55,972 nucleotides of DNA. Origin: Bacillota bacterium. Its GTDB lineage: Bacteria > Sysuimicrobiota > Sysuimicrobiia > Sysuimicrobiales > Segetimicrobiaceae. The notes beneath the pieces are model-generated. The model saw only the letters and a list, made by a program, of their open reading frames with translations, was not told the DNA's origin and searched no databases. This document shows positions 1 to 55,972 of this stretch, one piece after another. Location: positions 1 to 55,972 of the forward strand of contig JAJPIA010000009.1 in the NCBI GenBank assembly GCA_021324975.1, written 5' to 3'. Numbering within the stretch: position 1 is the stretch's first letter; each line of letters begins with the position of its first letter. Both the position numbers and the translations under genes were made by a program.

Positions 1-8
1 CGGACCCG

Positions 9-344
9 TCATGGCGCCCGGGACCCGTCGTCCTCGATGACCGGCGGGACCACGACGTAGCCGTCCGCGGTCTCGGGCGCGTTGGCGAGGGCGTCCTCGC
101 GGGACAGACACGCGACCGGGAGGTCGTCGCGCATGACCCCGGCCGCCGGGCCTCCGGGCGCCGCCGGGGGGACGTCACCCAGCTCGAGCGCGGCGAGCTG
201 CTGGAACGACTCGAGAATGCTGCCCAGCTGTACCTGGAACAGCCGGCGTTCATCGGGGGTCAGCTCGAGCCGGCTGAGGCGGGCGACGCGCGCGACGATG
301 GCGGCGTCGATCATCGATGGTGCTTTCGGCCGGTCCTCGGACAC
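9..344 (-). CDS. gatC: Asp-tRNA(Asn)/Glu-tRNA(Gln) amidotransferase subunit C
   Basis: GatC is the small subunit of the GatCAB complex, which converts misacylated Glu-tRNA(Gln) or Asp-tRNA(Asn) to the amidated form; it stabilises GatA and links it to GatB. The product shows the family pattern VARLSRLELTPDE near the N-terminus, a central LGDV segment and a C-terminal RED-A-NAPE motif, and about 100-111 aa fits the family. I chose the GTG at 344 because a GGAGG lies 5 nt upstream; the ATG at 314 has no clear ribosome site but would give a typical 101-aa GatC. gatA is expected just beyond the left edge. The gene lies downstream of the peptide-transporter operon, past a hairpin. Confidence 0.9.
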   Translation of the reverse strand: MSEDRPKAPSMIDAAIVARVARLSRLELTPDERRLFQVQLGSILESFQQLAALELGDVPPAAPGGPAAGVMRDDLPVACLSREDALANAPETADGYVVVPPVIEDDGSRAP

Positions 345-386
345 GCTACCCTCCACTCGCGGTAAGTATCGCCATGGTAACATGCG

Positions 387-415
387 GCGGGGAGCGCGGT
401 CTACGCGCTCCCCGC
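387..415 (-). terminator. Hairpin after the binding protein 1 gene
   Basis: A perfect 12-bp stem with a 5-nt loop (arms 387-398 and 404-415, core GGGGAGCGCG) lies between the stop of the binding-protein gene and the gatC start. No strong T-run follows on the minus strand, so it may attenuate, stabilise the mRNA 3' end, or act with Rho. Confidence 0.45.
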
Positions 416-439
416 TCGCGCCGGCGATCGGGCCGGATA

Positions 440-2215
440 CTATTGCTTGTAGAGCGTGTAGTAGTACTGCCCCGGGAAGATCGGATTGTAGTACCACCCG
501 TGCACCCAGGTGCGCATCGTGTAGTACGTCGTCGGCTGCACGAGGAACAGGTACGGCAGATCGTTATAGGCGAGCATGGAGATCTGCTTGTAGATCGACG
601 CGCGCTTGGCCGGATCCGCCGTCCCCACGGCCTGATCGATCAGCCGGTCGGCCTCGGGGTTGTTGTACCCGCCGCGCACCGGGAAATAGCCGTTCGCCGA
701 GAGAAACGGCTGCGCGAAGTCGTGCGGGTCGGGGTAGTCGGCGAACCATCCGAGGAAGTACATCGTCCCCTTGTGGCTGAACAAGAGATCGTTGAGCGCG
801 CTTGCCGGGACCGGGCGGAAGTTGATCTGGAACTTGGGGTTGAGCGCCTGGACGTCGTCGCGCAGGATCGTCGCGCCGACCTGCCGTGCCGTGTTGCCGG
901 CGGTGTACGGCACCGTGAACTTGAACCCCGTGTCCCACAGCTTGCCGCCCTGCGCCTCCTTGAACTCCGCGATCGCCTTGTCGCGGCTCGTGGTGTACGT
1001 GGGGACGGACGCGTCGTAGCCGAGCAGCCCCTGGACGATCGGCCCGTGCGGCAGGATGCCCTGGCCCGCGTACGCGCTGCTCAGATTCTGCGCGTAGTCG
1101 AACGCGTAGGCGAACCCACGGCGCACGTGGATGTCGGCGAAGAAATCGGACGGGATCCCCTGCCCGTCGAGCTTGCCGCTCCCCGCGTCCGGGTTCCCCT
1201 CCGTGTTGATCTTGAAGTTGAACTGCAGCGTCTGCACCGCGATCTGCGGCAGCTTGGCCTGCATGACGGTGTTCGGCAGGCCGCGCAGCTGCGATTGCTC
1301 GTTCAGGGAGGCGACGATGAGGTCGGCGTCACCCTGCTGGAGCTGCAGGCGCCGGGCGGCGAGCTCGGTCACCGACTTGATGATCACGCGCCGGAGCCGC
1401 GCGGGCTGGCGCCAGTAGTGGTCGTTGCGGACGAGGATCACTTCCTTGTTCTGGCGGTCCCACTGCTCGAGCATGAACGGCCCCGTGCCATTCATGTGGT
1501 CGAACTGATACCGGTCCTCGTTCTTGGGGTTGTTGTACTTCTGCCAGGTCGTGGCCCCGCCGTCCCAGTCGTTGTGCGCGGCCGCCCACTTCCGCGGCAT
1601 CACACCGCCCCAGGCGGCCATGATCGTCAGGAACGGCGCGAACGGCCGCTTGAGGTGGAAGACGACGTTGTTTCCCTGCGCGTACACGGCCTTTTGGACC
1701 TGGTCGAATGTCACCTGGATCTTGCCCTGCTTGTCACGCGTGCTGTCCACGCCGAGCAGCGGGCTCAACAGGAGCCACGCCGGGCCGCCCGCCTGATCCT
1801 GCAGGAGGAACCGGCGGAACGAGTACACAACGTCGTCCGGCGTCATGATCGACCCGTCGTGGAAGTGGACGCCCTGCCGGATCGGGAACGTGTACGTCAG
1901 CCCGTCCTTGCTGATGAGCCCGTTCTGCAGGCTCGGCACCTCGGTGGCCAGCATCGGCGAAAACTTGTCCAGGGACGAGCCGCTGTAGATGATCAGCGTT
2001 TCGTACACGTTCGGCCAGATCGGCTCCGCGGAGTAGATGTCATAGGCGAGGTCGGGATCGAGACTCGTGACGTCGCCGAACTGCAACTCCACGAACGTGT
2101 CGGGATTCCTGACCGGTTCACCCGCTCCCCGGGCGACCAGCGCCCCGAGTGAAAGGGGCACGATTGCGGCGACGAGCACCGCCGTGATGCGGATCGACCA
2201 TGGCCGCATGCGCAT
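440..2215 (-). CDS. Peptide/nickel-type ABC transporter substrate-binding protein 1 (family 5)
   Basis: Extracytoplasmic solute-binding protein of the DppA/OppA class, 591 aa, which captures oligopeptides or similar ligands for the adjacent permeases. It has a Sec signal (MRMRPW, then a hydrophobic run to about residue 30). Family 5 landmarks follow: SLDPDLAYD, the LTYTFPIRQGVHFHDGS segment, NGTGPFMLEQWD, and VRRGFAYAFDY. GAAGGAGG 6 nt before the ATG at 2215 fixes the start. It is clearly paralogous to the binding protein at 4283-6064, sharing VRNPDT, the INTYP-like core and the C-terminal MRTWVHGWYYN type ending. The two flank one permease pair, which suggests a tandem duplication. The ligand cannot be told from the sequence. 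Confidence 0.93.
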   Translation of the reverse strand: MRMRPWSIRITAVLVAAIVPLSLGALVARGAGEPVRNPDTFVELQFGDVTSLDPDLAYDIYSAEPIWPNVYETLIIYSGSSLDKFSPMLATEVPSLQNGLISKDGLTYTFPIRQGVHFHDGSIMTPDDVVYSFRRFLLQDQAGGPAWLLLSPLLGVDSTRDKQGKIQVTFDQVQKAVYAQGNNVVFHLKRPFAPFLTIMAAWGGVMPRKWAAAHNDWDGGATTWQKYNNPKNEDRYQFDHMNGTGPFMLEQWDRQNKEVILVRNDHYWRQPARLRRVIIKSVTELAARRLQLQQGDADLIVASLNEQSQLRGLPNTVMQAKLPQIAVQTLQFNFKINTEGNPDAGSGKLDGQGIPSDFFADIHVRRGFAYAFDYAQNLSSAYAGQGILPHGPIVQGLLGYDASVPTYTTSRDKAIAEFKEAQGGKLWDTGFKFTVPYTAGNTARQVGATILRDDVQALNPKFQINFRPVPASALNDLLFSHKGTMYFLGWFADYPDPHDFAQPFLSANGYFPVRGGYNNPEADRLIDQAVGTADPAKRASIYKQISMLAYNDLPYLFLVQPTTYYTMRTWVHGWYYNPIFPGQYYYTLYKQ

Positions 2216-2267
2216 GTCACGCCTCCTTCTCTGAGCCTGCGGTATGCTGACGCTCCGTGCCACTTCC

Positions 2268-3215
2268 CTACACGCTCCCGCGCTGGCGGGGGTCGAAGAT
2301 ATCCTGGAAGGCGTCGCCGAGCAGGTTCCACCCCAGGACGAAGAGAAAGATCGCCACCCCGGGCACCAAGAGCGTGTACCAATACTGGAACGGGTCGCCC
2401 GCGGTGCCGAGGATCCAGTTGTGGGACAGACTGATGAGCTGCCCCCAATCGGCATACCCGGGCGGCGCGCCGAGCCCGAGGAACGACAAGGCCGCGAAAT
2501 TGATGACGATGCCGCCCATGTCCAGGGACGCCAGGATGATGATGGGATAGATCGTGTTCGGTAGGACGTGCCGGATGATGATGAAAAAGTCCCCGACCCC
2601 CATCGCACGCGCGGCCTGCACGTACTCCATGTCGCGGACGCGCAGAAACTCCGCCCGCAGGAGCCGGGTGTACGTCGGCCAGGCAACGACGGCGATCGCG
2701 ATCACGGCGTTGCGCGCGCTCTGGCCGAGCACGGCGACGATGACCACGGCCAAGATGAGGCCGGGAAACGCGAGAAAGATGTCGGTAACCCGCATCACCG
2801 CCTCGTCGATCCAGCCCCCGTAGTACCCGCTCAGGCTGCCGAGCGTCAGCGCGACGGCGATGCCGGCCCCGACGACGGTCAGCGCGACGACAAACGCGCT
2901 GCGCGCGCCCCATATCGCGCCGTAGTATAGGTCGAACTGCTCCTCCGTGGTGCCGAGTGGGTGGCCCGGCCCCGGGGGGCGGGGATCGCTCGCATACCCC
3001 TGGTGCGGGATCATGTACGGGTTGCGCTCGGTCGGGTGTGCGAGCAGCGGCGCCAGGAGCGCCACCACGAAGAAGAAGAGGATGATGCACAGCCCGAGCA
3101 CGGACAGCGGGTTGCGGCGGAACCGGCGGAGCGTGCGCTCCCACGCGCTCGGCTGGACGCGCTGGACCGTGGGAGCGCCCGGCGCGGCGATCGAGGGGAC
3201 GCGGACCGCGCTCAC
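2268..3215 (-). CDS. Peptide ABC transporter permease, DppC/OppC type (set 1)
   Basis: Inner-membrane permease, 315 aa. An N-terminal cytoplasmic stretch leads into one transmembrane helix (NPLSVLGLCIILFFFVVALL), then the OppC_N-type region and a BPD_transp_1 domain with five further helices. The EAA coupling loop reads EYVQAARAMGVGDFFIIIRH, followed by LPNTIYPIIILASL. The C-terminus (GWNLLGDAFQDIFDPR) is the classic DppC ending. The GTG start overlaps the stop of the upstream dppB gene by 4 bp (GTGA), so the two are translationally coupled. It pairs with the B subunit at 3212-4237. Confidence 0.93.
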   Translation of the reverse strand: MSAVRVPSIAAPGAPTVQRVQPSAWERTLRRFRRNPLSVLGLCIILFFFVVALLAPLLAHPTERNPYMIPHQGYASDPRPPGPGHPLGTTEEQFDLYYGAIWGARSAFVVALTVVGAGIAVALTLGSLSGYYGGWIDEAVMRVTDIFLAFPGLILAVVIVAVLGQSARNAVIAIAVVAWPTYTRLLRAEFLRVRDMEYVQAARAMGVGDFFIIIRHVLPNTIYPIIILASLDMGGIVINFAALSFLGLGAPPGYADWGQLISLSHNWILGTAGDPFQYWYTLLVPGVAIFLFVLGWNLLGDAFQDIFDPRQRGSV

Positions 3216-4237
3216 TGCAGCCGGATGCGCGGATCGACCACGGCGTACAGAACGTCCGCGCAGAGGTTCCCGAGCACGAGCATCCCCGCGAAGATGAGGG
3301 CAAAGCCGGTGACGGCGGGAATGTCAAGCTGCTGGCTCGCCGTCACGCCCCAGCGGCCGATGCCCGGCCAGTTGAACACGGTCTCCGTGATGACGACGCC
3401 CGAGAGGAGCCCAACGAACAAGAGGCTCGCGAGCGTGATCACGGGGATCAGCGCGTTGCGGCGGGCATGCTTGTCCACCACGACGTCCCGCGGCAATCCC
3501 TTCGCTTCCGCGGTCCTGACGTAGTCCGCGCGAAGCGTCTCCAGCATGGACGAGCGGGTGATCCGCACGAGGGTGGCGGTGATGAAATACGTGAGCGTAG
3601 CCACCGGGAGCACGAGGTGGCGCAGCGCGTCCCAGAGCAGCCACCACTGACCGTTGAGGAGCGCGTCAATCGTGAGGAGCCCCGTGTAGGGGTGGAATTG
3701 CGGGCTGCGGACGAAGAGGTCGGCGTCGAGCCCGATCCGGCCCGGCGGAAACCACCCGAAGTGGCCGTAGAACACCATGAGCAGCACGAGCCCCCACACG
3801 AACGTCGGCAGCGACGCGCCGCTGATGGACGTCGAGCGGCTCACGTGATCCACGATCTTGTCCTTTTGCACCGCAGAGAGTGTCCCGAGCCAGATGCCGA
3901 GCACGAGGATGCAGACGAACGAGTACAGCGCGAGCTCGAACGTCGCGGGGAAATAGCCTCGAATTGCTGCCAGCACGGGCTCCCGCGCGGTCTCAGACCA
4001 CCCGAGGTCGCCGTGCAAGACCTGGCGGAGCCACTCCCAATACTGCACGTACACGGGTTGGTCTAGGTGGTACTTACGTATGATGTCGGGCAGCGCGTTG
4101 AGCTGCTTGGGATCGGTGATGTACAGGCTGGCGCGCATCGCGGGGGTGAGCAGCTGGAGGAGCGAGAAGATCAGTGCCGTCACCCCAAGGGCGACGAACG
4201 GCAACAGCAGCAGGCGGCGTGCGATGAACCGGCTCAT
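3212..4237 (-). CDS. Peptide ABC transporter permease, DppB/OppB type (set 1)
   Basis: Inner-membrane permease of 341 aa with the DppB opening MSRFIARRLLLLPFVALGV and a first helix. A periplasmic segment carries the PVYVQYWEWLRQVLHGDLGW motif found throughout OppB/DppB. The BPD_transp_1 core has an EAA loop (DYVRTAEAKGLPRDVVVDKH) and the ending ADVLYAVVDPRIRLQ. It forms the heterodimeric channel with the adjacent C subunit. The intergenic gap to the binding protein upstream (4283-6064) is 45 bp; no strong ribosome site precedes the ATG, so coupling to upstream translation is likely. Confidence 0.93.
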   Translation of the reverse strand: MSRFIARRLLLLPFVALGVTALIFSLLQLLTPAMRASLYITDPKQLNALPDIIRKYHLDQPVYVQYWEWLRQVLHGDLGWSETAREPVLAAIRGYFPATFELALYSFVCILVLGIWLGTLSAVQKDKIVDHVSRSTSISGASLPTFVWGLVLLMVFYGHFGWFPPGRIGLDADLFVRSPQFHPYTGLLTIDALLNGQWWLLWDALRHLVLPVATLTYFITATLVRITRSSMLETLRADYVRTAEAKGLPRDVVVDKHARRNALIPVITLASLLFVGLLSGVVITETVFNWPGIGRWGVTASQQLDIPAVTGFALIFAGMLVLGNLCADVLYAVVDPRIRLQ

Positions 4238-4282
4238 CAGCGGTCGGCCGGCCCGCTGACGCGGGCCGGCCGGCGTGAGTCG

Positions 4283-6064
4283 CTACTGCTTGGACATCGT
4301 ATAGAAGTCGAAACCCACGTTCGCGAGCGGCGGCAGGACCGCGTTGTAGTACCATCCGTGGACCCACGAACGCATGACCACGAAATTGGTCGGCTGGGCT
4401 GCGTAGATGGCCAACACGTTGTCGTACGCGAACTTCGTGAGCTCATGGTAGATTTCGGCGCGCTTCGCGGGATCCGCGACCTGCGCGGCCTGTTTCACCA
4501 GCTGGTCCACGTGGGGATCGGAAAAGCCGTTCTGCTTCGGGTACTGCCCGTTGCTCGCGAGAAACGGCTGCGCGAAGTCGTCGGGGTCGGGATAATCGAC
4601 CGCCCAGCCGAGCGCGTACAGGGTGCCCTTGTGCTGCACGGTCAACTGCAGGAAGGAGGAGAACTGGATGTTGCGGATGTCGATGTGGAATTTCGGGTTG
4701 AGGGACTCCACGTCGTCCTTGACGATCTGGGCGCCGATCTGGCGCACGGCATTGCCGGTGTTGTAGGTCTCGGTGAAGTGGAAGCCGGTGTCCCAGAGCT
4801 TGCCGCCCCATGCTTCCTTGAACTCCGCGATCGCCTTTTGCTTGTCGAACGTGTACTTCGGGAGCGACGCGTCGTAGCCGAGGAGGCCCTGAATGATCGG
4901 GCCGTTCGGCTGCAGGGCCTTGCCCCGGTACCCGTCGCGGAGGAACGTGCCGTAGTCGAACGCGTAGGCGAAGCCGCGGCGGACGTGCACGTCCGAGAAG
5001 AAGTCCGGCGGGATGCCGTTGCCGTCGAGCTTGCCGCTCCCCACGTCCGGGTTGCCCGCGGCGTCGATCTTTTGATTGAAGTGGAACACCTGGATCACCA
5101 GCGACGGGTAACCGTCCTGCACCGTGACGCCGGCCATGCCCGTGACCTTGGACTGGTCGGGCCGGTCCACCGCAATGGCGTCCGCGTCGCCGCGCTGCAA
5201 CTGCAGCTGGCGGGCCGGGAACTCCGTAACCGTGCGGATCACGACCCGCCCTAACTTCGCGGGCGCCCGCCAGTAGTGGTCGTTCCGGACGAGGATCACT
5301 TCCTTCGCCTGCCGGTCCCAGGTCTGCAGCACGAACGGGCCCGTGCCGTTCGTGTGGTCGAACTCGTACCGGTCCTGCAGCTTGGGGTTGTTGTACTTGG
5401 CCCATGTGCCGGCCGTCCCGTCCCAGTCCCCGTGCGCCGCCGCCCACTTCTCCGGCAGCACGAACGACCAGGCGGCGAGAATGCTCAAAAACGCCGCGTA
5501 GGGATGCTTGAGGTGGAAGACGACGTTCTGGCCCTCGACCGTCACCGCCTTGGCCGCGTCGGCATACTGCACCGTGACGGCGCCCTTCGTGCGCGTGCTG
5601 TCGGTGCCGAGCAGCGGCGTGAGCAGCAGCCACGACGGGCCGCCGTCCCGGTCCTGCAGCATGAACCGCAGCATGGAGTACCGGACGTCCTCCGGGGTCA
5701 TGACCGTGCCGTCGTGGAAATGCACACCCTGGCGGATCGGGAACGTGTAGGTCAACCCGTCCTTGCTGATGAGCCCGTTTTGAAGGGTCGGCACCATCGT
5801 GGCCAGGCGCGGCACGTACCGGGACAGCACGCTGCCGTCATAGGTGATCAGCGTCTCGTAGATCCCGGGCCAGATCACGCCCTCGCTCGCCGTGTCGTAG
5901 GCGTAGGCGGGGTCGAGACTCTGGGGGTCTCCATAGGTGAGGATGATCAGGGTGTCCGGGTTCCGCACAGATTCCGCGGCGCCGCGGGCGCCGGTGCCGT
6001 ACGCCAGCACCGCCATCACCGCGATCGCCAGTACCGCCAGTCCGCGCTGTGCCACGACGCTCAC
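4283..6064 (-). CDS. Peptide/nickel-type ABC transporter substrate-binding protein 2 (family 5)
   Basis: Exported family 5 binding protein, 593 aa, closely similar over its full length to the binding protein at 440-2215. A signal peptide (hydrophobic residues about 8-25) ends near GARGAAES. Landmarks are YGDPQSLDPAYAYD, LTYTFPIRQGVHFHDGT, NGTGPFVLQTWDRQ, VRRGFAYAFDYGTF and the ending MRSWVHGWYYNAV. The GTG at 6064 has AGAGG almost abutting; a GTG ten bases further in (about 6054) has better spacing and gives only a slightly shorter signal. It lies between the ATPase genes and permease set 1, the normal place for a binding protein of this operon. Confidence 0.92.
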   Translation of the reverse strand: MSVVAQRGLAVLAIAVMAVLAYGTGARGAAESVRNPDTLIILTYGDPQSLDPAYAYDTASEGVIWPGIYETLITYDGSVLSRYVPRLATMVPTLQNGLISKDGLTYTFPIRQGVHFHDGTVMTPEDVRYSMLRFMLQDRDGGPSWLLLTPLLGTDSTRTKGAVTVQYADAAKAVTVEGQNVVFHLKHPYAAFLSILAAWSFVLPEKWAAAHGDWDGTAGTWAKYNNPKLQDRYEFDHTNGTGPFVLQTWDRQAKEVILVRNDHYWRAPAKLGRVVIRTVTEFPARQLQLQRGDADAIAVDRPDQSKVTGMAGVTVQDGYPSLVIQVFHFNQKIDAAGNPDVGSGKLDGNGIPPDFFSDVHVRRGFAYAFDYGTFLRDGYRGKALQPNGPIIQGLLGYDASLPKYTFDKQKAIAEFKEAWGGKLWDTGFHFTETYNTGNAVRQIGAQIVKDDVESLNPKFHIDIRNIQFSSFLQLTVQHKGTLYALGWAVDYPDPDDFAQPFLASNGQYPKQNGFSDPHVDQLVKQAAQVADPAKRAEIYHELTKFAYDNVLAIYAAQPTNFVVMRSWVHGWYYNAVLPPLANVGFDFYTMSKQ

Positions 6065-6221
6065 CGCCTCTTATCCCGAGTCGAACCGGTGAGAACGTCC
6101 CGCCACGCACCTGCCGGCGCCGCCGCCCCGACGCGGATGCGCTGCCTCCCCCCCGGCCTCAGCATCCTCGTGCAGTCCGTGTAGTCGTGTAGTGTGGTAC
6201 GTCCGGCGCACCCGTCCGGTT

Positions 6222-7262
6222 CTACGAGTTGGCCGCGCTGGCCGCCGGGCGGTACACTGCCGCCTTGCTCCGCTGGGTCTTGAACGGCCGTACGGGGCAG
6301 GCGACGAAGTGGCCGTTGCCGATGTCGACGAACTCGGGCTCGTCCACGCTGCAGCTCGGCTGTGCATAAAGGCAGCGCGTGTGGAACCGGCAGCCGGACG
6401 GCGGGTTCACCGGGCTCGGCACGTCGCCCGGCAGGATGATGCGCTCCCGCCGCATCTCCGGGTTCGGGATCGGGACCGCGGACAGCAGCGCCTCCGTGTA
6501 CGGATGCTGGGGGTTCGAGAACAGCTCATCCGCATCCGCGAGTTCCACGATCTTGCCGAGATACATGACGGCGATGCGGTCGCTGATGTGCTTGACCACC
6601 GAGAGATCGTGCGCGATGAACAGGTAGGTCAGGCCGAATTCCTTTTGCAGCTCCTGCAGGAGGTTGAGCACCTGCGCCTGGATGCTCACGTCCAGTGCCG
6701 AGACCGGCTCGTCGGCGATGATCAGCTTCGGGTTCACGGCGAGCGCCCGGGCGATGCCGATGCGCTGACGCTGCCCGCCACTGAACTCGTGCGGATACCG
6801 GTTCGCATGGTACGGCGACAGCCCGACGACCTCGAGGAGCTCCTGCACGCGGCGGACCTTCTCCTTGCCGCGGGCCAGGTTGTGGATCTCCAGCGGCTCG
6901 CCGATGATGTCGCCGACGGTCATCCGGGGGTTGAGCGAGGAGTAGGGATCCTGGAAGATAATCTGCATGTTGCGGCGCATCCGCCGAAGCTCTTCCTTGC
7001 CCAGCTTGAAGATGTCGCGGGTCTCGAACAGCGCTTCGCCGGTCGTTGGCTCCTGGAGCCGTAGAATGACGCGGCCGGTCGTCGTCTTGCCGCACCCGGA
7101 CTCGCCGACGAGGCCCAGCGTCTCACCCTTCCGGATGTAGAAGCTCAGGCCGTCTACGGCCCGGACCGCTCCGACCTGCCGCTGGAAGATGAACCCCTTC
7201 GTAACCGGGTAATGTTTGACGAGGTGCTTGACCTCCAGGAGAATCTCGCCGTTGCCTGCCAT
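6222..7262 (-). CDS. Oligopeptide/dipeptide ABC transporter ATPase, DppF/OppF type
   Basis: Cytoplasmic ATPase of 346 aa that powers peptide uptake as a heterodimer with the DppD-type protein encoded just upstream. It shows Walker [11 protein letters not shown]-loop QEPTTG and [13 protein letters not shown], signature [12 protein letters not shown], Walker [15 protein letters not shown] and the H-loop IAHDLSVV. The C-terminal oligopeptide-transporter extension includes [16 protein letters not shown], whose Cys spacing is typical of DppD/F. GGGAGGG three bases before the ATG sets the start. This is the only F-type ATPase in the window, so it probably serves both permease sets. Confidence 0.93.
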
Positions 7263-7295
7263 AGTCCCTCCCCAGGGCTCCAGGGTGACGCCGTC

Positions 7296-8339
7296 TTAGA
7301 CCCCCCGGCTCCGCGCCGACGCCGCCAGCCCCGCGGCTGTCGCCGCCTGCTTGTCCTTCTCCGTCGCCTTGTCGGTGTAGAGATAGCACCGCGCGGCGTG
7401 CCCGGCCTCGATGCTCACGGTCGGCGGGTCCACCTGCGTGCAGACCTCCATCGCGAACGGGCACCGCGGGGCGAACGAGCAGCCCGGCGGGAGGTCCACC
7501 AGGCTGGGCGGCTGCCCCTCGATCGGGATCAGCCGCTCGCTCCGCTCGTAGAGCTTCGGTACCGAGTGCAGCAAACCCCAGGTATACGGGTGCCGCGGAT
7601 CATGGAACGTCCGCTTGACGTCGGTCTCCTCGACCGGACGCCCGGCATACATGACCACGACGTTGTCGCACATCTCGGCGACAACGCCCAGGTTGTGGGT
7701 GATCATGATGATGGCCGTGCCGAACTCGCGCTGCAACTCTCGCATGAGCTCGAGGATCTGCGCCTGGATCGTCACGTCCAGCGCGGTCGTCGGCTCGTCG
7801 GCGAGGAGCACCGACGGGTTGCACGACAGCGCCATCGCGATCATGACGCGCTGCCGCATGCCGCCGGAGAACTGGTGTGGGTAGTCCCTCACGCGCTGCC
7901 GGGCCGACGGAATCTTGACGCGCTCGAGCATCTCGATGGCGCGCTCCCACGCCGCGCGCTTGTCCAGCCGCTGGTGCAGGATCACCGCTTCCGCGATCTG
8001 CTCGCCGATGGTCAGCACAGGGTTGAGCGAGGTCATCGGCTCCTGGAAGACCATCGCGATGCGGTTGCCGCGGATCCTGCGCATTTCCTCGTCGGACAGC
8101 TTGAGCAGGTTGCGCCCTTCAAACAGGATCTCACCGTCGACGATCTTCCCGGGCGGCGACGGGATCAGCCGCATGATCGACAGCGCGTGCACGCTCTTGC
8201 CCGAGCCGGACTCGCCGACGATGCCAAGGGTCTCGCCCTTGTGCAGGTCGTAGGCCATGCCGTCCACGGCGCGCACGACGCCCTCGTCGGTGTAGAAATA
8301 GGTCTTTAGGCTTCGGACCGACAGCAACGGTTCGGCCAC
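7296..8339 (-). CDS. Oligopeptide/dipeptide ABC transporter ATPase, DppD/OppD type
   Basis: Cytoplasmic ATPase of 347 aa, partner of the DppF-type protein. It shows Walker A GESGSGKS, the [17 protein letters not shown]-loop, signature [12 protein letters not shown], Walker [17 protein letters not shown], switch His in MITHNLGVV, and the Cys-bearing C-terminal segment [27 protein letters not shown] sits 5 nt before the GTG start. It lies 33 bp upstream of dppF on the same strand. The 138 bp upstream of it contains an AT-rich patch (attaattggtg near 8387) but no promoter I can call firmly. Confidence 0.93.
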
Positions 8340-8477
8340 GCGAACCCTCCTCCGGCGCCGACCTCGGGGCGCACTGGCGCTACGCCATTAATTGGTGCGA
8401 ATTCCACAACCCCCCGCCAAATCCTCTCCTGCGCCGCCCGGCGCGAGGCCCGGAGCCCTTCCCCGGGCCGCCCGGGT

Positions 8478-9044
8478 CTATGGCAGCGTGCCGGCGTATT
8501 GCACGGCGTAATTCTGGTACTCGTCCCCGGAGGCCCCGCTCACCGTCGCGAGCCTCTCGCGGCCGTGGTACAACTCCGCCACCACCCGCCCCGCTTCCGG
8601 GGCATTGTACAGCGCGAGTTGCACGACCAGGCGGCCCTCGGTCGCGAGGTACTGTCGGTTCAGGGTTTTGGAATGTTTGGGATCGTAGTACTTGGACTGG
8701 AACCGGACCAGCACCGTGCCCGAGGCCGGGTCGTACGACGCCTGCAGGCGGCTCGCCTCGCCCGAGATCGTGATCACGGCGCCGCGGGCCCGGAGCGCCG
8801 GGTCGAGGGTCGCCCCCTGCGGCACGTCCGGCGTCACCACGCCCTGCTGCACCTGCATCACGCGCTGGGCGAACAGCACCCCGGCGGCCACGAGCACCGC
8901 CGCGGCGGCTGCCGTGATGATGAGTGCGGACCGCCGTCCGGACCGAGATCGGGGCCCGGCCCCCGCGGTCCCCCGCCGCGCCGGGCCACCGGGAACCCCG
9001 GCCCCCGGACCGACCGCCGACCCCGACTTCACGACCTTTGCCAT
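8478..9044 (-). CDS. Hypothetical single-pass membrane protein inside the peptide-transporter operon
   Basis: 188 aa, no family recognised. Residues 1-40 are cytoplasmic, rich in Gly, Pro, Arg and Ser. One transmembrane helix follows at about 40-60 (ALIITAAAAAVLVAAGVLFA). The remaining 130 residues are extracytoplasmic, with no Cys and predicted beta character (RLQASYDPASGTVLVRFQSKYYD, RLVVQLALYNAPEAGRVVAELYHG). GGAGGGGG about 8 nt before the ATG at 9044 sets the start. It lies between permease C2 and dppD, in the same direction with short gaps, so co-transcription is likely. It could be an accessory subunit or unrelated; nothing in the sequence decides this. Confidence 0.72.
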   Translation of the reverse strand: MAKVVKSGSAVGPGAGVPGGPARRGTAGAGPRSRSGRRSALIITAAAAAVLVAAGVLFAQRVMQVQQGVVTPDVPQGATLDPALRARGAVITISGEASRLQASYDPASGTVLVRFQSKYYDPKHSKTLNRQYLATEGRLVVQLALYNAPEAGRVVAELYHGRERLATVSGASGDEYQNYAVQYAGTLP

Positions 9045-9142
9045 CCGTGTTGCCCCCTCCGCCTTGCCCGCCGCTCCCTGGCCGGCCGAGGCCGGCACCC
9101 GGCGGGTACCGCTTCTATCATCGCACGACCCGGCACCGCCCG

Positions 9143-10273
9143 TCACGCCACCCGCTGGCGTGGATCCAGCGCGTCCCGGACGCCGTCGCCGAGAAAGTTG
9201 AACGCGAGCACCGCGATGACGATGAGCAGCCCCGGGATGAGGAGCCACGGGAACTGGGTGAGCGCTTCGATGCTCTGGGCCTGCGCGAGCAGGAGGCCCC
9301 AGCTCGTGCTGGGCTCCTGAACGCCCAGCCCGAGGAACGAGAGACCGCTCTCCCCGAGGATCACGCCCGGGATCGTGAGCGTCGCCGCGACGATCACGTA
9401 GGAGGCCGTGGTCGGCAGCACGTGTCGCACGATCACCCGGAGGTCGGGCAGCCCCGCCGCCCGTGCGGCGAGCACGAACTCCACGTCCCGGATGCCGAGC
9501 ACGATACCGCGCAACACGCGCGCGAGCCCGCCCCATCCCACGAAGCTGAACACGGCCGAGATCATGAACAGGCGCGCGCCGCTCGAGAGGGTCGGGGGCA
9601 GGACCGAGGCGAGCGTGAGCAGCAGGTAGAAGCTCGGAAACGCGGCCAACACCTCCACGCTCCGCATGATCACGTTGTCGATGATGCCGCCGTAGTACCC
9701 GGCGATCCCGCCCAGGATCATCCCGATCGGGAACGTGATCAGCACGACGAGAATCCCGATCAACAACGAGACGGCGCTCCCGTAGAGTAGTCTCGAGAGC
9801 AGGTCGCGGCCGAACTGATCCGTGCCGAGCAGGAACAGCCGCGCCGGGGAGTCCACGCCCAGGAGGTGGATGTCGCTCGGGACGAGCCACAAGAGCCGGT
9901 ACGGAGCGCCATGGACGAAGAAGCGGATGTCGTACGTGCGGGACGTGTCGGGCGCGTACGCCGGCAGGGACGCGTCGACGACGCGGTAGGCGTAGACAAA
10001 TGGGCGCAGGTGGAGGCGGCCGCGCGCGTCGATGAGGTGGACCCCGACCGGCGGAGCATAGAACAGCGACCGGTCGGAGTAGTCGAGCGCGTACGGCGCC
10101 AGGAACGGCGCCAGCACCATCGCGGCATAGAGGCAGACGAGCGTTACCCCGCCCACGACCGCGAGGCGGTAGCGCCGGAGCCGGCGCCAGGCCAGCTGGA
10201 GCGGCGTTCGCGACCGGCCGGCCCGCTCCGGGGACGCGGAGACGCGCGGCGCGGCGGCCGCGTCCTGGCTCAT
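9143..10273 (-). CDS. Peptide ABC transporter permease, DppC/OppC type (set 2)
   Basis: Inner-membrane permease, 376 aa, about 60 residues longer than set 1. After the first helix (YRLAVVGGVTLVCLYAAMVL) it carries an extended extracytoplasmic insert of roughly 100 residues (LDYSDRSLFYAPPVGVHLID through PSDIHLLGVDSPARLF). The conserved LGTDQFGRDLLSRLLYGS entry to the permease core then follows. The EAA loop is VEFVLAARAAGLPDLRVIVR and the C-terminus is FLGDGVRDALDPRQRVA. It directly abuts the stop codon of permease B2. The insert is a known variant of OppC-like proteins and may contact the binding protein (inference). Confidence 0.92.
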   Translation of the reverse strand: MSQDAAAAPRVSASPERAGRSRTPLQLAWRRLRRYRLAVVGGVTLVCLYAAMVLAPFLAPYALDYSDRSLFYAPPVGVHLIDARGRLHLRPFVYAYRVVDASLPAYAPDTSRTYDIRFFVHGAPYRLLWLVPSDIHLLGVDSPARLFLLGTDQFGRDLLSRLLYGSAVSLLIGILVVLITFPIGMILGGIAGYYGGIIDNVIMRSVEVLAAFPSFYLLLTLASVLPPTLSSGARLFMISAVFSFVGWGGLARVLRGIVLGIRDVEFVLAARAAGLPDLRVIVRHVLPTTASYVIVAATLTIPGVILGESGLSFLGLGVQEPSTSWGLLLAQAQSIEALTQFPWLLIPGLLIVIAVLAFNFLGDGVRDALDPRQRVA

Positions 10274-11248
10274 TCAGTCGTACCGAATCCGGGGATCGAC
10301 GTACGCGAGCATGATGTCCGCGGTCAGATTGCCGAGGATCAGCAGCACGCTCCCCATGAGCAGGCTTCCCATGACGACGAAGACATCCCGTTTGAGCACC
10401 GCCTCCAGCACGAGGCGGCCCAGGCCGGGGTAGCCGAGGACGTTCTCGACGAACGCCGCCCCGCTCAAGAGGCCGCCGAGCTCGAACCCGAACAGCGTGA
10501 CAAGCGGGTTGATGGCGTTGCGCACGCCGTGGCGGAAGATCACGGCGCGCTCGGGGAGGCCCTTGGCCCGCGCGGTCTGCAGGTAGTCCGAGCGCAGCAC
10601 GTCGAGCAGGTTGGTGCGCATGTAGCGCATCAGGCCGCCCACGGAGAACACGCCCAGGGCGATCGTCGGCAGCACCAAATGCCGCGCGACGTCGAGGATT
10701 TTGTCCCACCACGGCAGGAAGTCGAAGTCGACACTCGTCAGCCCCTGCAGCGGCAGGAGATGCGTCCAGAAGGCCGCGTACAGAAGCAGCAGCGCGCTGA
10801 AAAAGCTCGGCACGGAGATGGCCACGAACGCCGCGGCGCTCAGCGCGCCGTCGAGCGCGGAGTACTGATGCACGGCCGAATAGATGCCGAGCGGCAGGGC
10901 CAAGGCCCAGGCGACGACGAGGGACGTGACCGACAACAGGAGCGTGTTGAGCGCGCGGCTGCCGATCAGCCACGCCACGGGGACGTTGTAGGCGAAGGAG
11001 TAGCCGAAGTTCAAGTGCACGATGCTCCACAGCCAGTGCAGGTACTGGACCAGCGGGGGTTGGTCCATGCCGAACTCCGCCCTGAGCGCGGCGATCCGCT
11101 GCGGGCTGATCTGCGGGTACTGCAGGACGAGCGACTGGAAGTAGTCGCTGGACCCGGGCGCGAGCTGAATTGCCGCCCAACTGACGAAGGTAATCCCGAG
11201 GAGGAGCGGCCCGAGGAGGATGAGGCGGCGGGCGATGTAGCGGATCAC
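10274..11248 (-). CDS. Peptide ABC transporter permease, DppB/OppB type (set 2)
   Basis: Inner-membrane permease, 324 aa, opening MIRYIARRLILLGPLLLGIT. It has the LVQYLHWLWSIVHLNFGYSF periplasmic motif, several helices, an EAA loop (DYLQTARAKGLPERAVIFRH) and the ending ADIMLAYVDPRIRYD. The GTG start at 11248 lies 7 bp past the stop of binding protein 3. It forms the second permease pair with the C subunit that follows immediately. No separate ATPases accompany this pair. Confidence 0.92.
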   Translation of the reverse strand: MIRYIARRLILLGPLLLGITFVSWAAIQLAPGSSDYFQSLVLQYPQISPQRIAALRAEFGMDQPPLVQYLHWLWSIVHLNFGYSFAYNVPVAWLIGSRALNTLLLSVTSLVVAWALALPLGIYSAVHQYSALDGALSAAAFVAISVPSFFSALLLLYAAFWTHLLPLQGLTSVDFDFLPWWDKILDVARHLVLPTIALGVFSVGGLMRYMRTNLLDVLRSDYLQTARAKGLPERAVIFRHGVRNAINPLVTLFGFELGGLLSGAAFVENVLGYPGLGRLVLEAVLKRDVFVVMGSLLMGSVLLILGNLTADIMLAYVDPRIRYD

Positions 11249-11255
11249 CGGACGG

Positions 11256-12992
11256 CTACTTGATGTAGATCACAGGGAAGTTCCAGAAGGGGCCGCCGAA
11301 CGCGGTGAACTCGATGTTCCCGAACTTGTTGCGGACCGCCACGTAGGCGTGCGGAATCGCCGTGTAGATGAGCGGCACCTGCTCGGCGACGATCTCCTGC
11401 CACTGATTGTAGTAGTCCCGCCGGCGGTTTTGGTCGACCGTCGTCGCGGCGAGATCGAAGTACCGGTCGATCTCTGCCTCCCACGGCGTCGCCGGCTTGG
11501 CCTGCCGCGGATACCACATGTGCAGGCTGCCCGACGACTTCCACACGTTCTGCCCGTCCGCCGGTTCGATGCCGCCCGTCAGGCCGAGCACGAGCGCCTC
11601 CCACTTGAACGAATCCGTAAGCTTGGCCACGAGCGTGTTGAACGCCTCGGGGGCGAACGTCACCTGCATCCCCAGCGCGGTAAGGTCCTGCCGGATGATG
11701 TTGCCGATCGCGACCCGGTCCGGGTTGTCCGCGTTCGTCGTGATGACGAATTGCACCGCGTGCCCGTCGGCGTCGCGCAGCACGCCGTCCGTCCCCTTCT
11801 TGAACCCGGCCTCCGCCAGGACCGCGGCGGCCTTTTGGAGATTATACGGATACTGCATCGTGTGCGGATCGAAGAAGAACTTGTCCGCGGGGCTCTCCGG
11901 ACCGTACTCCGGGACCGCGTGGCCGGCGTAGACCTGATTGATGATCGCCTGCCGGTCGATGGCGTAGGACACGGCTTGCCGGAACTTCTGGGCCTGGAAC
12001 CACCGCAGCTTGTAGCCGGGCATCCCGGACGCCGTATTTTGATTGAAGGTCAGAAACTCCGATCCGAAGCTCGGGCCGCCGTCATACACCGTGTAGTTGC
12101 CGGCCCTGGCGCCGCGCGCAAACTCGGCGTACTCCGCCGGCCGCACCCCGTAGCTGTCGGCCTGACCGCCCTGGAAGAGGAGCCGCAGCGCGTTCTGGTT
12201 CGGCACGATGGTGAGCACGATGTGGTCGATGTACGGCAGGCGCTGCCCGCGCATGTCGACCTTCCAGTAATGCGGATTCCGGTCGTACACGATGCGCTGC
12301 GCCGGGCGGTACTCGGTGATCTTGTACGGCCCCGTGCCGACGATCTGGCTCGGGGGCGTGTTGACCCCCCAGGTCTGGTTGAACTGGCCGGCGTCGTACG
12401 CCTTCCTGAGGACGTGCTGCGGAATCAACGACGCGTTGCCGATCTCGCGGAGAAACGGCCCGAAGGGCTCCGCGGTATGGAACTGCACCGTGCGCGCGTT
12501 GACCTTGGTCACCTCGATCGGCTGGCCCGCCACTTTGAGGACATCGGCGGCGCTGTTGGGGATGCGCTTGTCGTAGACGACCTGAAACGTAAAGAGCACG
12601 TCGTCGGCCGTGACCGGCGCGCCGTCGGCCCACTGCAGCCCCTGGCGCAGCGTGAACGTCCACGTCCGGCCGTCTTTGCTCACGGTCCACGATTCCGCGA
12701 GCCCGGGTTCGATGTCGGTGGTTTTCCCGTTGGCTTCGACCAGCCCGTCGAACACGTTGGCGAGCGGACCGGTCGACGATGTGGAGTTCGCGAGGATGGG
12801 ATTGAACGTGGACGGATCGCTCTGCTGCGAATCGAGGAAGACGCCGCCATAGCGGCCCGGCTGCCCGGTCATGACCTTGGGATCCGGCAATCCCGGGAGG
12901 CTCGGATGCGGCGCGGTCGCCGCGCCGACGCCGGGGAGCCCAAACGCCGCGGCGACGAGCGTCACGAGCGCGATCAACGCGGATCCTCGCAC
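11256..12992 (-). CDS. Peptide-type ABC transporter substrate-binding protein 3 (family 5)
   Basis: Exported solute-binding protein of 578 aa, divergent from binding proteins 1 and 2 but of the same family 5 fold. It has a signal peptide (ALIALVTLVAAAFGLPGVGA) and then PGRYGGVFLDSQQSDPSTFNP. Other landmarks are TWTFTLRQGLQWADGAPVTA, the GTGPYKITEYRP hinge motif, and FRQAVSYAIDRQAIINQVY. AGGAGG about 10 nt before the GTG at 12992 sets the start, and pcrA ends only 16 bp upstream. It is the first transporter gene in transcription order and is followed by permease set 2, so it probably feeds that pair. Confidence 0.92.
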   Translation of the reverse strand: MRGSALIALVTLVAAAFGLPGVGAATAPHPSLPGLPDPKVMTGQPGRYGGVFLDSQQSDPSTFNPILANSTSSTGPLANVFDGLVEANGKTTDIEPGLAESWTVSKDGRTWTFTLRQGLQWADGAPVTADDVLFTFQVVYDKRIPNSAADVLKVAGQPIEVTKVNARTVQFHTAEPFGPFLREIGNASLIPQHVLRKAYDAGQFNQTWGVNTPPSQIVGTGPYKITEYRPAQRIVYDRNPHYWKVDMRGQRLPYIDHIVLTIVPNQNALRLLFQGGQADSYGVRPAEYAEFARGARAGNYTVYDGGPSFGSEFLTFNQNTASGMPGYKLRWFQAQKFRQAVSYAIDRQAIINQVYAGHAVPEYGPESPADKFFFDPHTMQYPYNLQKAAAVLAEAGFKKGTDGVLRDADGHAVQFVITTNADNPDRVAIGNIIRQDLTALGMQVTFAPEAFNTLVAKLTDSFKWEALVLGLTGGIEPADGQNVWKSSGSLHMWYPRQAKPATPWEAEIDRYFDLAATTVDQNRRRDYYNQWQEIVAEQVPLIYTAIPHAYVAVRNKFGNIEFTAFGGPFWNFPVIYIK

Positions 12993-13008
12993 GGTGGCAG
13001 GCCTCCTG

Positions 13009-15198
13009 TCACGGACTGCTGCTTACGGGATTCCCATCCTGCGGCGCGGCGGACATCCGCTCCAGCGGGGCGTACCCGAGCGCCAGGCGCTTCGTGCCGA
13101 CGCCGTCGAACCGCACCGTGATGATCGCGCGCGGCCCGTCCCCGTCCACCTCCAGGACGCGGCCGGCGCCGAACACTTTGTGTCGCACCGCATCTCCGAC
13201 GGCCACGACCGGAACGGCGCGCTCCGTGTCCGGCCAATCGTTGGTGGCGGTCCGGGGCGTGCCCTCGCGGGCGATGGCGTCCTCGGGGATCTCCGCGAGG
13301 AAGCGAGACGGCAGCCCCGGCCGCGCGGTGCCGTAGACGGTGCGCTGCTGCGCGTGCGTCAGGAACAGACGGGACCGGGCGCGCGTCATCCCAACATAGC
13401 AGAGGCGGCGCTCCTCCTCCATCCCCGTGGGATCCTCGAGCGCGCGGGCGTGGGGAAACAGGCCCTCTTCCAGGCCCGCCAGCACGACGATCGGGAACTC
13501 GAGGCCCTTCGCGCTGTGGAGGCTCATGAGAACGACGCGATCGGCGCGGTCGTCCGCCGTGTCCTCATCGGTGAGGAGCGAGAGGTGCTGGAGGAACATC
13601 TCCAGCGACGCATCGCCCGTGCTCTCCTCGACCTCGCGGGCGACCGCCCCGAGCTCATCGAGGTTTTCCAGCCGCGCGTACGCTTCGTCCGTGCCCTCGG
13701 CCTCGAGCAGACGCCGGTAGCCGCTCACCGCGATCGCGCGATCGAGTACCTCGCGCGCGGGATGATCCACGGCGCAGGCCGCGATCTGTTCGACGATGCG
13801 CACAAACTCCTCGATGGCCCGCCGGGCAGGCGCGCCGCACCCGGCGTCCCCGGCGCGGCGGAGCGCGTCCCACAGGGACACACCCTCCGCCCGGGCCCAC
13901 GCCTCCAGCCGCCGCACCGTCGTGTCGCCGATGCCGCGCCGAGGCACGTTCAGGACGCGACGCAGGCTGGCCTCGTCCGCGGGATTGTACGCCGCGCGCA
14001 GGTACGCGAGGACGTCCTTGATCTCCGCCCGCTCGTAGAAGCGCAGGCCGCCGACGATCCGGTACGGTACGCCCAGGCGGAGGAACATCTCCTCGAACTG
14101 ACGCGACTGCGCGTGCGTGCGGTAGAGCACGGCCACCTCGCCGGCGCGGCCCCCCGCCGCGATGTGGCGCTTGACCTGCTCCCCGGCGTACCGCGCCTCC
14201 TCGTATCCGTCCCAGGCCGCGAACAGCGTCACGGGGTCGCCCTCGCCGTTCGCGGTCCACAAGATCTTCTCGTGCCGGTGAGGATTGTGCCGGATCACGG
14301 CGGACGCCACGCGCAGGATACGTTGCGTGGAACGATAGTTCTGATCCAGCGTGACGACCGCCGCCTCGGGGTAGTCCTGCTCGAACTCCAAGATATTGCG
14401 CACGTCGGCACCGCGCCACCGGTAGATCGCCTGATCGTCGTCGCCCACGACCGTCAGATTGCGGTGGCTGCGCGCCAGCAGGCTGACCAGGACGTACTGC
14501 GCATGGTTGGTGTCCTGGTACTCGTCCACGAGCACGTGGACGAAGCGCGCCTGATACTCCGCGAGCACGGACGGGTGCTCCCGGAACAATTCGACGGCGC
14601 GGCCCAGCAGGTCGTCGAAGTCCAGCGCGTGGCACTCGCCGAGCCGGCGCGTGTACGCGGCGTAGAGCTTCGCGATCACCTCCTGGCGCCGCGACTCGGC
14701 CCGCGCCGCGTAGGCGACGTGATCCACGAGATCGTTTTTGGCGCGGCTGACCTCGGCGAGCACGGCGGACGCCGGGAACTGACGATCGTCCACGCCGATC
14801 TCGCGGATGACCTCGCGCATGAGCGCTCGCTGATCGTCGCCGTCGTAGATCACGAACCGAGGATCCAGCCCGAGCGGGGCCCCGGAGAGGCGCAGGATGC
14901 GGCTGGCGATCGCGTGAAACGTCCCGATCCACAACGCCCGCGCGGCGCCGGGCCCGAGCAGCCGGACGAGGCGCTCTCGCATCTCACCGGCGGCCTTGTT
15001 GGTGAACGTGACGGCGAGGATACGGGACGGCGCCACGCCCCCATCCCGAATGAGCGCGGCGATGCGATACGTCAGCACGCGCGTCTTCCCGGATCCGGCG
15101 CCGGCCAGCACGAGGAGGGGGCCGCCGGGGTGGCGCACGGCCTGCAATTGGCGGGGATTGAGCAGGGCTTCGAGATCGATCGCAGGCGTCATGCTCAT
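13009..15198 (-). CDS. pcrA: ATP-dependent DNA helicase PcrA/UvrD
   Basis: Superfamily 1A 3'-5' helicase of 729 aa acting in DNA repair and replication-fork clearance. All motifs are present: Q-motif LNPRQLQAV, I AGAGSGKTRVL, Ia TFTNKAAGEMRER, II VDEYQDTN, III VVGDDDQAIYRWRGAD, IV DQNYRST, V SLHSAKGLEFPIV, VI ERRLCYVGMTRAR. The C-terminal approximately 55 residues (VGDAVRHKVFGAGRVLEVDG onward) form the Tudor-like domain that in PcrA/UvrD contacts RNA polymerase. The length matches the family. No good ribosome site precedes the ATG at 15198; the next in-frame ATG is two codons in. It lies 71 bp downstream of guaA, same strand. Confidence 0.95.
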   Translation of the reverse strand: MSMTPAIDLEALLNPRQLQAVRHPGGPLLVLAGAGSGKTRVLTYRIAALIRDGGVAPSRILAVTFTNKAAGEMRERLVRLLGPGAARALWIGTFHAIASRILRLSGAPLGLDPRFVIYDGDDQRALMREVIREIGVDDRQFPASAVLAEVSRAKNDLVDHVAYAARAESRRQEVIAKLYAAYTRRLGECHALDFDDLLGRAVELFREHPSVLAEYQARFVHVLVDEYQDTNHAQYVLVSLLARSHRNLTVVGDDDQAIYRWRGADVRNILEFEQDYPEAAVVTLDQNYRSTQRILRVASAVIRHNPHRHEKILWTANGEGDPVTLFAAWDGYEEARYAGEQVKRHIAAGGRAGEVAVLYRTHAQSRQFEEMFLRLGVPYRIVGGLRFYERAEIKDVLAYLRAAYNPADEASLRRVLNVPRRGIGDTTVRRLEAWARAEGVSLWDALRRAGDAGCGAPARRAIEEFVRIVEQIAACAVDHPAREVLDRAIAVSGYRRLLEAEGTDEAYARLENLDELGAVAREVEESTGDASLEMFLQHLSLLTDEDTADDRADRVVLMSLHSAKGLEFPIVVLAGLEEGLFPHARALEDPTGMEEERRLCYVGMTRARSRLFLTHAQQRTVYGTARPGLPSRFLAEIPEDAIAREGTPRTATNDWPDTERAVPVVAVGDAVRHKVFGAGRVLEVDGDGPRAIITVRFDGVGTKRLALGYAPLERMSAAPQDGNPVSSSP

Positions 15199-15269
15199 AA
15201 GTGTATCATCGCGCCGGCGCTGTCGGACGCGCGCGGGAGGTTAGGCGATGATCCCGCCCGTGCGACCGG

Positions 15270-16883
15270 CTACTCCCACTCGATCGTCGCCGGCGGTTTG
15301 CTGCTGATGTCGTAGACGACGCGGCTGACGCCTTTGACCTCACCCGTGATGCGGTTGCTGATGGTCTCCAAGAGGTCCGCCGGCAACCTGGCCCAATCCG
15401 CGGTCATGCCATCCTCGCTCGTCACGGCGCGGACCGCAACAACGCTGCTGTAGGTGCGGGCGTCGCCGGCCACGCCGACGCTCTGCACGGGCAACAGCAC
15501 GGCGAACGCCTGCCAGATGTCCCGGCTGAGCCCTGCGCGGCGGATCTCGCCCGTGACGATGGCGTCGGCCTGACGCAGGACCGCGAGCCGCTCCTCCGTG
15601 ACGTCGCCCAGGACGCGGATCGCGAGCCCGGGGCCCGGGAACGGGTGGCGCCCCACCATCTCGTCCGGCAGCCCGAGCGTCCGGGCCACCACGCGCACCT
15701 CGTCCTTGAACAGCGTCCGAAACGGCTCGATGAGGCGAAACGGCATGACCGCGGGGAGGCCGCCGACGTTGTGGTGGGTCTTGATCCGCGCCGCGGTGCG
15801 GGTCCCGCTCTCGATGACGTCGGGATACAGCGTGCCCTGCACGAGAAACTCCGGCCGGCCGAGGCGCTCGGCCTCCTCCGCAAACACGGTGATGAACTCC
15901 TGTCCGATCAAGATGCGCTTGCGCTCGGGATCGACGACCCCGCGGAGCCGGTCCAGAAACCGGGCCCGGGCGTCGACGTGCACGAGCGGCACGCCGAAGT
16001 GGTCGCGGAACACGCCGACCACACGCTCGGCTTCGCCGAGACGCAGGAGCCCGTGATCCACGAAGACGCACGTCAGCCGGTCGCCGATCGCCCGGAACAC
16101 GAGCGCGGCCGCCGCGGACGAGTCGACTCCCCCACTGAGGGCGCAGATCGCGCGCCCGCCGTCCACCTCGGCGGCGATCTCGCCGGCCGCCTGCTCGACA
16201 AACGACGCCATCGTCCACGACGGCGCACAGCCGCAGACCGTGTAGACGAAGTTGCGCAAGACTTCGGCGCCCCATGGGGTGTGGGACACCTCGGGGTGGA
16301 ACTGCAGGCCGAAGAGCCGCCGCGCGCGGTCGGCCGCGGCGGCATGCGGCGTGTGGTCGGAATGAGCGAGCGTCTCGAACCCCGCGGGCAGGCGGTGCAC
16401 CGTGTCCCCGTGGCTCATCCAACAGATCAACCGCCGCTCCAGGCCGCGAAACAGCCCGCCATCGCGCTCCGGCTCGTCGACGAACAGCCGGGTCCGCCCG
16501 AACTCCTTGCGCACCGCCGGCCCGGTCTCGCCGCCGAGGACATGCGCCATGTACTGCATGCCGTAGCAGATGCCGAGCGTCGGCACGCCGGCTCCGAACA
16601 GGGCCGGGTCGCACCGCGGCGCATTCGGCTCGTACACGCTCGCCGGCCCCCCGGACAGGATGATGCCTTTGGGCTTGAGCGCCAGCAGGTCCTCGAGCCG
16701 GGTGTCGAACGGCAGGATCAAGCTGTACACCCGCAGCTCGCGGATGCGTCGGGCGATCAGCTGGCTGTACTGCGCGCCGAAGTCGAGGACGATCACGAGG
16801 TCGTCGACCGGCGGCATCACCTGGGCGGCGGCGCGCTCCCGGGGGCGGCGGGCGCGCTCCTGCTGCACCTGGGCGCCCGGCAT
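15270..16883 (-). CDS. guaA: GMP synthase (glutamine-hydrolysing)
   Basis: Converts XMP to GMP using glutamine and ATP. The class I glutamine amidotransferase domain has [17 protein letters not shown], the nucleophile Cys in GICYGMQ and the His/Glu pair in [10 protein letters not shown]. The ATP-pyrophosphatase domain has the PP-loop [15 protein letters not shown], and the dimerisation domain ends [10 protein letters not shown] chose the ATG at 16883 because it overlaps the guaB3 stop (TGATG) with AGGGG 5 nt upstream. That gives 537 aa with a charged 22-residue extension; the ATG at 16817 would give a more usual 515 aa. It is the second or third gene of an hpt-guaB3-guaA purine cluster. Confidence 0.95.
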
Positions 16884-18040
16884 CAGCGCCCCTGGCCCAC
16901 GCGCTGCACGATCTGCATCCCTTTGCCCTCGGTCACGAGCGCGGGGGCGATGATGACCTCGGCCTGTTGCATCTCGCGGAGCGTGCGGGCGCCGCACATC
17001 CCCATCGCCGTGCGGAGCGCCTCCATCAGATTCTGCGAGCCGTCGTCCACGCGTGCGGGGCCATGCAGGATGTCGCGGAGCGTGCCCGTCGTCCGGACCG
17101 CGATCCGCGTCCCGCGGGGCAGCGCCGCGTGCGGCGTGGCCATGCCCCAGTGGAAGCCGCGGCCCGGCGCTTCTTCGGCGCGCGCAAACAGGGACCCCAG
17201 CATCACGGCGTCCGCGCCGCAGGCGATCGCCTTGGCGATCTCGCCGCCGACCGTGATCCCTCCGTCGGCGACGATCGGCACGTGCCTGCCCGTCCGTCGC
17301 AGATGCTCCGCCCGCGCCGCCGCGACGTCGGCGATTGCCGTGGCCTGCGGGACGCCGACCCCGAGCACCTTGCGGCTCGTGCAGGCCGCTCCGGGGCCGA
17401 CGCCGACGAACACTGCGGCGACGCCCGCCTCGAAGAGCCCGAGCGCCGCCTCGTAGGACACGCAGTTGCCCGCCATCACCGGAAGCCGGGTGGAGGCGGT
17501 CAACTCACGGAGCGATACGGTCCGCCCCCGCTCGCTACGATGGTGCTCGGTGATAACAGTGGATTGAACGAGCAGCAGCTCCGCGCCGGCCTCGGCCGCC
17601 AGCGGGCCCAGGCGCAGCGCGGCGCCGGGCGTCGTGGAGACGACCGGCACCCCTCCGCCCTTGCGAATCTCCTCCAACCGGCGGCCCACGAGGTCGTCTT
17701 TGATCGGCTCACGGTAGGCCTCCTGCATCACGGTCACCACGCGGTCGGGCGCGGCCTCCGCCAGCCGGTCGAGCACCTCGTCGGGCCGCTCGTACCGGGT
17801 CTGAATGCCTTCCAGATTGAGCACCGCCATGCCGCCCAGCTTGGAGAGGGCAACCGCGAGCCGCACGTCGACGACGCTGTCCATCGCGGCGGCGATCACC
17901 GGCAGCGCAAAGGTCCGGCCCGCGACCTCCCACGATAGATCGACGTCCTCTGGATCGATCGTCCCCGACGCCGGCACGAGCGCAATCTCCTCGAACCCGT
18001 AGGTTCGGCGGGCCGGGCGCCCTTTGCCGATGAACTCCAC
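16883..18040 (-). CDS. GuaB3-family IMP dehydrogenase-related protein
   Basis: TIM-barrel protein of 385 aa of the IMPDH/GMPR class, acting on IMP/XMP or GMP with NAD(P). The opening [19 protein letters not shown] and the [19 protein letters not shown] segment identify the GuaB3 subgroup, which lacks the CBS (Bateman) insert of canonical GuaB. The catalytic-Cys loop reads [20 protein letters not shown], followed by [17 protein letters not shown] and the [12 protein letters not shown] motif. It overlaps guaA by one base. Whether it is the organism's IMP dehydrogenase or a GMP reductase cannot be settled here, but adjacency to guaA favours a role in GMP supply. Confidence 0.9.
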
Positions 18041-18080
18041 GCAGGGTCACCTCCTCGCAGCGTGTGTCCGTCCGAATTGA

Positions 18081-18112
18081 CCGGCGCCGCCCTCTCGCGA
18101 GGGCGGCGCCGG
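18081..18112 (-). terminator. Strong hairpin between hpt and guaB3
   Basis: A perfect 14-bp GC-rich stem with a 4-nt loop (arms 18081-18094 and 18099-18112) lies 4 bp past the hpt stop and 40 bp before guaB3. On the minus strand it is followed by a weak T-containing stretch (tcaattcgg), so it may be a partial terminator that lowers guaB3-guaA expression relative to hpt. Confidence 0.5.
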
Positions 18113-18115
18113 GGC

Positions 18116-18658
18116 TCACGTATACACTTCCGGCTTCAGCACGCAGATAAACGGCAGGTTGCGGTAGATCCCTCCGTAGTCCAACCCGTATCCGACGACG
18201 AACTTATCCGGAATCTCGAAGCCGCGATAGTCGATCCCGACCCGGCGTCGCCGCCGCGTCACCTTGTCGAGCAAGGCGCACACACGCAGGCTCGCGGGAT
18301 ACCGCGCCTTCAGCGTCTCGAGCAGGTAATCCATCGTGAAGCCGGTATCGATGATGTCATCGACGATCAAGACGTGGCGCCCTTCGATGGTTTGATCGAG
18401 ATCCTTAAGGATGCGCACGATGCCGCTGCCCTCGGTACCACCCCCGTACGCACTCGTGGCCATGAAGTCGAGCATGCACGGGACCGTGACCTGCCGGATC
18501 AGATCGGCTAGAAATACGGACGCGCCCTTGAGGATACCGACGAGGAGAGGAGTCTTGCCTTCGTAGTCGCCGCTGATCTGTCGACCGAGATCCGCGACCC
18601 GAGCCTCGAGCTCGTCCTCGCGGATCAACACTTCCGCGACGTCATCCAGCAATGACAC
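18116..18658 (-). CDS. hpt: Hypoxanthine (-guanine) phosphoribosyltransferase
   Basis: Purine-salvage enzyme of 180 aa that joins hypoxanthine (and usually guanine) to PRPP. The PRPP-binding motif is VLIVDDIIDTGFTM. The base-binding and flexible loop carries ATSAYGGGTEGSG, and KFVVGYGLDYGGIYRNLPFI is the characteristic C-terminal block. Length is typical. The GTG start at 18658 has GGAGG 12 nt upstream, rather far, but sits about 50 nt downstream of an excellent promoter. It heads the hpt-guaB3-guaA cluster. Confidence 0.95.
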   Translation of the reverse strand: MSLLDDVAEVLIREDELEARVADLGRQISGDYEGKTPLLVGILKGASVFLADLIRQVTVPCMLDFMATSAYGGGTEGSGIVRILKDLDQTIEGRHVLIVDDIIDTGFTMDYLLETLKARYPASLRVCALLDKVTRRRRRVGIDYRGFEIPDKFVVGYGLDYGGIYRNLPFICVLKPEVYT

Positions 18659-18714
18659 TCGGCGCCGATCCTCCGCGCATATCCGGTATGGCGGCCGCCC
18701 GGATAATTAGGCGC

Positions 18715-18743
18715 ATTATAGTACCCATGTTCGCTAGTGTCAA
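18715..18743 (-). promoter_or_regulatory. Consensus sigma-70 promoter of hpt
   Basis: On the minus strand, TTGACA (18738-18743) and TATAAT (18715-18720) are separated by exactly 17 bp, a full match to the housekeeping consensus. Predicted transcription start is near 18708, giving a leader of about 50 nt before the hpt GTG. Confidence 0.85.
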
Positions 18744-18778
18744 ACGGCGCGGCTATGCGGCGCGCGGTCCGACGTGCC

Positions 18779-18805
18779 GCGAGGCGGGACGTTGTCCCGC
18801 CTCGC
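18779..18805 (-). terminator. Hairpin after the small secreted protein gene
   Basis: A perfect 12-bp stem with a 3-nt loop (GCGAGGCGGGAC at 18779-18790, complement at 18794-18805) lies 21 bp past the stop of the gene ending at 18827 and separates it from the hpt promoter. No T-run follows, so intrinsic termination is uncertain. Confidence 0.45.
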
Positions 18806-18826
18806 AGCCACGCCTACACTCCGGGG

Positions 18827-19192
18827 TCAGTGCGTCGTCGGCTGGTTCGGAGGATTCGCGAGACTCGGCGGCACGTTCGGCGGCGGCTGCTCGGGCTGCC
18901 TGCCCGGCCTGCCCGGAAGCGTCGTGCCGCTCGACTTGACGACCGTCCAGTCCCGGCCGTCGAACTTCACGGTATCACCGACCTGGGCTCGATAGTAGAA
19001 GTTCTCCGGCACACTGTACCACTCATCGACGACCTGGATCGTCCACGATTCATTATCCCCGGTGGCCGGATACTTCGCGGAGACGATACCGTACACGTAA
19101 CGCTGCCCGCACCCCACCGTGAAATCCGCGGCGAACGCGGACAGCGCGAGCAAAAATCCGATGGCGGCCGCGACTCGGACCGACTTGCGCAA
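18827..19192 (-). CDS. Small secreted protein with proline-rich tail
   Basis: 121 aa, family not recognised. A TTG start at 19192 is preceded by AGGAGGTG at 8-nt spacing and gives a textbook signal peptide (MRKSVRVAAAIGFLLALSAFAA). The upstream GTG at 19219 lies at the predicted transcription start and is unlikely to be used. The mature part (about 60 residues) is beta-like, with one Cys, SWTIQVVDEWYSV and VGDTVKFDGRDWTVVKSSGT. It ends in a Pro/Gln/Asn-rich tail (about residues 90-121) that looks unstructured. It has its own promoter and a following hairpin, so it is monocistronic. Confidence 0.75.
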   Translation of the reverse strand: MRKSVRVAAAIGFLLALSAFAADFTVGCGQRYVYGIVSAKYPATGDNESWTIQVVDEWYSVPENFYYRAQVGDTVKFDGRDWTVVKSSGTTLPGRPGRQPEQPPPNVPPSLANPPNQPTTH

Positions 19193-19222
19193 CGCCGGCA
19201 CCTCCTGCGTATCCCTCACGAC

Positions 19223-19251
19223 AGTATACCGGCGCCGCCTCGCATTGGCAA
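19223..19251 (-). promoter_or_regulatory. Promoter of the small secreted protein gene
   Basis: On the minus strand TTGCCA (19246-19251) and TATACT (19223-19228) stand 17 bp apart. The predicted start near 19216 leaves a short leader ending in AGGAGGTG before the TTG codon at 19192. Confidence 0.6.
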
Positions 19252-19271
19252 CTCAACTCAACGCGCCACCG

Positions 19272-19913
19272 TCAACCGCAGCAGCCGGGCCGAACCCGCA
19301 CCGACGCGGGCGTGAGCTGCGTCACCAGCCACGGCACGGCGGGTGCGATCGCGTTGCGCAGAACGTCGCGGACGAGCACTTCCGGAACAACGCCGATCGC
19401 GGTCCCGGCCGCGCTCCGCTCCGCCACGAGGCGGCCCTGGCCGGCGTCAAAGACCTGCACGACCACCGCCGCCTGCGCCAGCCGCATCCCGTTGCCACTG
19501 GGAACCCTCGGCTCATTGCCGGCCCCTCCCAGGTTCAGGGTCCGGATCCACCCGACCACGAGCCGGTCGGCCCCGGCGGCGCGGGCGAGCGCGCTCAAGC
19601 GATCAAACTTGAGCGCGTCCTGCTCACGCCATCCCATCGTCCGCTCGGCCTGCACGACGGTCGCCCGCGGCACCACGGTCACACCGTTGCCGGCGCGCGC
19701 GAGGAACGCGGACAGTTCATCGGCGGCGGTGCGCTCGGGGATCACGCTGCCGATCAGCGGGAGCGGGCTCGGCGCGTAGAAATCCACGACGCCCACAGAG
19801 CTTCCCGCCGCCGCGGCGGCGCCCGCCCGAAGCAGCGTCACTGTCATGACAAGAGCCAGGACCGCCGGTCCGGGCCGGCAGCGTTTCGAGGTCCTCCGCC
19901 ATCCCTGCATCAT
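19272..19913 (-). CDS. Exported CsgG/TolB-N-like protein (paralogue 1)
   Basis: 213 aa, not assignable to a named family with certainty. After a signal peptide (VLALVMTVTLLRAGAAAAAG) the body reads VGVVDFYAPSPLPLIGSVIP, ERTAADELSAFLARAG, VVPRATVVQAERTMGWREQD and GADRLVVGWI. This alternation resembles the nucleotide-fold N-domains of TolB and CsgG/LpoB-like envelope proteins; that is inference from pattern. It aligns throughout with the product of 39780-40529 but has a shorter C-terminus. I start at the double ATG (19913) with GGGAGG 11 nt upstream; longer starts reach 19985. It is probably periplasmic or surface-attached. Confidence 0.72.
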   Translation of the reverse strand: MMQGWRRTSKRCRPGPAVLALVMTVTLLRAGAAAAAGSSVGVVDFYAPSPLPLIGSVIPERTAADELSAFLARAGNGVTVVPRATVVQAERTMGWREQDALKFDRLSALARAAGADRLVVGWIRTLNLGGAGNEPRVPSGNGMRLAQAAVVVQVFDAGQGRLVAERSAAGTAIGVVPEVLVRDVLRNAIAPAVPWLVTQLTPASVRVRPGCCG

Positions 19914-20124
19914 GGTGGCACATACCTCCCGGCCCCTCTGAATCGGATAGTCATGCTTCTGCACCATCTCGCGGGCCACTTCCATAATAGTATGGCGAGG
20001 GTGTCACACTCAGGTCACCGGTTCGCAGGCCGCCCGATGAGCAGAATACCCATGCGCGCGGGGAACCCCGTGAGCCGGGCACCGGCCTGCCGTTCGAGGC
20101 CGGCGAACAGCGGCGGGGGAGAGC

Positions 20125-20886
20125 CTACGTCGGCGCACGGGGGTGCGCCGGGGGGCCTTCGATCTCCCGTAGGATTTCCTCGGCAGCCCGGCGCGGGTCG
20201 GGCGCGTGCGTGATCGGTCGTCCCACGACAAGCAGGTCGGCGCCCGCCCGGACGGCGGCGCTTGCGGTGCGCACGCGACGTTGGTCGTCCGGGGCGCCGC
20301 CCGCTGGACGGATGCCGGGGCAGACGAGGAGGAACTCGGGGCCGCACGCCGCCCGGACTGGTTCGACCTCCAGCGGCGAGACCACCACCCCGTCGAGCCC
20401 GGCGGCCCTGGCGAGATGCGCGAGCCGCAGCGCCACATCCGTGGGCGTGCCGGCGGCGCCGATCTCTCGGAGCGTCCGCTCGTCGATACTGGTCAGGAGC
20501 GTTACCCCGATGATCCGTGCCGGCCCGACGCCGGTGTCACGAAACGCACGATGGGCGGCCTCGCGCGCCGCCCGCATCATCTCGGTGCCACCCGATGCGT
20601 GCACGGTGCAGAGCGCGATGCCATGCCTCGCGGCTGCCCCGACGGCGGCGCCGACCGTGGTGGGAATATCGTGGAACTTCATATCGAGAAAGACACGTCC
20701 CCGCTGCGCGATCGCGGCGATTGCGCGCGGTCCGGCTGTCGTGAACAGCTGCGACCCGATCTTGAACCAGCCCACCACACCCCGCAGCCGGTCGGCGAGC
20801 GCCTCGGCCTCGTCGAGCGCAGGGACGTCCAATGCCACGATCAGGCGGTCACGCGGATCGGTTCGGGCACCCTGCCATTCAGACAT
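20125..20886 (-). CDS. pyrF: Orotidine 5'-phosphate decarboxylase
   Basis: Final step of de novo UMP synthesis (OMP to UMP plus CO2), 253 aa TIM barrel. Motifs present: LIVALDVPALDEA with the substrate-binding Asp, WFKIGSQLFTTAGP, and the catalytic block VFLDMKFHDIPTTV (Asp-x-Lys-x-x-Asp). Also present are TVHASGGTEMM, IIGVTLLTSID, and the C-terminal CPGIRPAGGAPDDQRRV with LLVVGRPITHAPDP. No other pyr gene is nearby, and its neighbours encode exported proteins, so it looks like an isolated housekeeping gene. The ribosome site at the ATG (20886) is weak. Confidence 0.95.
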   Translation of the reverse strand: MSEWQGARTDPRDRLIVALDVPALDEAEALADRLRGVVGWFKIGSQLFTTAGPRAIAAIAQRGRVFLDMKFHDIPTTVGAAVGAAARHGIALCTVHASGGTEMMRAAREAAHRAFRDTGVGPARIIGVTLLTSIDERTLREIGAAGTPTDVALRLAHLARAAGLDGVVVSPLEVEPVRAACGPEFLLVCPGIRPAGGAPDDQRRVRTASAAVRAGADLLVVGRPITHAPDPRRAAEEILREIEGPPAHPRAPT

Positions 20887-20925
20887 CGATCGTCGCCGAG
20901 CCGGTCTCCTCGCCCCGGCGTTGTG

Positions 20926-21270
20926 CTACGGGAGGCAACGATCCACGAGCGCCTGCACGGCCGATCCGTTGCCGCCTCCACCCCACACGCCGTCCGCCCA
21001 GGACCGGAAGAGCCCGAGCTTGTCGCCGCGGGAATCCAGACACTGGAACAGCGTGAGCGTTTTTTGGCTGCTGATGGATCTGCCGCCCTGCGTGGCGTTC
21101 GCGAACAGGGAGACCGTATCGTATACGCCGGCCGCGTAGCCATTCTTGAACGACTCGTTGTCGCGTTGAATATCGGAGACGCCTTCGAAATACGCTCCCG
21201 GCGACGCCACGGCGGCAACGGCACATCCGGCGACAAATGAGAACGCGCATGCGACGATCAATCTCATCAT
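20926..21270 (-). CDS. Small secreted protein, possibly Rap1a/Tai-like
   Basis: 114 aa with a signal peptide (MMRLIVACAFSFVAGCAVAA) and a strong ribosome site (AAGGGGGGA, 4 nt before the ATG). The mature part has NGYAAGVYDTVSLF, FQCLDSRGDKLGLFRSWADG and a C-terminal RCLP, so two Cys could pair. The order (Y-x-x-GV-D, central Cys, terminal Cys) recalls small Rap1a/Tai-type periplasmic proteins, but the match is loose and from memory. It lies 39 bp upstream of pyrF. Confidence 0.7.
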   Translation of the reverse strand: MMRLIVACAFSFVAGCAVAAVASPGAYFEGVSDIQRDNESFKNGYAAGVYDTVSLFANATQGGRSISSQKTLTLFQCLDSRGDKLGLFRSWADGVWGGGGNGSAVQALVDRCLP

Positions 21271-21465
21271 TGCTTCCCCCCCTTGGTCTGGTCCCGACGC
21301 CGGCGTGCACGCGGACGGGCTCGCGACGAACGCTCGATGGGATCCGCGGACGAAAATTCTACGAGACGCCCCGCGCTCCTCGGTTGATTGCGGGCGTGCT
21401 CCGGCCTGGCGGAATGGCGGATCGTGTTGGATGCAGTTGGCCTGTCCGGCCTCGCAGCCGCCAAC

Positions 21466-21499
21466 GAGAAAAGGGCGCGGGGGGTCAAACCCCGCGCCC
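21466..21499 (-). terminator. Rho-independent terminator of the Gly/Asn-repeat gene
   Basis: On the minus strand a 10-bp GC stem (21490-21499 with 21473-21482, 7-nt loop) is followed at once by TTTTCTCG. It lies 40 bp beyond the stop of the repeat-protein gene. Confidence 0.75.
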
Positions 21500-21539
21500 G
21501 GACGTGACGTCGCTCTACGCGGCCACGCGACGCGTCACG

Positions 21540-22418
21540 TCAGAGGTTACCCGAGCCGCCGGCGCCGCCGTTCCCGCCGGCACCGCCGTTGCCGGACCCG
21601 TTGCTGTTCCCGTTTCCGCCGGCGCCGCCGTTCCCGCCTGCGCCACCGTTGCCGGACCCGTTGGCGTTGTTACTGCCGCCGGCGCCGCCGTTACCGCCCG
21701 GGCCGCCGTTGCCGGAATTCCCGCTGTTGTTATTGCCGCCCGCGCCCCCGTTGCCGCCAGGGCCGCCGTTGCCGGAGTCCGCGGTGTTGTTCGTGCCGCC
21801 GATCCCTCCGCGCCCCCCGGCCCCACCGTTGCCGGACGTACCGGAGGAGGACGACGTGGTGGTGGCCGTTCCGACGGCCGGCGCCGCTGTCGTGGTGGAA
21901 GCTGCGGGCGCTGCGGTGGTCGAACTGGTCGAGCTACTGGGCGGTGTCGTCGTTGCCGGGGTCGTGGCGGGCGTCGTCGTGGTCGTGCTCGACGCCGGCG
22001 CGGTACCCGTGGTGGATGTAGGCGCCGCCGTGCTCGTGCTCGAGGCCGACGATGGGGTACCGGATGACGAGGTCGTGGTCGTCCCTGACGCCGTGCCCGA
22101 CGTGGCCGGGGTCGCCGACGATGAGCCCGACGCCCCGTTGGAACCTGTGGATCCCGCCGTGCCTGACGTGGTCCCCGTCGCGCTGCCGGTGGACGACGTG
22201 GCCCCGCTCGTCGTGGAGGCGGTCGTCGTCCCGCTCGAGGACGTGGACGAGCCGTTCGTGACGCCCTGCTGTCCCTGCGGGGCGGCCTGTGCGTGCGCCG
22301 CCGGAATGGCGGTCCCCAGGACGCACGCCGGCATGGCGGCAGCCACCGCGGCCGTCACGGCCACGCGCACCCACCCCGCTAAGCGGCGCTTGGGGAACCT
22401 CACGTGTTCATGGATCAT
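21540..22418 (-). CDS. Exported Ser/Thr/Ala-rich protein with PGRS-like Gly/Asn repeats
   Basis: 292 aa of mostly low complexity. A signal peptide (VRVAVTAAVAAAMPACVLGT, then IPAAHA) precedes about 145 residues of Ser, Thr, Ala, Pro and Gly with no charged residues. After this come five 20-residue units of the type SGNGGAGGNGGAGG plus a variable Asn/Ser end. The glycine triplets resemble mycobacterial PE_PGRS and other cell-surface Gly-rich proteins, though no PE domain is present. GAGGTGA 8 nt before the ATG at 22418 sets the start; the GTG at 22430 is less well placed. It is monocistronic, with its own terminator, and probably a surface or matrix protein. Confidence 0.78.
   Translation of the reverse strand: MIHEHVRFPKRRLAGWVRVAVTAAVAAAMPACVLGTAIPAAHAQAAPQGQQGVTNGSSTSSSGTTTASTTSGATSSTGSATGTTSGTAGSTGSNGASGSSSATPATSGTASGTTTTSSSGTPSSASSTSTAAPTSTTGTAPASSTTTTTPATTPATTTPPSSSTSSTTAAPAASTTTAAPAVGTATTTSSSSGTSGNGGAGGRGGIGGTNNTADSGNGGPGGNGGAGGNNNSGNSGNGGPGGNGGAGGSNNANGSGNGGAGGNGGAGGNGNSNGSGNGGAGGNGGAGGSGNL
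21543..21836 (-). repeat. Five tandem 60-bp units coding the Gly/Asn repeats
   Basis: Counting from 21836 down, units of exactly 60 bp start at 21836, 21776, 21716 and 21656; the last (21596-21543) is 54 bp and ends at the stop codon. Each encodes SGNGG(A/P)GG(N/R)GG(A/I)GG and six variable residues. Confidence 0.85.
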
Positions 22419-22430
22419 CTCGGAGCTCAC

Positions 22431-23082
22431 CTCGAAGGAGTGTTGTCGCGATGTTTCGGAGGCAGGAGCACGTGATCAGGCCACCACACGCATGCGCATC
22501 ACCTCCTTCCGTCCCGCGTCTCGCCCGTGATATTGTCGCGGCCGCAGACACCGTCCGCTGCGCTCGCCACCTTACTCGCCCCAGATTACGGTCACGAGAC
22601 GATCTCTTCCATTGGCGCGCCCGGCCCGCAATTCGCCAAAGTTCAACCAAAGACGCTAGTCCGGAATCGTGGAAAAAGTCTAAAGGTGGCCATCCATCGC
22701 GCTAGCCATGGCCTGCTCCGATGGAGCCCCGGCGGTGCGCTGACTTGTACGTACGAGGAGCGGCACCGGGCCATCGGGCACCGGCATAGGGTTATCGGAG
22801 ACCAGCGGGGACCAGCAAACCGCCGCGGCAGCTTTGCAGGGGCTTTGCTCAACATTAACGTGAGCCTGCTATCATGCGATGCGACGGCGCGCACGGAGGG
22901 GCCCATCATCGGGACCGCGTTCGGGCAGCATGCGACACTGTGGCTCTTCGTCGCAGGCCTCGCAGCGCTCGTGACGGCTGAGCTGGCGCTCGTCGCGAGC
23001 GGGCTTCTGCGGATTCCCGGGGCCGACGTGGCGGAGCAAGACTCGTATCTGTGGTCGCTCTATACGCACGGGCGACACGGCC
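22431..23082. other. 650-bp intergenic region with a leader mini-ORF and a possible MFS remnant
   Basis: No convincing complete gene. On the minus strand a very strong ribosome site precedes a 7-codon ORF (22476-22499). On the plus strand about 22896-23040 reads GPIIGTAFGQHATLWLF followed by a hydrophobic helix, resembling the C-terminus of an MFS transporter, but it has no start and runs into the opposing MFS gene. The rest holds only overlapping frames with no family features. Confidence 0.5.
22476..22499 (-). promoter_or_regulatory. Leader mini-ORF with near-perfect Shine-Dalgarno
   Basis: GGAAGGAGGTGAT (22498-22510, minus strand) matches the full anti-SD of 16S rRNA. It is followed by ATGCGCATGCG; both ATGs are in frame and read MRMRVVA then stop, or MRVVA from the second ATG at better spacing. 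It lies about 58 bp upstream of the repeat-protein start, in the same direction. Confidence 0.4.
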
Positions 23083-24648
23083 CTAGCCATCCGCGGCGTT
23101 GCCGCGCCGCAGGAACACCAGGAGCGGCAGGCACAGCAGCGAGACCAGGCCGATCATGCCAAACGCGTAGTCGTACCCCACGACGGCCGCCTGCTGATCC
23201 AGCAGCCGCTCGAGCCATGACAGCGCCTGCCGGTGGGCCACGCCGGGGACGCTCCCACGCTGCAGGAAGGTCGCCTCGTAGATCGCCCACCACCGCACGA
23301 ACGTAGCGTTCGACAAGGAGGCGTAGCGGATCAGATTGGCGCTCGCGGTCGTCGTCCGATGATCCACGAGGGTGATCGCGATCGCGGTGCCCAAGCTGCT
23401 GCCCAACTGCCGCAGGAGGCTGTTGATGCCGGTCGCGCTCTGCATGAGCCTGCGGGGGATCGTGGACAAGGACGTGGTGGTGAGCGACACAAAGACAAAC
23501 GCGGACCCAAGCCCCTGGATGACTTGCGGCAGGAGCAGTTGGGCGGGTCCGCTCGCCAGATTGAACCCCGCCATCTGAAAGCAGGACAACGCGCTGAGGC
23601 CGATGCCCACGAGCAGCATGACGTATACGCCGACGCGATTGTAGAGTGCCCCGGCGGCCGGCATCACGAGCACCATCGTGAGCGCCCGCGGCATCACGGT
23701 GACGCCGGATTGTATCGGACTGTATCCCAGCACGTTTTGAAGAAAGAGCGGCAAAAGCACCAGGCTCCCGAACCGCGTTAGGCTGACGAGGCCGCCGATG
23801 AAGGTCCCCGCGGCAAACGACAGATTGCGCAGGATCCGCAGGTTCACCGCCGGCTCGGAGGTGCGGAACTCCCACGCGATGAAGGCGGCGAGCGCCAGGG
23901 CGGAGAGCACCGAGAGCGTCACGATAAAGTCGCTCTGAAACCATCCGTCCTGCTCGCCCTGCTCGAGGACGACCTGCATGGCCGCCAGCCCGATCGCCAT
24001 GAGGCCGATCCCGACCGCGTCGAGCCGGCGGAGCCCCTTGGCCCGCATGTACGGCGGGTCGGTGATGAACTGCGCGCCGAGCAACAACCCCGCGATGCCC
24101 ACGGGCACGTTCACGAAGAAAATCCACGGCCAGGACTGCGCCTCCGTGATCCAGCCCCCGAGCGTCGGGCCGACTGCGGGGCCGAGGAGGACGATCATGC
24201 CGTAAAAGGCCATGGCCTGAGCTTGCTCTTCCACGGGGAAGGTTTCTCGCATGATGGCCTGCGCCGTCGGCTGCAGCGCGCCACCGCCCAGCCCCTGGAG
24301 CACGCGAAAAGCGATGAGCTGGCCGAGAGTGCGCGACAATCCGCACAGCAGCGATGCCCCGGTGAAGATGCTGATCGCCGCGAGGAACATCCGCTTGCGG
24401 CCGAGGACGGACGACACCCACGCGGTGAGCGGCATGGTGATGACGAGCGTGATCAGATAGGAGGTGGTCACCCATGCGACCTCGTGGGTCGTGACCCCGT
24501 ACGCCGCCTGGATGTGCGGGAGCGATACCGTGACCACGCTGGTATCGATGGAGGCCATCATCGAGCCCGAGAGCACCGAGGCGGCGACGACCCACTTGCC
24601 GGGATGCGCCGGCGCACTCTGCCCCGCAGGCGTCGCGACTACCGCCAC
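23083..24648 (-). CDS. DHA2-family MFS drug/proton antiporter (EmrB/QacA type)
   Basis: Inner-membrane exporter of about 521 aa with 14 predicted helices. Motif A-like loop is VSSVLGRKRMFLAAI, motif B RVLQGLGGGALQP, and motif C GPAVGPTLGGWI; MASIDTSVVTVSLPHI in helix 1 is diagnostic of DHA2. The length matches EmrB. I chose the GTG at 24648 because GAGAGGGG lies 5 nt upstream; the GTG at 24654 is nearly equivalent. There is no HlyD/EmrA adaptor and no regulator next to it, so any outer-membrane partner is elsewhere or absent. Substrate unknown; multidrug or lipid export are the usual roles. Confidence 0.92.
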   Translation of the reverse strand: MAVVATPAGQSAPAHPGKWVVAASVLSGSMMASIDTSVVTVSLPHIQAAYGVTTHEVAWVTTSYLITLVITMPLTAWVSSVLGRKRMFLAAISIFTGASLLCGLSRTLGQLIAFRVLQGLGGGALQPTAQAIMRETFPVEEQAQAMAFYGMIVLLGPAVGPTLGGWITEAQSWPWIFFVNVPVGIAGLLLGAQFITDPPYMRAKGLRRLDAVGIGLMAIGLAAMQVVLEQGEQDGWFQSDFIVTLSVLSALALAAFIAWEFRTSEPAVNLRILRNLSFAAGTFIGGLVSLTRFGSLVLLPLFLQNVLGYSPIQSGVTVMPRALTMVLVMPAAGALYNRVGVYVMLLVGIGLSALSCFQMAGFNLASGPAQLLLPQVIQGLGSAFVFVSLTTTSLSTIPRRLMQSATGINSLLRQLGSSLGTAIAITLVDHRTTTASANLIRYASLSNATFVRWWAIYEATFLQRGSVPGVAHRQALSWLERLLDQQAAVVGYDYAFGMIGLVSLLCLPLLVFLRRGNAADG

Positions 24649-24906
24649 TGTCACCCCTCTCGAAACCGCGGGCTAGGACCGAGCCGTCGCGGCAATGCTT
24701 TCGGCCACGAGACGCGGGCTGACCGATGAACTCAACGAGCGGTACCCCAGAAGGTTCTTGGGCGCCAATAACGGGCCTCCCTGCCGCCCGGGGCGCGTGC
24801 GCGCCGCGATCCCGCAGTGCCGCCGGTGCGGCAGGTGTCCGTCAGCGGTCGCAGGCCGCCGGGTTTTCGGGCGAGTCGAGGCTGTGCCGCAGGTGCTGTC
24901 GGGGAC

Positions 24907-25731
24907 TTAGAGGCGGCGGACGGGAGCGTCGATCGGGCCGAGCGGGTTCTGTCCCGCGGGCACGCGCGTCACGCATCCGAACGACGACGCGGCCACGGCA
25001 TCGACCTCGGTGGTAGCGGCCCCTGTGCGCTCCCATGCCGCCAGACCCACGACAACGCCGCCAGCCAGCACCGGGGCGCCCGAGTCACCGTTCACGGGGG
25101 CCGCGGCGGCGCGGAAGCTCATCTTGAGAATGATCGCGCCGTCAGAAGCCCGGACGGTACCGGTCAGGTCCCCCTCCCTGTCCGCCGCAGAGGGCGACGG
25201 CCCGGCGTGCCCTCCGAATCCGATGACACGCACACCATGAGCCCGGGGTGACGGGGAGCCCGTCTCGATCCGTAGCGGGACGGCCGCCAAGGCCGATGTC
25301 GCGGGCACAAACTGCCAGAGCGGGAACAACGGCACCTCGGGCCCGACCCGAACGATCGCGACGTCGCGACCGAGTGCTCCGGGGGTACCGCGCATCGCCG
25401 GATTCCAGCACTCCACCCGCGCGGCATATTCCGTGCGATTCACCACGGCGACCAGCATGACGTTGGGGTCTCGCACAGCGTCCGCCACCACGTGCGAGGC
25501 AGTGTAGGCGTCGCCGGACCTGTCGAAGAAGAACGCGGACCCGTACTCGTACGGCTGCCACGTGTGCTTGTCCACCATCACGAGCAGCACCACGCCGGGT
25601 CCGCCGGCGGCCGCCGCGCCCGGCGGGCATGGCATCCCGCCCGCGACCGCCACGAGCGCAACACACGCCGCGATACCCAGCGCCCGGCGAGCGCGCCCGC
25701 TCGCCCGTGGCCTGCCGGTCAACCCCGGCAT
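24907..25731 (-). CDS. Secreted trypsin-like serine protease (S1 fold)
   Basis: 274 aa with an N-terminal hydrophobic export signal (ALGIAACVALVAVAGG). The catalytic triad is visible: His in YTASHVVAD, Asp in GRDVAIVRVG, Ser in VNGDSGAPVL. No PDZ domain follows, and the C-terminus (PLGPIDAPVRRL) is short, so it is a single-domain extracytoplasmic protease rather than a full HtrA. The ATG at 25731 has no strong ribosome site. It starts 16 bp past the stop of the frameshifted binding-protein gene, so the two are likely co-transcribed. Target unknown. Confidence 0.8.
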   Translation of the reverse strand: MPGLTGRPRASGRARRALGIAACVALVAVAGGMPCPPGAAAAGGPGVVLLVMVDKHTWQPYEYGSAFFFDRSGDAYTASHVVADAVRDPNVMLVAVVNRTEYAARVECWNPAMRGTPGALGRDVAIVRVGPEVPLFPLWQFVPATSALAAVPLRIETGSPSPRAHGVRVIGFGGHAGPSPSAADREGDLTGTVRASDGAIILKMSFRAAAAPVNGDSGAPVLAGGVVVGLAAWERTGAATTEVDAVAASSFGCVTRVPAGQNPLGPIDAPVRRL

Positions 25732-25747
25732 TGGTCGGCGACGCCGG

Positions 25748-27308
25748 CTACTTGGCCGAGAGCCTCACCCGCGCGAGCGGGTCGCCGCCAAAGAGCACGA
25801 ACGGCTCGTAATTGTGCACCCGCGCGCTGGCGAGGAAGATCTCCTTTTGCACGTAGTACTCGATCGCCGGGATGTCGGCCGCGAACCGCTGCTGGATCTC
25901 GCGCAGGATCTTGGTCCGGTCCGCCTTGCCCGCGACCGTACGCTGTTGCTCGAAGAGCTGATCGACCGCCGTGTACCGGGGGATATTGAGTCCGGCCGGG
26001 GGGATGCGGCGGCCGATGAACGAGGCGATCTGCCCGTCCGGGTCCGGCGAGAGCGCGTCGCCAATGACTACCGCCGGGGTCGAGGGCTGGATGCGATCCT
26101 GCACCAGGGTGCCGCGTTCGAGCGGCCGCGGCTGCAGCTCGATCCCAACCTGCGCGAAGTTGGCGGCGAGGAACTGCGCGGCGTTGATGTCCGCGGTGTC
26201 ATTGTAGGTATCGAAGAACCCTTTGATCGGCAGCGCGACGCCGGACTCCTTGAGCAGTTCCCGCGCCTTGGCGGCATCGGAGGTGTTCTGCGGGTTGACG
26301 GACGCGTCGTACCCGGTCATGTTCCGGCAGGAGCAGCCCGGCATACCCCGGGGTGCCGAATCCGCGGAGCACCGTGGAGATCAATCCCGGATAATCGATG
26401 GCGTACCGCATCGCCTCGCGGACCTTCACGTTGTCAAACGGCTTCACCGTGGCATTGAGCTCCAGGTAGTCGATGCGCAGCGCCTGCTTCGCGATCACGG
26501 TCACGCCGGGGGTGTTCTGATACTGTGTCGCGATGATCGGATCGGAGCTGGTGATGTCGACGGCCCCGGTTTTCACCGCCAGCGCGGCGGTCTGGCTGTC
26601 GGCGATCGCCTTGAAGTCGATCTCGTCGATTGCCGGATGGGGACCCCAGTAGTCGGGGTTGCGGACGATCGCGACCTCTTGATTCGGGGTGACCGATTTC
26701 ATCATGTACGGTCCGGTGCCGATCGGCGTCTTTTCATAGCCGGCCCGGCCGAGCTTGTCCCAGGCGGCCTTCGACATGACCCACCCGGTCGACGGCTCGA
26801 CGTTGACGACGTTCCAAATGAACCCCTGAAACGGCGCGCTCAGGTGGAACACGGCCGTGTAGGGGTCGGGACACGTCACGCTGTCGACGATGGAGGCCTG
26901 CGTCTGCCAGAACGAGCGATTGACCGGGTCTTTATTGAAGTCCCACGTGAATTGGACGTCCGCGCAGGTAAACTCGCCGTATCCCTGCTGCCACTTCACC
27001 CCTTTGCGCAGGGTAAAGGTCCACGTCTTGCCATCCGGGCTGGTCGTGTACGCGGTGGCGAGGTCGGGTCCAATCTTCCAGCTTTTGGCGTCGACCTGCA
27101 GCAGCGCATCGTAGATCTGCGCCATCACCTCGGTGTCCTCGCCGGTTGTGGTGAACGCCGGGATCTTGCTCGTCCCCGTCGAGATGAGCGCGTACACCAG
27201 CGTCGTGCCGGCGGCTCCCGCGGGCCGGCTTGGCGCGGCCGCGGACACGCTCAGGATCAGTACCAACAGCACCGCACACCGAAGTAGCGTGCTCGGACGT
27301 CCCCGCAT
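25748..27308 (-). pseudogene. Frameshifted peptide-type substrate-binding protein (family 5), orphan
   Basis: The 5' part (27308 to about 26327) encodes a signal peptide and family 5 landmarks: TWTFTLRKGVKWQQGYGEFT, IGTGPYMMKSVTPNQ, VREAMRYAIDYPGL. The reading then leaves frame after GTPGYAGLLLP. The next frame continues the same protein: NMTGYDASVNPQNTSDAAKA through PAIEYYVQKEIFLASARVHN to a normal ending. One extra base near 26324-26327 explains the break; joined, the product would be about 520 aa. GAGAGGAG before the ATG is intact, so this is either a recent mutation or a sequencing error. No permease or ATPase genes lie nearby. Confidence 0.8.
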
Positions 27309-27815
27309 GAGTCGGGCTCCTCTCCCGGCCGGACCGGCAGATTCTCGTTCACATTACGCCGCCCTGCTCGCTGCTGTTACGCGGCCATGGGTCGAAGAGA
27401 GCGGGTCGGGAGCGCAACTGGCGGAGTGATCAACACGCAGGCGGCGCCCGCACCGAACGATCGGTCGTCCAACAATGGCCACTCCTACGCCGTGTAGTGT
27501 TGGGGTTCTGTCCTCGTGCTCGCACTCCTGCCCAGCAAGCCTTCGCGCAACACTGTGGCGACGGGAGGATCCACGCTCGAGGGCCGGACGCGATCGATGC
27601 TACAAGGACAGGGCGCCCGCGCGAACGCGCCCCCTGTCGAAGCGGCCGAGCGAATCCCACCAACGGCGAAGATCGTCACGGTGGCTCCGCTCTGTCGCCG
27701 ACCGCTCGACCTTCACGCCTGCGTCAGAGTTGATCCCGGCATGCTGTCCATGACCGGATGAACCGCCGGGCCGATTCGTCCGTTTTGTTCCGAAAGGGGA
27801 GGACGGAGGTGTCGC
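27309..27815. other. 507-bp gap without a recognisable gene
   Basis: It separates the leftward binding-protein gene from the rightward two-gene operon, so promoters for both should lie here, but I see no good -35/-10 pair. Open frames on both strands are short, overlapping and have no family features. A GC hairpin (arms near 27607-27616 and 27629-27640, imperfect) is the only structure noticed. Confidence 0.5.
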
Positions 27816-27989
27816 ATGTCGCGCATCGGTCGCCCCATACGTGAAGTGACGTACGTGCCGGCGGAAGAACCGGTGCCGAACCCCGTGCGGTTGCCCGCGC
27901 CGCAGCGGGAGCGTGACAGGCCGTCGGAGCCGGATCGTACGCCGGGCAGACCTGCTCCTGTTCCCGAGGAAGCACCGACAGGACGTTGA
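27816..27989 (+). CDS. 57-aa proline-rich small protein
   Basis: Short ORF supported by GGAGG 6 nt before the ATG and by a 4-bp TTGA overlap with the next gene, typical of translational coupling. The product begins MSRIGRPIREVTYVPAEEPV and continues as a Pro/Arg/Glu-rich chain with no hydrophobic segment, so it is probably cytoplasmic and disordered. I recognise no family. Small proline-rich ORFs with a similar opening occur upstream of membrane proteins in some Actinobacteria, but that is memory and unverified. It is one of only two plus-strand genes outside the men operon. Confidence 0.65.
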   Translation: MSRIGRPIREVTYVPAEEPVPNPVRLPAPQRERDRPSEPDRTPGRPAPVPEEAPTGR

Positions 27990-28642
27990 TCTTTCGCGTC
28001 ACATGCGTGATCGTTCCGCTGATCGCGGGGTTCTTTGCGCTTTGTGCCTTCCACGCCGCGACAGAAATCCTGCTCTTTTATGGCGTGTTCGTTTGTCAGG
28101 GCGCGATCTGGGCGCTCTGGTGGTTCGAAATGCGCCCGGAATTGGCGCCGTTCTATCATCGCGTACCCGACTCGAAGCCGGTACCGGGATACGTCGAGGG
28201 GTGGCGGCGATGGCGCCTGTGTGAGACACCCGAAGGCGTTCGCCTTGGATCATTGTGGAACGATAGTGTGTGGCCGCCCCGAGTACGTATGGCCGCGGAC
28301 CGGAGGCTCTCGTGCCACGGCGCCGGTCTGTACGCGTACCGCCGACTGGATTTTGCGGTGCGCGACGCTACGGCGTTCCGTGGCACCGGCAGGCGCTCGC
28401 TCATCGGTCCCCAACCCCAGGTTTTTGGCCGCGTTGCTCTGTGGGGGCGGGTCATCGAGTGCGAACGCGGCTGGCAGGGAGAGTTTGGGTATCCGCAGGC
28501 GCTGTACATGGTCGGGCTGCGCGGCGATGTCCGCGCAGCGCTCCAGCGCGACTACGCGATCGAGATCTACGCCGTAACCGCGAAGGAGTTGTGTGACCTC
28601 GCGGCCCGCGAGCGGGCGGAGGTCACACGCGGCCGCGCCTGA
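27986..28642 (+). CDS. Uncharacterised membrane-anchored protein
   Basis: 218 aa from a TTG start that overlaps the preceding stop. An N-terminal hydrophobic region (residues about 3-42: VTCVIVPLIAGFFALCAFHA, then FYGVFVCQGAIWALWW) suggests two helices. The cytoplasmic part has EGWRRWRL, SCHGAGLYAYR and VFGRVALWGRVIECERGWQG followed by EFGYPQALYM. The order W-R-W-R, C-x-x-GLYAYR, GRVALWGRVIE-x-E-x-GW resembles a conserved but uncharacterised bacterial family, known to me only as hypothetical proteins. The C-terminal approximately 30 residues are helical and charged. The function is not inferable; it is convergent with the HtrA-like gene downstream. Confidence 0.7.
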   Translation: MIFRVTCVIVPLIAGFFALCAFHAATEILLFYGVFVCQGAIWALWWFEMRPELAPFYHRVPDSKPVPGYVEGWRRWRLCETPEGVRLGSLWNDSVWPPRVRMAADRRLSCHGAGLYAYRRLDFAVRDATAFRGTGRRSLIGPQPQVFGRVALWGRVIECERGWQGEFGYPQALYMVGLRGDVRAALQRDYAIEIYAVTAKELCDLAARERAEVTRGRA

Positions 28643-28734
28643 CCAATGCCACCCCGCCACGTGCCGGGCGACGCCGGACGGATGCATTCATGGGGCAGCG
28701 TGGCGCCGCGCGCCGTGGCCTCACTGGTGGAGGG

Positions 28735-29910
28735 CTACGGTGCCGTGGGCCGGAACACCCGGTAGCCCAGCGTGTACGTCACTTCAAAGCTGAGGCCGAA
28801 TGGGAACACGGTGTCATTCCAGGCGGAGTAGTTCAAACACACGGTCATCGGCGGCAGGTGTAAGTTTGGCAGCGCGCCCGCAAACTGCCGCGCCGTGGTC
28901 CCGTCGACCCGACCAAACGACAGCGGGCTCTGCGCCGGGGCGCCGCCGTCCTTCGACAGCCATGTGACCACGTGCAGCGCGCCGTTCACGTGGATCGCCG
29001 CGTCGACTTCGTCGAGCAGCGCCGCCTGGGGCGGCGGAGGCGTGCAGTTGACTCCCAAGCGATCTTGCTTCGCGCGCGGCCCGATGCCCCCGCTCCGAAA
29101 CGTCAACGGGATCGGCCGCGGCACGGTGAGCGGGAGGGACAGCACGTTGGAGGCGGCCCCACCGGCCGATGCGTGCTGGACCAGCGCTCGCCCAACGTTG
29201 ATGGGGACCGCGAGATTGAAATTCTGCGCTCCCGCGACGGAGGCATCCATGATGCCGATCACGTTGCCGTCGACGGATAGGACGGGCCCCCCGCTGTCGC
29301 CCGGGTTTGCGGAGGCGTCCACCTGAATAAACCGGTCTTGCGCCCGCAGGGCGCTGACGATCCCCTGGTCAACGGTCACCGTGGGCGCACCGGGCGACGG
29401 GAATGGGTAGCCGATGACCACGATCCGTGCGCCCACCGACACCGCGTCGGAGTCGCCGAGCGTCAGCGCGTGGACCCTGTTGTGGGGCAGGCTCGGCACG
29501 CGCAGCAGCGCGACATCGTGATCGGTGTCGATGGCGATGACGTCCGCACCGAGTGCCGGATATCCCGGAAGGGTTACCGTGATCTGGCTCGCCGTCGCGA
29601 CCACATGAAGCGCGGTGAGCAGCAACCCGTCGCTGTCCGCGACGAACGCCGTCCCGGACTGGACGGGTTGGCCGCTCGAATCCAGCGCCGCCACGAAGGC
29701 GACCGACGGTGTCGTGGCGCTGACGAGGGGCACGAGATTCGAGGGCTGGGACAACCCCGGGGGAATCGCCGCGAGGGCGCACACCAGCAGTGCCATCGGG
29801 GGTGCACCGCGCCGCAGCGCTCGCCGGACGCTCTCTAGCGCCGTCGGTCGCGCCGCGATCGCATCATGGTGGCCGCGCGGCCGGTCCACACAATGCTCGG
29901 ACCAGCCCAT
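28735..29910 (-). CDS. HtrA-like serine protease with novel C-terminal domain (paralogue 2)
   Basis: 391 aa. A long basic N-terminus leads to a hydrophobic signal (MALLVCALAAIPPGL). The S1C-type protease domain shows triad His in LLTALHVV, Asp in HDVALLRV and Ser in NPGDSGGPVLS. Instead of a PDZ domain it has an approximately 130-residue C-terminal region with CTPPPP, LHVVTWLSKDGG, a central Cys in TVCLNYSAWN and EVTYTLGYRVF. The start at 29910 lies 4 bp past the upstream stop and lacks a ribosome site, so it may be reached by coupling; the ATG at 29796 is an alternative. Likely periplasmic or secreted. Confidence 0.82.
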   Translation of the reverse strand: MGWSEHCVDRPRGHHDAIAARPTALESVRRALRRGAPPMALLVCALAAIPPGLSQPSNLVPLVSATTPSVAFVAALDSSGQPVQSGTAFVADSDGLLLTALHVVATASQITVTLPGYPALGADVIAIDTDHDVALLRVPSLPHNRVHALTLGDSDAVSVGARIVVIGYPFPSPGAPTVTVDQGIVSALRAQDRFIQVDASANPGDSGGPVLSVDGNVIGIMDASVAGAQNFNLAVPINVGRALVQHASAGGAASNVLSLPLTVPRPIPLTFRSGGIGPRAKQDRLGVNCTPPPPQAALLDEVDAAIHVNGALHVVTWLSKDGGAPAQSPLSFGRVDGTTARQFAGALPNLHLPPMTVCLNYSAWNDTVFPFGLSFEVTYTLGYRVFRPTAP

Positions 29911-29914
29911 CTGC

Positions 29915-31003
29915 TCAGTTCGGCGTCGGAATGGTAGAGGGCACGTTGAACACCCGGTACACGAGGGTGTACGTCACATCGAACGTGCGCTGTGCGCCGC
30001 CTCCGTCGTTATTGTACACGAGATAGTTGAGGCAGACCACGCGGGGCTGCGCATCCACCGTCAAGGGCTGGACCAGTTGTTGCGGTACCGTGTCGTCGAT
30101 CAGCCCGAACTTGCGCGGATCCTCCGGGGGCAGCCCTTGGTCCCACGAGAGCCAGGCGAGCATGTGCAACGGCTTCTGCACGTCCATTTTGACGCGGATC
30201 TGCGCGAGCGCGGCGGCGTTCGGAGGCGGCGGGGCGCAGGCGGTTCCCTCCCGTTCCTCATGCGCTCCCGGGCCGATGCCGCTGCCGGAGTGGCCGAGGG
30301 TGACCTCGTGGAGGGATGTCAGCGGTAGCGGCAGCGCCGCCAAGGCCGATGCCCGTTGGAGGAGCGGTCTGGCGAAGTCGATGGGCACCGCGAAGTTGAC
30401 GGCCTGGGCGCCGCTGAGGGAGGCGTCGACGATACCGATCACCCGACCGTCCCCGGTGAGGACCGGGCCGCCGCTGTTGCCGGGATTGATCGCGGCGTCA
30501 ATTTGAATCATCCCCGCCTGCTGACGGAGCGCGCTCACGATGCCTTGCGTCACCGTGACATTCGGGTGGTCCGGCGATGATAAGGGGTAGCCTACCACGA
30601 CGATTCCCTGCCCCAACTGGACGCCGGTTGAGTTCCCAAGAGCGAGCGGCGCGTGGACTCCCGGTATACCGCTCACTCGGAGCAATGCAAGATCGTGACC
30701 GGTGTCGATGCCGATGACGTCGGCGGGCTCCGGGGTCGCGGCCGAGAGCTGAACGGAAACTTGGTGCGCGTCCTGCACGACGTGCAACGCCGTCAACAGC
30801 AGCCCCGGAGCCACCACGAACGCGCTTCCGCCACTCGTCGGCTTGCCGTCCTGGTCTTTGGCGATCAGGAACGCCACCGATGGACTGACTTGGGTCACCA
30901 AGTCCACGAGCGATTGCGCGCGAACGTCACCGGGGGTGCCCCAGATCACCACACAAACCATCGACGCCAACCCGAGCCGCTGCCAGGTGTTCCTGCTGCG
31001 CAT
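29915..31003 (-). CDS. HtrA-like serine protease with novel C-terminal domain (paralogue 1)
   Basis: 362 aa from the ATG at 31003, chosen because AGAGAGTAGG ends 4 nt upstream and MRSRNTWQRLGLASMVCVVI is a good signal peptide; a TTG at 31048 would add 15 residues. Triad: His in LLTALHVVQD, Asp in GHDLALLRV, Ser in NPGNSGGPVLTGDG. The C-terminal domain matches that of the neighbour (CAPPPP, LHMLAWLSWDQG, VVCLNYLVYN, DVTYTLVYRVF), so the pair arose by tandem duplication. No PDZ domain is seen. Confidence 0.84.
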   Translation of the reverse strand: MRSRNTWQRLGLASMVCVVIWGTPGDVRAQSLVDLVTQVSPSVAFLIAKDQDGKPTSGGSAFVVAPGLLLTALHVVQDAHQVSVQLSAATPEPADVIGIDTGHDLALLRVSGIPGVHAPLALGNSTGVQLGQGIVVVGYPLSSPDHPNVTVTQGIVSALRQQAGMIQIDAAINPGNSGGPVLTGDGRVIGIVDASLSGAQAVNFAVPIDFARPLLQRASALAALPLPLTSLHEVTLGHSGSGIGPGAHEEREGTACAPPPPNAAALAQIRVKMDVQKPLHMLAWLSWDQGLPPEDPRKFGLIDDTVPQQLVQPLTVDAQPRVVCLNYLVYNNDGGGAQRTFDVTYTLVYRVFNVPSTIPTPN

Positions 31004-31242
31004 TGCGCCTACTCTCTTTGGGATTCCGATCAAATAGACCGTCCCCAATCATGTACTGCGCCGCCGCGGCTCTTCCCCGCTCGTGCCGTGGCGTCACGGT
31101 GCGTGACGCTCGCATCGCTCCGTACTCCGCCGGGTGGTTGCGGGGGCTCGCCACCCCTCAGCGCGCTCCGAGATGCCGGACGCCTGCGAACGGCCGCAAC
31201 GGCGCGACGTGCCCGCCGCCCGTGTCTACGCGCACCGCGGCG

Positions 31243-32178
31243 CTAACGGCCGGCGCCCAGCAGCATGCTCGCCCCCAGGAGCAGCCCGAGCCACAGGTCG
31301 AGTTCCGCAGTCTTGCGGAGGGCGCGGTTCAGCGTCGCGGCGTCGGCGTTCCCGACCACGGCGCGGACGAGCGTCGCGCCGAGCGGCACGGCCAGCCAGG
31401 GAAGCCAGAACCACCCTCCCACCAATCCCCACGCGCGCATAAACACCGGCGCCGCGCCGGCCCCGGCGAGGCAGGCGACGTACAACGTCGTGGTCCCCCG
31501 GCGGCCGAGACGCACCGCCAGCGTCCGCTTGCCGGCCGCGCGGTCGGTCTCGGCGTCGCGGAGGTTGTTGACGACCAACACGGCCGTCGCCACCAGACCG
31601 ACGGGGACGGATGCAGCGACTGCGAGCGCGCTGATGACCCCCGTCTGCACGTAAGCGGTGCCCACCACGGCGACCACCCCGAAGAACGCGAACACGGAGA
31701 GCTCGCCCAGACCATGGTAGCCGAGGGGCCAGGGGCCGGCCGTGTAGCCGAGACCGGCTCCGATCGCCATCGCCCCCACCAGCACAACGGGCCAGCCATA
31801 CCGCAGAGCAAACACGGCACCCACCAGGCCGGCCACCCCGAAGCACACGACGGCGCCCGCCGCAACCCGCTTGGGGGCGAGCAGGCCGCTCGCCGTGGCC
31901 CGGACGGGACCGCGGCGTGAGGGAGTATCCGCGCCGCGCATGAAATCCAGCACATCGTTGGAAAGATTGGTGCCGACTTGAATGGCCAGCGCCACGATCA
32001 AGGCTCCCACCGCGGCCCAGGGTTGGACCGCGCCGCCGTGCACCGCGGCCGCCGACCCGACCAGGACAGGCGCGACGGCCACGGACAATGTGGGGATCCT
32101 CGCGGCGACCAGCCATGCGCGCCACGTTCCCGTGTGCGGCGCCGTGACCGCGCCGGCGGGCTCGTTTGAGACGCTCAT
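31243..32178 (-). CDS. menA: 1,4-dihydroxy-2-naphthoate polyprenyltransferase
   Basis: Integral membrane prenyltransferase of the UbiA superfamily, 311 aa, which attaches the isoprenoid tail to DHNA. The two Asp-rich motifs are TNLSNDVLDFMRGAD and VNNLRDAETDRAAGKRTLAV, the latter diagnostic of MenA; eight to nine helices surround them. The start overlaps the menG stop by 4 bp (ATGA). The neighbours are the other menaquinone genes. About 240 bp separate its end from the HtrA-like gene downstream; that stretch holds an imperfect inverted repeat (31090-31107) but no clear terminator. Confidence 0.94.
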   Translation of the reverse strand: MSVSNEPAGAVTAPHTGTWRAWLVAARIPTLSVAVAPVLVGSAAAVHGGAVQPWAAVGALIVALAIQVGTNLSNDVLDFMRGADTPSRRGPVRATASGLLAPKRVAAGAVVCFGVAGLVGAVFALRYGWPVVLVGAMAIGAGLGYTAGPWPLGYHGLGELSVFAFFGVVAVVGTAYVQTGVISALAVAASVPVGLVATAVLVVNNLRDAETDRAAGKRTLAVRLGRRGTTTLYVACLAGAGAAPVFMRAWGLVGGWFWLPWLAVPLGATLVRAVVGNADAATLNRALRKTAELDLWLGLLLGASMLLGAGR

Positions 32179-32975
32179 CTCGCATCACCGGGCCGTGTCG
32201 CAAGGTGGATCACGGCCACGCCGGTGAGCAGGTTGACGTACCGCACGTTCGCGAACCCGGCGCGCCGCAGTGCGTCGGCGAACTGATCTTGATCGGGCCA
32301 ATGCCGGATCGACGTGGGGAGGTACAGATAGGCGTCCTGGTGGCCGGTCAGTGCGCGGCCGACGCGCGGTACGACGGCGAAGGAGTACGCGTCGTAGACC
32401 GCGCGCAGCGCGGCGTTGCTGGGACGGCCGAACTCCAGCACCGCGAGCCGCCCGCCCGGCTGCAGGACGCGCCGTAGTTCACCGAGCGCCGCCGCAGGCC
32501 GGCCGACGTTCCGGATGCCGAACCCGACGGTCGCGACGTCGAACGCGCCGTCGGCGAGCGGCAACGCCTCCGCGTCGCCCAGGACAAATTGGCAGATCCG
32601 ATGAAGGCCGGCCGCGGTAGCCCGCCGCCGGCCGATGTGTAACATCGCCTCGCTGAAGTCGATGCCTACGACCGTTCCGCCGCGGCCGACCTGCCGGGCG
32701 AGGAGCAGGGCGAGGTCGCCCGTCCCGCAACACAGATCCAACGCACGTCCCGGGGCTGGGGCGCGGAGGAGCCGCACGGCACGACGCTTCCATGTCAGAT
32801 GGAACCCCGCGCTGAGCAGCGTGTTGGCCAGGTCGTAGCGTGGCGCGATGGCGTTGAACATGCCGCGTACATACCGTGTCTTCGCTACATCGGAGATAAG
32901 ACCGCGGCCGACACGGTCACCCGTCGCACCTCGCCGGCGCCTGCTGGTCACACCGTACTGTTCCGTGAGGGGCAC
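32175..32975 (-). CDS. menG: Demethylmenaquinone methyltransferase
   Basis: SAM-dependent methyltransferase (UbiE/MenG family) that performs the last step of menaquinone synthesis. It shows FNAIAPRYDLANTLLSAG, SAM motif I ALDLCCGTGDLALLL, VVGIDFSEAML, LPLADGAFDVATVGFGIRNV, and LQPGGRLAVLEF. I place the start at the GTG at 32975, where AGAGGA lies 5 nt upstream, giving 266 aa with a basic N-terminal extension of about 38 residues. The ATG at 32861 would truncate the normal N-terminus. It is divergent from menFD; coupled by overlap to menA. Also called ubiE. Confidence 0.93.
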   Translation of the reverse strand: MPLTEQYGVTSRRRRGATGDRVGRGLISDVAKTRYVRGMFNAIAPRYDLANTLLSAGFHLTWKRRAVRLLRAPAPGRALDLCCGTGDLALLLARQVGRGGTVVGIDFSEAMLHIGRRRATAAGLHRICQFVLGDAEALPLADGAFDVATVGFGIRNVGRPAAALGELRRVLQPGGRLAVLEFGRPSNAALRAVYDAYSFAVVPRVGRALTGHQDAYLYLPTSIRHWPDQDQFADALRRAGFANVRYVNLLTGVAVIHLATRPGDAR

Positions 32976-33037
32976 ATCGTTCCTCTCGGCGCGACGCGTC
33001 GCCGGGAGAGCAGCCGCGGCGGGAAGACGCGAGCGAT

Positions 33038-33067
33038 TTGACGCGGCGTATCCCCGCGGGGTATAAG
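33038..33067 (+). promoter_or_regulatory. Promoter of the menFD-menH-menB-menE operon
   Basis: TTGACG (33038-33043) and TATAAG (33062-33067) are 18 bp apart; the predicted start is near 33074. The spacer contains a 10-bp palindrome (CCCCGCGGGG, 33052-33061). Confidence 0.7.
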
Positions 33068-33071
33068 GGGG

Positions 33072-33091
33072 TAGACCGACTCGTCGGTCTA
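33072..33091 (+). promoter_or_regulatory. 20-bp palindrome over the men start site, TetR-type operator candidate
   Basis: Perfect inverted repeat: TAGACCGA, CTCG, TCGGTCTA. It covers the predicted +1 and lies 30 bp before the menF start. The GACCGAC/GTCGGTC arms resemble TetR/AcrR-family operators. No TetR gene is present in the window. Confidence 0.55.
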
Positions 33092-33121
33092 ATGTCCTTG
33101 AGAGCCAGGAGATTCGCCGCG

Positions 33122-36100
33122 ATGAACCGCGGGACGCATCCCGAATGCGAGCGCATCGACTTACGACGCTCCCCCGGTGACCAAGACGCCGTCCTGGCGC
33201 CGTTTCACGAATGTGCCGCGCGCGCATGCGATCGGGCTCGTGCGCTGCGGCGTCCCGTGCTCGCTTGGACCGCGGTTCGCGTGGCCGGCACGCTCGACCC
33301 CGTCACGGTTTTTGATCGCGCCGCCCGCCACACGCGCCACCGAATTCTCTGGCTGCGCCCAGCGGATCGCTGCGGTCTCGTCGGGTTAGGGGCGGCGTGG
33401 ACCTGCGTGGCCGAGGGAGCCGACAGGTTCGCGCGGGTCGAAGCGGGGTGGCGTTCGATTCTCGATGGCGCCGTGGGGCACGGTTCGGGCGGTCCCATCG
33501 CGCTCTACGGGTTTGCCTTTGCACAGGAGAGCGCGGTCTGGGACGGGTATCCTGCCGGCCTGCTGATCGTTCCGCGGCTCACCCTGCACTGGAGCGATGG
33601 TGAGATCCGTTTGATTCTATCGACGGTCGCCGAGACGCACGGGATCGAAGGTGCGCACCGCGATGCGACGGCGCTACTGGCCGTATGCGCGGCGGCGCTC
33701 GGGACCGGCGTCCCCGACGCTCAGGACGCCTGCGCGCACAGGTCGGGGCGGCAGGCGCTCCGCGTCACCGCTCAATTTCCCTCGGAGGCAGATTGGAAGC
33801 AATCGGTTCGCGATACGGCAACCGCCGTATCCAGTGGTCGCCTGCAGAAGGCCGTCCTGGCCCTTGGCATGACGTTGCGCGGGGAGCGACTCGATCCGGC
33901 CATCGCGCTGCGCGAGCTCCGAGCGGCGTATCCCGCGTGCACGATCTTTGCTTTCGATCGCGGAACCCGCTGCTTTCTCGGTGCGACGCCGGAGCGGCTG
34001 GTCCGCGTTCACCGCGGCGAGATCGAGGTCGCCGCGCTGGCCGGGTCCGCGCCGCGCGGGCGCACGGGCAACCATGATCGTGCACTCTGCGAAGGCCTGC
34101 TGCGGAGCCCCAAAAATCGCCTCGAGCACGCGCTCGTCGTGGACGCCCTCAGGGGCGCGCTCGCGGACATCGCCGCGTTCGCGCCGCCCGGGGCCGGCCC
34201 ACACGTGCTGAGCCTGCGCAATACGCACCATCTTTACACGCCGCTTCGAGCGGCCCTGCGCGAGCGCCGCTCGGTGCTCGCGCTCATCGCCCGGCTGCAC
34301 CCGACCCCGGCGGTGGGAGGGATGCCGCGAGACACGGCGCTGGCGTGGATACGCCGGCACGAAGGGTGGGACCGCGGGTGGTACGCCGGCCCCATCGGCT
34401 GGATGGACTGGGAAGGCGAGGGGGACGCCGCCGTGGCGATCCGGTCCGCGCTCGTCTCGGAGACGGAGGCCACGCTGTTCGCGGGCTGCGGTATTGTCGC
34501 TGAGTCCGATCCGGAGCAAGAATTCAGAGAGACGCGCTGGAAACTGCAGCCGCTCCTCTCCGCGCTGTCTGTCGCGTGCGCGCCCGCGAGACAAGCCGGC
34601 AACGGCGGGTGGAGCGCGCGCGTCGGTCGGTCGTTAACCATGTCGGTACCGACGCCGGAGAACGCGACGTACGCGTGCGTCGGCGCGCTGCTCGACGAGC
34701 TCGTACGCGGCGGCGTGGCGCATGTGTGCCTCTGCCCCGGATCACGCTCCACGCCGCTCGCCCTCTGCGCCGCCCGGCAGCCAGGGCTCCGGGTGTGGAG
34801 TCTGATCGACGAACGCTCCGCGGGCTTTTTCGCGCTCGGGATGGCCAAGGCGTCGGGCCGTCCTGCCGCGCTCGTGACGACGTCGGGGACCGCGGCGGCG
34901 AATCTGCTGCCGGCCGTGATCGAAGCGCATTACAGCCGCGTCCCGCTCGTGGTTCTCACGGCCGACCGGCCCCGCGAGCTGCGGGACGTTGCGGCGCCGC
35001 AGACGATCGACCAGGTCCGGCTGTACGGCGGTTACGTCAAGTGGTTCGTCGATGTCGCCCCGCCGGAGGCGACGGACGCTATGCTCCGGTATTTCCGGAC
35101 GCTGGCCAGCCGAGCGGCCGGCACGGCGTGGGAACGGCCGGCCGGCCCTGTCCACCTCAACGTGCCGCTTCGCGAGCCGCTCGTGCCCACCGTAACCGCG
35201 GAGATCCCGCCGAAGGACGACCGCGCGATCCTCGCATGGGATGGGCGCTCGGATGACCACCCGTACGCGAGGATCTCCCAGGCCCGCCGGAGTCCCGCCC
35301 CGGACCTCGTCGGGCGCCTCGCCGAATCGCTGGCGCAGACGCCGCACGGGGTCATCGTCGCAGGCCCCCAGCTAGACCGCGAGCTTCCCGCGGCGCTGGC
35401 CGGGCTCGCCGCCGCCACCGGCTATCCGATCCTGGCAGACCCGCTGTCGCAACTGCGCTGCGGCCCCCACGACCGCCGGTTGGTTATCGACGCGTATGAT
35501 GCGCTGCTGCGGATCGACGAACTGGCGCGCGGGTTGGCCCCGGAGGTCGTCCTGCGCTTCGGCGGCATGCCGGCGTCGAAGGCGTTGGCCCGGTACATGG
35601 CGCTGCACGAAGCGGCCCGGCAGATCGTTGTGGATGGCGAAGACGGATGGACCGACCCCACCCACCTTGCGTCGGACATCGTGCACGCGGACGCCCGTTC
35701 GTTGTGCGAAGCGGTGGCGGCGCGCGTCATCGCTCGGGCCGACTTCCCCGTGGATCCCGGGTGGGCGGCGCGGTGGACACGTCTCGCCTTGGTCGCCCGC
35801 GAAGCGCTCAGCCACGGCGTCGCCGAGGTCGGCGACGCATTCGAGGGGAAAGTGTTCGCGGAACTCTGCGCGCTGCTTCCCGATGGAGCGACCCTGTACG
35901 TCGGCAACAGCATGCCGGTGCGCGATCTCGACACATTCTTCCCGGGGACACCCCGCTCCATTCGGATCCTCGGGAATCGCGGGGCCAGCGGGATCGACGG
36001 TCTCGTCTCGAGCGCGCTTGGCGCCGCCGCGGTGGCCGACGGACCGGTGGTTCTGGTGCTCGGCGACCTCTCGTTCTACCACGACCTCAATGGCCTCTTG

Positions 36101-36463
36101 GCCGCGAAGCTTCATCGGTTACCGGCGACGATCGTGCTGCTCAACAACGACGGCGGCGGGATCTTTTCGTTTCTCCCGCAGGCCGCCTACCCGGAGTATT
36201 TTGAAACGCTCTTCGGAACGCCGACGGGGCTCGATTTTCACTTGGCGGCTCGCCTGTACGGCCATGCCTTCGCAAGGGCCGACACGTGGCCGGCGTTTCG
36301 GGACGAAGTGCGCCACGCGCTCCACTCTCCCGGTGTGTCCATTGTCGAGATGCGCACCCGGCGTGATGGCAATGTGGCGCTCCATAAGGCCATGGGCAGG
36401 GTTGTCGAAGCGGCACTCCGGTCCGAAGTATCTGGGGCTTCGCTCCGGAGAGAGAGCTCCTGA
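33122..36463 (+). CDS. MenF-MenD fusion: isochorismate synthase and SEPHCHC synthase
   Basis: One uninterrupted frame of 1113 codons. Residues about 1-490 form a chorismate-utilising MenF enzyme (chorismate to isochorismate): Lys in LQKAVLALG (about 243), FLGATPERLV, LHPTPAVGG (about 392), YAGPIGWMDWEGEGDAAVAI, AGCGIVAESDPEQEF. A short linker leads to a complete MenD from about 507 (isochorismate plus 2-oxoglutarate to SEPHCHC, ThDP-dependent): CLCPGSRSTPLA, DERSAGFFALGMAK, GPVHLNVPLREPL, GNSMPVRDLDTF, LGDLSFYHDLNG, LNNDGGGIFSFLPQ. AGGAGA 9 nt upstream supports the ATG at 33122. The internal ATG at 34640 has no ribosome site. It is followed by menH with a TGATG overlap. Confidence 0.9.
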   Translation: MNRGTHPECERIDLRRSPGDQDAVLAPFHECAARACDRARALRRPVLAWTAVRVAGTLDPVTVFDRAARHTRHRILWLRPADRCGLVGLGAAWTCVAEGADRFARVEAGWRSILDGAVGHGSGGPIALYGFAFAQESAVWDGYPAGLLIVPRLTLHWSDGEIRLILSTVAETHGIEGAHRDATALLAVCAAALGTGVPDAQDACAHRSGRQALRVTAQFPSEADWKQSVRDTATAVSSGRLQKAVLALGMTLRGERLDPAIALRELRAAYPACTIFAFDRGTRCFLGATPERLVRVHRGEIEVAALAGSAPRGRTGNHDRALCEGLLRSPKNRLEHALVVDALRGALADIAAFAPPGAGPHVLSLRNTHHLYTPLRAALRERRSVLALIARLHPTPAVGGMPRDTALAWIRRHEGWDRGWYAGPIGWMDWEGEGDAAVAIRSALVSETEATLFAGCGIVAESDPEQEFRETRWKLQPLLSALSVACAPARQAGNGGWSARVGRSLTMSVPTPENATYACVGALLDELVRGGVAHVCLCPGSRSTPLALCAARQPGLRVWSLIDERSAGFFALGMAKASGRPAALVTTSGTAAANLLPAVIEAHYSRVPLVVLTADRPRELRDVAAPQTIDQVRLYGGYVKWFVDVAPPEATDAMLRYFRTLASRAAGTAWERPAGPVHLNVPLREPLVPTVTAEIPPKDDRAILAWDGRSDDHPYARISQARRSPAPDLVGRLAESLAQTPHGVIVAGPQLDRELPAALAGLAAATGYPILADPLSQLRCGPHDRRLVIDAYDALLRIDELARGLAPEVVLRFGGMPASKALARYMALHEAARQIVVDGEDGWTDPTHLASDIVHADARSLCEAVAARVIARADFPVDPGWAARWTRLALVAREALSHGVAEVGDAFEGKVFAELCALLPDGATLYVGNSMPVRDLDTFFPGTPRSIRILGNRGASGIDGLVSSALGAAAVADGPVVLVLGDLSFYHDLNGLLAAKLHRLPATIVLLNNDGGGIFSFLPQAAYPEYFETLFGTPTGLDFHLAARLYGHAFARADTWPAFRDEVRHALHSPGVSIVEMRTRRDGNVALHKAMGRVVEAALRSEVSGASLRRESS

Positions 36464-37320
36464 TGGCGGCGATCTCCGTCAACGGCGTTACGCTCAACGT
36501 CGAGGCGTCGGGCCACGGTCCCGCTCTCGTCCTCCTGCACGGCTTCACCGGGAGCACGGAGAGCTGGCGTCCGCATCTCTCGTCGTTTTCGTCTCGGCAC
36601 TCTGTGATCGGGCTCGATGCGCTGGGACACGGCTCGTCCGACGCCCCGGCGGATCCGGAGCGCTACCGAATGCACCATGCCGCTCGCGACATCGTCGGCG
36701 TGCTCGACCGCCTGCGGGTCGCCCGCGCGGCGGTCCTCGGCTATTCGATGGGCGCGCGCGTCGCGCTCTTCCTTGCTACGGTGGCGCCGGACCGGGTCGC
36801 CGCCCTGGTCCTGGAGTCCGGCTCGCCCGGGATCCTGCGGGACGCCGACCGTCTGACGAGGCGGGCTCAAGACCTCGCGCTTGCGGCCGCGATCGAGCGG
36901 GACGGCGTGGAAACCTTTGTTGACCGATGGGAACGGCTGCCCCTCTTCGCCACCCAGCAGCGGCTGCCGGCGCCCGTGCGCGCCGATCTGCGAGCGCAGC
37001 GGCTGCGGAACCGGGCCGCGGGACTGGCCAACAGCCTCCGAGGGATGGGGCAGGGCGCGCAACCGCCGCTGGTCGATCGACTGCCGGATCTCTCCATGCC
37101 CGTGCTGGTGTTGACGGGCGCATTGGACGCGGCGTACACGGCGTTGGGACGCGACATGGCCGCGGCAATGCCTGACGGCGGGCTCGTCATCGTGCCCGAC
37201 GCCGGGCACACGGTGCACCTGGAGCAGCCCGGCGCGTTCCAACGTGCCGTCCTGGAGTTTCTTGCGCATGTTCAGGATGCGGGTCCGTCCAGAAACTGGT
37301 CCACCAGTGAGGTGAGGTAG
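36463..37320 (+). CDS. menH: SHCHC synthase, alpha/beta hydrolase
   Basis: 285 aa alpha/beta-hydrolase that eliminates pyruvate from SEPHCHC. It shows the oxyanion region [24 protein letters not shown], nucleophile elbow [14 protein letters not shown], acid Asp in [13 protein letters not shown], and His in [13 protein letters not shown]. The start ATG overlaps the menFD stop by one base. Position in the men operon makes MenH much more likely than a generic hydrolase. Confidence 0.9.
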
Positions 37321-37322
37321 CG

Positions 37323-38141
37323 GTGTCGGTAGAGTGGTGCAGCGTCCGCCGGTACACGGATATCCTCTATGAGCGTGCCGGAGGCATAGCCAAGATCACG
37401 ATCAATCGCCCTGAGGTGCGCAACGCGTTCCGGCCCGAGACGGTCGCGGAGATGATGGGCGCGTTCACCGATGCGCGGGACGACGCCACGATCGGTGTGA
37501 TCCTCCTGACCGGGGCGGGCACGGACGCATTTTGCTCGGGGGGCGATCAGCGGGTGCGGGGTGACGCGGGCTACGTGGGCGCAGATGGCGTGCCGCGGCT
37601 TAACGTGCTCGATCTGCAGCGCTTGATTCGGCTGGTCCCGAAGCCGGTGATCGCCGTGGTCGCGGGGTACGCGATCGGAGGCGGCCACGTCCTCCATCTC
37701 GTCTGCGACCTCACGATTGCGGCCGAGAACGCGGTCTTCGGTCAAACCGGGCCGAAAGTAGGCAGCTTCGACGGCGGGTACGGGGCATGCTACCTTGCGC
37801 GCGTCGTCGGCCACAAGAAGGCGCGTGAAATCTGGTATCTCTGCCGCCAGTACTCCGCGCGGGACGCGCTGGCCATGGGCTTGGTGAACGCAGTCGTGCC
37901 GCTGGAACGGCTCGAAGCCGAGGCGGTGGCGTGGGCCAAGGAGATTTTGGAGAAGAGCCCGATGGCGCTGCGCGTGCTGAAGGCGGCGTTCAACGCGGAC
38001 ACCGACGGCCTCGCGGGCCTCCAGCAACTGGCCGGCGACGCCACGCTCCTGTATTATCTGTCGGACGAAGCGCAGGAGGGCCGCAACGCCTATCTCGAGA
38101 AGCGCCGCCCAGACTTCTCCACGTTTCCGCGGTTTCCGTAG
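37323..38141 (+). CDS. menB: 1,4-dihydroxy-2-naphthoyl-CoA synthase
   Basis: Crotonase-fold enzyme of 272 aa that closes the second ring (OSB-CoA to DHNA-CoA). It shows [65 protein letters not shown], and the [16 protein letters not shown] block, all diagnostic of MenB. The C-terminal [19 protein letters not shown] ending is also typical. The GTG start follows menH by 2 bp, with GAGGT upstream. Confidence 0.95.
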
Positions 38142-38153
38142 GGCGGCGGTGGA

Positions 38154-39797
38154 ATGACGGAGACGCGACCCATGTCGGACCGCCCTACGGCCGGTCCTCC
38201 GCCGAAGAGTCGCCGGGATCGGTGCGTACCAGATTGGCTCGCCGCGCAGGCGCGCGCCATGCCAGGCGCGCCCGCGCTCATCGCAGGGTCCGTGCAGTGG
38301 ACCTTCGAGCAGCTCGACCGGCGCGCCGACCGCACGGCGCGGCAACTCGCGTCCTTGGGGGTCGACCGGGGGACGCGCGTGGCGCTTCTGTCGTGGGGCG
38401 GCCCTTGGTTTGTCGTGACCGTGCACGCGCTCACGCGGCTCGGCGCGGTGACGATTCCGCTGAACCCCCGGTTGGCAGACGCCGAACTCGCGTGGCAGCT
38501 TGCCGACGCCGGCGCCGCCGTACTGCTCCTCGACGGCGCGCTGGCACCCCGCTCCGCACAGGCGGTTCTCAACCGACCCGGCGTACGGGTGGCGGTCGGC
38601 GACTCCGCTGAGCCCGCGGGGGGGGGCAGCGCGGTCCCCGTCCTTTCTTCTGTGCGCGACGCCGACGTATCTCTCCGCCGCGAGATCGACCTGGAGGACG
38701 TACAGGGCGTCATCTATACTTCCGCCACCTCCGGGCGCCCCAAGGGGGTGCTCCTGACGTACGGCAACTACTGGTGGAGCGCCATCGGGTCGATGCTCCG
38801 CCTCGGCCATCGCCGCGACGACCGGTGGCTCGCCCCGCTGCCGCTGTGGCACGTGGGCGGCCTTGCGCTCGTCTGGAGGACCGTGATCTATGGCATTCCG
38901 CTCGTTCTGCATGACGCGTTCGACGCCGACGCGGTGAACGGTGAGATCGACGCCGGGAACGTCAGCTTAGTCTCGATGGTGAGCGCCATGCTTGAACGGG
39001 TTCTCGCCGCGCGCGGCAACCGTCCGTTTCCGCCGTCGCTGCGATGTGTGTTGCTCGGCGGCGGTCCGGCACCGCGGGGGCTGCTCGAGACCTGTGCCCG
39101 GTCCGGCGTGCCGGTCGCGCCGACGTACGGGCTCACCGAGACGGCATCGCAGGTCGCCACGCTCGGGCCGGACGAGGTAACGGGAACGCCCGGCGCCGTG
39201 GGGCCGCCGCTCCTGCCGACGCGCCTCCGCATCGACATTGACGGCCGGTGGGCGGCGCCAGGGGAGATGGGGGAAATCGTTGTTGCGGGTCCAACGGTGA
39301 TGCGCGGGTATCTGGGGCGCGACGACGAGACGGCCCGGGCGTTGCGCGACGGCTGGCTGCGTACCGGCGATCTTGGATATCTCGATGATCGCGGTTACCT
39401 CTACGTGCTCGATCGGCGGGACGATCTCATCATCACGGGCGGCGAAAACGTGTACCCTGCCGAGGTCGAGGCGGCGCTCTGCGCCCATCCCGGCGTGGCG
39501 GATGCCGGCGTGGTCGGACTCCCCGACCCGCGATGGGGTCAGGCGGTCGCGGCCATCGTCGTGCAACGGCCATCCATCTCCCTCCGGGCCGACGACGTCC
39601 GGGCGTTCTTGGAACCCCGGCTCGCTCGGTACAAGCAGCCCCGGTATGTGTGGTTCGTCGACGCGGTGCCGCGGTCCGCCGGAGGGAAACTGCTGCGGCG
39701 GGAAATTCGCACGTGGGCGGAGGCCCAGCGGCCACGAGATACAGGCGATTTGGGGGGCGCAGCGGGCGCCCCCCAGGATTCAGATCGTTGCGTTTAG
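38154..39797 (+). CDS. menE: o-Succinylbenzoate-CoA ligase
   Basis: ANL-superfamily acyl-CoA synthetase, 547 aa, activating o-succinylbenzoate to its CoA ester. It shows the P-loop YTSATSGRPKGVLL, LPLWHVGGLALVW, PTYGLTETASQV, WLRTGDLGYLDDRG, DLIITGGENVYPAEVE, and the catalytic Lys in SAGGKLLRR. The family assignment comes partly from its place at the end of the men operon. Start at 38154; the ATG at 38172 has better ribosome spacing. Its last 18 bp overlap the convergent gene ending at 39780. Confidence 0.9.
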   Translation: MTETRPMSDRPTAGPPPKSRRDRCVPDWLAAQARAMPGAPALIAGSVQWTFEQLDRRADRTARQLASLGVDRGTRVALLSWGGPWFVVTVHALTRLGAVTIPLNPRLADAELAWQLADAGAAVLLLDGALAPRSAQAVLNRPGVRVAVGDSAEPAGGGSAVPVLSSVRDADVSLRREIDLEDVQGVIYTSATSGRPKGVLLTYGNYWWSAIGSMLRLGHRRDDRWLAPLPLWHVGGLALVWRTVIYGIPLVLHDAFDADAVNGEIDAGNVSLVSMVSAMLERVLAARGNRPFPPSLRCVLLGGGPAPRGLLETCARSGVPVAPTYGLTETASQVATLGPDEVTGTPGAVGPPLLPTRLRIDIDGRWAAPGEMGEIVVAGPTVMRGYLGRDDETARALRDGWLRTGDLGYLDDRGYLYVLDRRDDLIITGGENVYPAEVEAALCAHPGVADAGVVGLPDPRWGQAVAAIVVQRPSISLRADDVRAFLEPRLARYKQPRYVWFVDAVPRSAGGKLLRREIRTWAEAQRPRDTGDLGGAAGAPQDSDRCV

Positions 39798-40529
39798 TTG
39801 CGTTCGTTCTCGCCAGGCGCGATAGCATGCCACCGTCGCTCCGGTCGCACTGTGTATCAACTCGGAGACAATGAGGGGGCGATTCTGCCCGGCACCGGCC
39901 GGAGCGGAATCAGGCGCCCTCGGCACCACGGTCGGCTCAAGCTGGGTCAGCAGCCATGGCACCACCGGCGCCAATACGTTGTGAAGTACGATCTGCGTGA
40001 GACTGCCCGGCATCATTCCGACCGACGAGCCGGAGTACGTCCGCTCCGCGAGGAGCCGCCTTTCTCCCGGATCGAATATCTGGACGAGCACGGATGCCTG
40101 TGCGAACGGCATCCCGTCTCCGTCCGGGGTCGTGGTCTCGCCGCCCACGCTCCACGTCGTAATCCAGCCCACGATAAGCCGATCCGCTCCCAGGATGCCC
40201 CCGAGTTGAACGAGGCGGTCAAATGAGAGCGCGTCCTCCTCACGCCATCCCATCGTGCCTTCGGCCTTTAGGACCGTGGCTCGGGGAACCACCGTCATGC
40301 CGTGGCCTCGGCGGGCGAGCATCGCGGACAAATCGTCTGCGGCGGTGCGCTCCGGAATCACACCGTCTATCACCGCCAACGGCGTTGGCGCGTAGAAGTC
40401 GACCACGCCCACGACGCGTTCAGTCGTCGCGGCGGTTCCCACATGGAGCAGGGTCACCACGATCGCGAGCAGGACCGCACACGCTCGCTCGCGGGAGCTT
40501 CCGGCGCGTCTGTGCCACGAGTATCTCAT
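39780..40529 (-). CDS. Exported CsgG/TolB-N-like protein (paralogue 2)
   Basis: 249 aa; signal peptide CAVLLAIVVTLLHVGTAAT. The body is VGVVDFYAPTPLAVIDGVIP, ERTAADDLSAMLARRG, VVPRATVLKAEGTMGWREED, GADRLIVGWITTW, and VPWLLTQLEP, matching the product of 19272-19913 block for block. The C-terminal approximately 45 residues, with a lone Cys, are not shared. The fold assignment is by pattern only. It stands alone between convergent menE and the porin terminator. Confidence 0.75.
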   Translation of the reverse strand: MRYSWHRRAGSSRERACAVLLAIVVTLLHVGTAATTERVVGVVDFYAPTPLAVIDGVIPERTAADDLSAMLARRGHGMTVVPRATVLKAEGTMGWREEDALSFDRLVQLGGILGADRLIVGWITTWSVGGETTTPDGDGMPFAQASVLVQIFDPGERRLLAERTYSGSSVGMMPGSLTQIVLHNVLAPVVPWLLTQLEPTVVPRAPDSAPAGAGQNRPLIVSELIHSATGATVACYRAWRERTQLNATI

Positions 40530-40595
40530 GCCAAACGTTTTTCGAGGGTCAGCCTGGGATTTGTCACGGAAGATCGGCCTAATGTGAAGATACGA

Positions 40596-40621
40596 CGACC
40601 CTCCGGGTATCCGGAGGGTCG
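40596..40621 (-). terminator. Terminator hairpin after the SLH porin gene
   Basis: An 11-bp perfect stem with a 4-nt loop (arms 40596-40606 and 40611-40621) lies 25 bp past the porin stop and is followed on the minus strand by a moderately T-rich tcgtatcttcacatt. Confidence 0.65.
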
Positions 40622-40646
40622 CCGCGTACGCTAGCCGAGCGCGGTG

Positions 40647-42620
40647 CTAGAAGCTGTAGTCGATCTGCGCCCGGTACAGCAGGAACTGTTCCGTGCTCGC
40701 GATCTGGGCCTCGCGAACCTTGAACGTGATGTTGGCATTCTGTACGAAGTTGTACACAATGCCGACCTCATACGTGGACAGGTTTTGCCCGGTGAAGGCA
40801 AAGTTGCCGAACGCGCCGTTCCCGTAGATCGTCCAGTGGTCGATCGGCGAGATGCTCAGTCCGACGGTCCAGGCATTGCCGTTGCCCGGGTACAGGAAGT
40901 CGTTCTCCTGAATGTCGATCTCGGCTGCGCCGTACGGCGGGTAGAAGTTCTGGCCGTAGTTCTCGTAGCCGGCGTCCATCGTGAAGTTGTGGCCGATCCC
41001 CGTGATGGACCCGAGGTCGAGGTGAACGTTGACCTTCCAGCCGTTATCGCTGGTCCCGAAGACAGAGTCGTTCCACGAGCCATACTCGCCGTCGAACGTG
41101 ATGCCCGGAATGATGTTCCAGTCGAGGTACCCGCTCCAGCCGTTGCCGGATGCAGGACACGCGATACCCGGACCCGCGCCCGCGGTCGACGTGACCGAGA
41201 CGCAGTGGAAGCCGCCACTGGTCAGCGAGGCTGTGCCGAGACCAGGGTTGATGGAGCCGCCGCCCGGACCGTACACGTGCCACTGCGCCGCGTTGCCAAA
41301 CCCACCGGGCCCGGCCGCGTTGTTCGCCGGGGTGATGGTGTTTGCGACGTAGTCGCCGCCGATGCGGAGCCCGGGCAGGATTCGGATGTTGACGTTCCCG
41401 CCGTAGGCGTCCTCGCCGAAGATGAAGTTGCCGCTGGACAGCGACGGGATCGACGCGTTGAACGGGCTGCCGTTGTTACCCTGGATCCGGATGATCGCGA
41501 GCTCGAACTGCAGGTCCGCCGCGGCCGGGATGTGGCCCTGCACCCGGAGACCGTCCGCGACGTTGAACCCGCTGTCAGCAGTCGAGTCTTCCCAGGTGTC
41601 CCCGTTGTCGTTCATGACGAGGCCGAAGGGACCCCACTGGATCGGGTAGCACCCGCCGCCGCACGGCGTATCGTTGCCGAACCGGCCGAGCATGATCTCG
41701 AGCGGCAGGCCCCACGCGTTCCGCCAGTCGAGGAACGCGCTATCGATCGTGCCGAACGCGCCGTTGCCAAAGGCCGAGCCGCCCACGCCGGCGCCGAAGA
41801 CGCCGTTGGACGACGACGTGCCGATCTGCCCGCTGTTGAAGATCTGGTAGCCACCGGCGCTGAGAAGCCCGATGACGTAGTGGATGTCGGGCGTGACGGA
41901 GCCGTCAAACCCGAGCTTGAACTCGTACCGCGGCCGGTTGAACGTTCCCGCCGAGCCCGCGTTGATCTGGCTCGACCGCGGGTTGCCGTTGATGCCGAAC
42001 GCGCTGCTCGTCCCGTTCTGGAGGAACTGCGCCGTTCCGGCGCCGAGCCCGCCGACCGTCGCGCCATTTGCCACGGTCCCGAGGTTCTGCGGGCCGCTCT
42101 TACCGTCGGTGATCGTCTGGGCCGTGCCGGTCGTATTGGTGCCGGTCGCCGTGCCGTAGGTGGTGCGCGCGATGTCCCAGCGGAACCGGAGGCCGCCCGT
42201 CACCCGGACGTTGTCCAGCCGCGCCTTGATCGCGTTGAGCTCTTCCTCGATTGCGGTCACGCGCACACCCAACGCCGCCAACTCGGCCCGGAACTCGTTG
42301 ATCAGCCGGTTGATGGCGTCGAGATCTGCTTTGGTCACTTCCGGCGGCGTCGGAGCGGGAATCTGAATGCTCTCGATCCGCGCCAACAGCCGCGCCACCA
42401 CCATTGCCATTTCATACCGCGTCATGGCCCGGTCGCCCTTGAAGGTGCCGTCGGGATAACCTTCGATCAGGCCCTTCGCCGCCAGCTCAGCGATCGCGTC
42501 GTAGGCCCAGTGGTTCGTGGGCACGTCCGCGAACGGCTGCGCGAAGGCGGGAGCTACCACGGCAAACACGAGCGCGGCTGCAGCAATAACCGCAACATGC
42601 CTCATGTTGCCCAATGTCAT
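40647..42620 (-). CDS. SLH-domain outer-membrane porin
   Basis: 657 aa; a signal peptide (MRHVAVIAAAALVFAVVAPA plus FA) precedes one SLH domain (PFADVPTNHWAYDAIAELAA, GYPDGTFKGDRAMTRYEMA) that binds the peptidoglycan-linked polymer. A coiled coil follows (about residues 75-125, LINEFRAELAALGVRVTAIE), then a long Gly/Asn/aromatic-rich beta-barrel ending FLLYRAQIDYSF, whose terminal Phe is the BAM recognition signal. This layout is the SLH-OprB-like porin of Cyanobacteria and Deinococcus-type diderms. The ATG at 42620 has AAGGGGG abutting it; the ATG at 42605 (MRHV) has wider spacing, and both are possible. Confidence 0.88.
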   Translation of the reverse strand: MTLGNMRHVAVIAAAALVFAVVAPAFAQPFADVPTNHWAYDAIAELAAKGLIEGYPDGTFKGDRAMTRYEMAMVVARLLARIESIQIPAPTPPEVTKADLDAINRLINEFRAELAALGVRVTAIEEELNAIKARLDNVRVTGGLRFRWDIARTTYGTATGTNTTGTAQTITDGKSGPQNLGTVANGATVGGLGAGTAQFLQNGTSSAFGINGNPRSSQINAGSAGTFNRPRYEFKLGFDGSVTPDIHYVIGLLSAGGYQIFNSGQIGTSSSNGVFGAGVGGSAFGNGAFGTIDSAFLDWRNAWGLPLEIMLGRFGNDTPCGGGCYPIQWGPFGLVMNDNGDTWEDSTADSGFNVADGLRVQGHIPAAADLQFELAIIRIQGNNGSPFNASIPSLSSGNFIFGEDAYGGNVNIRILPGLRIGGDYVANTITPANNAAGPGGFGNAAQWHVYGPGGGSINPGLGTASLTSGGFHCVSVTSTAGAGPGIACPASGNGWSGYLDWNIIPGITFDGEYGSWNDSVFGTSDNGWKVNVHLDLGSITGIGHNFTMDAGYENYGQNFYPPYGAAEIDIQENDFLYPGNGNAWTVGLSISPIDHWTIYGNGAFGNFAFTGQNLSTYEVGIVYNFVQNANITFKVREAQIASTEQFLLYRAQIDYSF

Positions 42621-43024
42621 TCCCCCTTGCGTGCTGTGATGTCCGGGGCGGGCAGGGGCTTGGTCGGCTCGAGTCTCCGTGTTTTCTCGCACCTCACGAG
42701 CGTCCCCGCACGCACCCGTGCCGCACCCGTCCCGGGATCTCACCCTGTCGTGCCGCCCCCTCCTTCCGGGTGAGCGTCCCGCCCGCAGCATTTCGCCGCT
42801 GGAGCGAGTGAGAGCCGGTTCGAATCAATCGAATGACACGAGACACTTCATGCTATTCGGCGCAGTATTCGATTGTCAATCAGACCACAATCTTTCCGGA
42901 TTCTTGCTACGACGGGAACGGATGATTTCCTCCCTAGCGCCAGACAAATCGGGCCCAAACATGACGCTCGTATGTTCGTATCTCGATCGGTTTTCGGCAG
43001 TTTCTCTATCAACAAGCCGCAAGT
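42621..43024. other. 404-bp leader/promoter region before the porin gene
   Basis: The right-hand half (42830-43020) is visibly richer in A/T than flanking genes. It contains the promoter listed at 42850-42879 and no ORF with coding features. If that promoter is used, the porin mRNA has a leader of about 220 nt. Confidence 0.5.
42850..42879 (-). promoter_or_regulatory. Probable porin promoter
   Basis: On the minus strand TTGACA (42874-42879) and TAGCAT (42850-42855) are 18 bp apart. The -35 is perfect and the -10 matches four of six bases. Confidence 0.45.
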
Positions 43025-43420
43025 TCACGTCCCGCCGTGCTCCGCGAGGTAGGCTTCCGCGAGCAAGACCGCCGCGTAGTCGTCGTACGCAACCGGTGGC
43101 ACCTGCAACGACCTCGGCAGGAGCCGCCGCCAGCCGCGGGGACGGTGCTCATCGAAATAGCGTGCCCTCGCTCGAAGGGTGGTGCCGCGCTCGTCGACGA
43201 CGACCACGGGGACCCGGACCCCTTCAATCTGCCTGAGGGCCGCCACGGAGCCCGTGCGATTCCCCACCACGACGACGTCCGCTCCAAATGCCGCGATCCA
43301 GTCACGAACGAGGGTCGGGAGCTCCGCCGCACGGATCACGCGATGCGCAAGCACCTCGCCGGGCGCGCAGACGGCGATGCCGGCCTTGTCGCGGCCCGGA
43401 TCGACGGCCAGCACCTTCAC
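43025..43420 (-). CDS. YqgF/RuvX-like RNase H-fold protein
   Basis: 131 aa with the YqgF-type order: VDPGRDKAGIAV (first Asp), VVVGNRTGS, VVVDERGTTLRARARYF (DE-x-x-TT motif), and YDDYAAVLLAEAYL (last Asp). YqgF proteins process pre-16S rRNA or resolve junctions. The close link to a DUF3084 gene is the arrangement known from Cyanobacteria, which also have a separate true YqgF, so this may be a side branch. It overlaps the DUF3084 gene by 4 bp and ends the envelope operon. Confidence 0.8.
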   Translation of the reverse strand: MKVLAVDPGRDKAGIAVCAPGEVLAHRVIRAAELPTLVRDWIAAFGADVVVVGNRTGSVAALRQIEGVRVPVVVVDERGTTLRARARYFDEHRPRGWRRLLPRSLQVPPVAYDDYAAVLLAEAYLAEHGGT

Positions 43421-44337
43421 CGAAACGTGAGCTGGACCGGGCCGACGGTAAAGGCGTCCACGAGCGCCACGGCCCGCACCGTCACCGTGGATCGGCTCGC
43501 CTGGACGCGGTCGAGCACCAGGAGAAAGATCGCGGGGTCGATCCGCACGTCGGGCGGCGACGACGTGAGCGCAAACGGCGGCGAGATGATGCCGCTCTGC
43601 CTGGCCAGCGAGGCACTGGTCGAGCCCAGGGCGAGCAGGCGCTGCTCGACCTGCTCTCGCGGGGCGCGCCCGTCGATGCGGGCCGTGGCGATGGTCGCGC
43701 CGGCCCGATAGACGCGCACGTTCGGGAACACGATCAGGGTGGCCCGGAGCGGCAGGCCCCGTACGGTGTTCTCGCTCGCGATCAGGCGGACGACCATGGG
43801 TTGCGCACGCTCCGCGATGTCCTGTGCCACGGAGTCCACGGTTACGCCGGAGGGCGAGATGCGCAGGAGCACGCCGTCCGGTCCGGGCGCGAGCCCGCGC
43901 TCGCGCGCGCCCTGCGCCGCGAGGTCCAGGAACGCCTGGAGCCGCTGGCGGATGTCGGGCAGCGGCGCCTGCCCGTCGATCACGGTGCGCAGCACTTCCT
44001 GGTCGTTCTGGTAGACAACGTCGCGGAACTGGAGGGCGCGAAGCTGCGCTTCCTGCTCGGCGATCTGGGCCGCGAGCGTGCGCGTCTCCTGCTGCAGGCT
44101 CCGCAGCTGGAACAACGCCTGCCGCGCGTCGTTGCTGAGAAGGAGCACGACCGCCAGGGTGACGACCGTAATGAGCATACCGGTCAGCACCGTGATGACC
44201 TGCGCGGTGTAACGAGGGCGCAGCCCCAGCAGCGTGAGCCGGCGCCGTCCGATGCCGCGTCCCACCAGGTTGCCGATGAAGGCGACCAGGCCGCTCACGA
44301 GGATCAGGGTCGGGATCAGGACGGCCGCGACGTTCAT
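43417..44337 (-). CDS. DUF3084 family membrane protein
   Basis: 306 aa. It has two N-terminal helices (VAAVLIPTLILVSGLVAFIG; VITVLTGMLITVVTLAVVLL) with GRRRLTLLGLRPRYTAQ between them, then a coiled coil (about 70-110, LQQETRTLAAQIAEQEAQLR) and a beta-rich extracytoplasmic domain. This is the DUF3084 layout described in Cyanobacteria and some other Terrabacteria. Function unknown; position after LPS and glycan genes suggests an envelope role. It overlaps the glycosyltransferase gene by 4 bp. Confidence 0.85.
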   Translation of the reverse strand: MNVAAVLIPTLILVSGLVAFIGNLVGRGIGRRRLTLLGLRPRYTAQVITVLTGMLITVVTLAVVLLLSNDARQALFQLRSLQQETRTLAAQIAEQEAQLRALQFRDVVYQNDQEVLRTVIDGQAPLPDIRQRLQAFLDLAAQGARERGLAPGPDGVLLRISPSGVTVDSVAQDIAERAQPMVVRLIASENTVRGLPLRATLIVFPNVRVYRAGATIATARIDGRAPREQVEQRLLALGSTSASLARQSGIISPPFALTSSPPDVRIDPAIFLLVLDRVQASRSTVTVRAVALVDAFTVGPVQLTFR

Positions 44338-45065
44338 CCGGCGCTCCCCGAGCGGCGGCGCGCGGTTACCCGGCGCGCTCGAAGGCGTCCAACCAGCCGG
44401 ACGTAGTTCGCGACCTCGCCGCGATCCAGCTTGCTCGTGCCGCCGGCGCGCTCCTCGAACCGGTACGGAATCTCCGCGATCCGCCGCGCGCGCCCGGCGG
44501 AGAGGATCTCAAGCAACAGCTTGTACCCGAGGCCCTCGAACTCCACCCCGTCGAACATCGCGCGCCGGCAGGCGAAGAAGCCCGACATCGGATCGCACAC
44601 CCGCACGCCGAGTACGGCGCGCGCCAGCCGGGTGGCGCCCCAACTCAAGATACGACGGGACACCGACCACCGCGCGATACTGCCGCCCCTGAGATACCGG
44701 GAGCCGATCGCCAGGTCCGCGCCATCCGCGACCGGCGCGAGGAGCGCCGGCACCATCTCCGGCGGATGCGACAGGTCGCTGTCCATCACAACAATCACAT
44801 CCCCCCGGCCACGCCGCACGCCGTCCAGCACGGCGGAGGCAAGCCCGGCCTTGCCGGGCCGGCTGACCACGACGACCGGGAGGACGCGCCCCAGTTCGGC
44901 GCCGACCGCCGCCGCGGCCGCCGCCGTCCCGTCCGGTGAGGAGTCGTCCACGACCACGGCCTCCACGTCCCAGCGGGGCGCCCCCACCGCCTGACCGAGA
45001 CGCCGGAGGAGGACGGGGATCGTTTCCCGCTCGTTGTACGTGGGGACAACGATGCTGACACGCAC
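44334..45065 (-). CDS. Polyprenol-phosphate mannose/sugar synthase (GT2)
   Basis: 243 aa family 2 glycosyltransferase of the DPM1 class. It shows VSIVVPTYNERETIPVLL, VVDDSSPDGTAAAA, and VVMDSDLSHPPEMVPAL (DxD-like catalytic Asp pair). Also present are GADLAIGSRYLRGGSIA and DPMSGFFACRR. No C-terminal membrane helices follow, as in soluble DPM1-type enzymes. It would load a sugar onto polyprenyl phosphate for the GT39-type transferase encoded directly upstream, whose stop codon it abuts. Confidence 0.88.
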   Translation of the reverse strand: MRVSIVVPTYNERETIPVLLRRLGQAVGAPRWDVEAVVVDDSSPDGTAAAAAAVGAELGRVLPVVVVSRPGKAGLASAVLDGVRRGRGDVIVVMDSDLSHPPEMVPALLAPVADGADLAIGSRYLRGGSIARWSVSRRILSWGATRLARAVLGVRVCDPMSGFFACRRAMFDGVEFEGLGYKLLLEILSAGRARRIAEIPYRFEERAGGTSKLDRGEVANYVRLVGRLRARRVTARRRSGSAG

Positions 45066-46694
45066 CTAGTTCGACCCTCCGCACGTGGCCCCGGCCGGCT
45101 TTTCCCGGACGACGAGGCCGTCGCGCACGCCGATGACGCTAAATCGTTCGGCGATGCGCGGCAGGCTCCCCGCCGCCTCCGCGGGAGTCGTCACCAGATA
45201 CGCCCGCCCCGGCGCGCACAGCTCGGCCCTGAGCGTCGCGACCTCGTTGACCCACGCCACGCGGTGGTCCGTGTAGTAGACGAGCGACGCCGGCGTGCCG
45301 ATGCGGTAGGCGATGATCCGGTCGCCCGGTTGCAGCCGGCGGCGGAGCTCGGCGGCGAGCGGCGGAATCGGTTTTTGCGCCTCCACCACCGGCAGCGTCA
45401 CCGTGTACAGCACCGCGATGAACACGGCCATGGTCGCGGGCATCGTGAGAAAGGCTCCAGTATACCGGCGGAGCCCGAACAGGACCGCGGTCAGCGCCGG
45501 GCCGACCACGAGCACGGCCAGCGCGGCGATCAGCGCGGGGCGCACCGCCTCGAGCGCCTCCGGATACCGGACGGTCACGAACGCCGCCACCGCGAGCCCG
45601 AGCAGCACGACGACCCCGATCTGCAGCAAAAAGGACGTCATGAGGGTGCGGCGGAGCCGGGCCGCTCCCTCGAAGAGAAACTCCTCCCACAGCCTCGCGA
45701 TCGCGATCGCGGCGAACGGAAAGATCGGGAACACGTCGTCCGGCAGCCGGCCGCCGCTGGCCACCGCCCCGGCAAACGCGATCGCGCACCACAGCAGGCA
45801 GAACAGGCTCCCGTCCTGCCAGAGCCGATTGTAATGGTACACGAGCGCGCCGGGGAAGAACGCGGCCCAGGGGACCGCGCCGAGGATGATCACCGGGACA
45901 TCGTAGAGCACGGCGCCGAGGCGGGTCTCGAGCGGGCGGACCCAGGATGCGCCAAAGGCGGCGGTCACGAACGCACCGCCGCTACGAGCGATCTGGACCG
46001 CGTACCAGGGACACGCGAGCGCGAGGTAGATCACCCCGCCCCAGAGCCACGGGATCTCGCGCCAGCGGCGCAGGGCCCGCCGGTACGCGAGGAACGGCAC
46101 GAGGACCGCGGCGAGCAGGAGCACGGTCACGGGGCCGCGTGTGAGCGTGGCCAGGCCGGCGAACAGGAAGCTGCGGAGATAGTCGCCGCGCGTCCGGTCA
46201 CGATAGCCGCGGTAGAAGGCGTGGACCGCGAGCAGCAAAAACGCCACCTCCGCGGCATCCAGCACCGCCAAGCGCGAGAGCAGCAGATATTCCAGCGTCG
46301 TGGCCAGCACGAGCCCGCTGAGGATCCCCGTGCGGGGGCCAAACCACTCCCAGCCGAGCACGCACGTCACGGCGACCCCGAGCATGCCGAACACCGCCGC
46401 CCACACGCGCATGGCCCACTCCGAGAACCCGAGGACCGCGCCCGCCCCCGCCTGGAGCCACATCCACAACGGCGGCGGTCCATACCATGGGCGGCCATCG
46501 ACGTGAAGCACCCACAGGTCGTGCGTCGCAAGGATCTCGCGGCTGGCCTGGGCGTACCGCGGTTCGTCGAGATCCCACAGGGTCCCGGCGCCGAGCCGGA
46601 AAAAGAAGAGCCCGCCGGAGAAGACGAGGACGAGTCCGAGCAGGAAGAGGTGCCGGCGCCGCACCGGCGGTGACGCGCTCTCGGCGGCCGTCAC
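45066..46694 (-). CDS. GT39/ArnT-like polyprenol-phosphate-dependent glycosyltransferase
   Basis: 542 aa integral membrane protein of the PMT/ArnT superfamily. Start is GTG at 46694, overlapping the lptF stop (GTGA). The first periplasmic loop has the catalytic Asp-Glu in TLWDLDEPRYAQASREIL, followed by GRPWYGPPPLWMWLQAG. About ten more helices and a C-terminal soluble part (GDRIIAYRIGTPASLVYYTD) follow. Enzymes of this class move a sugar from polyprenyl phosphate to lipid A or proteins. The following polyprenol-phosphate sugar synthase supports a donor pathway; location among lpt genes hints at lipid A modification (inference). Confidence 0.87.
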   Translation of the reverse strand: MTAAESASPPVRRRHLFLLGLVLVFSGGLFFFRLGAGTLWDLDEPRYAQASREILATHDLWVLHVDGRPWYGPPPLWMWLQAGAGAVLGFSEWAMRVWAAVFGMLGVAVTCVLGWEWFGPRTGILSGLVLATTLEYLLLSRLAVLDAAEVAFLLLAVHAFYRGYRDRTRGDYLRSFLFAGLATLTRGPVTVLLLAAVLVPFLAYRRALRRWREIPWLWGGVIYLALACPWYAVQIARSGGAFVTAAFGASWVRPLETRLGAVLYDVPVIILGAVPWAAFFPGALVYHYNRLWQDGSLFCLLWCAIAFAGAVASGGRLPDDVFPIFPFAAIAIARLWEEFLFEGAARLRRTLMTSFLLQIGVVVLLGLAVAAFVTVRYPEALEAVRPALIAALAVLVVGPALTAVLFGLRRYTGAFLTMPATMAVFIAVLYTVTLPVVEAQKPIPPLAAELRRRLQPGDRIIAYRIGTPASLVYYTDHRVAWVNEVATLRAELCAPGRAYLVTTPAEAAGSLPRIAERFSVIGVRDGLVVREKPAGATCGGSN

Positions 46695-47776
46695 CTCGCC
46701 GCCCGCGCCAGCAGGATCGTGCCGCCCGCCCCGATCAACGCGTCGGGGAGCCAGGCGGCGAGGATGGGAGACACGAGCCGCCCATCCGACGCGAGCTGGG
46801 ACGGGATCGCAACCACGTAGTACGCCATCAGCACGAGGATGCTCAGCCCGAGGCCCATGCTGGGGCCGGAGCGATGCGGACGCAGGCTGAGCGGGAGCGC
46901 GACGAGCGCAAACACGATGCAGCTCGCCGCCGTCGCGAACCGCGAATTGAGCTCGCCGACGAAGCTCCGGGCATCGGCGCCTTCGCGGTGCAGCACCGCC
47001 ACCTGCCGGAAGAGTTGGCGCAGGTTCATGTCCGACGGCTGCTCCTCTGGCACCGTAAACTCCTGCGGCGACCGCGGGACCGTCACCGCGAGCGTCTCGA
47101 ACACGGTGGTCACCACGCTGCCGTGCTGGAATGCGTAGACGTTGCCGCGGTGAAACGTCCACTCCACGCCGCGGCGATAGGTCGCGGTCTGCGCCTGGAT
47201 CACCTCGAGCGGCTGACCCGCATCGAGATACACCACGGTCACGCCCGCGAGCGTGCGCGACCGCGGGTCGTAGCGGTGCGCGCTGTACAACGCGTTGCCG
47301 CCGGTCGTCGGCGCCTGAAAGAACACGTTCTCCACGGGCCGCAGATCCGGACCGTGCGACATGACGTCGTTGAAGACGGTGCGGTACCGCGCGTCGCTCA
47401 GGCTGACGACGCCCTCGGAGAAGATCAAGGCGCCGACGGTCGCCACGGCGCCGGCGGCGATGATCGGCCCGGCCATCCGGTACAGGCTGATGCCCGAGAC
47501 GCGCAGCGCCGCGATCTCATTGTGGTCGTTGAGCCGGCCGATGCCCAGCACGGTCGCCAGCAGCACGCCCATCGGCACGCTGAAGGCGATGAAATACGGG
47601 ATCTTGTACGCCATCAACACCAGGGCCGTCTGCACGGCGACCCCCTGGCCGATCACGAGCCGCGCCAGGTAGAACAGGTGGTTCATCACGAGCAGCACGC
47701 TGAAGAGGCCAAGGCTGAACACAAAGGAGGAGCCCACCTCGGTCCACAGCAGGCGGTCCAGCAGGGTCGGCGTCAC
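46691..47776 (-). CDS. lptF: LPS export permease LptF/LptG family
   Basis: 361 aa YjgP/YjgQ-family permease: three N-terminal helices (FVFSLGLFSVLLVMNHLFYL; YKIPYFIAFSVPMGVLLATV), the family motif NDHNEIAALRVSGISLYRM, a beta-jellyroll periplasmic domain and three C-terminal helices. It forms the transmembrane part of the LptB2FG transporter that extracts LPS. Only one LptF/G gene is present in the cluster, so a partner must be elsewhere or it acts as a homodimer. GTG start overlaps the lptB stop by 4 bp. Confidence 0.88.
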   Translation of the reverse strand: MTPTLLDRLLWTEVGSSFVFSLGLFSVLLVMNHLFYLARLVIGQGVAVQTALVLMAYKIPYFIAFSVPMGVLLATVLGIGRLNDHNEIAALRVSGISLYRMAGPIIAAGAVATVGALIFSEGVVSLSDARYRTVFNDVMSHGPDLRPVENVFFQAPTTGGNALYSAHRYDPRSRTLAGVTVVYLDAGQPLEVIQAQTATYRRGVEWTFHRGNVYAFQHGSVVTTVFETLAVTVPRSPQEFTVPEEQPSDMNLRQLFRQVAVLHREGADARSFVGELNSRFATAASCIVFALVALPLSLRPHRSGPSMGLGLSILVLMAYYVVAIPSQLASDGRLVSPILAAWLPDALIGAGGTILLARAAR

Positions 47777-48528
47777 AGTCGGAACCCCTCCCCCAGGTAC
47801 AGCCGCCTCGCTTCCGGGCTTTCGAGGAGCTCCTCGGGCTGGCCGCCGAAGAGGATCCGGCCGCCGTGGATGATCTCCGCACGATCGGTGATGGCGAGCG
47901 TGTCGCGGACGTTGTGATCCGTGACGATCACGCCGAGGCCGCGCTCACGAAGGTAGCGGACGGTGTCCTGGAGCTCCTGCACCGACCGAGGGTCGATGCC
48001 CGTGAACGGCTCGTCGAGCAGCAGAAACGCGGGATCGAGCGCGAGCGCCCGCGCGATCTCGACGCGGCGGCGCTCCCCGCCGGAGAGCGTCCACGCAGGC
48101 TGCGCCGCGACGCGGGCGAGGCCGAACTCCGCGAGCAGGTCCGCCGCCTTGTCGCGGCGGACCTCCCGGGACAGCTGCGGGCGCTGCTCCAGCACGAGGA
48201 GCACATTTTCCTCCACGGTGAGCCGGCGGAACACGGACGGCTCCTGGGCCAGGTACCCGAGCCCCCGCCGGACGCGGATGTCGACCGGCTCCGCGCTGAC
48301 GTTGTGGCTCCCGATCCACACCTGGCCCGCGTCGGGCCGCACGAGCCCGACCATCATATAAAAGGTGGTCGTCTTGCCGGCGCCGTTCGGTCCGAGCAAC
48401 CCCACGATCTCCCGGGGCCGCACGGACACCGAGACACCGTCGACGACGGTCCGCTCCCCGTACCGCTTGCCGAGCCCCTCGGCGCGGAGCATCCCGCGCG
48501 AGCGCTCGAGCGGGATCACCCGGTTCAC
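47773..48528 (-). CDS. lptB: LPS export ABC transporter ATPase
   Basis: 251 aa. LptB signatures: GLLGPNGAGKTTTFYMMVGL (Walker A), GLGYLAQEPSVFRRLTVEEN, LSGGERRRVEIARAL, Walker B FLLLDEPFTGIDP, VIVTDHNVRDTL and the C-terminal ARRLYLGEGFRL. It powers LPS extraction with LptF/G. The N-terminal approximately 13 residues (before MLRAEGL) are extra; the GTG at 48528 overlaps the upstream stop by 4 bp. Confidence 0.94.
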   Translation of the reverse strand: MNRVIPLERSRGMLRAEGLGKRYGERTVVDGVSVSVRPREIVGLLGPNGAGKTTTFYMMVGLVRPDAGQVWIGSHNVSAEPVDIRVRRGLGYLAQEPSVFRRLTVEENVLLVLEQRPQLSREVRRDKAADLLAEFGLARVAAQPAWTLSGGERRRVEIARALALDPAFLLLDEPFTGIDPRSVQELQDTVRYLRERGLGVIVTDHNVRDTLAITDRAEIIHGGRILFGGQPEELLESPEARRLYLGEGFRL

Positions 48529-49598
48529 GGCGGCGTTCCCTGCTGGCCCTGTCTCGGGTAGGCGACGATCGTAAACTGCCCGTCCGCGGTCGCGAGGTGC
48601 TGCGCCATGTTGACCGTGATCGTGTCCGCGGTGACGACGTCGCGATCGCGCGTCACGCGCGCATGGCCCGACAGGACCGCCGTCTCGGTGCCGCCGGCGT
48701 AGGTCGCGCGATCGGCCGACCCGCGCATGTCCTGCGCCGCACGATCGAGCACGACGTGGCCCGTGGCCACGGCATCATGCGTGCCGAGATCGGCCGCTAT
48801 CCGATCCGCCTGCAGCCGGTCGCCGCCGCGGGTCGCCACCGCATCGCCCTCGACCGTGGCGTGCTGGGCGGCGCGGTCGTAGGTGACGCGGTCGCCACGG
48901 AGCTGCGAGTCCGCGCGGGTGGCCACGACATGCCCCGTCGCGACGACCACGCGCTGATCGGGACGGTCGGTCGCCTCGACCCGGTCCGCGCTCATCGAGG
49001 TCCAGACGCCCTCGTCGAGAAAGCGCGCTTCGACGTCGCCTTCGGCGACGAGATGACGCGACGCCAGTTCGGCCACGATGTGGTCCGCCGTCAACTGTCC
49101 CGTCGGGGCCGACACGGTCCCGCGCTCCGGCAGTTCGGCCCGCCGGGTGGCGGCGCGGTACATGATCACCGGCGCCGCCAATCGTTGGTCCCCGCGCGTG
49201 ACCACCACCTCGCGTCCGCGAAACGTGTACTCCTCGGCCGCCGCGTCGTAGTCGATCCGGCTCGCGCCCTGCACGTCGACCGGCACAGGGCCCGCGGGCG
49301 CGGCCGATGCCGCACCCGAGGCCGGGGCCTGAGGCGCGGGCTGCGCCCACGCGTACCCGCCGCGGGGCACCCACAGTAGTAACGCCAGCATCGCAAGCGC
49401 GGCGAGATATTCGCAGCAAGTCGCCGTACCTACGAAGGGGCGCGGGCGGCCTCGGACGGACGTCCTGGCCCACGCCGTAGGCTGCGACTCGGCATCCGTC
49501 CAGCCGGTGGAGCGACGGCCAGGCTGCCCGCGCCACTCACCCGGTCTGCGAACGGTCCCTCGAGCGGCGCCCGTGGCCGGCCGAGCGGACATCCTCAA
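48525..49598 (-). CDS. lptA: LptA/OstA-type LPS transport protein, long form
   Basis: 357 aa, about twice the length of E. coli LptA. An unusual Arg-rich approximately 60-residue N-terminus precedes a hydrophobic segment (YLAALAMLALLLWVPRGGYA) that acts as signal or anchor. Several OstA-like beta repeats follow: ASRIDYDAAAEEYTFRGR, ADHIVAELASRHLVAEGDV, GDRVTYDRAAQHATVEGDA, ADTITVNMAQHLATADGQ. These would form an extended jellyroll groove carrying LPS across the periplasm. The ATG overlaps the lptC stop by 4 bp; a later start nearer the hydrophobic segment is possible. The number of repeats makes it a candidate for a longer bridge. Confidence 0.82.
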   Translation of the reverse strand: MRMSARPATGAARGTVRRPGEWRGQPGRRSTGWTDAESQPTAWARTSVRGRPRPFVGTATCCEYLAALAMLALLLWVPRGGYAWAQPAPQAPASGAASAAPAGPVPVDVQGASRIDYDAAAEEYTFRGREVVVTRGDQRLAAPVIMYRAATRRAELPERGTVSAPTGQLTADHIVAELASRHLVAEGDVEARFLDEGVWTSMSADRVEATDRPDQRVVVATGHVVATRADSQLRGDRVTYDRAAQHATVEGDAVATRGGDRLQADRIAADLGTHDAVATGHVVLDRAAQDMRGSADRATYAGGTETAVLSGHARVTRDRDVVTADTITVNMAQHLATADGQFTIVAYPRQGQQGTPP

Positions 49599-50302
49599 CG
49601 TACCGTCATGTGCACATGGCCGAAGAACTGCGTCTGGCCCAGCTTCGTGTCCGAGATCATGCGATCCGCGTACATGATGACGCGCTCTTCCACCACGCGG
49701 ATGTTGCCGATGCCGGTCACGCGCTCCGTTCCGGGCGTGTAGTTCAACTGGTCCGCGTACAGCTGGCGGCCGTTCGCGCTCACGCCGTGGACGTCGCCGA
49801 CCATCTGCACGTCCTTCGTTCGCGTGTCATAGGCGCCCGTGTTGCCCGTCACCGTCATGGCCGAGCCGTCCGGATCGTAGAACACCGCGTGCACATTGCG
49901 GAGTTGCACGACCTGGCCGCCGTCGCGGAGCGCGACGTCGTCCGCGGTGATCTGCCAGCGCCGGTGGCCCGCCGCGTCCGTGTCCACAAGATGCCCCGCG
50001 CGGATCTCCCCTTGTGCGGCGCGCGGTCCGGCCGCGCTTCTGCCGGGGCCGCCGGGCGGCGGCGCTGTTGCCGTCTGCGACGTGCGCGGCTGATTCGAAT
50101 GCGCCGGGAGCGCCGAGGCGGGCGGCCGCGGTGCGGTCCCGGAAGGTACTCCGCCCCAGGGCATGAGGCTCCACGCCAGCCCGGCGAGCAGTAGCATGGG
50201 GACCGCCCACAGCACGGCGCGGCGCAACCGCGTCACCGTGAATCGCGGGGCGGGCCTCCGTACCTCGCGCAGCCGCCTATCGCTTCCGCTCTGAACGGAC
50301 AT
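49595..50302 (-). CDS. lptC: LPS export protein LptC-like
   Basis: 235 aa. One N-terminal transmembrane helix (AVLWAVPMLLLAGLAWSLMP) leads to a Pro/Ala linker and a periplasmic beta-jellyroll with ITADDVALRDGGQVVQLRNV, MTVTGNTGAYDTRTKDVQMV and LYADQLNYTPGTERVTGIG, the LptC pattern. It receives LPS from LptB2FG and passes it to LptA. The ATG at 50302 is assumed; a GTG at 50356 would add 18 residues. The 78 bp after lpxB holds two TATA-like hexamers (tataag, tataga), so an internal promoter is possible but lacks a clear -35. Confidence 0.82.
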   Translation of the reverse strand: MSVQSGSDRRLREVRRPAPRFTVTRLRRAVLWAVPMLLLAGLAWSLMPWGGVPSGTAPRPPASALPAHSNQPRTSQTATAPPPGGPGRSAAGPRAAQGEIRAGHLVDTDAAGHRRWQITADDVALRDGGQVVQLRNVHAVFYDPDGSAMTVTGNTGAYDTRTKDVQMVGDVHGVSANGRQLYADQLNYTPGTERVTGIGNIRVVEERVIMYADRMISDTKLGQTQFFGHVHMTVR

Positions 50303-50380
50303 GACCCGTCTATAGTGTCCCCTTATAGAGATCCGCCGAAGACGCACGCCGTCCACAACGCGGCGGCCTGATGACCCCGT

Positions 50381-51538
50381 CTATCGTATCGTGGGCGCCG
50401 CCTGCGTGTCCAGCAAACGGATGACCTCACCCGCGGCGCGCGCGAGCGCACCGCCGGGACCGAGGCGCTCGCGCACCTCTGCAAGGTCAGCGCGCTGGCG
50501 CCGTCCACCGTCGCGGAGGAGCCGCGACAACTCGTCGCGGATGTGCGGCCCGGTGACCTCGCGCTGCAACACCTCGGGGATCGCCCGGCGACCTAGCACG
50601 ATGTTAGGGATCGAGAAGCCGATCCGCTCCATCCCTGGCGCTAGGACGAACCGGCGCGCGATCCACTCCGTCGTCGCGGACACGCGATACACGATCACCA
50701 TCGGCGTGCCGAGGCATGCCGCCTCGAGCGGCGCCGTGCCGGACGCGACCACAACGGCGTCGGAGGCGGCCATCACGTCGAGCGCGCGGCCGACGACGAC
50801 GAGCACGTCGACCCCGGCCGCCTCCGCCGCGGCGGCCGCCGCCGGTCCAAGGTGCGGCGCGGCAAGCGGCAGCACGCACCGGATCGGCTGCGACCGAGCG
50901 AGATCTCGCACCCCGGCCAGCATGGCCGGCAGGAGGGCCCGCACCTCCTGGGCCCGGCTTCCCGGGAGGACGCCGATGAGGGGCGCGTCACGGATCCCCC
51001 ACTCGGCGCGCGACGCTTCTCGCGGCGCGGCCGCGGCCGCCTCGTCCACGGCCGGATGCCCCACGTACACGACGTCCGCGCCGGCGCGCCGGTACGCCTC
51101 GGCCTCGAACGGGAACACGGCCAGCAGGCGCACTGCCGCGCGCGCCATGCGCGACGCGGACGCGCCGCGGCGGCCGTATGTCTGCGGCGGGAAGAAGTAC
51201 GCAATCGGCAGGCGGCCCGAAAACCGGGCGACGAGCTCGCGGTTCATCCCGGGAAAGTCCACGAGCAGGAGCAGCTCGGGACGCAGCCGCTCGATCAGCC
51301 GAGCGACCCGCCAGAACCGCACTGCGAACACGGGGAGCCGCGCGTACGCCTCCGCGTACCCGATCACGCCCCAGCGCGTGCTGTCGATCAACACGTCCGC
51401 GCCGGCCGCCGCCATCGCCGGCCCGCCCACCGCTGAAACGTGAAGCTCCGGGCGGGCGCGCCGCAGCGCGGCGATCAACCCGCCGCCCTGATGATCGCCC
51501 GACACCTCCCCCGCGACGGCAACGATCCGGGCCGGCAC
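50381..51538 (-). CDS. lpxB: Lipid-A-disaccharide synthase
   Basis: 385 aa GT19 enzyme joining lipid X to UDP-diacyl-GlcN. It shows VAGEVSGDHQGGGLI, VGGPAMAAAG, STRWGVIGYAEAYAR, LLLVDFPGMNRELVARF, YFFPPQTYGRRGASAS, VYVGHPAVDE, GVLPGSRAQEVRALLPAM and SGTAPLEAACLGTPMVIVYR. Length is typical. The product of LpxI encoded 4 bp upstream is its acceptor substrate. Confidence 0.95.
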   Translation of the reverse strand: MPARIVAVAGEVSGDHQGGGLIAALRRARPELHVSAVGGPAMAAAGADVLIDSTRWGVIGYAEAYARLPVFAVRFWRVARLIERLRPELLLLVDFPGMNRELVARFSGRLPIAYFFPPQTYGRRGASASRMARAAVRLLAVFPFEAEAYRRAGADVVYVGHPAVDEAAAAAPREASRAEWGIRDAPLIGVLPGSRAQEVRALLPAMLAGVRDLARSQPIRCVLPLAAPHLGPAAAAAAEAAGVDVLVVVGRALDVMAASDAVVVASGTAPLEAACLGTPMVIVYRVSATTEWIARRFVLAPGMERIGFSIPNIVLGRRAIPEVLQREVTGPHIRDELSRLLRDGGRRQRADLAEVRERLGPGGALARAAGEVIRLLDTQAAPTIR

Positions 51539-51542
51539 GAAG

Positions 51543-52397
51543 TCAGGACGGCGGCGGGGTCGGCCCGTCCGGCGCGATCGCTACCACGGCGATCCCGGCC
51601 GCGTCCGCCGCCGCTACGAGCCGCTCCCGGTCGAGCACGATGGTGCGGCCGGCCTCGATCGCCAGCGCCGCGGCCCGGGCGGCGCTGAGCGCCGCCATCG
51701 TCTGCGGGCCCACGACGGGCAAATCGTACCGGGCGTCCTGAGCGGGACGGCTCACCTTGACGACGACCGCGCCGGGCGCGAGCGCGCCCGCGCGCCGGAT
51801 CATCTCGTCCGTGCCCTCGGCCGCTTCGACGGCCACGACGATGCCGCGCCGCACCGCCACGGATTGCCCGACGTCCAGCGCGGCGACGCCCCGGGCGATC
51901 CGCAGCCCCAGCACCGCGTCCCTGGTCTCCTCCGGCGCCGGCGCGCGCCGCGTCAGCACGCCCGCGCCCGGCAGCAGATGTCCGACGTAGCGCGCCTGGC
52001 TGGCCACCTCGAATCCCGCCTCCTCGAGCACGCTCACGAACACGCCGAGCAGGCTGGCGTCGCCCCAGTCGGGCGGCCGGCGGACGGCACGGACGGCCTC
52101 GGCATCCGGCCGCGCGTCCCGCATCGCGGCGAGCTTGTCGACCTTGCCCGCGAGCAGCACCTCGCGCACGCCGTGGCGGCGCAACGCGTCGATGAGACCG
52201 GCGAGCGCACCGAGCGGGATCGCGTAGTGCGCGTCCGCGAGATCCCGCAACGCGGGATCGGCCGCCAGGACGTCGACGCAGACCACGCGCCGGCCGAGCC
52301 GGCGGGCCCCGCGCGCAATCTCCACCGGCAGCGAGCCGGCCGCGGCGATCAACCCGACCGGCGCGGCCTCCTCCGCCGCCCCGCGCCCCGCGCTCAT
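51543..52397 (-). CDS. lpxI: UDP-2,3-diacylglucosamine pyrophosphatase LpxI
   Basis: 284 aa member of the LpxI family (formerly DUF1009), which hydrolyses UDP-diacyl-GlcN to lipid X and replaces LpxH in many bacteria. It shows GLIAAAGSLPVEIARGARRL, VREVLLAGKVDKLAAMRD, GDASLLGVFVSVLEEAGFEV, AALDVGQSVAVRRGIVVAVE, AEGTDEMIRRAGAL and DLPVVGPQTM. The ATG at 52397 overlaps the lpxA stop by 4 bp. Sitting between lpxA and lpxB is the classic LpxI context. Confidence 0.93.
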   Translation of the reverse strand: MSAGRGAAEEAAPVGLIAAAGSLPVEIARGARRLGRRVVCVDVLAADPALRDLADAHYAIPLGALAGLIDALRRHGVREVLLAGKVDKLAAMRDARPDAEAVRAVRRPPDWGDASLLGVFVSVLEEAGFEVASQARYVGHLLPGAGVLTRRAPAPEETRDAVLGLRIARGVAALDVGQSVAVRRGIVVAVEAAEGTDEMIRRAGALAPGAVVVKVSRPAQDARYDLPVVGPQTMAALSAARAAALAIEAGRTIVLDRERLVAAADAAGIAVVAIAPDGPTPPPS

Positions 52398-53212
52398 CGC
52401 GGGAACCCCACGCCCCGCGCGCGGCCCGCCCGGATGAACTCCAAGAGATGCGCGGTCTCGGCGCACGGCTCGATCTCGGCTTCGATCCGCGCGACCGCCC
52501 GCGCGACGTCGAGCCCCGAGCGCACGAGGAGGCGGTGCGCGCGCCGGAGCTTTTCCTGCGCCGCCCGCGGCACGCCGGCGCGCTGGAGCCCGACGCGGTT
52601 GATCGCCACGGTCCGCGGTGGATTGCCGTTGACCAGCATGTACGGCAACACGTCCTGGACGACGCGGCTCAATCCGCCCACCATGGCGAGGGTCCCGATG
52701 TGCACAAACTGGATCACGCCGACCATGCCGCCCAGCACCGCGCGATCACCGACCACGACGTGCCCGGCCAGCTGGCAGCCATTGGTGATGAGGACGTGGC
52801 GGCCGATGCGGCAGTTGTGACCGGCGTGCGCGTAGGCCAGAATCTCGGTGTCGTCGCCCACCACGGTCTCGCCGCCGTCGCCGGTGGCGCGGCTCAAGGA
52901 CACATACTCGCGAATCGTCACGCGGTCGCCGATCCTGAGGACGGTCGGCTCCCCGGAGAAGTGGCGGTCCTGAGGCGGGCCGCCGAGGACGGCGTGCGCG
53001 AAGATCCGGCACTCGCGTCCGATCTCCGTGTACGGCTCGATCACGACGTGCGGGCCGATCCACGTGCCCTCGCCGATGCGCGCCCGCGGCGCGATCACGG
53101 CATATGGGCCCACGCGGACGCCGGTGCCGAGGTCCGCGGCCGGATCGACGACCGCGGTGGGATGGATCTCGACGTCGCGCGTCCCGGACGACGCCGGTTC
53201 AGCGGCGCTCAC
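52394..53212 (-). CDS. lpxA: UDP-N-acetylglucosamine acyltransferase
   Basis: 272 aa left-handed beta-helix acyltransferase, first step of lipid A synthesis. Hexapeptide repeats run from IHPTAVVDPAADLGTGVRVG. The catalytic His lies in AYAHAGHNCRIG, and GGPPQDRHFSGEPTVLRIGD and the ITNGCQLAGHVVVGDRAVLG block are LpxA-specific. The C-terminal helical domain is RVGLQRAGVPRAAQEKLRRA and onward. I use the GTG at 53212, where TGAGG lies 6 nt upstream; a GTG at 53224 is possible. Overlaps the fabZ end by 14 bp. Confidence 0.95.
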   Translation of the reverse strand: MSAAEPASSGTRDVEIHPTAVVDPAADLGTGVRVGPYAVIAPRARIGEGTWIGPHVVIEPYTEIGRECRIFAHAVLGGPPQDRHFSGEPTVLRIGDRVTIREYVSLSRATGDGGETVVGDDTEILAYAHAGHNCRIGRHVLITNGCQLAGHVVVGDRAVLGGMVGVIQFVHIGTLAMVGGLSRVVQDVLPYMLVNGNPPRTVAINRVGLQRAGVPRAAQEKLRRAHRLLVRSGLDVARAVARIEAEIEPCAETAHLLEFIRAGRARGVGFPR

Positions 53213-53714
53213 TGGCGGCCTCACGGCTGATCAACTTGCCGCCGGCGAGGACCATGTCCATCTCGTCCATGCTCATCATCGAGTAGGTGAGCTCGCCGTC
53301 TGCGACCACGGCGTCGTCGACGCGCGACGTCACGCCGGCCTTGCCAAAGCGGCCGCGGGTCTTGAGCAACACCGCCTCGGTCACGAGCTGATCGCCGGGC
53401 CGCACCGGCCGCCGGAACCGCACGCGCTCGATCCCGGCGAAGTAGGCAATGTGACCCTCCGCCCCCGGGAGGAACGAGATGAGGACCCCGCCGACCTGCG
53501 CCATCGCTTCCACGATCAGCACGCCGGGCATCACCGGATGTCCCGGGAAGTGGCCGACAAAGAACGGCTCGTTGATCGACACGTTCTTCAGGCCGACGAT
53601 GCGCCTGCCCGGTTCCAGCTCCAAAATGCGATCCACGAGCAGGAGCGGATACCGATGCGGCAGCCGGCTCATGATCGCCTTGACGTCCAGCGCTCCCGCA
53701 TGCTGTCGGTCCAC
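53199..53714 (-). CDS. fabZ: 3-hydroxyacyl-ACP dehydratase FabZ
   Basis: 171 aa hot-dog-fold enzyme for fatty-acid elongation. [20 protein letters not shown] and the active-site [20 protein letters not shown] (catalytic His, and Glu in LIVEAMAQ) are diagnostic, with [24 protein letters not shown] 8 nt before the GTG at 53714. Co-location with lpxC and lpxA balances lipid A against phospholipid acyl supply, a common gene order. Confidence 0.95.
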
Positions 53715-53716
53715 CG

Positions 53717-54544
53717 TCAGCCCCCTTGAGCCTCGATCGCGCGGGCGAGCGCCACGTGCAGGCGATGCCCGCCCCGCACCACGAACACGGCGCCCCGCAC
53801 GTCACGCCCGAGCAACGCAAGGTCGCCGAGCAGGTCCAGCAGCTTGTGCCGCGGCGCTTCGTTTGGGAACCGGGGCGCGTTCAGAAACCCCGCCCCGCCG
53901 ACGACGAGCGTGTTCTCGAGCGTGGCGCCGAGCGCGAGACCGCGCTCCCGCAACGCCTGGGCGTCCCGCTCGTATCCCCACGTTCGCGCCGGCGCGATGG
54001 TCTCCTCGTAGCCGTCGCGGCGGGGGTCGTACGTCGCCGCCTGGTCACCGGGCCCCGGCGATGCGAGCGTCACCACGTAGGCGGCCGAAAACGCGGCGGC
54101 CGGCAGCGCCACGGCCCAGGCCTCGCCGTCGCGTGCCCAGACCGGCGCGCGTACGGCGACGGTGCGGCGCGGCGCCGTCTGCGGCCGCAGGCCGGCGGCG
54201 CGGAGCGCCGACACGATGGGCAGGGCGCTCCCGTCCAGCCCGGGGACCTCGGGACCGTCGATCTCCACCGCGCAGTTGTCCAACCCGAGAGCCCAGGCCG
54301 CGGACAGGAGGTGCTCCACCGTCTGCACGCCGTGATCGCCGCCGAGGACCAGGCGGCCCTCCGTGTCCGTCACGGCGTCGAGGGCGGCGCGCACGGCGGG
54401 GCCGTCGAGGTCCGTGCGCCGAAAGACGAGGCCCGAATCCACCGGCCCGGGATGGAGCGTCATGCGGACGGCGCGGCCGTTGTGGAGCCCCACGCCGGCC
54501 ATCACCGCCGGCGCGGCGAGCGTCTGCTGGCGATCCCCGCGCAC
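53717..54544 (-). CDS. lpxC: UDP-3-O-acyl-N-acetylglucosamine deacetylase
   Basis: 275 aa zinc deacetylase, committed step of lipid A synthesis. It shows [20 protein letters not shown], zinc His in [32 protein letters not shown], and the zinc/catalytic block [17 protein letters not shown] (His-Lys-x3-Asp-x2-Gly-Asp). It ends in ARAIEAQ. The GTG at 54544 lies 5 bp past the lpxD stop and fits the family N-terminus; the long upstream frame reaching 55276 overlaps lpxD and is not coding. Confidence 0.94.
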
Positions 54545-54549
54545 CCCGG

Positions 54550-55569
54550 CTACGGCATTCCCTCGAGGCGCGCGACGCGGCGGCGGAGATCCGCGACCTC
54601 GCGCAGCAGCTCGGGCACGCGGCGGGTGGCCGCATCCCGCCGGCGGTCCTCCATCCTCGGGCGCGCGGGGCGCCCCGCGACCACCGCGCCGGCCGGGACG
54701 TCCCGCGTGACCTCGCTGCCGCCGAGCACGACGGCGTCGTCGCCCACGGTCACGTGGTCCGCGACCCCGGTCATGCCGCCCATGAGCACGCGGCTGCCGA
54801 TCCGCGCGCTGCCGGCGATCCGGCACCCCGCCGCCATCGCCACGTCCTCGCCGATCTGCACGTTGTGCCCGATGTGCACGTAGTTGTCGAGCTTCGTCCC
54901 GCGGCCGACGCGGGTGACACCGAGCGTCGCCCGGTCCACCGCCGCGTTGGCGCCGATCTCGACGTCGTCCTCGAGCACAACCACGCCGACCTGGGGAATG
55001 AGCACGTGCCGCCGGCCCGCGTCCTGCGCGTAGCCGAACCCGTCGCTGCCGATGACGGTGCCGCTCTGCAGCACGACGCGCGCACCCGCGGCGCATCCGC
55101 GCCGCACCGTCACACGGGGATGCAGCACCGCGTCCGCGCCGATGCGGACGCCGTCTTCGAGGACCGTGTGCGCGCCCAGCCTCGCCCGATCGCCGATCTC
55201 GACGCCGTCGCCCACGACCACGTACGGCCCGAGCGAGACGTCCGTGCCCACGCGGACGCCGGCGCCGAGGAGGCACGTCGCGTGGATCCCGGTCGGGGGC
55301 GGCGCGGGCGGTCCGAGCGCCCGCAGCGCGAGCGCCAGCGCGAGGCGGAGATTGGCGATACGGATCGCCGGCAGCCGCGTGGCCGGCCCGTCCGGCGCGA
55401 GGATGACGGCCGCGGCGGCGGTCTCCAGCCGGGCGAGCATCCGTGGATCGGACACGACCACGACGGCACCCGGCCCGGCGTCGTCCGCGGCGGCGACGCG
55501 GACCACCTCCACGTCCGGGTCGCCCTCGAGCCGCCCGCCCACCGCCCTGGCCAGGTCAGCGAGGCGCAC
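54550..55569 (-). CDS. lpxD: UDP-3-O-acylglucosamine N-acyltransferase
   Basis: 339 aa. An N-terminal uridine-binding domain ([20 protein letters not shown]) is followed by left-handed beta-helix hexapeptides ([20 protein letters not shown] onward). The catalytic His lies in [31 protein letters not shown] is an LpxD hallmark. A C-terminal coiled helix ends [21 protein letters not shown] start at 55569, 10 bp after the ompH-like stop. Third acyl-transfer enzyme of the pathway. Confidence 0.95.
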
Positions 55570-55579
55570 GTCCGCCGCG

Positions 55580-55972
55580 CTACTTCAGGAGGTCGATGAC
55601 TTGCTGGGTGACGTCCCGGCCGCCGAGCACCGACGAGCTCTTGACGATAACGAGCCGCAGCCCATCCTGCCGCGCCACCTTCGCCGCCGCGTCGTGGAGC
55701 TGTTGGTTGAGCTGGTTCTCGAGGTCGCCCCGGAGCTGCGTCAACTCGGTCATCAGGCTGGCACGGCGCGCGTTGAGCTCCGTCGTGCTCACCTGACCGT
55801 TGAGCACGGTGAGCTCGGCGACCATCTGCTTCTCCCGGTCGTCGAGCTGCTTCTGGTACTCCAGCGCCTTGACGCTCTCGTTCAGCACCCGCTGGGTGTC
55901 GACCACCCCGATCCGCGGCCCGCAGCCCGCCAGCAGCACTGCCGCCGCCAGGATGAGGGCCGTCCCCCCGAA
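55580..55972 (-). CDS. OmpH/Skp-like periplasmic chaperone, lipoprotein form (5' end cut off)
   Basis: Partial: the frame is open to the right edge. Visible is the end of a lipoprotein signal ([14 protein letters not shown], a lipobox) followed by [21 protein letters not shown] long coiled coil ([20 protein letters not shown]) and the Skp ending [26 protein letters not shown] follow. Skp/OmpH proteins escort outer-membrane proteins through the periplasm; this one appears lipid-anchored. It precedes lpxD, as in many diderm genomes, where bamA often lies further upstream. Confidence 0.87.

Follow-up and report, generated by a model that had tools for sequence, protein, structure and literature searches.

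The gene at 21540..22418 on the minus strand of the window, by which we mean the whole stretch of 55,972 nucleotides analysed here (contig JAJPIA010000009.1 of assembly GCA_021324975.1), is, as judged from its sequence and that of its relatives, a member of a lineage-specific multigene family. Our main reading, to which we give a probability of roughly 0.55, is that in this soil-type bacterium it encodes a structural or matrix protein that is exported and has a bundle of polyglycine-II (PGII) helices as a tip on a flexible spacer, and that the family turns over by whole genes and not by unit number. The gene is laid out as follows.

21540..22418, minus strand: Gly/Asn repeat gene with an exported 292-aa product (open reading frame, translation, composition; GC3 0.86)
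22290..22418, minus strand: signal peptide of Sec type, residues 1-43, with AHA and then Q44 (read from the translation)
21834..22289, minus strand: linker of 152 residues (44-195), with T 32%, S 27%, A 16%, G 12%, P 7% and 0 charged residues
21543..21833, minus strand: Gly/Asn domain of 97 residues, five units GNGG[AP]GG[NR]GG[AI]GG plus a 7-residue loop (TRF, translation)
21774..21833, minus strand: unit 1 (translation)
21714..21773, minus strand: unit 2 (translation)
21654..21713, minus strand: unit 3 (translation)
21594..21653, minus strand: unit 4 (translation)
21543..21593, minus strand: unit 5, with C-terminal SGNL (translation, family C-termini)
21473..21499, minus strand: terminator-like hairpin of 10 G-C pairs, then TTTTCTCGTT (sequence 3' of the repeat gene)

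The repeat gene starts with ATG, and an alternative GTG 12 bases upstream is possible. In the translation, the N-terminus runs from basic residues through a hydrophobic stretch to PAAHA-Q, and the other family members have a signal peptide of the same style. The uncharged Ser/Thr/Ala region that the first-pass annotation had placed before the units is indeed there, as the linker. The domain that follows it is 51% Gly and 22% Asn. A strong hairpin, read by eye, also follows most other family genes, and a search of 20800-23200 gave no sigma-70-like promoter. Some 60 bases ahead of the start of the repeat gene, a strong Shine-Dalgarno-like AAGGAGGTG is followed by an open frame of 5-7 codons (MRMRVVA; 22476-22509, minus strand), which could encode a leader peptide; the repeat gene itself is served by a second, nearer ribosome site.

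The relatives of the gene were sought in the source genome (G000; 4.43 Mb, 144 contigs, 96% complete), in the other two genomes of its genus (G001 and G002), in a genome of a second genus (G006), and more widely. A scan of 20 stretches plus the window locus for open frames that have four or more GGxGG and >20% Gly yielded 19 frames; four of these were set aside as belonging to other families (two with a collagen-like tail and two with a different N-terminal domain), which left 15 of the window-gene kind, among them one truncated at the 3' end and another at the 5' end. The source genome itself holds complete paralogues on contigs C25 (530 aa), C106 (692 aa) and C107 (546 aa), and a truncated one at the end of contig C139. 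Protein searches found the family in 4/41 genomes at E 0.001, and at E 1e-8 in 4/43 genomes of the phylum, within one order; the carriers are all three genomes of the genus plus G006. The phylum may be Sysuimicrobiota (CSP1-3), for which PMC11604079 likewise gives a single order. A DNA pattern for one 13-residue run of the repeat gave 93, 102, 45 and 68 matches in G000, G001, G002 and G006, respectively. Because simple GGC/GGT arrays inflate such counts in some genomes (G008, G009), they were compared with a reversed-pattern control, which gave 47, 46, 25 and 25 matches in the same four genomes, and the other 39 of the 43 phylum genomes were near their own control. Among 45 genomes from many phyla, an excess was seen in G002 only, the other 44 being near control. 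A tblastn search of plasmids with the C25 paralogue gave no match, a result for which the BLAST low-complexity filter may have masked the query.

The genes neighbouring the repeat gene, read by eye, do not point to a function. Two genes upstream lies an exported trypsin-like protease (24907-25731, minus strand; Trypsin_2, E 6e-10), which is also present in the relative that does not have the repeat gene, and at 20926-21270 (minus strand) there is a small exported protein of 114 aa with no Pfam family, to which similar DNA occurs in G001, G002 and G009. Elsewhere, two alike exported proteins from two species (L081:8830-9576 and L091:1862-2569) combine GGxGG with a collagen-like tail and a conserved terminal SGCGVTG. 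In addition, two contig ends, L086 (C16) and L084 (C59), break inside a different repeat, GGGNSNGGGNGN, and may be the halves of one gene.

The five Gly/Asn-rich units of fixed 60-bp period described by the first-pass annotation were recovered both by TRF (period 60, 4.7 copies, 76% matches, score 270; the top of 16 rows in the window) and in the translation, where the spacing between units is a constant 20 residues. The identity of the protein to itself at lag 20 is 0.78, while the best value at any lag from 10 to 49 in 5000 residue shuffles was at most 0.56. The description of the repeats as exact, on the other hand, has to be withdrawn: the units are 65-80% identical to each other as DNA, and the last one is shorter (54 nt including the stop codon). 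Codon usage carries a trace of their origin. In a comparison with shuffled synonymous codons, 42 of the 60 same-residue positions at lag 20 have identical codons where 31.6 would be expected (P 0.0004), and 28 of 43 at lag 40 where 22.5 would be expected (P 0.02); at lags 60 and 80 the same shuffle revealed no clear excess (16/26 and 7/12). Synonymous codons shared beyond chance argue that the units are the products of tandem duplication and have diverged since. In the C25 paralogue the array is nearly exact, its 60-bp units matching their neighbours at up to 97% (58/60 bases), and tandem duplication thus takes place within the family.

Does the number of units vary between relatives, as the first-pass annotation had suggested it might? 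In the sets that could be compared, which come from multi-contig assemblies of different species and not from strains of one species, it appears not to. The proteins of the C107 set measure 546 aa in the source genome, 540 aa in G002 and 551 aa in G001, with pairwise gaps of only 1-7 residues; those of the C106 set measure 692 aa in the source genome and 700 aa in G001, with gaps of 1, 6 and 1. Common neighbours, read by eye, support orthology between C107 and its G002 counterpart and between C106 and its G001 counterpart. Since the gaps are of loop size, the unit number seems to be stable within the genus, and only the 643-aa protein of G006, from the other genus, differs by close to two units (gaps of 33 and 8 residues).

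What does differ between species is the presence of the gene. The two sites concerned are these.

21433..22658, no strand assigned: stretch missing in the nearest relative, where the site is empty; GTCCGG at both edges (comparison with the relative)
L079:5291-6886: C25 paralogue (source genome, contig C25)

The nearest relative, JAJPJL010000109.1 (Bacillota bacterium Centralia_MAG_47; genome G002), keeps both flanks of the window gene at 85-90% identity and lacks everything in between, and the GTCCGG of the two edges occurs once in it. The window gene itself therefore lacks an orthologue with which its unit number could be compared. The C25 gene is absent from the same relative: homology breaks off near L079:5118 and starts again at 7042, the relative having 34 bases in between. 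G001 could not be used as an outgroup, because its assembly has the two flanks of the window gene on separate contigs. From these comparisons, it is whole genes that seem to come and go between species, not repeat copies, gain and loss being alike possible. A mobile element was considered on account of the shared GTCCGG edges, but the cassettes of different family genes have only short or orthologous non-coding pieces in common, and for want of a common non-coding sequence we do not claim a transposon.

Each unit of the window protein consists of a 13-residue run, G-X-GG-X-GG-X-GG-X-GG, followed in all but the last by a 7-residue loop (TNNTADS, NNNSGNS, SNNANGS and NGNSNGS). Altogether, 201 such runs of 13 residues were counted across the 14 family proteins examined. 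The C-terminus is complete in 14 members, and in 13 of these the chain stops exactly four residues past the last GG, which argues that the repeat is the terminal domain, and the third residue of this four-residue tail is Asn in 13/13; the exception, G006:C40, ends two residues past it. LPXTG or another C-terminal sorting signal was looked for and rejected, the window protein ending in GGSGNL. Where the period is 20 residues (the window gene and C25), neighbouring helices resemble each other, agreeing at 0.75 and 0.79 of their variable positions. Four members have a period of 41 residues, namely C106, G001:C119 (second gene), G001:C62 (first) and G006:C26 (second). In parts of their arrays 7-residue loops take turns with 8-residue loops, and variable positions are common to neighbouring helices in a proportion of only 0.07-0.17, against 0.42-0.75 for next-but-one helices. 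These similarities rest on 3-20 helix pairs per protein, and thus on few pairs in some proteins. Antiparallel hairpins whose two edges differ would produce the two-helix period of the 41-residue members, whereas the equal loops of the window gene would give equal edges. In the case of PE_PGRS33, PMC10216338 makes the argument that helices have to be lost in even numbers if the edge is not to be turned over.

AlphaFold2, run on the single sequence of 103 residues at 21543-21851 without an alignment, was uninformative (pLDDT 37.6, pTM 0.16), and we therefore base the PGII fold that we infer for the Gly/Asn domain on the helix register and on the published description of small sandwiches. According to PMC9436101, the small PGII sandwiches of PE_PGRS proteins have 3-4 triplets per helix and 5-6 helices, and the match in helix number and length is what suggests five helices here.

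The PGRS-like repeat chemistry outside mycobacteria that the first-pass annotation proposed holds up, in the shape of an exported multigene family with GGX triplets. The window protein has five runs of 13 residues (the pattern sought being runs of 3-5 GGX triplets), and shares with PE_PGRS proteins the length of about 4 triplets per helix, membership of a multigene family, export, and a linker before the glycine domain. It differs from them in its Sec-type signal, its uncharged Thr/Ser linker, its regular 13+7 period and its phylum. Pfam gave no match at E 0.1 and one unrelated chance match at E 10, with no PE domain at either threshold, and NCBIfam gave no meaningful match; the GRPLI motif is absent from the translation before the glycine domain, and F, W, Y, L, I, V or M, which would form a hydrophobic or aromatic loop edge, occupy 0/28 loop residues. 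These three absences are why we call the protein PGRS-like and not PE_PGRS. EccB (Type VII, ESX-5) was not found in the source genome, nor did it match in the control genomes.

Among other known systems, phage long-tail-fibre tip adhesin gp38 is a glycine-rich PGII sandwich carrying loops, which are irregular; the loops of the window protein are regular, and its search against the sequences of solved structures gave 0 matches. No phage gene was found among those examined beside the repeat gene. The C25 paralogue matched two viral capsid (hexon-interlacing) proteins in the same kind of search, at E 0.03-0.05, which we judged to be chance. RTX calcium repeats have the motif GGxGxDxUx; they were rejected because the 97-residue domain has one Asp and not one per repeat. 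A collagen-like domain (G-X-Y with Pro) was likewise rejected, as the domain is GGX with 2% Pro and has no Pfam match. Literature searches for non-mycobacterial PGRS-like proteins and for glycine-rich PGII sandwiches gave no report of the present family.

Where the protein would end up depends on the envelope of the host. The source genome contains an Omp85 protein, which makes an outer membrane probable; in the control, the same test was positive in 7/14 well-known genomes. SLH-domain proteins were found on contigs C32 and C93, and one of them lies within the window:

42405-42536, minus strand: SLH domain (E 1.5e-14) in a 725-aa open frame

Some diderms tie their outer membrane through SLH porins. 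The 725-aa frame is probably such a porin of a diderm envelope, and the host probably a diderm of the SLH-porin-tethered kind. As to the surface location suggested by the first-pass annotation, neither a surface anchor nor a signal for outer-membrane export can be seen in the window protein, and an exported protein with neither barrel nor anchor may stay in the periplasm.

Putting these elements together, we propose that a free-standing gene encodes a Sec-exported structural protein whose signal peptide would be cut after AHA. The uncharged Thr/Ser-rich stretch would then form a long flexible spacer, plausibly O-glycosylated, and the last 97 residues a small bundle of five antiparallel PGII helices, one per 60-bp unit, in which the G-X-GG run would pack through its glycines and the Asn/Ser loop would turn the chain. 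Such a tip, uncharged, polar and rigid, would probably act in the envelope or extracellular matrix, in cohesion, adhesion or water binding; its polar character and the lack of hydrophobic loop residues speak for a soluble role, matrix-like or water-binding, and against insertion into a membrane. Between species, the family would change by gain or loss of whole genes, with the unit number kept.

Several other explanations deserve consideration. The domain could be a disordered glycine-rich filler or matrix polymer with no fold, kept for its composition only, and the lack of a confident AlphaFold2 structure, which leaves an unfolded glycine-rich chain possible, and the low complexity of the linker are in keeping with this. 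However, the run length recurs across 14 proteins, the C-terminal phase is constant and the orthologues differ by loop-sized indels only, so that we regard a mere filler as unlikely, even if it is the likeliest of the rivals. A phase- or copy-number-variable surface antigen-like protein, whose units expand and contract by slippage or recombination, seems to us less likely still: the excess of common codons at lag 20 and the near-identity of adjacent C25 units fit it, but the window-gene units are only 65-80% identical to each other, and two orthologous sets keep the same number of units across species of the genus.

We would put at about the same low odds an ice- or water-binding protein for protection against cold or desiccation that uses a PGII bundle like the springtail antifreeze proteins. 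Its predicted flat face is uncharged and lined by Asn, Ser and Ala, and the springtail proteins resemble the window protein in the predicted antiparallel bundle of glycine-rich left-handed helices. They have Gly-X-X rather than GGX, no sequence relation to the window protein is detectable and no solved structure matches it, and the nearest relative comes from Centralia, a coal-fire-heated site. Polyproline/polyglycine-II bundles are known ice binders (PMC10235112). Least probable by far is a true PE_PGRS-type protein that inserts into the outer membrane via a hydrophobic loop edge, since it would share the GGX triplets, helix length and multigene character described in PMC9436101, yet would fail three defining features, namely the PE domain, GRPLI and hydrophobic residues in the loops.

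Beyond the structural reading favoured above, it is conceivable, though we hold it only tentatively and with odds clearly below even, that the family is a new class of PGII-bundle proteins that are exported through Sec and do not depend on PE or ESX machinery. The class would have expanded within a single genus of an uncultured diderm phylum, in two architectures (20-residue period and equal edges; 41-residue period and two different edges) and with whole-gene turnover. The study of PGRS domains has been difficult, as the proteins are hard to express and purify in native form and their source is pathogenic mycobacteria (PMC9436101). A relative of 97 residues with five very regular units, from an environmental lineage, would make it simple to test the PGII-sandwich model, and would be a sign that domains of this type can be exported and used without PE domains. 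If the new class is real, it would represent a second origin of PGRS-like envelope proteins and provide a model for the fold outside a pathogen.
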